Of a DNA stretch of 23,372 bases, positions 1 to 23,372 are shown piece by piece; positions within the stretch are counted from its first letter, which is position 1; every line of letters begins with the position of its first letter. The stretch is from a virus. Location of the stretch: the IMG/VR virus record IMGVR_UViG_3300032331_000324, positions 1-23,372 of that record. One strand, written 5' to 3'. The notes beneath the pieces were generated by a model that was not told the origin of the DNA, ran no database searches, and saw nothing but the letters and a program-made list of their open reading frames with translations. A program made the translations under genes and the position numbers.

Positions 1-276
1 CATCATTGCAATACCATCGGGTATGTTTGTTGCTTCTTGTAGGTCTGCCAGTTCAAGCATACGAGCAAGTGAACCTGGTGCATAAGAATTTAATGCACGA
101 AGATGTTCAGCAATATCATCGGTTTGAGCGAACACAGAAGTGTAAAAGGAATCTAAGAAAGAATGATATTGTGGGAAATTTGGTCCCTCAATGTTCCAAT
201 GGTATCCATGTGCCTTCAGGTATAAAGCAAAGTTTGTACCTAGAATTGTTTTGAGTTGAGAGATAAGAGTTTCCAT
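1..276 (-). CDS. dps: Dps-like ferritin (DNA protection during starvation), 3' part outside window
   Basis: Ninety-two N-terminal residues are visible and the frame is open at position 1. Dps proteins are dodecameric mini-ferritins that oxidise and store Fe(II) with peroxide; many also bind DNA. The helix A/B signature is plain: LKAHGYHWNIEGPNF at residues 20-34, then QYHSFLDSFY and QTDDIAEHLRAL. All five ferroxidase ligands known from E. coli Dps (H51, H63, D67, D78, E82) match here as H26, H38, D42, D53 and E57 with identical spacing (12, 4, 11, 4). The start is chosen from the TAATG overlap with the gp16 stop, which implies translational coupling. The N-terminal tail before helix A is short, without the lysine-rich DNA-binding extension of E. 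coli Dps, so iron or peroxide handling is easier to support than DNA binding. In T4 the next gene would be the large terminase gp17, so this is an insertion in the packaging operon. Family call very likely; role in infection unknown. Confidence 0.92.
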   Translation of the reverse strand, partial: METLISQLKTILGTNFALYLKAHGYHWNIEGPNFPQYHSFLDSFYTSVFAQTDDIAEHLRALNSYAPGSLARMLELADLQEATNIPDGIAMM

Positions 277-680
277 TACATTTCCTGTTTTTGAGTTTTA
301 AGCAGTTTTACTAATTCTGCGGTATTACCAACAAACACAGCTTTATCTATGTTTAGATTGTTGGATTCAGATTTGGGTGCCAAATCTTTTTTACGTTTTT
401 GTATTTCCAGTAAGTCTTTATTTAAGTCACCTAGATTTTTCATCAGGGTGGCTAAGACTTCATATGCTCTTGGATGTTGACCATCACGGGCAACGAGCAT
501 TAATTCATTCATGGCATGACTGCCTTGTGTTACCAGTTCACGAATGTTGTTTCGTGCAAAATCAGCATCAGCATTGATTGGATCAGAAGCTTCTATAATA
601 ACTGGTAGAGGTGTTGGTTTTTCTTCTCTGATGGGTTCAACATCAAATATATCAGAGAGATTCGCGTTTAATTTTTTCAT
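276..680 (-). CDS. gp16: Small terminase subunit, T4 gp16-like
   Basis: 134 residues, somewhat shorter than T4 gp16 (about 164). Small terminases form rings that recognise genomic DNA and regulate the large terminase motor during packaging. Support comes from position directly after gp15 and from the layout: an acidic and proline-containing N-terminus (residues 1-40), a helical core with AYEVLATLMKNLGDLNKDLL around residues 73-92, and a lysine-rich segment after it (QKRKKDLAPK), resembling the central coiled-coil core of T4-type small terminases. The ATG overlaps the gp15 TGA as ATGA, and the TAA overlaps the Dps start as TAATG, so gp15, gp16 and Dps look translationally coupled. The sequence is less distinctive than gp13-15, so the call leans partly on synteny. 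Confidence 0.85.
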   Translation of the reverse strand: MKKLNANLSDIFDVEPIREEKPTPLPVIIEASDPINADADFARNNIRELVTQGSHAMNELMLVARDGQHPRAYEVLATLMKNLGDLNKDLLEIQKRKKDLAPKSESNNLNIDKAVFVGNTAELVKLLKTQKQEM

Positions 681-1678
681 GATAAAGTATTTGGATACTC
701 CTTTATTGTATCTATAAATCCGAATTCATCACCCAATGAAGCAGTTCCAGGATCAGTTTGTGTTTTTATCTGTACAACATTTAGAGAATTGATATCTGTC
801 ACAACAACATTGTATGCGGCACCAGTATAATCGCCAGTAAGTTTGTCACCCACTTTGATAATCTTATTGGCACCAGTTACTATTAATATTCCACTTGAGG
901 TATTGCTGAAGAAGTCTACAGTGGCAAATAAATCAGAGTTATTTGCACGAAGAGTCTCGCCTTGTGCAAAGACACCATTACCATTAGCATAGTCAACATA
1001 AACCTTTTGTATATCTTTGGTAGTAAGATCAATAAATGTATTAGTATTGGCAGTTTTAATATACTTACCAGATTTAACTGGTGGCCATATGTAACCTTTG
1101 GCAGTAAATGTCAAGTCCCATAGAATTAATCGCGTGGAACCTTCATTTAATGCGCCCTCATACTCTACAGTTGATGCTACTGAATCTAATATAATAGGAA
1201 CATTATATTTTTGATCCATCTCAGGAATGAAGTCTACGGTAACATTAAAGTCTGGTGTAAAAAATGGTAAAATTTGTTCGAGAATCTGTGTTCCATCTTC
1301 GGTATTACGAACATAGATCGATAGTGAGAATTGAAAGTTGTATGGTATAGGAACGAACTGCGTGTTTACTGAAGTGTCATCGTTCTGTGCAAAGTTACGA
1401 AGTGTTGAAACTTGTTTACGATTAATATCATATTCCAGACTGTCAAGGTTGAACGACATACGTGGAACAACAGTAGCAATTGACTTGATCAAATTAGGAT
1501 CAGAAGTGATTGCTGTTAGAAATCTTTCTTTCGGTGAAAAAGACAATGGCACTTTCCATTTTTCTTTTGGAACACCTGCTTGGGTGTATCGTACAATCTC
1601 AATATCATTGAAGAGTGTACCAAATACAACTACCATCTTGCGAATGGTGCGATGATAGAACTGAGCATTACCTAACAT
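677..1678 (-). CDS. gp15: Tail sheath stabiliser / tail completion protein, T4 gp15-like
   Basis: 333 residues against 272 in T4. gp15 forms the hexameric terminator ring at the head-proximal end of the contractile tail and binds gp14 in the neck. The N-terminus FYHRTIRKMVVVFGTLFNDI (residues 7-26) matches the family pattern (T4: FYNSSFRRYATLMGDLFSNI). A central block with YELSIF/ILEQILPFF-type sequence is present as FSLSIYVRN (residues 116-124) and ILEQILPFFTPDFNVTV, followed by the family 'LTF.. G..(Y/W)PPV' segment (LTFTAKGYIWPPV). The extra length is C-terminal (after about residue 210), a beta-rich tail not in T4. The start overlaps the gp14 stop as TAATG. Confidence 0.93.
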   Translation of the reverse strand: MLGNAQFYHRTIRKMVVVFGTLFNDIEIVRYTQAGVPKEKWKVPLSFSPKERFLTAITSDPNLIKSIATVVPRMSFNLDSLEYDINRKQVSTLRNFAQNDDTSVNTQFVPIPYNFQFSLSIYVRNTEDGTQILEQILPFFTPDFNVTVDFIPEMDQKYNVPIILDSVASTVEYEGALNEGSTRLILWDLTFTAKGYIWPPVKSGKYIKTANTNTFIDLTTKDIQKVYVDYANGNGVFAQGETLRANNSDLFATVDFFSNTSSGILIVTGANKIIKVGDKLTGDYTGAAYNVVVTDINSLNVVQIKTQTDPGTASLGDEFGFIDTIKEYPNTLS

Positions 1679-2571
1679 TACGGTTCCCCAAACGGATTGT
1701 GTTCCGTAAAGTCGATGATGCCATCAGATGATGCTTCGATACGAGCATTGTCAAAAATGTCCTCAAATGCATTGTTCATAGTAGCAGCATCAGAAATAAC
1801 ATTAATTGTTCTACTTGTGCTGGTACTTGTATTACCTTTTAATAAACCTGTAGTAAAATCACCTTGAACACGATATACTTCTACATACTGTCCTGGCATA
1901 TAATCATGAACAAGTGCTTGTGCATTTGCTGTCGCTAAACTACTTCCTTGATATACAATCTCATCATTTAAATAACTACCTGTGCCGCCAGAAGAAAAGA
2001 ACAGTCTTGTTTTCGGATAGTAATCTACGATCTGTTCATCAATTAACTTTACACCAGTATCAATAATCTCATTAGAAAATACATACTGCTTCATCTTCAG
2101 AGCATACACATATACATTACCACCTCGACCACGACCTAATGTATAGAACATCGTCTGTTGATCTTCATGTTCAACAAAAGTAATCTCAAAAAAGTTATTA
2201 AGTAATGGTACAAATATTAAATCACCTTCACGTGGACGAGTGTATCCATTTACTGTATAACGGAATCGTAATCGTGACACCAACATCGTAACTTCATCAC
2301 GAATCTCAAGACCAAATTTGGAAATAAAATCTTGCTCACCATCCATACCTGAAACATTTTCCAGATACATTTCAATTGGATGAGCAGAACGGTATTCTTT
2401 AAGAGAGTCTTCACCAAATAGATAGTCTACTTGGTCGCGTGTGGTACGTGGCATGTAATAAACATCCATGCCGTAAATTTTCATTGCCTCAATAACCAAG
2501 TCCTCAACGAGCAGTTGCTCGGAGGTTATCTGGTTCGCAGGAAAGTTATTGAAGTAGAAGTTGGTAGGAAT
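1678..2571 (-). CDS. gp14: Neck protein, T4 gp14-like, apparently starting at ATT
   Basis: gp14 assembles with gp13 on the portal to close the filled head and form the neck. Family features are clear: EDLVIEAMKIYGMDVYYMPR near the N-terminus, FGEDSL, FISKFGLEIRDEVTMLVS, the REGDLIFVPL motif and FEITFVE. The first ordinary start codon is TTG at 2499, but homologous sequence continues upstream in frame (MPTNFYFNNFPANQITSEQL), matching the N-terminus of T4-like gp14 proteins such as those of cyanophages. The frame upstream closes at the gp13 TAG (2583-2581), and between that TAG and the homology there is no ATG, GTG or TTG. ATT at 2571 is therefore proposed, with an AGG 8 bases upstream. This gives 297 residues (T4: 256). 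Alternatives are a TTG start (273 residues, losing conserved sequence), readthrough of the gp13 TAG, or a sequencing error. Confidence 0.9.
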   Translation of the reverse strand: MPTNFYFNNFPANQITSEQLLVEDLVIEAMKIYGMDVYYMPRTTRDQVDYLFGEDSLKEYRSAHPIEMYLENVSGMDGEQDFISKFGLEIRDEVTMLVSRLRFRYTVNGYTRPREGDLIFVPLLNNFFEITFVEHEDQQTMFYTLGRGRGGNVYVYALKMKQYVFSNEIIDTGVKLIDEQIVDYYPKTRLFFSSGGTGSYLNDEIVYQGSSLATANAQALVHDYMPGQYVEVYRVQGDFTTGLLKGNTSTSTSRTINVISDAATMNNAFEDIFDNARIEASSDGIIDFTEHNPFGEP

Positions 2572-2580
2572 TTTATTTAC

Positions 2581-3534
2581 CTATCCTGTCAGAATTTCAG
2601 ATGGCAACGAACCCATCATGTACATTTCTTCTTCCATCTTTTCAATCTCTTGTATTGCTTCATCATAAATTTGTTGACCATTTAAGGTGACACCACCTGG
2701 CATTTGTATACCCGCAAACTTTTTAAGATTAGAACCCCACTGACGTTTAATCAATGCGGTGGCATATTTCTTTAGGAACCTATCATTCCACACATCAGTA
2801 ACACCTTCAAGTGTAGCGGTTGCATTTGTATAAGTCTGTGCGGGATTACCCTCTAACTCTAAAGACGTAGGACTTGAAATTTTTCTTACTTGCTTTTGTT
2901 CAGTGCCGATTGTAATAAAATCAAAATCAACAAGTTCTTGATCAAACTTTGTACCTGTACCAATAACTGTATTAGAACCTGGAGCACATGATAGAGTTCC
3001 TGTTAGTGTAATTGTTTCGGGTTCTAATGCACGATAGCATTCGATGATAACAAAGTTACCTGGTTGAACATCGCGTGTCCAATCGATGTCTAAAAATACT
3101 TTGTTCTGATGACGGTTGAATCTGAACTGTGGAGTACCAGAGAATAATAGATTCAATGTACGAAGGTGTTGCATTGTAATTTCATATGACACATATGATA
3201 CCGATGTAAAGTCATAAAGATCATGCAGACGTAATTGATAACGCAAGTCAAACATATTGATTGATGCATTAGATAAATCAAATGGCATAACACCAATAAC
3301 AAATTGCACAGCATCAGGACAGTAAATCCACTGCCGATTAATATCTTCAGCAGTGATAGCATGTTTCATAAACAATTTTTCCGTGCCATCGTAATGATAA
3401 TCACGCCAGAAAGAAAGTGCCTCATCAATACGGTCATCTACCTGATCATCATCGACGTTGATTTCGATGACAGGAAAACCTAACTTGCGTAAGCAATAGG
3501 TTTTGAATTGTGATTTGGTTGATATTTTTGCCAT
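2581..3534 (-). CDS. gp13: Neck / head-completion protein, T4 gp13-like
   Basis: 317 residues, close to T4 gp13 (309). With gp14 it stabilises the packaged head and forms the tail-docking platform. Diagnostic stretches are the N-terminal FKTYCLRKLGFPVIEINVDD (residues 10-29), typical of T4-like gp13, followed by DRIDEALSFWRDYHYDGTEK, and the C-terminal WGSNLKKFAGIQMPGGVTLN with GQQIYDEAIQEIEKMEEEM. A beta-rich insert containing LTGTLSCAPGSNTVIGTGTK and an ATLEGVTDVWND segment lies between. It ends with the only TAG among the 20 stop codons seen in this window, in the same frame as gp14. No good Shine-Dalgarno precedes the ATG; instead an AT-rich leader (ATAAATAAGCAATC) runs directly into it. 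Confidence 0.94.
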   Translation of the reverse strand: MAKISTKSQFKTYCLRKLGFPVIEINVDDDQVDDRIDEALSFWRDYHYDGTEKLFMKHAITAEDINRQWIYCPDAVQFVIGVMPFDLSNASINMFDLRYQLRLHDLYDFTSVSYVSYEITMQHLRTLNLLFSGTPQFRFNRHQNKVFLDIDWTRDVQPGNFVIIECYRALEPETITLTGTLSCAPGSNTVIGTGTKFDQELVDFDFITIGTEQKQVRKISSPTSLELEGNPAQTYTNATATLEGVTDVWNDRFLKKYATALIKRQWGSNLKKFAGIQMPGGVTLNGQQIYDEAIQEIEKMEEEMYMMGSLPSEILTG

Positions 3535-3548
3535 GATTGCTTATTTAT
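3535..3548 (-). promoter_or_regulatory. AT-rich leader ATAAATAAGCAATC before gp13
   Basis: These 14 bases touch the gp13 ATG and recur exactly, ATG included, before the 76-residue gene at 5669-5899. ATAAATA resembles the core of T4-type late promoters (TATAAATA). If it is a promoter, the transcript would start almost at the ATG and be leaderless. It could instead be an unusual translation-initiation region without a Shine-Dalgarno. Function inferred only. Confidence 0.35.
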
Positions 3549-3555
3549 TTTGGTA

Positions 3556-3885
3556 TTAATAAAGTTCTGTACCAAATGCCGAAAACGACACAGTGGAAGT
3601 ATTAGCATTAACGGACAATTGTGAGGATGCATTTAACGTAATACCTAAACTCAACGAAATTGAATCGTTACCCGGCACAGATACCCGCCATGCAAGATAG
3701 TTTGCGTTTGCTGTAACGGCACCATTTAAATTTGCGGCAATACTAAACGCAGCAGAGTTGGCATCCAGATTAGAAATATTGATTGACGAAATAACAGCAG
3801 AGTTACCAGCAGGAACTCCGTATAGTCTTGTCAATGTATTTGCTGCTGGATTTTGTTGTCCTAAGATTGTATAATTTCTTGGCAT
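3556..3885 (-). CDS. Small phage structural protein of unknown function, 109 residues
   Basis: A compact beta-rich protein (MPRNYTILGQQNPAANTLTR...) with alternating hydrophobic, Asn, Ser and Thr residues and no membrane segment, Cys or catalytic signature. The sequence YGVPAGNSAVISSINISNLD around residues 22-41 resembles small beta-sandwich virion proteins in T4-like phages of aquatic bacteria, where 'vpagksavissi' patterns recur; that is a family-level impression, not a match I can verify. The start has an AGGA (ATAGGAAAATAAA) ahead of ATG. It lies between a MAHFA protein and gp13, so an accessory tail or neck decoration role is plausible. Gene real with high probability; function not known. 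Confidence 0.7.
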   Translation of the reverse strand: MPRNYTILGQQNPAANTLTRLYGVPAGNSAVISSINISNLDANSAAFSIAANLNGAVTANANYLAWRVSVPGNDSISLSLGITLNASSQLSVNANTSTVSFSAFGTELY

Positions 3886-3909
3886 TTTATTTTCCTATGA
3901 TCCTAAACT

Positions 3910-4281
3910 TTATTGAAAGTCATGTTCGTCCCACGACAAGGTTGATTCATTCCAAATATAATTCTTATCTTCTGATGTTGGCATAGGCGTAGGTGGTTCC
4001 CAACCGCAAATATCCTCGTTCAATGTCCATGAAGGAAATGGTTTAGGTGGAATAAATGCATCACGGGAACTATCGTATGTAAAACCAACAGCGGCATAAT
4101 TTTTACGAAACTTTTTATTATAAGAAGTTTGTTTCCATGTTTCATGACCTGTTATTTTTTGTAAAAACTGTACGCCAATTTCTTCTCTTTCTTCTCCTTG
4201 TGGAGTCATGGTATCAACATTATTAACAACTAATACTCCTATTACAATATTATCAATACCAATTTTTGCAAAATGTGCCAT
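3910..4281 (-). CDS. MAHFA-family phage protein, copy 1, fibre-associated, function unknown
   Basis: 123 residues starting at MAHFAKIGIDN. The start is chosen because the Shine-Dalgarno AAAGGA lies just upstream and because the paralogue at 22156-22536 starts with the same MAHFA. An ATG-less extension to 4347 is rejected. The two copies align over their full length with a shared pattern: G/EREE.GV.F.Q, then WKQTSYN, YA..G..Y....DAF.PPKPF.SWTLN, then W..P..MP and Y.WNE...W. Small proteins with this aromatic pattern are familiar beside tail fibres in marine T4-like phages, but no biochemical role is known to me. It directly follows a glycine-rich fibre gene, as copy 2 also does, suggesting a partner role such as fibre chaperone, cap or adhesin. 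No catalytic motif is seen. Confidence 0.82.
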   Translation of the reverse strand: MAHFAKIGIDNIVIGVLVVNNVDTMTPQGEEREEIGVQFLQKITGHETWKQTSYNKKFRKNYAAVGFTYDSSRDAFIPPKPFPSWTLNEDICGWEPPTPMPTSEDKNYIWNESTLSWDEHDFQ

Positions 4282-4297
4282 TATTTTTTTCCTTTCA

Positions 4298-5668
4298 TCA
4301 TGATGTAAACGATCCTGAACCAGTGAAAGTGTGTACGGTATAACCACCTGCTGAAGTTATAGTTCCACCAAATGCTCGTTGATTTCCAAGATAACGAACA
4401 ATTACGATTCCAGAACCTCCAGCAAAATTTGATGCCCAATTTGTATATGGTCCTTGTCCACCAGAACCACCACCACCGCCGCCAGTATTCGTAGCACCAG
4501 GAGTTGGAGGATTTGAGTTTGTACTCCAACTACCATTACCGCCACCACCTGCCCCACCAGGAGCAGCCGCACCACCTGGCCAAGTACCACCGCCACCTCC
4601 GCCAGCATAATACGTTGGTGTTCCAGTTATCGATGACAGAAAACCTATACCACCAGTACCACCCGTACTTGCATTTGGTGCTGCTTGTCCTACTGCACCT
4701 GCACCACCACCGCCACCGCCAGCATGACTATCAGTTCCGTTACCACCCGCATAACCTTGACCAGGAGTTCCAAGTGCTCCAATATTCCACGGGGAAGTTG
4801 AGCCACTACCACCAGCACCAGAACCACCAGTCGCTGGCAAGGTGTATGCAAAACTTCCACCACGACCACCACCAATGGCAGTAAGACTGAAAGCGGTGGA
4901 GTTATCACCATTAGCACCAACGTTTGGATTAGGATTGCTACCACCACTACCACCACCACCAACTCCTATTGGATAATTTGTGCCAGAAGATAAACTTAAA
5001 CCTGAACCAGAAAGCACTCCTCCTGCACCGCCTCCACCACCATGCCAGTTTGATCCAGCACCACCTCCCGCAACAATTAAATAATCAATATTATAATTGT
5101 CTCCAAGAATATTTTGCCATCCACCTGCTGGTAAATAACCTTCAAATCTACTTAAAGTAGTATTGAATCTTAGTGAACCGTTTGCTGCAAATGCTGGTCG
5201 TTGTGCAGTTGTGCCTTGAGGTAACACAAATAAACCAGTTGATGTAGTATTAGCATTGTATACGCTAGTAACTCCACCAGAACTCTGTACAGTGAAACGT
5301 TGATTTGTAAGTCTGTTTGCTGTGAATCCGCTAGTTAAAAAGAAATCTTCAAAGGCATTTGGTTCTGCTAACTTTGCATTTGTAATTGAACCTGTTACAA
5401 TATTATTTGAGTTGACAGAACTATCTACCAACTTATCTCCTGTAATAGCATTTGGTGCTATCAGATTACCTGTAATTGTTCCTGCGACAATGTTATTACC
5501 ACGAATAGCATTGACTGTAATATTGTTTCCAGATATAGCACCAAGAGCAATAAGATTACCCGTAATAGAACCGACAGTAAGATTATTTGAACTGATTGCT
5601 CCGGTACCAATCTTGTTACTGGTAACTACGCCATCTATAAGTAAGTTTGAACGGACTCTTTGTATCAT
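4298..5668 (-). CDS. Tail-fibre protein: decapeptide-repeat N-terminus plus one glycine-rich module
   Basis: 456 residues. Residues 20-102 are perfect 10-residue repeats (GAISSNNLTV, GSITGNLIAL, GAISGNNITV...), probably a beta-helical or fibrous shaft. EPNAFEDFF (102-110) is followed by NRLTNQRFTV, a linker with YNANTTSTGLFVLPQG, and LRFNTTLSRFEGYLPAGGWQ. Residues about 193-425 form a glycine-rich module opening with YLIVAGGGAG, containing GTPGQG (300-305) and TNTGGGGGGSG, and closing with GGSGIVIV. Such modules are known in phage fibres; Salmonella phage S16 gp38 uses a polyglycine-II fold at the fibre tip for receptor binding, so host recognition is a reasonable inference. The C-terminus (residues 432-456, ending YTVHTFTGSGSFTS) looks like the opening strand of another module cut short. 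The start follows the previous TAA directly. Confidence 0.82.
   Translation of the reverse strand: MIQRVRSNLLIDGVVTSNKIGTGAISSNNLTVGSITGNLIALGAISGNNITVNAIRGNNIVAGTITGNLIAPNAITGDKLVDSSVNSNNIVTGSITNAKLAEPNAFEDFFLTSGFTANRLTNQRFTVQSSGGVTSVYNANTTSTGLFVLPQGTTAQRPAFAANGSLRFNTTLSRFEGYLPAGGWQNILGDNYNIDYLIVAGGGAGSNWHGGGGGAGGVLSGSGLSLSSGTNYPIGVGGGGSGGSNPNPNVGANGDNSTAFSLTAIGGGRGGSFAYTLPATGGSGAGGSGSTSPWNIGALGTPGQGYAGGNGTDSHAGGGGGGAGAVGQAAPNASTGGTGGIGFLSSITGTPTYYAGGGGGGTWPGGAAAPGGAGGGGNGSWSTNSNPPTPGATNTGGGGGGSGGQGPYTNWASNFAGGSGIVIVRYLGNQRAFGGTITSAGGYTVHTFTGSGSFTS
5363..5611 (-). repeat. Decapeptide (30-bp) repeats in the 456-residue fibre
   Basis: About eight consecutive 10-residue units with consensus roughly (A/G)-(A/S)-I-(T/S)-G-N-(N/L)-I-x-x. 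The same unit type builds the 76-residue proteins at 5669-5899 and 9200-9430 and appears briefly at the N-terminus of the 146-residue protein (ITGNRVANNSITYDNL). Regular Ile spacing suggests stacked beta-strands. Confidence 0.8.
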
Positions 5669-5899
5669 TTACATACCGCCGAATAAAAGAATATCATCAA
5701 AGATATCTGGTGGTGAACTAATCTGAACTCCGGTAATAGCACCGTTTGCAATTTGATTACCTGTGATAGCATAATTAGGAATCAAGTTGCCACTGATCTG
5801 TCCTGCAACAATATTGTTTGCACGAATAGAATTATCTGCAATCTTGTTTCCTGTGATTGCAGAGTTTGCTAAACGGTTATTACCTACTCTTATAGTCAT
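5669..5899 (-). CDS. Decapeptide-repeat protein, 76 residues, probable fibre segment
   Basis: Almost entirely decapeptide repeats (RLANSAITGN, KIADNSIRAN, NIVAGQISGN, LIPNYAITGN, QIANGAITGV), then an acidic aromatic end, PPDIFDDILLFGGM. The repeats match the N-terminus of the 456-residue fibre that follows directly (TAA then ATG), and the C-terminal 'D/E-x-F-D/E-D-x-x-L' matches EPNAFEDYFL of the other 76-residue protein. It could be a separately translated shaft or collar subunit, or a detached fibre N-terminus. The start is the first ATG after the 1092-residue gene and is preceded by the ATAAATAAGCAATC leader also found before gp13, with no good Shine-Dalgarno. Confidence 0.75.
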   Translation of the reverse strand: MTIRVGNNRLANSAITGNKIADNSIRANNIVAGQISGNLIPNYAITGNQIANGAITGVQISSPPDIFDDILLFGGM

Positions 5900-5913
5900 G
5901 ATTGCTTATTTAT
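5900..5913 (-). promoter_or_regulatory. AT-rich leader ATAAATAAGCAATC, second copy
   Basis: Identical to the leader of gp13 through the start codon (17 bases including ATG), although the genes that follow are unrelated. It contains ATAAATA, similar to T4-type late promoter cores. Promoter or Shine-Dalgarno-free initiation signal; not resolved from sequence. Confidence 0.35.
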
Positions 5914-5921
5914 CTGTTGTT

Positions 5922-8900
5922 TTATGTCCATGTTAGGATCACAATTCCAGAACCACCCGCACCTGCTTGTCCAGTGGTATTGTTGTTTCTTCTTGCTCCA
6001 CCACCACCACCGCCTGTATTTGTAGTACCAGCAACAGCATCACTATCTCCTGGACCACCATTACCGCCACCACCATTACCACCAGGTCCTATACCTGAAG
6101 TAGCACTACCACCACCGCCACCAGCATAAAATGTTGGTGTTCCAGAATATGATGATGATAAACCTACCCCACCTGTTCCACCAGCACTCGGAGTTCCATT
6201 ACCACCAACAGCACCAGCACCGCCGCCGCCGCCAGTAGCAACGTTAGGAGATGAGAGATTTCCACCAGCATTTCCTTGTCCTGGAGTTCCTGTACCCGCT
6301 GGACCAGGACCGTTACCTGCACCGCCGCCGGAGCCACCATTACCAACACTAGAACCAGTACCTCCAAAACCGCCACCTATAGCAGTAAATGATGAGAATG
6401 ATGAATTTGCACCGTTTGATCCAATACCAGTATAAGGTGGTCCAGGAGTGCCCACACCAGCAGCACCACCTGCGCCAACTGTAACTGTGTATGCTTGTCC
6501 CGGTGTTACTGGATGACTTGTTCCTGTTAAAAGTCCACCTGCACCGCCACCGCCACCGCCACTACTGGTACCTGCTCCACCTCCCGCAACAACAAGATAA
6601 TTAACTGTAGCAGATTGTGCAGTGAATGTACCTGATGCATAGAATGTTGCTATTTTTGGTTGTGTTGCTGAGTGTTTGAGTATGAGTATGCCTGAACCAC
6701 CAGCACCACCAATACTTGTTCCTGCACCACCACCGCCGCCAGTTCCAAGTGCACCCGCACCACCAGTAGGTGTACCAGGATTTACGGCAGTACCACCACC
6801 ACCGCCAAGACCACCAGCAGTTGTTCCACCAGTGCCAGAAGCACCACCACCGCCAGCAAGATACAATAAAGTTCCTGTGAGTGTAGTTGATAGTCCAGCA
6901 CCACCTGAACCACTAACAACTGGCGAATTACCAGTACCACCCACAGCACCAGCACCACCACCGCCACCATTAAAGTTACCTACTCCTGGTGTGCTTATTG
7001 CACCACCACCTTGATTACCTTGACCAGGTGTTCCTAAACCTCCAGCATATGGACCACCACCACTTGATGCTCCTGCACCACCGCCAGAACCACCAACACC
7101 ACCACCGATGTTTCCCCCACTAGAACCACCACCACCTCCAAATGTTGATAGTGAAGAGAATATAGAATTTGAACCATTTGAAGCAACTCCAGCAGGTGCT
7201 CCTGTTCCACCTGAACCTATGATAATAGGATATGTTTGTCCTGGTGCTACTGGATAACCTGTGCCCGATATGTAACCACCAGCACCACCACCTCCCGCTA
7301 CACTTCCGCCACCGCCACCAGCAACGAGAACATAATCAACCGCAGTAATTCCTGGTGGTGCTGTCCATTGCCCTGATGCTGTGTAAAGATATGTTGTGAC
7401 TGAAGGTTGTGTCGTGGGGATCGAAACGATGACAATACCTGAACCACCTGCACCAACTGCACCACCAGAACCAGCAGCACCACCACCACCACCGCCAGTA
7501 TTTGTATTTGCCGAACCAGCAGCAACAGTACGTGTTGGTCCAGGAGTTTCTATGTATGAACCACCATTACCACCACCATATGGTGTTCCTAACCAAGGTG
7601 AACCTGAACCATATGAAGCATAACCTCCACCACCATATCCCATTGAACGATCAACTTGTGGTATAAGTCCACCACCTCCACCACCGCCAGCATATGCTAC
7701 ATTAGCACCAGACATTGATGAGAAGATTCCTATACCGCCATTGCCGCTTCCTGCACTAATTGATCCTACGCCAGCACCACCCGCACCTCCACCACCCGCA
7801 CCTCTTGCTAAAGATGGATTTGCTGTAGAAGAACCTGTGCCGCCAGCAAAACCTTGTCCTGGAGTTCCTGCACCTCCAGAATTACCTGCTGGTGTGCTTG
7901 ACCATCCACCTGCACCACCACCAGAACCACCAGATCGACCCGAAGTTGCTGCTGCTCCCGAAGGTGCGCCATCTCCACCGCCGCCACCACCAGTAGCAAC
8001 TAATGTGCCGAAAACTGAATTTGAACCATTGGAACCTGCTGTAATTCCGGGAGAATAAGGGGAACCTGGACCGCCAGCACCACCAGAACCAATCGCAACA
8101 GCAATTGCGGAATTTGAACCAACTGGAAATCCTGTTCCTAATAAGACACCACCAGCACCACCACCTCCACCTATATTACCGCCGCCGCCGCCACCGCCAG
8201 CAACGACAAGATAATCTACTTGTGAAACACCTGTGGGTACAATAAATTGACCTGTATTACCAAAAACAAAAATACCATTTGTTGATGTGGATTGTGTCCA
8301 CTTGAGAACGATGACACCTGAACCACCAGCACCACTAATTCCTGCTGCGCCGCTTGGACCAGTTACTCCGGAACCCCCACCGCCTGAACCAGTTGAAAAA
8401 ACACCGTTACCAGCAGCAGTTGCAGTAGTACCTGAAGCATTACCTCCAATTAAAAATCCTCCAATACCGCCAATATTTCCACCACTACTACCTCCTCCAC
8501 CACCAGCAGCGTATGCGGTGTTTGATCCTGAAATGGTGGAAAATATTCCTATACCACCATTACCACCTATAGCAGAATTAGCATTTCCACCAATTGCTCC
8601 AGCACCACCACCACCACCGCCTCTAGCATTATATGCGCCAGTTAATTGACCAGTGCCACCACTAAAACCTTGTCCGGGTGTTCCTGTACCAGCAGAACCT
8701 CCATAACAAGCACCTCCACCGGAACCACCAGGACTACCATTTTGTCCCGGATTATTTTCAGTACCACCACCACCGCCACCTATTGACCAATTAACTAATG
8801 ATGTTCCTGTACTTGTGTTGAATATACCCGAATTTGAGCCAGTAACACCATTCGCAGGAGAACCTGTTGGTCCTCCATTTCCAGCACCAGCACCACCTGA

Positions 8901-9200
8901 ACCAACAGCAAGTGTATATGATGTACCCGGAGTTACTGTTAATCCTGTTCCTGTTTGATAACCACCCGCACCGCCACCGCCACCATAACGATCACCACCG
9001 CCGCCGCCACCGCCAACAACTAACCAATCAACTGATGTAACTCCAGAAGGAGGTGTCCATGTTTGTGAACCTTGAAATACTTGAATTGAAGTATAAGATG
9101 TTGGTCCAGCAGGTGCGGGTGTCGAACCACCAGTGCCAAAACCAGGTACAGTGAATCGCTGTGTTGTAAATCTATTGACTGTGAATCTTTTTAGACTCAT
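5922..9200 (-). CDS. Large glycine-rich tail-fibre protein with four tandem modules
   Basis: 1092 residues, dominated by Gly, Ser, Ala, Thr and Asn. The N-terminus SLKRFTVNRFTTQRFTVPGF carries an RFTV repeat shared with the 456-residue fibre. Four glycine-rich modules follow at about residues 35-302, 308-594, 601-842 and 850-1092. Each opens with an aromatic strand plus VDYLVVAGGGGG-type sequence, has an internal GTPGQG (173-178, 445-450, 723-728, 971-976), a 'YAGGGGGG' segment, and closes with GGSGIVIL. Runs of Gly separated this way suit polyglycine-II packing as in phage S16 gp38, so a receptor-binding fibre tip is a reasonable inference. The start overlaps the previous stop as TAATG, so translation is probably coupled to the 76-residue repeat protein. 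Long proline-rich frames on the opposite strand are composition shadows. Confidence 0.85.
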   Translation of the reverse strand: MSLKRFTVNRFTTQRFTVPGFGTGGSTPAPAGPTSYTSIQVFQGSQTWTPPSGVTSVDWLVVGGGGGGGDRYGGGGGAGGYQTGTGLTVTPGTSYTLAVGSGGAGAGNGGPTGSPANGVTGSNSGIFNTSTGTSLVNWSIGGGGGGTENNPGQNGSPGGSGGGACYGGSAGTGTPGQGFSGGTGQLTGAYNARGGGGGGAGAIGGNANSAIGGNGGIGIFSTISGSNTAYAAGGGGGSSGGNIGGIGGFLIGGNASGTTATAAGNGVFSTGSGGGGSGVTGPSGAAGISGAGGSGVIVLKWTQSTSTNGIFVFGNTGQFIVPTGVSQVDYLVVAGGGGGGGNIGGGGGAGGVLLGTGFPVGSNSAIAVAIGSGGAGGPGSPYSPGITAGSNGSNSVFGTLVATGGGGGGDGAPSGAAATSGRSGGSGGGAGGWSSTPAGNSGGAGTPGQGFAGGTGSSTANPSLARGAGGGGAGGAGVGSISAGSGNGGIGIFSSMSGANVAYAGGGGGGGLIPQVDRSMGYGGGGYASYGSGSPWLGTPYGGGNGGSYIETPGPTRTVAAGSANTNTGGGGGGAAGSGGAVGAGGSGIVIVSIPTTQPSVTTYLYTASGQWTAPPGITAVDYVLVAGGGGGSVAGGGGAGGYISGTGYPVAPGQTYPIIIGSGGTGAPAGVASNGSNSIFSSLSTFGGGGGSSGGNIGGGVGGSGGGAGASSGGGPYAGGLGTPGQGNQGGGAISTPGVGNFNGGGGGAGAVGGTGNSPVVSGSGGAGLSTTLTGTLLYLAGGGGASGTGGTTAGGLGGGGGTAVNPGTPTGGAGALGTGGGGGAGTSIGGAGGSGILILKHSATQPKIATFYASGTFTAQSATVNYLVVAGGGAGTSSGGGGGGAGGLLTGTSHPVTPGQAYTVTVGAGGAAGVGTPGPPYTGIGSNGANSSFSSFTAIGGGFGGTGSSVGNGGSGGGAGNGPGPAGTGTPGQGNAGGNLSSPNVATGGGGGAGAVGGNGTPSAGGTGGVGLSSSYSGTPTFYAGGGGGSATSGIGPGGNGGGGNGGPGDSDAVAGTTNTGGGGGGARRNNNTTGQAGAGGSGIVILTWT

Positions 9201-9430
9201 TAGAGACTACCCAAAAGAAAATAATCTTCAAACGCATTAGGTTCTGCTAATTTTGCATTAGATATTGCGCCATTTGCAATGTTGTTTCCAGAAATAGCAG
9301 TAGTACCAATCAGATTACCTGTGATAGCACCAGATGCAATTTGATTTGCACTAATAGCACCGACTGCAACCTTGTCGCCAGTTACAGCACCTGTTGCTAT
9401 CCTACCTGATTCGACTTTTTGTTCTGGCAT
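9200..9430 (-). CDS. Decapeptide-repeat protein, 76 residues, detached fibre N-terminus
   Basis: Decapeptide repeats (GRIATGAVTGDK, VAVGAISANQ, IASGAITGNL, IGTTAISGNN, IANGAISNAK) then LAEPNAFEDYFLLGSL. NAKLAEPNAFEDFFL occurs almost unchanged at residues 97-111 of the 456-residue fibre, where it continues straight into RFTV and glycine-rich sequence. Here those parts are encoded by the next gene, which overlaps the stop as TAATG. The pair therefore looks like a split version of the fused fibre. The start also overlaps the previous stop as TAATG. It probably forms part of the fibre shaft or its attachment; not testable from sequence. Confidence 0.78.
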   Translation of the reverse strand: MPEQKVESGRIATGAVTGDKVAVGAISANQIASGAITGNLIGTTAISGNNIANGAISNAKLAEPNAFEDYFLLGSL

Positions 9431-10080
9431 TATGTTGCTCCAAATACTGTATTAGAACCCAATATGGTATACGTATTACCTGTTGTTTTGATTGTTGTAA
9501 ACGAATACACATCAAGATTGTTAGCAGAAGGTCCTGCCGACAACACATAACCTGGTCGTGTGTTACCCATCCATCGTGTACTTGCTGAACGAAGCACACC
9601 ATCAATTGCTATGTTTGCTGAGAATTGAACTGCACCTTGTGTTATAAGGAATACAGTTGTGATTGCTTGACCTGCTTGTACTAGATTATCTAATGGTGTT
9701 GTTGTGTTACCGATTAGATTGAACGTCATGTTTGCTGCGGCATTTGCTGTGATGTAATAGACCGTAGCATCTAACACACTCACATTCAATGTTGTTAGTG
9801 GTGCCGCTGTAATTAGTTGAGCACCCTCAATCAATCGTGTGACTAAACCAATCTTTGATGCAGTAACCGATGAATCACCAAGTGCAGCCGTATTGATTGC
9901 ACCTGGTAATAGATTTAGATTTACACCAAGCGATAAAGTATTCGATGCAGGATTAAACGACAGATTACGATTGACGTATTCTGCTGTCGTGCTTCCACTA
10001 ATCGTTGGCTGCAAACCGAGGTAATGTGTTGTAACATCACTGACGGTTTGCAGTACAGGTAAAGTAGCAACTGTTTGCAT
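9430..10080 (-). CDS. Probable tail-fibre protein with the C-terminal module shared with the 991-residue fibre
   Basis: 216 residues. The N-terminal part (about 20-75) holds phage fibre patterns such as LSFNPASNTLSLG and one decapeptide-like unit (ALGDSSVTASKIG). Residues about 100-214 align with the last 115 residues of the 991-residue fibre: VYYITANAAANMTFNLIGN against SYFFSANATGNVTFNLRGT, then IDGVLRSASTRWMGNTRPGY against IDGVLQTPYWLGNSAPAY, and DVYSFTTIKTTGNTYTIL against DVYTYTVFKTAATTYSIL. This module is probably a beta-sandwich trimerisation or receptor-contact domain. The start follows the 1015-residue gene's TAA directly; the stop overlaps the next start as TAATG. Confidence 0.78.
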   Translation of the reverse strand: MQTVATLPVLQTVSDVTTHYLGLQPTISGSTTAEYVNRNLSFNPASNTLSLGVNLNLLPGAINTAALGDSSVTASKIGLVTRLIEGAQLITAAPLTTLNVSVLDATVYYITANAAANMTFNLIGNTTTPLDNLVQAGQAITTVFLITQGAVQFSANIAIDGVLRSASTRWMGNTRPGYVLSAGPSANNLDVYSFTTIKTTGNTYTILGSNTVFGAT

Positions 10081-13000
10081 TTATGCTTGCGCTTCTGTCC
10101 ATGAGAGACGACTAAAGATTTGCGTTGGTATCGCAGTCAAGTTTCGAGCAACAATCGTAACGATATCAGGACCGTCTGGATATATGCCTGTATTTGGTAC
10201 TGGAGAACCACCACCAAGTATTGAGTTACCCAAGTCACGAACCAGAGGCAAATCGAGTGATGTTGTCGTAAATGTTGCAGCACCACCAGACGCATTCGTA
10301 AATGTTGAGAAGATAACTTCACCGCCAGTTACAGAAGTATTTGCACCATGATTGATGTACTGTGCTAAACTTGAACCACCAACTGATGTCCATTGTGGAG
10401 TTGTATTAGATACAGTACCATTCAGAACAACGCTGATGAGGAACACACCACCAGAGAGCATGTCTAACTGACGCAGAACCATCTGCATACGATTGACAAG
10501 TTCACGGGCACCGATTGCGTTACCTGCAACACCCGCACCAACTGAAGGTGACACACGGAAACTTTGAAGTGCCATGCCAGGTACAGCACCAGCAGGAGCA
10601 AACGTCGATGTAACGTTTACTGAAGTTGTCATACCTTGCGTAAACACGAATGATTTATCGTCATCATAACGACCATCCATAATTACCGAAGTACCCCAAT
10701 GACTCATAGAAGGAGCAAATTGAACTGAATGCAACTGAACTTGTGTTGGAGAAGTCGTTGAGTATGTAAATGTTTGTGCTGTGTTACCCATCGGTGCAAA
10801 GATTGCTAATGCTACACCAGTAGCAGTTGTAGCAAGGCTGAGATTAACTGATGTGTTAGGAACAATGTTAGTAACATATGCACCGTTAGGAATATTATTA
10901 CCAAACACATACTGATTAACTTGAATACCAGTAGTGTCTGCACCTGTCATTGTGATGCTGTTTGCAGTTGTATTGAATATAACTGAGTTGGCACCAGGTC
11001 GTCCACGCACAAGACCAGTAAATGTATTTGATGTTTTACCAGTGTATGTAATGAACTCTGTATTAGCAGCATTACGCACAAATAGAGTACCAGTGTTAGA
11101 GAATGCGGCAGTGCTGTTTACATATGCTACGGTATTTGCAAAGTCTAGTGTAGCAGTTAAAGTAGTATAAGGAGCATATGTTCCTGTCTCATAACGTGCT
11201 GGTAAGTTACCAGAACGCATATATGCTTCTTGGTTGACGTTATTGTTGAGCATCTTGTGTGCGTAGATGACATTACCATCTATGCCACGAACACCCCAAC
11301 GAACAAAACCCGCACCATACCATGAGTAATCGATATACCACATTTGCATCTTAGTCAGATCAGCATTGTATCCAGAAGGACCTGTGCCATCCAAACGATC
11401 AAGATTGAATTGAGATTGTGGAAAACGAGTATCAATAGTCTTGTTGACAATTGTGTTGATGATACTTGTACCAGTACCATGACGGAACTGTGGTGAAATT
11501 GTCATAGCATTATCAGACTGAATTGTATCTACACGATACTGCTGACCTTTGATAACAATAAAATCACCAGGTACTAATTGTTTACTGAATAGTGTTGATA
11601 CACCATTGAATGTTTGACCAGTTACATATGAACTATTGGATGCAACTTGAATTTGACCAGACAATTGATATGTTGATGAACGTTTTACAGCATATAGGTT
11701 TTGTCCATCAAACTCCCAAAACAATCCATTCTGGAAATCAAACATACCAATACGACTTAAACCACCAAACCAAGAGTTGATTGACAACGTATACATTCCA
11801 CTTGCTATTGGTTGTGTTGGTGTTGAGTTAGCATAGTATTGAAAACGATAAGCATCGAGAACTGTTGCTACTGTAAACGTACCATTGTATGCAGTTTCGT
11901 TACAACCAGCAATCGTAAACGACACATTAGGATTAATAATACCATGTGAGTTTTTAGTAACAACAGTAATCAGATTACCAACAGAACTAATTTGATCAAT
12001 ATTGATTGTTGGTTTGAAAATTGTACCCGTAGACATCTGAATGCCTTTACCCGATTGATAACGGAAGTAACGGCGTGTCTGACGAATGATCTGCTGATTA
12101 GGACTTTGTGAGTTAGTACCAAACTGAATACCACCATCATATGGACGATGAATTGCTTGACCTTGTGGACGAACATACAATGCACCACCAGTAATTGAAC
12201 CAGTAGGAATTGTATTTGAACCAGACAGAGTATAGAATGAGAATGTATTTAATGAAGGAACAGATGAAACAAAGAACGAACCGTTTGGTGCATTCGATGA
12301 TGCTGTAGTGCCTGTCAGAGCAATCTCATTACCTAATGAAAGACCGTGTGGTTGATTTGTAACTACAGTAACTAATGTTTGTGCTGATGTAATTGATGTC
12401 AAAGTGATTGCGGAATTTCCAAATATACCGCCTTGGAAACCAATGGTTACACCAGTATTAATAATTGAACCTGATGCATTGACATATGGATATTCAGCAG
12501 TATAGGTAAATGTATTTGAACCATTATCTACTTGATCGACAATGAATACACCTTCTGCACCTACCCACGAAGTGTCCTGCATATAAACAGGAGAACCCTG
12601 TGCTGGTGGAACAGATGGAAATGTGTTGACTTGAATTGTTCTTGATCCTACGTTTGCACGAACATCAGTCAGAGTCAAAGGTAAAGATGAGTTATAGAAA
12701 GCAAATGGACGATTGTTGATCATCGTCAATGTTTCCCATTTGGTCGATTGTTGACCGTATTCAAAGTCAGTATCAATCAGTGCTTGACCAGTTGATGTAC
12801 GAATTTTGTTTACTGGATCAGTATATACATCAGAAGGAGTAAACTTCTCATCATACTCATCAATCATTATCTGTATCTTGTCCGTAGATGACATTGCCAC
12901 AGTATTGTAGTTGAGTACAAGTGTTGTGAACACATCACCAGTAGCAGTCGTTGAGATTGCATGAGAGGTGAGTTTCAGATTAGGGTCTGAGAAATTGTAG

Positions 13001-13128
13001 ATTACCTGATTAGTGGTAACATTTGTGATCAACACAAAACGCTCACGCTGAATAGATTCAGGGATTACAAGCGTCCTTGTTGACGGTGTAAATGTGTAAT
13101 AGGTATCTAATAGAACTTTTCTGGCCAT
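10081..13128 (-). CDS. Large virion structural protein, T4-like phage type (1015 residues)
   Basis: A long, beta-rich protein without catalytic motifs. Segments such as MQMWYIDYSWYGAGFVRWGV (about 594-613) and AYMRSGNLPARYE (about 635-647) are of a type I associate with a conserved large structural protein of marine T4-like phages. It has two copies of a short 'V.T...HGL/I' module, near residues 245-300 (VVTNQPHGLSLGNEIALTGT) and 381-435 (VVTKNSHGIINPNVSFTIAG). A third region has 'FITYTGKTSNTFTGLVRG' (692-709). Baseplate- or fibre-network protein is the best guess. The start ATG has GGAG 6 bases upstream and a promoter-like ACTAAATAG box further up. It is likely the first gene of a transcript running down to gp16 and Dps. 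Confidence 0.8.
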   Translation of the reverse strand: MARKVLLDTYYTFTPSTRTLVIPESIQRERFVLITNVTTNQVIYNFSDPNLKLTSHAISTTATGDVFTTLVLNYNTVAMSSTDKIQIMIDEYDEKFTPSDVYTDPVNKIRTSTGQALIDTDFEYGQQSTKWETLTMINNRPFAFYNSSLPLTLTDVRANVGSRTIQVNTFPSVPPAQGSPVYMQDTSWVGAEGVFIVDQVDNGSNTFTYTAEYPYVNASGSIINTGVTIGFQGGIFGNSAITLTSITSAQTLVTVVTNQPHGLSLGNEIALTGTTASSNAPNGSFFVSSVPSLNTFSFYTLSGSNTIPTGSITGGALYVRPQGQAIHRPYDGGIQFGTNSQSPNQQIIRQTRRYFRYQSGKGIQMSTGTIFKPTINIDQISSVGNLITVVTKNSHGIINPNVSFTIAGCNETAYNGTFTVATVLDAYRFQYYANSTPTQPIASGMYTLSINSWFGGLSRIGMFDFQNGLFWEFDGQNLYAVKRSSTYQLSGQIQVASNSSYVTGQTFNGVSTLFSKQLVPGDFIVIKGQQYRVDTIQSDNAMTISPQFRHGTGTSIINTIVNKTIDTRFPQSQFNLDRLDGTGPSGYNADLTKMQMWYIDYSWYGAGFVRWGVRGIDGNVIYAHKMLNNNVNQEAYMRSGNLPARYETGTYAPYTTLTATLDFANTVAYVNSTAAFSNTGTLFVRNAANTEFITYTGKTSNTFTGLVRGRPGANSVIFNTTANSITMTGADTTGIQVNQYVFGNNIPNGAYVTNIVPNTSVNLSLATTATGVALAIFAPMGNTAQTFTYSTTSPTQVQLHSVQFAPSMSHWGTSVIMDGRYDDDKSFVFTQGMTTSVNVTSTFAPAGAVPGMALQSFRVSPSVGAGVAGNAIGARELVNRMQMVLRQLDMLSGGVFLISVVLNGTVSNTTPQWTSVGGSSLAQYINHGANTSVTGGEVIFSTFTNASGGAATFTTTSLDLPLVRDLGNSILGGGSPVPNTGIYPDGPDIVTIVARNLTAIPTQIFSRLSWTEAQA

Positions 13129-13164
13129 TTTAACTCCAAATGAGTGGTATTTTTATTAACTTAC

Positions 13165-13173
13165 TATTTAGTA
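13165..13173 (-). promoter_or_regulatory. Promoter-like box ACTAAATAG upstream of the 1015-residue virion gene
   Basis: The 9-base word ACTAAATAG on the minus strand ends 36 bases before the ATG at 13128 and overlaps the TAA of the preceding gene. The same word occurs at 22087-22095 and 22568-22576, each upstream of a gene with a good Shine-Dalgarno. It resembles the AT-rich single-element late promoters of T4-like phages (TATAAATA). Inference from recurrence and placement. Confidence 0.55.
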
Positions 13174-13608
13174 ACCTACCATAATATCGGTAGGTTTGAA
13201 GGGATATACCTTCGTATTAGCATTCGGTATTCCTGGAACGACTCGGATATTCAAGTCTGCTCCAGCGGGTGGTGCATCAGCAAATTGTATGTTTCCAGTG
13301 GTGTCTATGGTGTAACCTTTAGATGCTGGAATGACAGCACTTTGCCAAACAAAATCGTAACCGTCAGTATTGGCGAATGCTCTTTGCATGATGCCAGAAA
13401 CAGTTACCATTAAATTCCAAGGACTTGATACCGTCACTGTGTTCGTGTTGTACTGTAATGGAAACGTTGTAGTAAACCCATCGGTCATATACGATAGGTC
13501 ATCCAGATCATATACAGTGGTTACAAAGTATGACTTAACATTTGCTGTTAAATTGTCGTAGGTGATGGAGTTATTGGCAACTCGATTACCAGTAATGACT
13601 TGTGTCAT
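13168..13608 (-). CDS. Small fibre-like protein with one beta-repeat unit, 146 residues
   Basis: The N-terminus has two decapeptide-like units (ITGNRVANNSITYDNL). Residues about 45-128 form one unit resembling the four repeats of the neighbouring 439-residue protein: a 'DG.TTTFPL' entry, a 'VTVSG(I)' turn (residues 68-72), a 'Y.ID.TGNIQFADAPP' strand pair and a 'LNIRVV' exit. It looks like a single-repeat relative of the upstream gene. The start is supported by an excellent GGAGG Shine-Dalgarno, placed inside the end of the upstream gene, so translation is probably coupled. Probable tail-fibre accessory or connector; function not known. Confidence 0.72.
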   Translation of the reverse strand: MTQVITGNRVANNSITYDNLTANVKSYFVTTVYDLDDLSYMTDGFTTTFPLQYNTNTVTVSSPWNLMVTVSGIMQRAFANTDGYDFVWQSAVIPASKGYTIDTTGNIQFADAPPAGADLNIRVVPGIPNANTKVYPFKPTDIMVGY

Positions 13609-13611
13609 TCG

Positions 13612-14931
13612 TTAACCTCCAAATACAATTGACATAGCAATTGCTTTTCCTGTTGTTGCTGCTGCGTTTGCTGTCACGAAAGCACCGTTGGCATATATTC
13701 CCGCAGAGTTTGCGGTATAACTTGGCGTATTTGCTTTGACAAATGCTGCGTTTGCTGTATCATTAATCTGTGTGAGGCGATCTGTAACATTCGGTGCTAA
13801 CTTTGCAAGAGTAATTGTTCCATCATTTACCACATAAACATTTGTGGCACCAATTGTGGTAACTGAAATGTATTCGTTGTTTACTGGTGCGATATCAAAC
13901 GTAATTGTGTTTGCTGATGAATTAATTAGATAAGAACTTGGTGCTTGCAGAACACCATCAATGGCTACAATCAATGCCTGATTACTTACAGGTGTAAATC
14001 CAAGAGCAAACGTACTGACTAAACCATTTGCTGTTGTTTCAAATGTAGATACTGTGGTGTTCGTTGCCGCTAACTGAATAGCAATCGTATTAACCGCAGT
14101 ATAGAATGTTGCTACACGAACCAATTCGTTATTGGAAGGTGGAGCATCAAATGTAATTGTGTTAGAAGTTGTGTTTACTGAATAAACTGAAAGCGGTTGT
14201 ACAATACCATCAATCGTTACGGTCAGAAACTCTTTTGCTTGTGGATTAAATCCTAATGGAAACGTTGCGGTATTACCATTCGCTGTTGTTTCATACACTG
14301 ACACAGATACATTCTGATTGGCATAGTATGTAATGAATGGATTAACTTTGCTGTAACCAACGACACGAATGTTTTCATTGTTCTGTGGTGCGGTACCAAA
14401 CGTAATTGTGTTTGCAACATTGCTTACCGTATATGCATTGTCTGGTTGAATGATACCACCAAGAGATACAAATACAGAGTTGGCACCGTAAGGATTAAAT
14501 CCAAGATTGAATACTTGAGTTCCACCATCACCAACACCATTGAATGTTTGAACAATAGCACCAATGGAGTTTGCAACATCCAGATAGTATGGAGTAATTG
14601 TTTTATAACCTACAACACGAACATTCTCTGATGTTGGTGGAGGCTCAGTAAACGAAATAGTATTGTTGGAAGCATTAATAACATAGTCAGATTCATTTTG
14701 AACTATACCACCAACAGAAACGAAGATAGCAGCATTCGATATAGGTGTGAAACCTAAACTAAACGTTGATGTTACACCATCTGATAGTGTGGAAAATGAT
14801 GATAGTTCCGAATTAGCAGTAACTATCGGTTGTAATTTCCAACCATAACCATTGTAAATCCAAGTCTTAGCACCCCAAGTATAAGATTGGTTTGCTGTTG
14901 GATTACTTGGAAAATTTATACCTATAGCCAT
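13612..14931 (-). CDS. Tail-fibre protein with four tandem repeats of about 84 residues
   Basis: 439 residues. The N-terminus (FPSNPTANQSYTWGAKTWIY) resembles that of the 991-residue fibre (FPTSPTLNQVYTFGTKTWRY), a probable shared attachment or small aromatic domain. Four tandem beta-repeats follow, each with 'DG..STF.LGF.P', a (G/D)GI turn (residues 74, 158, 241 and 325, so 83-84 apart), 'Y.(I/V)(N/S)...NTI(S/T)F..(A/P)P' and 'NE.(V/I)RV'. The C-terminus (about 393-424) has A-N-x-A-F-x-x heptads (NAAFVKANTPSYTANSAGIY) and ends in VFGG. The start has AGGA upstream (AAGGATAATAGTAA). The architecture is that of an elongated, bead-like fibre made of immunoglobulin-sized domains. Fold and role are inferred. 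Confidence 0.8.
   Translation of the reverse strand: MAIGINFPSNPTANQSYTWGAKTWIYNGYGWKLQPIVTANSELSSFSTLSDGVTSTFSLGFTPISNAAIFVSVGGIVQNESDYVINASNNTISFTEPPPTSENVRVVGYKTITPYYLDVANSIGAIVQTFNGVGDGGTQVFNLGFNPYGANSVFVSLGGIIQPDNAYTVSNVANTITFGTAPQNNENIRVVGYSKVNPFITYYANQNVSVSVYETTANGNTATFPLGFNPQAKEFLTVTIDGIVQPLSVYSVNTTSNTITFDAPPSNNELVRVATFYTAVNTIAIQLAATNTTVSTFETTANGLVSTFALGFTPVSNQALIVAIDGVLQAPSSYLINSSANTITFDIAPVNNEYISVTTIGATNVYVVNDGTITLAKLAPNVTDRLTQINDTANAAFVKANTPSYTANSAGIYANGAFVTANAAATTGKAIAMSIVFGG
13837..14811 (-). repeat. Four tandem domain repeats of about 250 bp
   Basis: Amino-acid units at about residues 41-124, 125-207, 208-290 and 291-365 of the 439-residue protein. They are diverged at DNA level but regular at protein level (spacing 84, 83, 84). 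The GxxNTITF strand is the most conserved part. Confidence 0.82.
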
Positions 14932-14937
14932 TTACTA

Positions 14938-17913
14938 TTATCCTTGACCTGGTTGACCTTGAGCCAATCCAAAGTTACTATTCGCTGCTAATATGCTGTA
15001 TGTGGTTGCTGCTGTTTTAAATACTGTATATGTATAGACATCAATTGATTGTTGTTGTGCTGTAGCATATGCTGGTGCTGAGTTTCCTAACCAATAAGGA
15101 GTTTGCAACACACCATCAATATACAGATTTGCTCTATACTTTGTCGCACCTTGCTGTAATGCAATTGCGATAGATGCGGTTCTTCCAATACCAACCGTCG
15201 TATCAAACGACACTAAAGCTGTGCCTCTTAAATTAAATGTGACATTTCCTGTGGCATTTGCTGAGAAAAAATAAGAAGTATTATTTCCAATATCTATATT
15301 TACATTACCACTAATTGGAGTTGAATAGATATTTGCAGTTTCAAGTACCTGAATGATGCTTAATTTCAGATTAGGTGCCAATCGTGTTGAATCAATTAAG
15401 ATTGTGTTGGCAGTATTTGCTTGTAAGAATGCAGCATTAGCATATGATGCGGCAGAATTAGCAGTATAACTTGGTGTGTTTGCTTGTATAAATGCTGCAT
15501 TAACTAAATCAAATGCAGAATTCACTTGAATGAAACCAGCGTTTGCTACTATGAATGCGGCATTTGCTTGATTGTATGCAGCATTTGCCTGACCGAATGG
15601 AGCAGTTACATTCGCTGTTACAAATGTATTTGATACAATGTTAGCAGTACCTGGTCCAAATTCAACCCATTGATAACCATCAGAATCTTTAAAGTACATG
15701 TATTCTGTGCCATCAGTTGAATCAATCCAAATATGACCATTAGCATTACCTGAAACTGGAGGTGCTGAAGCAAATGTTACTACAACACTACCGCCATTTC
15801 CAGCAGCAGCATTGGCAGCATTAGCAACAGCAAAAGCAGCGTTCGCTTGTATAAATGCCGCATTAGCATAGACACCTGCCGAACCACCACCAAAATTTTC
15901 ATAGGTAGTTCCATTGTTTGTAAATTGCCATGATTGTGCAGTTTCATTCCAAAGTACATAAACATTTGGTTGATTACCACGATCAACTTCAACGCCAGCA
16001 TTCATTGTTGGTGCTGATGTCTGATCTATAGCAGCATTCAGTGTGATAATGTTATCGGCAATCAGAACGGTCTGTGCATTGGCATAAACAGTATTACCAG
16101 ATACAATCAGATTACCTGTGATAGTAACATCACCAGTAATCGAACCACCAACATTTGCGTTTAGTGAATTGTTAGCACGAATGAATGCAGCATTGGCATG
16201 ATTACGAACATAAGTGTCCGTTGCATTATTGGCAGCAAGGAACGCAGCATTAGCATGAAAGAAAGCAGAGTTTGCTTGTATAAATGCAGAGTTGGCATAC
16301 TGTGATGTTGCATTCTGACTTTGGTATGCAGAGTTTGCTTGATTAAATGCAGACTGTGCAATTGTTATTCCTGCATTTGCTTGTATGAATGCAGCATTGG
16401 CATAGTTACCAGATGCTACTGCTTTAGAGTCAGCAGTATTAGCAGCAAGGAACGCACCGTTGGCATAGTTTGATGCTGAGTTCGCAGTTGCAAATGCACC
16501 GTTGGCATAAATTGCCGCAGAGTTCGCAACATTACTCGGAGTATTCGCTTGTAAGAACGCAGCATTTGCCTGAATAAATGCTGAGTTGGCATAGTTAGCA
16601 GTTGCATTACCATAAATGAATGCAGAGTTTGCCGCAATAAACGCTGAGTTTGCATAAGATGCCGCAGAGTTGGCAACATAGTCTGGTGTTGTAAATGCTA
16701 AATTTGCTTGTAAAAATGCTGCGTTTGCTTGATCATATGCACCATTTGCTTTGGCAAAACCAGCATTGGCATTTGCATAGGCATTATTAGCCCAAATTGT
16801 TAAGTCTATAGAACCATTTGCACCAAAGATATAGTTCGCAAAGATTGCATTAGCACCAGTAATATCGCCAGCAGGACCAGATGTCTCAAATGCAGTTGCT
16901 ATAACATTACCAATGACTACAACATTACCTGTTACTGTACCACCAACGTTTGCATTTAGTGAATTGTTGGCACGAATGAATGCAGCATTCGCAGTATTGG
17001 CAGCAAACTGAACGAATGGTAATGAACCAGCAGCATTTGCAGCAGCAAACGCAGAGTTGGCATATACTGAAGCAGAGTTTGCTACCGCAAAAGCAGAGTT
17101 GGCGTACTGTCCAGTTGCGTTTTGACTTTGGTATGCAGAATTAGCATGAACAAACGCCGAATTAGCATATTGACCAGTTGCATTCTGTGACAGATAAGCG
17201 GCATTCGCTAAATTAAACGCAGCATTTGTTTGAATAAATCCAGAATTGGCGTGTAAGAATCCAGAGTTCGCATGAATGAATGCTGCATTTGTCTTGTCAT
17301 ATATTCCATTAGCATATGGAAGTATATCAATGTTTTTGATTAGGACAGTTGTTGAATGTAAATTTGCATTCAGGGTATCAATTACAAATGATGGATCATT
17401 AATATTGATATTGTTGTTTGCTAAAACTTCAGGTATATAACCTTTGAATAGATGCCATTCTTTGGAACCCGAATCACGAATCAGACCAGCATGAGCATTT
17501 ACACCATCATTGTAATGAGCAACAAATCCAACATCTAATGCATCAGTAAAATAGTTACCTATTCCTAACTGAATTAAAGTATCATTAGTTATCAATGAAC
17601 CAGCATTGATAGAGAATGTATTACCAAGAATTGATAGATTGCCGCCAACACTTAAATCTTTGGTAATGAAAACGTTACCAGTAATTGTACCACCAACTTT
17701 ATCAAACTTGGAATTGGCAGTATCGAATGCGCCTTGTGCTAATACTGTCGCAGCATTAGAGTTGACGTATGCAAGATTTGCTGTAGACCATGCTGCCTGT
17801 GCTGCATCAACACCCGTGACAAGAACCCAACCTGTGCCGTTATAACGCCAGGTCTTAGTACCAAATGTATATACTTGGTTGAGTGTGGGTGAGGTAGGAA
17901 AACTAAATGCCAT
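14938..17913 (-). CDS. Large heptad-repeat tail-fibre protein (991 residues)
   Basis: The N-terminal module is FPTSPTLNQVYTFGTKTWRY followed by NGTGWVLVTG. Residues about 65-195 contain fibre modules (GGTITGNVFITKDLSVGGNL; DVGFVAHYNDGVNAHAGLIR; a WHLFKGY segment). Heptads A-N-x-A-F-x-x fill about 205-320, 382-563 and 765-835. Between them lie NNSLNANVGG-(x)TGDVTITGN modules, a module with LNAAIDQTSAPTMNAGVEVD and VYVLWNETAQSW (about 624-664), and an HIWIDSTDGTEYMYFKDSDG...WVEF module. The C-terminal 140 residues are the module shared with the 216-residue protein. Large parts are paralogous to the 1186-residue fibre just upstream. An elongated trimeric long tail fibre is inferred; no identity with T4 gp34 or gp37 can be claimed. 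The start follows the preceding TAA by 14 bases (GATAAATAATAA then ATG). Confidence 0.82.
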   Translation of the reverse strand: MAFSFPTSPTLNQVYTFGTKTWRYNGTGWVLVTGVDAAQAAWSTANLAYVNSNAATVLAQGAFDTANSKFDKVGGTITGNVFITKDLSVGGNLSILGNTFSINAGSLITNDTLIQLGIGNYFTDALDVGFVAHYNDGVNAHAGLIRDSGSKEWHLFKGYIPEVLANNNININDPSFVIDTLNANLHSTTVLIKNIDILPYANGIYDKTNAAFIHANSGFLHANSGFIQTNAAFNLANAAYLSQNATGQYANSAFVHANSAYQSQNATGQYANSAFAVANSASVYANSAFAAANAAGSLPFVQFAANTANAAFIRANNSLNANVGGTVTGNVVVIGNVIATAFETSGPAGDITGANAIFANYIFGANGSIDLTIWANNAYANANAGFAKANGAYDQANAAFLQANLAFTTPDYVANSAASYANSAFIAANSAFIYGNATANYANSAFIQANAAFLQANTPSNVANSAAIYANGAFATANSASNYANGAFLAANTADSKAVASGNYANAAFIQANAGITIAQSAFNQANSAYQSQNATSQYANSAFIQANSAFFHANAAFLAANNATDTYVRNHANAAFIRANNSLNANVGGSITGDVTITGNLIVSGNTVYANAQTVLIADNIITLNAAIDQTSAPTMNAGVEVDRGNQPNVYVLWNETAQSWQFTNNGTTYENFGGGSAGVYANAAFIQANAAFAVANAANAAAGNGGSVVVTFASAPPVSGNANGHIWIDSTDGTEYMYFKDSDGYQWVEFGPGTANIVSNTFVTANVTAPFGQANAAYNQANAAFIVANAGFIQVNSAFDLVNAAFIQANTPSYTANSAASYANAAFLQANTANTILIDSTRLAPNLKLSIIQVLETANIYSTPISGNVNIDIGNNTSYFFSANATGNVTFNLRGTALVSFDTTVGIGRTASIAIALQQGATKYRANLYIDGVLQTPYWLGNSAPAYATAQQQSIDVYTYTVFKTAATTYSILAANSNFGLAQGQPGQG
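16234..16770 (-). repeat. Heptad-coding 21-bp repeat array in the 991-residue fibre
   Basis: Residues 382-560. Four heptads, a 4-residue insertion (PDYV, giving an 11-residue hendecad-type stutter), then 21 uninterrupted heptads from residue 414. Consensus A-N-(S/A)-A-F-x-x. Confidence 0.85.
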
Positions 17914-17927
17914 TTATTATTTATCCC

Positions 17928-20900
17928 TTACCCTTGAGTGATTGCCACGAATGTATTTCCTACATCAGCATTTAAAGAATAGAATTGAAATTTTGCTGTT
18001 GAAGTAGATGGTACAGTTTTTGCCAATCCATTATTAGTTGCATTGGTTGCTGATACTCCATGTGTTACAGAACGTCCTGTACCACTCAAATTTGTAACCC
18101 ATATATCAACGATTTTACCTATTGTAAAATTAGTAAAGTAAACTGACATATCAGCATTTACAGTACACCGAATAATAGAATCGTTTGCAAAATCAACTGT
18201 GACTGCTACAGAGTTTCCAACGTTTGCAGTTCTTGTTGCATAAACGAATCCTTTTTGTGGAATAACTGAACCTGTAAATGTCGCAGTGTTAGCATCAATT
18301 GTGGCAGAAACTGTACGAACATTTGTGCCATTTGCAGTTGTAGAAAAAACTAATTTTGAACCACGTGCAGTATCAGTATAGTTCTCTGTAGCATACACAT
18401 CCATACTTGCGCCACCAGCATTGACACCATAACCAGTTGCACCGAATCCATTGCCAGAGAAACGTGCAAGAAGATCATTTGCTTGTGCAGCAGTTGGATT
18501 TTGGTGTGTTCCACGTGCATGACGACCAATGAATGCTGAATAGGTACCCACACCAGCAGAATCATTTACAACTCTGGATGTAGAATTATCTGCTCCAGTA
18601 ATCTGAAGCATGTAACCATTTGATGTTGGTAACTGTGTATAGTAACCAGTTGAGCCAACAATGTTTACAGCAGAAGAGTTTGCAAGAATTGTTTCTGTAT
18701 TTACTCTAAAAAATACTGCACGAATATTATTGAATGAAGCAACTTTACCTGTAGCATCAGCAATCAAATTACCTGTGATAATTGTATTACCAGAAATCAA
18801 TTTGATATTTGCCGTGCTTGGATTCGATATAATTAAATCTTGTGCCGAGTTGACTGTGAAGATTGTCTGGTCGGCAAACTGAATATTTGCTGTACCGTTT
18901 AGTGGTGAACTGTATGCACTAAACTCTACCCACTGATTTGATGAGTTAGAGTTGATGTACACATACTGAATACCTGATGACGAATCAATCCAGATGTCAT
19001 CTACATTGGCAGATGCTGGTGATGTGTCTTGAACAAAAGTTTGTGTCTTAACATTCGCAGTTGCATACGCAGAGTTCGCATGAATAAATGCGGAGTTCGA
19101 CTGAATAAATCCAGAATTAGCATGAATGAATGCTCCATTTGCAACCGTGAAAGCAGCATTCGCATACTGTCCTGTAGCATTCTGTGATATGTAAGCAGCA
19201 TTAGCATGATCAAAAGATGCGTTTGCTTTTATGAATGCTGAGTTGGCATACTGACCTGTAGCATTCTGTGATTGATACGATGAGTTGGCATGTACAAACG
19301 CCGAATTAGCATACTGACCAGTAGCGTTTTGACTTATGTAAGCAGCATTAGCATGACCAAACGCAGCATTTGATTGTATGAATCCAGAGTTTGCTACATT
19401 ACCAGTTGCATTCTGTGATTGGTAGGCAGAGTTTGCATGAACAAATGCTGAGTTAGCATACTGACCTGTGGCATTCTGTGACAAGTATGCCGCATTCGCT
19501 TGTGCATATGCCGAATTAGATTGTATGAACGCAGAGTTCGCTTGATTGTAAGCAGAATTAGCACCAGCAAATGCACCATTCGCATTCGCAAAAGCAGCAT
19601 TCGCTTTGGCAAAACCACCATTGGCATTCGCATAAGCATTTGAACTGTAGATGTATAAATCTACGTTACCATTCGCAGCAAAGATATAGTTGGTAAAGAT
19701 GGCATTAGCACCAGAAATGCTACCATTTGAACCTGTTGTTGTTATTGTGTTGGATGTTACGTTACCTACGAATGTTACATCGCCAGTAACTTGACCACCA
19801 ACGTTTGCATTCAGTGAGTTATTGGCACGAATGAACGCAGAGTTAGCATATGTGGCAGTTGCATTACCATAAGTGAATGCTGAGTTTGCATGTACAAATG
19901 CTGAGTTGGCATATTGACCAGTTGCATTCTGTGAATTATAAGCAGAGTTTGCATGTATGAATGCTGAGTTAGCATATTGACCTGTAGCATTCTGACTTAT
20001 ATAAGCAGCATTAGCATGACCAAACGCAGAATTAGATTTTATAAACGCAGAGTTGGCATATGCTTCAGCAGCATCAGAACCAATACCATAATAATTTGTA
20101 CCATCATTAGTGACAGTCCATTTATCACTTGTTTCATTCCACAATACATATACGTTTGCGGAAGAACCTCGATCAATTTCAATACCAGCATTAAGTATTG
20201 GTGCAGATGCTTGATTGATTGCAGCATTCAGTGTTAGAATGTTATCTGCAATTAATGTTTGTGAACTGTTTACATACGTTGTGTTACCAGTTACGAGCAA
20301 ATTACCTGTAATGGTAACATCACCTGTAACTATACCACCAACGTTTGCACTAAGAGAATTGTTTGCTCTTAGGAATGCTGCATTAGCATATTGACCTGTA
20401 GCATTCTGACTTAGATAAGCGGCATTTGCTTGTGCATATGCAGAGTTTGCTTGTATGAATCCAGAGTTGGCTTGATCAAATGCAGCATTTGTTTTTATGA
20501 ATGCTGAGTTTGCTTGATTGAAACCTAAATTAGCAGCAGTGAATGCACCATTGGCATAAGAATAAGCAGCATTCGCTTTGGCAAAAGCACCGTTAGCATT
20601 AGCAAAAGCGGAGTTAGCATAGTAACTTGTAGCAACAGGAGATGTATTCTGAACTGTACCATCGGGGAATGTGATTGTGTTAGATAAACCACCAACACCA
20701 TTACCCGTCATTACAATTGAACCAGTATAAACATTACCTTTGATACCAACACCACCAGCAACAATCAAAGCACCAGAAGTGTTTGTTATTGCCGCAGTTG
20801 TTGCGGTGATTGTGCCACCTAAGTTTGCATCAACAGAATTGTTAGCACGAATGGATGCGGCATTAGCAACAATAAAAGCAGCATTTGATTTTGCAAATGC

Positions 20901-21488
20901 ACCATTAGCATTACCGAATGCTAAGTTTGCTGATAACGATATTGCATCGGGTGAAGTATTTTGTGTGGTACCGTCACCAAATACAATTGCATTCAGTGTA
21001 CCACTTACACCATTACCTGTAATGTATATCGAACCAGTATACACATTACCTTTGATTGCAGCACCGCCAACAACAACTAAATCACCTGTTGTGTTTGATG
21101 TTGCTCTTGTATTTGAAAAGAATGTCGTAACGCCAGTAACTTGACCACCAAGATTGGCATTAAGAGAATTGTTTGCACGAATAAATGCAGCATTAGCATA
21201 GTTACCACTTGAGTTCTGTGATTCATAACTAGAATTTGCTTTGATGAATGCAGCATTCGCATGGATAAAACTTGAGTTTGCTTGTATGAATCCAGAATTA
21301 GCACGAATAAATGCTTCATCATACCTGAGTAAAGAACTGAAACCACCAATGTTAATATAACCAGAATTCCCTGGCGAACCAATGAATAAACTATTACTTA
21401 CATACGAATAGGCAAGTTCACCAACATTTAACGATACAGGAACAGTGTTTGTAAACGACTGCTTTATTTGAATAACTGAATTAGCCAT
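17928..21488 (-). CDS. Largest heptad-repeat tail-fibre protein (1186 residues)
   Basis: The N-terminus (SLNVGELAYSYVSNSLFIGS, 19-38) is a 'GELAY..SNxLFIG' segment common at phage fibre N-termini. Five heptad blocks (about 63-112, 187-222, 291-382, 477-562, 622-810) alternate with NNSLNANVGG / TGDVTITGN modules and one LNAAINQASAPILNAGIEID...VYVLWNETSDKW module (about 420-457) paralogous to the 991-residue fibre. DDIWIDSSSGIQYVYINSNS plus WVEF (830-855) matches the same protein's IWIDSTDG module. Residues about 972-1075 (AFIGRHARGTHQNPTAAQAN; ARFSGNGFGATGY; ATENYTDTARGSKLVFSTTA) are a widely seen phage fibre domain. The C-terminus ends in a beta module. Probably an extended trimeric fibre that binds the host; polarity and receptor unknown. 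The start is an ATG 9 bases after the previous stop, with a weak AAGAA upstream. Confidence 0.83.
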   Translation of the reverse strand: MANSVIQIKQSFTNTVPVSLNVGELAYSYVSNSLFIGSPGNSGYINIGGFSSLLRYDEAFIRANSGFIQANSSFIHANAAFIKANSSYESQNSSGNYANAAFIRANNSLNANLGGQVTGVTTFFSNTRATSNTTGDLVVVGGAAIKGNVYTGSIYITGNGVSGTLNAIVFGDGTTQNTSPDAISLSANLAFGNANGAFAKSNAAFIVANAASIRANNSVDANLGGTITATTAAITNTSGALIVAGGVGIKGNVYTGSIVMTGNGVGGLSNTITFPDGTVQNTSPVATSYYANSAFANANGAFAKANAAYSYANGAFTAANLGFNQANSAFIKTNAAFDQANSGFIQANSAYAQANAAYLSQNATGQYANAAFLRANNSLSANVGGIVTGDVTITGNLLVTGNTTYVNSSQTLIADNILTLNAAINQASAPILNAGIEIDRGSSANVYVLWNETSDKWTVTNDGTNYYGIGSDAAEAYANSAFIKSNSAFGHANAAYISQNATGQYANSAFIHANSAYNSQNATGQYANSAFVHANSAFTYGNATATYANSAFIRANNSLNANVGGQVTGDVTFVGNVTSNTITTTGSNGSISGANAIFTNYIFAANGNVDLYIYSSNAYANANGGFAKANAAFANANGAFAGANSAYNQANSAFIQSNSAYAQANAAYLSQNATGQYANSAFVHANSAYQSQNATGNVANSGFIQSNAAFGHANAAYISQNATGQYANSAFVHANSSYQSQNATGQYANSAFIKANASFDHANAAYISQNATGQYANAAFTVANGAFIHANSGFIQSNSAFIHANSAYATANVKTQTFVQDTSPASANVDDIWIDSSSGIQYVYINSNSSNQWVEFSAYSSPLNGTANIQFADQTIFTVNSAQDLIISNPSTANIKLISGNTIITGNLIADATGKVASFNNIRAVFFRVNTETILANSSAVNIVGSTGYYTQLPTSNGYMLQITGADNSTSRVVNDSAGVGTYSAFIGRHARGTHQNPTAAQANDLLARFSGNGFGATGYGVNAGGASMDVYATENYTDTARGSKLVFSTTANGTNVRTVSATIDANTATFTGSVIPQKGFVYATRTANVGNSVAVTVDFANDSIIRCTVNADMSVYFTNFTIGKIVDIWVTNLSGTGRSVTHGVSATNATNNGLAKTVPSTSTAKFQFYSLNADVGNTFVAITQG
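19059..19625 (-). repeat. Twenty-seven uninterrupted heptads (21-bp repeat array)
   Basis: Residues 622-810 of the 1186-residue fibre read as 27 consecutive 7-residue units with no insertion, including a higher-order four-heptad motif (ANAAYIS, QNATGQY, ANSAFVH, ANSAYQS) repeated several times. DNA copies are similar enough to permit misalignment and recombination. Confidence 0.88.
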
Positions 21489-21496
21489 TTATATTC

Positions 21497-21727
21497 TTAG
21501 AAATATCCACCAAAAATTGAAATTGATGTGGTCAAATTTGCTGCGCTTTTAGTTTCATATCTATTATTTGCAGCACTAAAAATGATTGTATAACCATCTT
21601 CTAAACCATCCGTCGATACATCATTAATCTCAGCAAAAGCAACATTTGGTTTAGGACGATAATTTGGTGATGTTATTGTTGTTCTGTTAGGTTGATTAAT
21701 TACAACCTTACCAATATCTATTGCCAT
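21497..21727 (-). CDS. Small phage protein, 76 residues, function unknown
   Basis: Sequence MAIDIGKVVINQPNRTTITS... with a basic, proline-containing middle (PNYRPKPNVAFAEINDVS) and a fibre-like 'LEDGYTIIFSAANNRYE' segment (residues 42-58), the pattern 'L.DGy.L.y....n.(F/Y)E' being common in phage fibre and baseplate proteins. The end, SISIFGGYF, recalls the VFGG and LFGGM ends of two other proteins here. It sits between the 111-residue Ig-like protein (3 bases between stop and start, GAGG upstream) and the 1186-residue fibre, so an adaptor or attachment role is plausible. No family is recognised. Confidence 0.7.
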   Translation of the reverse strand: MAIDIGKVVINQPNRTTITSPNYRPKPNVAFAEINDVSTDGLEDGYTIIFSAANNRYETKSAANLTTSISIFGGYF

Positions 21728-21730
21728 TTC

Positions 21731-22066
21731 TTACCTCGTAACGGATGGTAATACAACTGCTGTTCCTTCGACTACACGGGTCACAGAATTGTCTACAGAA
21801 TTACGAATAGTTAAATCATAAACATACCGACCAGGTGAAAGAAGAGCAGTATTTGCTGCGGTCATTGAAAGAGTAATCTGACCATTGGCATTACCAGTAA
21901 TAATTGCCGACATGGTGTTTGCAGATGAGGAATAATAAGACTTGCGTAGTTGAGAAGATGCAGAATAGGTTGCTAAATTTACTGCATCACCTTGATTGTC
22001 ATTGACAGAAACAGTTGAAATTAAATTCGCACCTTGTTCTATTGTAAGTTCTACATAAGCAGCCAA
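21731..22066 (-). CDS. Small Ig-like phage protein, TTG start (111 residues)
   Basis: A beta-sandwich-like protein: LTIEQGANLISTVSVNDNQG at the N-terminus, a central 'A..QLRKSYYSSSANTMSAIITG' and a C-terminal SPGRYVYDLTIRNSVDNSVT then VVEGTAVV. This 'dxG...L.gy...gqlRks..s.....f...i......G.i.lsl......l..G.YvYDi.i......rv.eG...v.p..t' pattern recurs in small proteins of marine T4-like phages and resembles the N-terminal Ig-like domain of baseplate proteins (BppU_N type). The start is TTG, supported by a strong AAAGGAG seven bases upstream and by the lack of an ATG there. It is the first gene after the UUCG terminator and an ACTAAATAG box, so it likely opens the fibre operon. Baseplate or fibre-attachment role inferred. 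Confidence 0.78.
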   Translation of the reverse strand: MAAYVELTIEQGANLISTVSVNDNQGDAVNLATYSASSQLRKSYYSSSANTMSAIITGNANGQITLSMTAANTALLSPGRYVYDLTIRNSVDNSVTRVVEGTAVVLPSVTR

Positions 22067-22086
22067 GATTTTCTCCTTTTAATAGT

Positions 22087-22095
22087 CTATTTAGT
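22087..22095 (-). promoter_or_regulatory. Promoter-like box ACTAAATAG upstream of the Ig-like protein gene
   Basis: Located 20 bases before the TTG start at 22066 and just downstream of the hairpin terminator, exactly where a new transcript would be expected to begin. It matches the boxes at 13165-13173 and 22568-22576. Confidence 0.6.
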
Positions 22096-22110
22096 CAATC
22101 TTATACCGCT

Positions 22111-22138
22111 AATAAAAAACCCTGCCGAAGCAGGGTTT
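22111..22138 (-). terminator. Rho-independent terminator with UUCG loop
   Basis: On the minus strand, AAACCCTGC-TTCG-GCAGGGTTT forms a 9-bp stem with a UUCG tetraloop (22117-22138), followed by TTTATT. It ends the transcript of the MAHFA protein at 22156-22536. The U tract is much better on the minus strand than on the plus strand. Confidence 0.9.
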
Positions 22139-22155
22139 CTTTGAATGAAAATAAT

Positions 22156-22536
22156 TTACGCTGAAGGTAATTGCCAATCTTGTGCTTCTTCGTTCCAATA
22201 GTAATGCTTAATTGGATCGCCTGTACCTTGATCTGAAGGCATTGCTTTTGGTGCATCCCATGATGCTGTTTCACTGTTCAGTGTCCACGAAGCAAAAGGT
22301 TTTGGTGGAACAAACGCATCAAGATCGGCATTGTATGAATAGCCGATACCAGCATATCGTACACGCATACCATGATTGTATGATGTTTGTTTCCAGTTGC
22401 CGCCAAACAGTCGTTGGCAAAACGCTACGCCAAGTTCTTCACGTTCTTGACCATTTGCGTCAAGTAGTTCGTTGTTACTTACAACAATTACTTGAGTAAC
22501 AACGTTATTTTCATCAAGTTGTGCAAAATGTGCCAT
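22156..22536 (-). CDS. MAHFA-family phage protein, copy 2, fibre-associated, function unknown
   Basis: 126 residues, full-length paralogue of the protein at 3910-4281. Shared landmarks are MAHFA at the start, GQEREELGVAFCQ, WKQTSYN, YAGIGYSYNADLDAFVPPKP followed by FASWTLN, then W..P.AMPS and YYWNEEAQDW. The main differences are a five-residue insertion near the C-terminus (GTGDPIKHYYW) and one Cys (position 40). The ATG has TAGGAG upstream. It forms its own small transcription unit: promoter-like box at 22568-22576 and hairpin terminator at 22111-22138. Like copy 1 it lies immediately downstream of a glycine-rich fibre gene. Possible roles are fibre-assembly chaperone or a bound tip protein; neither is shown. 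Confidence 0.83.
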   Translation of the reverse strand: MAHFAQLDENNVVTQVIVVSNNELLDANGQEREELGVAFCQRLFGGNWKQTSYNHGMRVRYAGIGYSYNADLDAFVPPKPFASWTLNSETASWDAPKAMPSDQGTGDPIKHYYWNEEAQDWQLPSA

Positions 22537-22567
22537 CTAATACTCTCCTAAGTTAAAACAATTTAAT

Positions 22568-22576
22568 CTATTTAGT
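22568..22576 (-). promoter_or_regulatory. Promoter-like box ACTAAATAG upstream of MAHFA copy 2, with ATAAATA neighbours
   Basis: ACTAAATAG lies 31 bases before the ATG at 22536. Two overlapping ATAAATA words (22577-22587) lie just upstream, overlapping the stop of the glycine-rich gene. The combination is the strongest late-promoter-like region in the window. Confidence 0.6.
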
Positions 22577-22583
22577 TATTTAT

Positions 22584-23372
22584 TTATGTCCATTTAAGGA
22601 TGACAATTCCTGAACCACCATCACCACCACCAGTAGCCCAAACTGCACCAGGTCCGCTTGGGAATACTGCAAGAGCACCACCTCCACCACCACCGCCTGT
22701 TGCTGGTAAACCAGGAAGCCCGTTTAGTCCACCAATTGCTGCCTCTGGAGTGATTGAAGGATTAGAACTTCCACCATTACCACCACCACCTTTTTGTGCT
22801 GGATTTGTAGTACCACCACCTAATGCTATAGTGTAATTGCCAGTTCTAAAATCATTAGCACCAGCACCACCGCCAGCATAATATACTGTTGAACCACTTA
22901 TTGTTGATGCTAATGCTATGCCTCCATTACCACCTTGTCCGTTAGGTGCTGGAGCATTACCACCTGCGCCACCTGCGCCACCGCCACCGCCAGAATTATT
23001 TTGACCACCACCAGGTCCAGTTTCATAATAACCACCACCACCCTGATTACCTTGACCCGGTGTTCCTGGAGCACCAGCAGAAAGATTACCAAATGGACCT
23101 TGATTAGCACTACCACCACCAGAACCACCTCTCCATCCTAAATTAAGCGGTGCTGGACTGCCACCACCACCACCACCACCACCAAGTGCAGTTATAGTTG
23201 CAAATACTGAGTTGGTTCCATTACTACCATGACCTGTGGGAGACACTCCTGCTTTTCCTCCTGCACCCACAATAATTGAAATTGTTTGTGCGGGTGTTAC
23301 GCCATATCCTGTGCCTGTTAAGAATCCACCAGCACCACCACCGCCACCTCCAATAGTGTTTGGACCGTATAC
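22584..23372 (-). CDS. Glycine-rich tail-fibre protein, 3' part (5' end outside window)
   Basis: The frame is open to the window edge, giving about 262 visible residues. The first visible residues (TIGGGGGGAGGFLTGTGYGV followed by TPAQTISIIVGAGG) are the start of a glycine-rich module of the same type as in the 1092- and 456-residue fibres; an internal GTG at 23270 is not the start. The module contains GTPGQGNQGGG, a 'YYAGGGAG' segment and closes with GGSGIVILKWT then TAA, almost identical to the ends of the first and last modules of the 1092-residue fibre. It is followed by a MAHFA protein, as is the 456-residue fibre. Likely receptor-binding fibre; number of upstream modules unknown. Confidence 0.83.
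   Translation of the reverse strand, partial: VYGPNTIGGGGGGAGGFLTGTGYGVTPAQTISIIVGAGGKAGVSPTGHGSNGTNSVFATITALGGGGGGGGSPAPLNLGWRGGSGGGSANQGPFGNLSAGAPGTPGQGNQGGGGYYETGPGGGQNNSGGGGGAGGAGGNAPAPNGQGGNGGIALASTISGSTVYYAGGGAGANDFRTGNYTIALGGGTTNPAQKGGGGNGGSSNPSITPEAAIGGLNGLPGLPATGGGGGGGALAVFPSGPGAVWATGGGDGGSGIVILKWT

Follow-up and report, generated by a model that had tools for sequence, protein, structure and literature searches.

Why should a virus hold a gene for a Dps mini-ferritin among the genes that package its DNA? The question is raised by the left end of IMG/VR record IMGVR_UViG_3300032331_000324, a 23.4-kb viral record that was analysed over its whole stretch of 23,372 nucleotides (the window). 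A sequence-only reading had recognised there the N-terminal part of a Dps directly behind the small terminase gene, and regarded it as inserted into the packaging operon.

Gene order at the locus

On the minus strand of the window the genes run gp13-like, gp14-like, gp15, gp16 and then the first 92 codons of Dps, where the left end of the record truncates the gene:

1..276, minus strand: first 92 of the 144 codons of a Dps mini-ferritin (the record stops within the gene; remainder from the contigs L002 and L003)
274..278, minus strand: TAATG, in which the gp16 stop and the Dps start overlap by one base (from the sequence)
286..281, minus strand: AGGAAA, candidate ribosome-binding site upstream of Dps (read by eye)
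276..680, minus strand: gp16, small terminase subunit, 134 aa (PF11053, 36 bits; phrog_445, 3.5e-31)
677..1678, minus strand: gp15, tail sheath stabiliser (PF16724, 221.8 bits)
1678..2499, minus strand: gp14-like neck protein (PF11649, 95.6 bits; phrog_460); start taken from the ORF finder and possibly not the true one
2581..3534, minus strand: gp13-like head-tail adaptor (phrog_211, 143.3 bits)

The TAATG by which the Dps start had been said to overlap the end of gp16 is indeed found at 278..274, and the spacing is tight; the gp16 in question is a T4-type small terminase (PF11053, phrog_445). Exact T4 late-promoter octamers (TATAAATA / CTATAAAT) are absent from the coding strand of the window and of L002, so that the late timing of Dps expression is something we infer, as is its stoichiometry.

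The rest of the window holds a phrog_7759 protein twice (3910-4347 and 22156-22536), at either side of a large tail-fibre-like block, as well as long proteins rich in glycine that carry PF21722 domains (5922-9200, with four such stretches, and 22584-23372). Between 14938 and 21488 lie two long proteins with many short 'ANAAF/ANSAF'-like repeats, for which Pfam gave no match above cut-off. A cyanophage identity was considered and set aside, the photosystem family PF00124 being found in 0 of the 17 records searched, many of which are fragments.

A complete gene with a Dps fold

Two near-identical contigs, L002 and L003, each carry a complete Dps gene of 144 codons, which in L002 lies at 2396-2830. 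Ahead of the gene, L003 agrees with the window across 5,216 bases without any mismatch, and L002 across 2,395 bases with three mismatches; in the 276 Dps bases L002 has none. The C-terminal half that had been supposed to lie beyond the window is thus intact in both contigs, and gp17, which had been expected to follow, does so in L002 (2834-4465, 543 aa), beginning 3 bases past the Dps stop; L003 ends ahead of gp17. The GC content is 0.39-0.40 for Dps, 0.36 for gp16 and 0.40 for gp17. The defects that had been named as able to undo the reading are not found. A stop or frameshift just beyond the edge is ruled out by the full 144-aa frame in L002 and L003, and a chimeric join of phage and bacterial DNA by the collinear matches of these two contigs, by gp17 in L002, and by the recurrence of the gp16-Dps junction in 153 distinct sequences. 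Within the reach of these data, the gene is neither chimeric nor broken.

The assignment to the Dps family likewise stands, being backed by several comparisons. The 92-aa open frame (276..1, minus strand) scores 47.7 bits against Pfam Ferritin (PF00210; cut-off 24.5), matches phrog_3636, a phage 'DNA binding protein' family, at 2.5e-20 (74.1 bits), and matches solved Dps chains at 2.1e-16 at best; three NCBIfam Dps models give this partial query 32.9-39.8 bits, below their cut-offs of 114-300. An AlphaFold2 monomer of the L002 protein, predicted from a 30-sequence alignment, has a pLDDT of 96.3 and a pTM of 0.91, and the model shows a full-length four-helix Dps bundle with the short BC helix. 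Foldseek against the PDB returns 193 matches to this model at E<=0.001, and the best 50 of the 193 are all Dps-type chains, a few of them labelled HP-NAP, TpF1 or 'putative bacterioferritin'; when the model is compared by VIA-align over 144 residues, 2c41 and 2chp both reach Z 23.6.

Prevalence of the arrangement

Five viral scans were made, the best 80 matches of each being classified in full; the sets overlap, and the loci they contain are nearest relatives rather than a random sample of T4-like viruses. Among loci selected by Dps, both gp16 and gp17 lie within 60 bases of it in 74 of 80, and in the other six gp16 or gp17 is visible, the departure going with a contig end, an insertion or a partner frame that was misread. 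Among loci selected by gp16, Dps stands directly after gp16 in 72 of 80, 67 of them with gp17 close behind, whilst gp16 is directly followed by gp17 in five (L109, L121, L127, L139, L148) and the contig ends after gp16 in three, which are uninformative. The Dps is therefore no oddity inserted into an operon, as it had first seemed, but the rule among the nearest relatives fetched, and the five loci without it indicate that it is dispensable in some lineages. Alignment-selected loci give a similar picture, with both flanks close in 73 of 80 and one flank or an insert in seven.

In a divergent sub-branch both flanks are close in 55 of 80 loci, gp16 and/or gp17 present in 21 more, and neither in four (L385, L386, L389, L332). 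No gp16 was found in the 4,000 bases upstream of the L332 Dps, and that contig ends 27 bases past Dps. In 14 of the 80 sub-branch loci Dps adjoins gp17 but not gp16; seven of these were inspected, and in all seven gp16 lies upstream, the interval being either short or taken up by tail-fibre-like genes or by one that resembles HNH (by eye).

With all scans pooled, there are 209 distinct Dps gene sequences at loci with gp16 and/or gp17. The length of Dps, looked at in a smaller set, is 144-145 aa in 77 of 79. Spacing is narrow at both sides of the place between gp16 and gp17 (hereafter the slot): among 153 distinct gp16-Dps junctions from the Dps-, gp16- and alignment-selected loci the gap is -1 to +13 bases in 142, with TAATG itself in 35, and the Dps-gp17 gap is between -4 and +15 bases in 141 of 145. 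Seventeen chosen records were searched whole, 13 with Dps and four of the five without; each of the former holds one ferritin-type gene and the latter none.

Some of these loci carry further genes of note. Glycine-rich tail-tip-like genes (by eye) are seen inside the gp16-Dps-gp17 region of L036 (2544-3425) and in the slot of L324, L330 and L388. The gp17 gene is in two pieces in L102 (4889-5647), L101, L107, L184, L219 and L452, and in L102 the stretch between the pieces encodes a GIY-YIG-like protein (by eye), pointing to a homing endonuclease or an intron.

The iron site

The iron ligands of the window Dps (H26, H38, D42, D53 and E57) are spaced 12/4/11/4, as in E. coli, and align with H51, H63, D67, D78 and E82 of what we take to be the E. 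coli Dps sequence. The residue numbers of the latter agree with those in PMC9140674. The complete five-ligand ferroxidase set previously claimed thus holds for the window protein, and does not extend to its family: while H26, H38, D53 and E57 are invariant in all 176 distinct slot proteins, as in 60 other viral and 73 bacterial proteins, position 42 is acidic in 36/176 slot, 20/60 other viral and 71/73 bacterial proteins. The slot proteins mostly have Gly (83) or Asn (45) there. Part of the invariance is imposed, because the search for the loci of the Dps-, alignment-, genome-, sub-branch- and second-lineage scans used short motifs, and a number of these contain ligand residues. Loci selected by gp16 are free of this bias, and in these the same four ligands occur in 43 of 43 distinct proteins and an acidic position 42 in 6 of 43.

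An acid at position 39 (E. coli 64) occurs in 100 of the 176 slot proteins; only one protein has acids at both 39 and 42, and 41 have neither. A tree of 236 viral Dps, from which columns 39 and 42 were omitted, has 22 changes of acid 42, and in eight supported independent pairs acid 39 tends to go opposite to it (on average 5.7 pairs opposite and 0.1 the same). This apparent exclusion of one acid by the other is statistically modest, with a median sign-test p of 0.03 (range 0.016-0.375) and, when the traits are reversed, a median p of 0.06.

What the two positions do is known from other Dps proteins. According to PMC6675082, the acid at position 67 of canonical centres binds the site-B iron via water, and NpDps4, which has Asn at 67 along with other differences, used O2 and showed no sign of using H2O2. 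In E. coli the nucleation centre consists of residues 64 and 67, as PMC6150300 has it. The window Dps, then, has the canonical ligand set, but site B is altered in the majority of its relatives, for which a different oxidant preference is a prediction.

Comparison with known Dps proteins

With bacterial Dps (PF00210; among them Pseudomonas PA0962, 8ff9, B. subtilis MrgA, 2chp, and T. elongatus Dps, 2c41) the viral family shares the full-length fold (Z ~23, rmsd 0.9-1.1 A) and the ligands H26, H38, D53 and E57, the window protein D42 as well. It differs from them in its mostly non-acidic position 42 and in having no N-terminal tail. The start Met of the window Dps aligns with E. coli K26, and the N-terminal extension of the 176 slot proteins has a median of 0 and a maximum of 19, against a median of 12 in bacterial relatives; lengths were taken from the longest open frames, that is, from the first possible start, which makes the bacterial 12 an upper bound. 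The Lys/Arg-rich N-terminal tail of E. coli-type DNA-binding Dps is thus absent from the window protein and from the slot proteins (n=176, median extension 0), so that DNA binding in the E. coli style seems unlikely. The tail is not universal among bacterial Dps either. Identity to E. coli Dps, again in the sequence we take to be its own, is ~19-23% over aligned columns for most viral members.

The loss of acid 67 in most viral relatives recalls the cyanobacterial His-type Dps (NpDps4 and TeDpsA, PMC6675082), of which NpDps4 has Asn at this place. Unlike these, however, the viral family keeps Asp at 78 (D53, in 176/176 at the position of NpDps4 His78), and its position 138, which lies near NpDps4 His164 (numbering offset by a gap or two), is M in 173/176 and never His. 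With D53 and M138 kept, the family is not of His type, and such an assignment was ruled out.

Isolates, prior reports and a second viral lineage

In the phage collection searched, 478 records match gp16 and 38 match full-length Dps at E<=1e-5. By organism name (one of the 478 is nameless) the two sets share only S-SRM01, with two records, and in that phage gp16 and Dps are ~63 kb apart and other genes follow gp16. In five isolates inspected over 4-6 kb at each side of Dps, no annotated terminase adjoins it; its neighbours include porin, sulfate adenylyltransferase or anaerobic RNR genes, and in BS162P1 they are all 'hypothetical'. Dps as such is no novelty in phages. It is reported in print from Lactobacillus phages (PMC6669764) and from gut phages, including Gratiaviridae (PMC8008677), and ferritin is named among the ROS-defence genes of freshwater phages (PMC6802176). 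The slot Dps resembles these and others (phrog_3636, Synechococcus phage S-SRM01, Aeromonas LAh_8, Streptomyces Kenrey) in being phage-encoded, with iron/ROS control proposed in print, but differs in its place, since none of the Dps genes in the five isolates inspected lies beside an annotated terminase. An account of a Dps between gp16 and gp17, or of the altered iron site, was not found in the literature covered, most subscription papers lying outside it.

The slot itself is open to other genes. In the Kyanoviridae isolates S-H38 and Mosig the gp16-gp17 gap is filled by other genes, which cautions against over-reading the place of Dps. In T4 itself no gene is known to separate gp16 from gp17.

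A second lineage of viral Dps came to light with L233, whose Dps is 47% identical and lies on a 132-kb contig (CAIWHI010000271.1) filed in a Bacteroidetes MAG. A gene near it matches a phage 'head and packaging' family, and phage structural genes are nearby; the match suggests that L233 is viral, probably phage DNA that ended up in a bacterial bin. The lineage found with L233 (loci L391-L469 plus L233, Dps near 4001-4435) has Dps outside the terminase slot in 76 of 80 loci and inside it in four. In 21 of the 80 a nearby protein belongs to a cluster whose representative matches phrog_1645, a 'virion structural protein' (head and packaging); in 59 no such neighbour is seen within the stretch fetched. 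Other loci of this lineage have DNA polymerase or fibre-like genes near Dps. In BFVD, three entries named 'Prohead protease' of uncultured phage (A0A6J7XDU5, A0A6J7WPK9, A0A6J7WIS1) match the Dps model over ~140 columns; going by names and matches alone, they are possible Dps-protease fusions.

Evolution of the gene

In a 73-row Dps tree, a quick one in which 37 of 70 inner branches are open, the 36 viral slot rows together with L233 and L242 stand apart from the rest as a group of 38 (support 98). A recent gain from a sequenced bacterium finds no support, as identity among the matches listed (80 of 240 genome matches) is at most 42%, L233 excepted. The gp17 tree has 44 rows, obtained by thinning 126 distinct long sequences at 90% identity and adding 2 isolates. 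It shows two deep clades with Dps in both, and the presence of Dps on it needs four changes; a single gain and three losses would fit, provided that the root lies with the isolates.

The median dN/dS, calculated by our own script from pairs with dS of 0.1-1.5 among 98 complete triplets, comes to 0.185 for Dps, against 0.265 for gp16 and 0.049 for gp17, and Dps is under purifying selection. Dps distances correlate with those of gp16 at r=0.42 and with those of gp17 at r=0.24, which makes exchange among these genomes likely, and the occurrence of similar Dps proteins on both sides of the deep gp17 split is a hint that genes have been exchanged at the slot. The phage Dps that begins in the window is, in sum, real, complete in L002 and L003, and under selection; its place is strikingly fixed and the iron site of its family altered.

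Function of the slot Dps

What could such a protein do there? We think it rather probable that this is a true viral Dps held between the terminase genes and probably co-expressed with them, which would assemble as a dodecamer, take up, oxidise and store Fe(II) late in infection, and so spare the phage DNA from Fenton chemistry. Where the gene sits, and how closely it is spaced, speaks for expression together with the packaging genes, and the invariant ligands speak for real metal chemistry. The dodecamer would absorb Fe(II) late in infection, oxidise it and store it as mineral; Fenton chemistry would thereby be kept off the replicated phage DNA, and the cell would stay productive until the end of packaging. 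The slot would serve to couple Dps production to packaging, and contact with the terminase would not be required. Late iron and peroxide control is thus the most likely role of the slot Dps. Several observations weigh against this account: the most variable ligand position sits in iron site B, and peroxide chemistry could be affected; Dps is missing from five of the 80 loci selected by gp16; the late-promoter octamers looked for in the window and L002 are absent; and the place of Dps may reflect a permissive site, since the gp16-gp17 gap takes other genes.

The last of these bears on the view of Dps as a general stress or fitness gene, protecting the host from reactive oxygen and unrelated to packaging, that sits in a permissive slot. 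Tail-fibre-like and HNH-like (by eye) genes do enter the slot in relatives, as other genes do in S-H38 and Mosig, Dps distances follow those of gp17 weakly (r=0.24), and a ROS-defence role has been proposed for freshwater phages in PMC6802176. Nevertheless, nearly every related locus fetched has Dps in this place, both deep gp17 clades are represented, and there is little or no spacing at either side; we find this view rather unlikely.

Carriage of the Dps cage by the virion, in the head or elsewhere on the particle, where it would deliver iron or iron-binding capacity or shield the packaged DNA, strikes us as improbable. A ~9 nm dodecamer would be bulky cargo, terminase proteins are not known to be part of the finished virion, and 59 of the 80 second-lineage loci show no phrog_1645-type neighbour within the stretch fetched. 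What speaks for carriage is the slot's position beside neck and packaging genes, together with the phrog_1645-cluster protein near Dps in the other 21 loci and the Dps-like region of the BFVD 'Prohead protease' entries, hints that are circumstantial. The Ferrojan horse hypothesis of virion-borne iron shares with our case the link between phages and iron, but nothing at this locus shows virion carriage.

A further view has the Dps fold taken over for a structural or regulatory role alongside the terminase, with metal chemistry of secondary importance. It would suit the conserved synteny with gp16 and gp17 and the fact that most members have lost the usual site-B acid, yet it is highly improbable given four metal ligands invariant in 176/176 that a mere scaffold would not need.

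To return to iron control, a bolder form of it can be put together. Site B would have been rebuilt in the viral Dps branch, the carboxylate at E. coli 67 being repeatedly lost or moved by one helical turn to 64 (39 here), with almost never both; the gene would be a standing member of the packaging operon of T4-like viruses; and the protein, tuned to another oxidant or rate, would be made while naked concatemers are packaged and possibly be borne by the particle. We doubt that all of these hold jointly.

Ferritins of phages are as a rule catalogued as auxiliary genes that turn up here and there. The one described here keeps its position as a structural gene would, within the packaging operon that a group of uncultured T4-like viruses share, and its iron site shows a specific, repeated change. 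This suggests that control of iron late in infection is important to these viruses. The locus makes two things testable: the management of iron by lytic phages at the packaging stage, and a different oxidant preference in a mini-ferritin without the site-B acid.

Follow-up and report, generated by a model that had tools for sequence, protein, structure and literature searches.

MAHFA proteins, small proteins encoded behind glycine-rich tail fibres of marine phages, are probably dedicated intermolecular chaperones of the fibre encoded just before them and would fold its host-binding tip, a reading to which a probability of about 0.75 is given. Linkage, cognate co-variation and fold matches are what the analysis shows; that MAHFA binds the fibre, acts as a chaperone and is released, and what its C-terminal hairpins do, is inferred. 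A dedicated assembly factor had been one of the functions offered in the preliminary description, and the evidence has favoured it: MAHFA is found within three genes behind a glycine-rich fibre in 190 of 195 readable cases, co-varies with the upstream fibre head and, in its modelled N-terminal part, resembles the N-terminus of Pam3 gp25. The reading provides a testable function for an abundant, function-less family in phages of SAR11, Synechococcus, Roseobacter and OM43. In these phages, for which few host determinants are known, the gene directly upstream of MAHFA would be the likely receptor-binding protein, and MAHFA a co-expression partner to make such fibres soluble.

Two fibre–MAHFA pairs in a T4-like marine myophage

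The window, that is, the whole analysed stretch of 23,372 nucleotides (IMG/VR record IMGVR_UViG_3300032331_000324), comes from a T4-like marine myophage, and both pairs lie in its host-recognition region (Table 1). Genes for the terminase small subunit, tail sheath stabiliser, head closure and head-tail adaptor proteins occupy the minus strand at 276-3534, with virion and fibre genes above them. This layout, with fibre genes next to neck genes, matches the 'host recognition cluster' that adjoins the neck genes in pelagimyophages (PMC7029224). A phage nucleotide search with the window returned no match.

Table 1. Coordinates of the two fibre–MAHFA pairs and of neighbouring features in the window
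Feature	Position	Strand	Evidence or remark
Head-tail adaptor	2581..3534	-	phrog_211; neck end of fibre region
MAHFA protein 1, 123 aa, proposed fibre chaperone	3910..4281	-	phrog_7759 E 4e-46; AF2 pLDDT 95.4
MAHFA 1 residues 59-123, three short W/Y-rich beta-hairpins	3913..4107	-	Model secondary structure; invariant F76, S84, W110, W117
MAHFA 1 residues 1-58, beta-sandwich like Pam3 gp25 fibre-binding domain	4108..4281	-	7ypx_a match
Glycine-rich tail fibre 1, 456 aa, 25% Gly	4298..5668	-	Pfam Gly_rich_2 E 3.2e-23; phrog_2295 and tail-fibre PHROGs
Fibre 1 C-terminal 327 aa (modelled; TNF-like sandwich and glycine-rich lattice)	4298..5281	-	AF2 pLDDT 87.8
76-aa ITGN-repeat protein between 1092-aa fibre and fibre 1	5669..5899	-	
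1092-aa fibre, four Gly_rich_2 stretches	5922..9200	-	Comparison; no MAHFA directly behind
MAHFA protein 2, 126 aa	22156..22536	-	phrog_7759 E 3e-44; AGGAGAG upstream
Glycine-rich tail fibre 2, C-terminal 262 aa, 36% Gly	22584..23372	-	Gly_rich_2 E 6.7e-9; cut by window end

As had been described, the order fibre then MAHFA occurs twice, and the two small proteins are alike over their full length, aligning end to end with 56 of 122 residues identical (46%, E 2e-42). Fibre 1, which consists of N-terminal ITGNxI-type repeats and a C-terminal TNF-like and glycine-rich tip, is separated by 16 bases from MAHFA 1 (ATG at 4281, stop at 3910). An alternative MAHFA 1 frame of 145 aa with a GTG start is unlikely, because a GAAAGGAAAA stretch precedes the ATG. 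RNA hairpins between fibre and MAHFA genes were not better than in shuffled sequences. The absence of a MAHFA gene directly behind the 1092-aa fibre was also seen again, the next frame being that of a 76-aa ITGN-repeat protein.

Several other small proteins accompany the fibres. A second free-standing 76-aa ITGN-repeat protein is encoded at 9200-9430; each of the two lies beside a glycine-rich fibre and resembles the N-terminal repeats of fibre 1, and they are perhaps adaptors or fibre remnants. Directly behind MAHFA 2, a 111-aa protein (21731-22066) belongs to phrog_3304 (L-shaped tail fibre protein assembly, E 4e-21) and is a possible second assembly factor. A close relative (L084:8411-15890) encodes two glycine-rich fibres of ~1090 aa, and MAHFA directly follows neither of them. 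In front of each stands the gene of an 'ILGQ-NP-AN' protein of 109-112 aa that is related to the one at window 3556-3885. These long fibres may use another partner than MAHFA.

The MAHFA family

Both MAHFA proteins belong to phrog_7759, annotated "unknown function", covering profile positions 1-121 and 1-119 of 125. This is a family with no described function, in keeping with the earlier suggestion that MAHFA may define an undescribed fibre-partner family. The profile was matched by all 60 aligned relatives, and a pattern scan of IMG/VR alone gave at least ~600 matches. Family members share four invariant residues (Table 1) and a well-conserved C-terminal half, and contain ~6-7% Gly with no Gly runs. 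No named MAHFA family was found in a literature search. Sequence and profile searches of Pfam, NCBIfam and PDB yielded nothing usable; none of 60 members matched Tfa/Caudo_TAP (PF02413), DUF4376 or any Pfam family at E <= 1. Comparison with V22 gp27 by hhalign gave a probability of 0.3% and hence no similarity, and none to Pam3 gp25 was detectable at the sequence level. When a natural fibre–MAHFA fusion was sought, the only long frame found was one of 235 aa in locus L025, which was rejected as an out-of-frame upstream extension overlapping the end of the fibre gene.

Linkage of MAHFA to glycine-rich fibres

Linkage was surveyed in 160 IMG/VR loci with MAHFA relatives, which were picked by similarity to the two window proteins and include some near-duplicates; upstream genes were read for 204 copies including the window's two. 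Nine of the 204 copies run off the contig before any fibre. Among the 195 copies with readable upstream context, 190 lie one to three genes downstream of a glycine-rich fibre, which is the adjacent gene for 151 copies and is reached within three genes for 39 more. The genes in between are a 2OG-Fe(II) oxygenase, a homing-type endonuclease, another MAHFA or another frame, mostly one of the first three. The other five copies (L066, L067, L069, L079, L082) follow a SPRY/DUF7483 fibre, so the partner can change and is not in every case glycine-rich; other fibres are served by a few percent of the copies. MAHFA genes lying mostly away from fibre genes would have spoken against the partnership, and no unlinked copy was found among those with readable context in these loci.

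In the same loci, read with a simple gene caller, the gene immediately upstream was glycine-rich for 125 of 184 MAHFA genes versus 72 of 1353 (~5%) other non-glycine genes. The pairing implied by the term two-gene cassette is therefore real, but the cassette is not strictly of two genes, since others can intervene. Annotated phages, among them T4-like cyanophages, pelagiphages, roseophages and OM43 phages, showed a glycine-rich fibre upstream of MAHFA in 17 of 17 regions, directly so in 12. One oxygenase intervenes in DSL-LC04, and in four cyanophages fibre and MAHFA are ~2.8 kb apart, the genes between them being an inverted carbamoyltransferase, an oxygenase and a 'ferrochelatase'. HTVC008M, HTVC023P, S-RSM4 and S-SM1 are phages with such a pair. 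On GTDB contigs the fibre was within two genes in 15 of 17 cases (14 directly upstream, one behind a single gene). The linkage is common to podo-like and T4-like phages.

Some loci display particular arrangements. Endonuclease VII/HNH genes have inserted exactly between fibre and MAHFA (L074:4099-4614, L046:2263-2775), a position that would suit homing endonucleases. Tandem MAHFA genes stand behind a single fibre at L061:7565-8423 and also in L085, L086, L012 and L040, the first of the two in L061 being more divergent. In Pelagibacter phage Greip (L165, MT375525), MAHFA is preceded by a gene annotated 'DNA stabilization protein'. The part of this protein that can be seen, the C-terminal 139 aa, resembles a glycine-rich fibre head (35% Gly), and the gene is likely misannotated or fused.

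Co-variation of MAHFA with the upstream fibre head

Many loci contain tandem arrays of the form fibre-MAHFA-fibre-MAHFA, in which a MAHFA gene is flanked by fibres on both sides. For 32 such copies, MAHFA sequence distance correlated with that of the upstream fibre head at r=0.66 and with that of the downstream head at 0.36 (bootstrap 95% CI of the difference 0.15-0.47). In the 24 copies with both fibres at full length, the values were 0.57 for the upstream head, 0.34 for the upstream N-terminus and 0.26 for the downstream N-terminus. DNA distance alone is no explanation, because the downstream N-terminus is equally near. Swapping MAHFA among the pairs of one contig lowered r from 0.64 to 0.41, and none of 1000 shuffles reached 0.64. 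The higher correlation with the upstream head, together with the swap test, indicates that MAHFA evolves with the head of the preceding fibre; each glycine-rich fibre of this kind in multi-fibre genomes would have its own cognate MAHFA. The N-terminal and C-terminal halves of MAHFA did not differ in tracking the fibre (r 0.56 vs 0.55).

Co-inheritance of neighbours alone produces correlation, as upstream and downstream fibre heads reach r=0.56 with each other, so MAHFA might merely hitch-hike in a hypervariable fibre region with no physical link to the fibre. Such an origin is very improbable, given that the correlation is specific to the upstream head at equal gene distance, that the linkage is kept across podo-like and T4-like phages and that the MAHFA fold matches the chaperone of a fibre of the same kind.

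Structural models and known fibre chaperones

The AlphaFold2 model of MAHFA 1 comprises two strands, a helix (33-44), a third strand and three beta-hairpins bearing the invariant Trp, Phe and Ser. No helix follows residue 44, and the model is thus devoid of a C-terminal helical trimerisation domain. Among 145 PDB chains compared, only 7ypx_a was matched at Z >= 2 (Z 5.6, rmsd 1.8 A, 53 aa, model aligned range 1-78 against residues 3-56), a moderate match of fold only, which was seen only in the VIA-align second look. A Foldseek search of PDB gave no significant match, only weak ones to EGF domains, and matches in BFVD were unnamed relatives followed by weakly matching proteins named tail fibre assembly/DUF4376 (E 0.3-1.4), to which no weight is given.

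The head model of fibre 1 matched Pam3 gp24 (7ypx_A) with Z 13.5, rmsd 2.5 A and 28% identity over 164 aa; chain Qa of the Bxb1 tail tip was an equally good match. The 7YPX structure is the complex of the Pam3 fibre gp24, which has a TNF-like and glycine-rich head, with its chaperone gp25 of 162 aa (PMC9608196), and its chains were assigned to gp24 and gp25 by their lengths of 250 and 162. That fibre and MAHFA correspond role for role to the two partners in a single solved complex, in two independent searches, constitutes the strongest structural argument, and as far as the models go this coincidence outweighs the Z of 5.6 taken alone. In a 3:3 complex, residues 1-55 of gp25 bind the TNF-like/glycine-rich junction of gp24, whose solubility is greatly improved by gp25, and gp25 is absent from virions (PMC9608196).

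In both systems, a small protein with an N-terminal beta-sandwich is encoded directly behind a fibre with a TNF-like and glycine-rich head. They differ in that gp25 continues into a helical trimerisation domain (residues 64-162), whereas MAHFA has three W-rich beta-hairpins instead. Dedicated assembly factors of the Tfa/T4 gp38 type (Mu Tfa, PF02413) are likewise encoded directly behind the fibre, but MAHFA lacks both a match to the family HMM and the Tfa-type C-terminal region. Alteromonas phage V22 gp27 and A5 gp9 are also marine-phage intermolecular chaperones encoded behind the fibre; unlike MAHFA, which has no hhalign similarity, they resemble intramolecular chaperone domains and have helical bodies (PMC7289586, PMC10579305). 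MAHFA is kept outside the Tfa and gp25 families because it has neither the trimerisation domain nor a Tfa/DUF4376 profile match, and phrog_7759 is most likely a new sort of intermolecular fibre chaperone, gp25-like in its working.

Proposed action of MAHFA

MAHFA would be synthesised as the next product after the fibre. With its N-terminal beta-sandwich it would grip the side of the C-terminal fibre head at the TNF-like/glycine-rich junction. This grip, possibly extended by the C-terminal hairpins, would keep the floppy glycine loops from aggregating while the head folds and registers in the trimer. MAHFA would then probably be released, as Pam3 gp25 is. Trimerisation itself is possibly supplied by the N-terminal part of the fibre, a task that the gp24 N-terminus is able to perform (PMC9608196). 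With one cognate MAHFA for each fibre, fibre and chaperone would therefore move as a cassette. Points that count against the chaperone reading are the moderate gp25 match (Z 5.6, 53 residues) together with the Foldseek result, the lack of the gp25 trimerisation domain, the lack of sequence matches to Tfa, DUF4376, any Pfam family or V22 gp27, and the exceptions to the pairing, namely the 1092-aa fibre and the five copies behind a SPRY/DUF7483 fibre.

MAHFA might also remain part of the mature fibre, forming a small protein at its tip or collar in the manner of Tfa of Mu or Ur-lambda, and take part in receptor binding. A lasting complex would account just as well for the cognate co-variation with the fibre head, a helical trimerisation/release module is missing from MAHFA, the W/Y-rich hairpins could form a binding surface, and mature phages do contain some Tfa-type chaperones (PMC9608196). 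This is nevertheless unlikely: the nearest fold match, gp25, covers the receptor-binding loops and does not occur in virions (PMC9608196), and a receptor-contacting tip is expected to be hypervariable, whereas the C-terminal half of MAHFA is well conserved. The chaperone reading is accordingly preferred.

An adhesin, also considered in the preliminary description, is not supported, as it is the fibre that contains the adhesin-like glycine-rich lattice, and MAHFA has little glycine. The comparison with the gene 37/38 arrangement of T-even phages holds for T4 gp38, Tfa and Pam3 gp25, the chaperones, but not for gp38 of T2/S16. The latter is likewise encoded by a small gene behind the distal fibre gene, in a system that includes a glycine-rich receptor-binding fold; gp38 of S16/T2 is itself the glycine-rich adhesin, while with MAHFA that domain resides in the fibre. 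An adhesin of the S16 gp38 type is unlikely for this reason.

2OG-Fe(II) oxygenases in the cassette

The commonest insertion in the fibre–MAHFA cassette is a 2OG-Fe(II) oxygenase gene (PF13759, PF13640), for example at L018:7387-7998, L009:2488-3060, L040:6969-7544 and L089:4693-5352. Directly behind a glycine-rich fibre stand 20 of 74 distinct 2OG genes compared with ~5% of other genes, a proportion favoured by the selection of loci for MAHFA. These positions hint at putative fibre hydroxylation. A tentative and rather doubtful extension is a cassette of fibre, oxygenase and chaperone, in which many marine-phage 2OG enzymes would hydroxylate the head held by MAHFA, itself a minimal chaperone with no trimerisation domain of its own. 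Phage 2OG genes have been treated as auxiliary metabolic genes (PMC9602691, PMC10436341). If the extension is true, many of those so filed in marine phages would be fibre-modifying enzymes, and head hydroxylation would tune receptor binding or stability; cassette oxygenases can be flagged as possible fibre-modifying enzymes.

It could further be supposed that MAHFA belongs to a fibre-modification set with these oxygenases, for instance as an adaptor presenting the fibre, and is not mainly a chaperone. The oxygenases found between fibre and MAHFA in many loci, their frequency directly behind glycine-rich fibres and the 2OG clusters beside MAHFA in cyanophages and pelagiphages would agree with this. 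It is improbable, however, since some three quarters of the cassettes lack an intervening oxygenase, and none is present there in the window. Moreover, fibres with and without an oxygenase did not differ in Pro, Asn and Lys contents, which gives no substrate signature, and the differences in their Gly and Asp contents probably follow fibre architecture.
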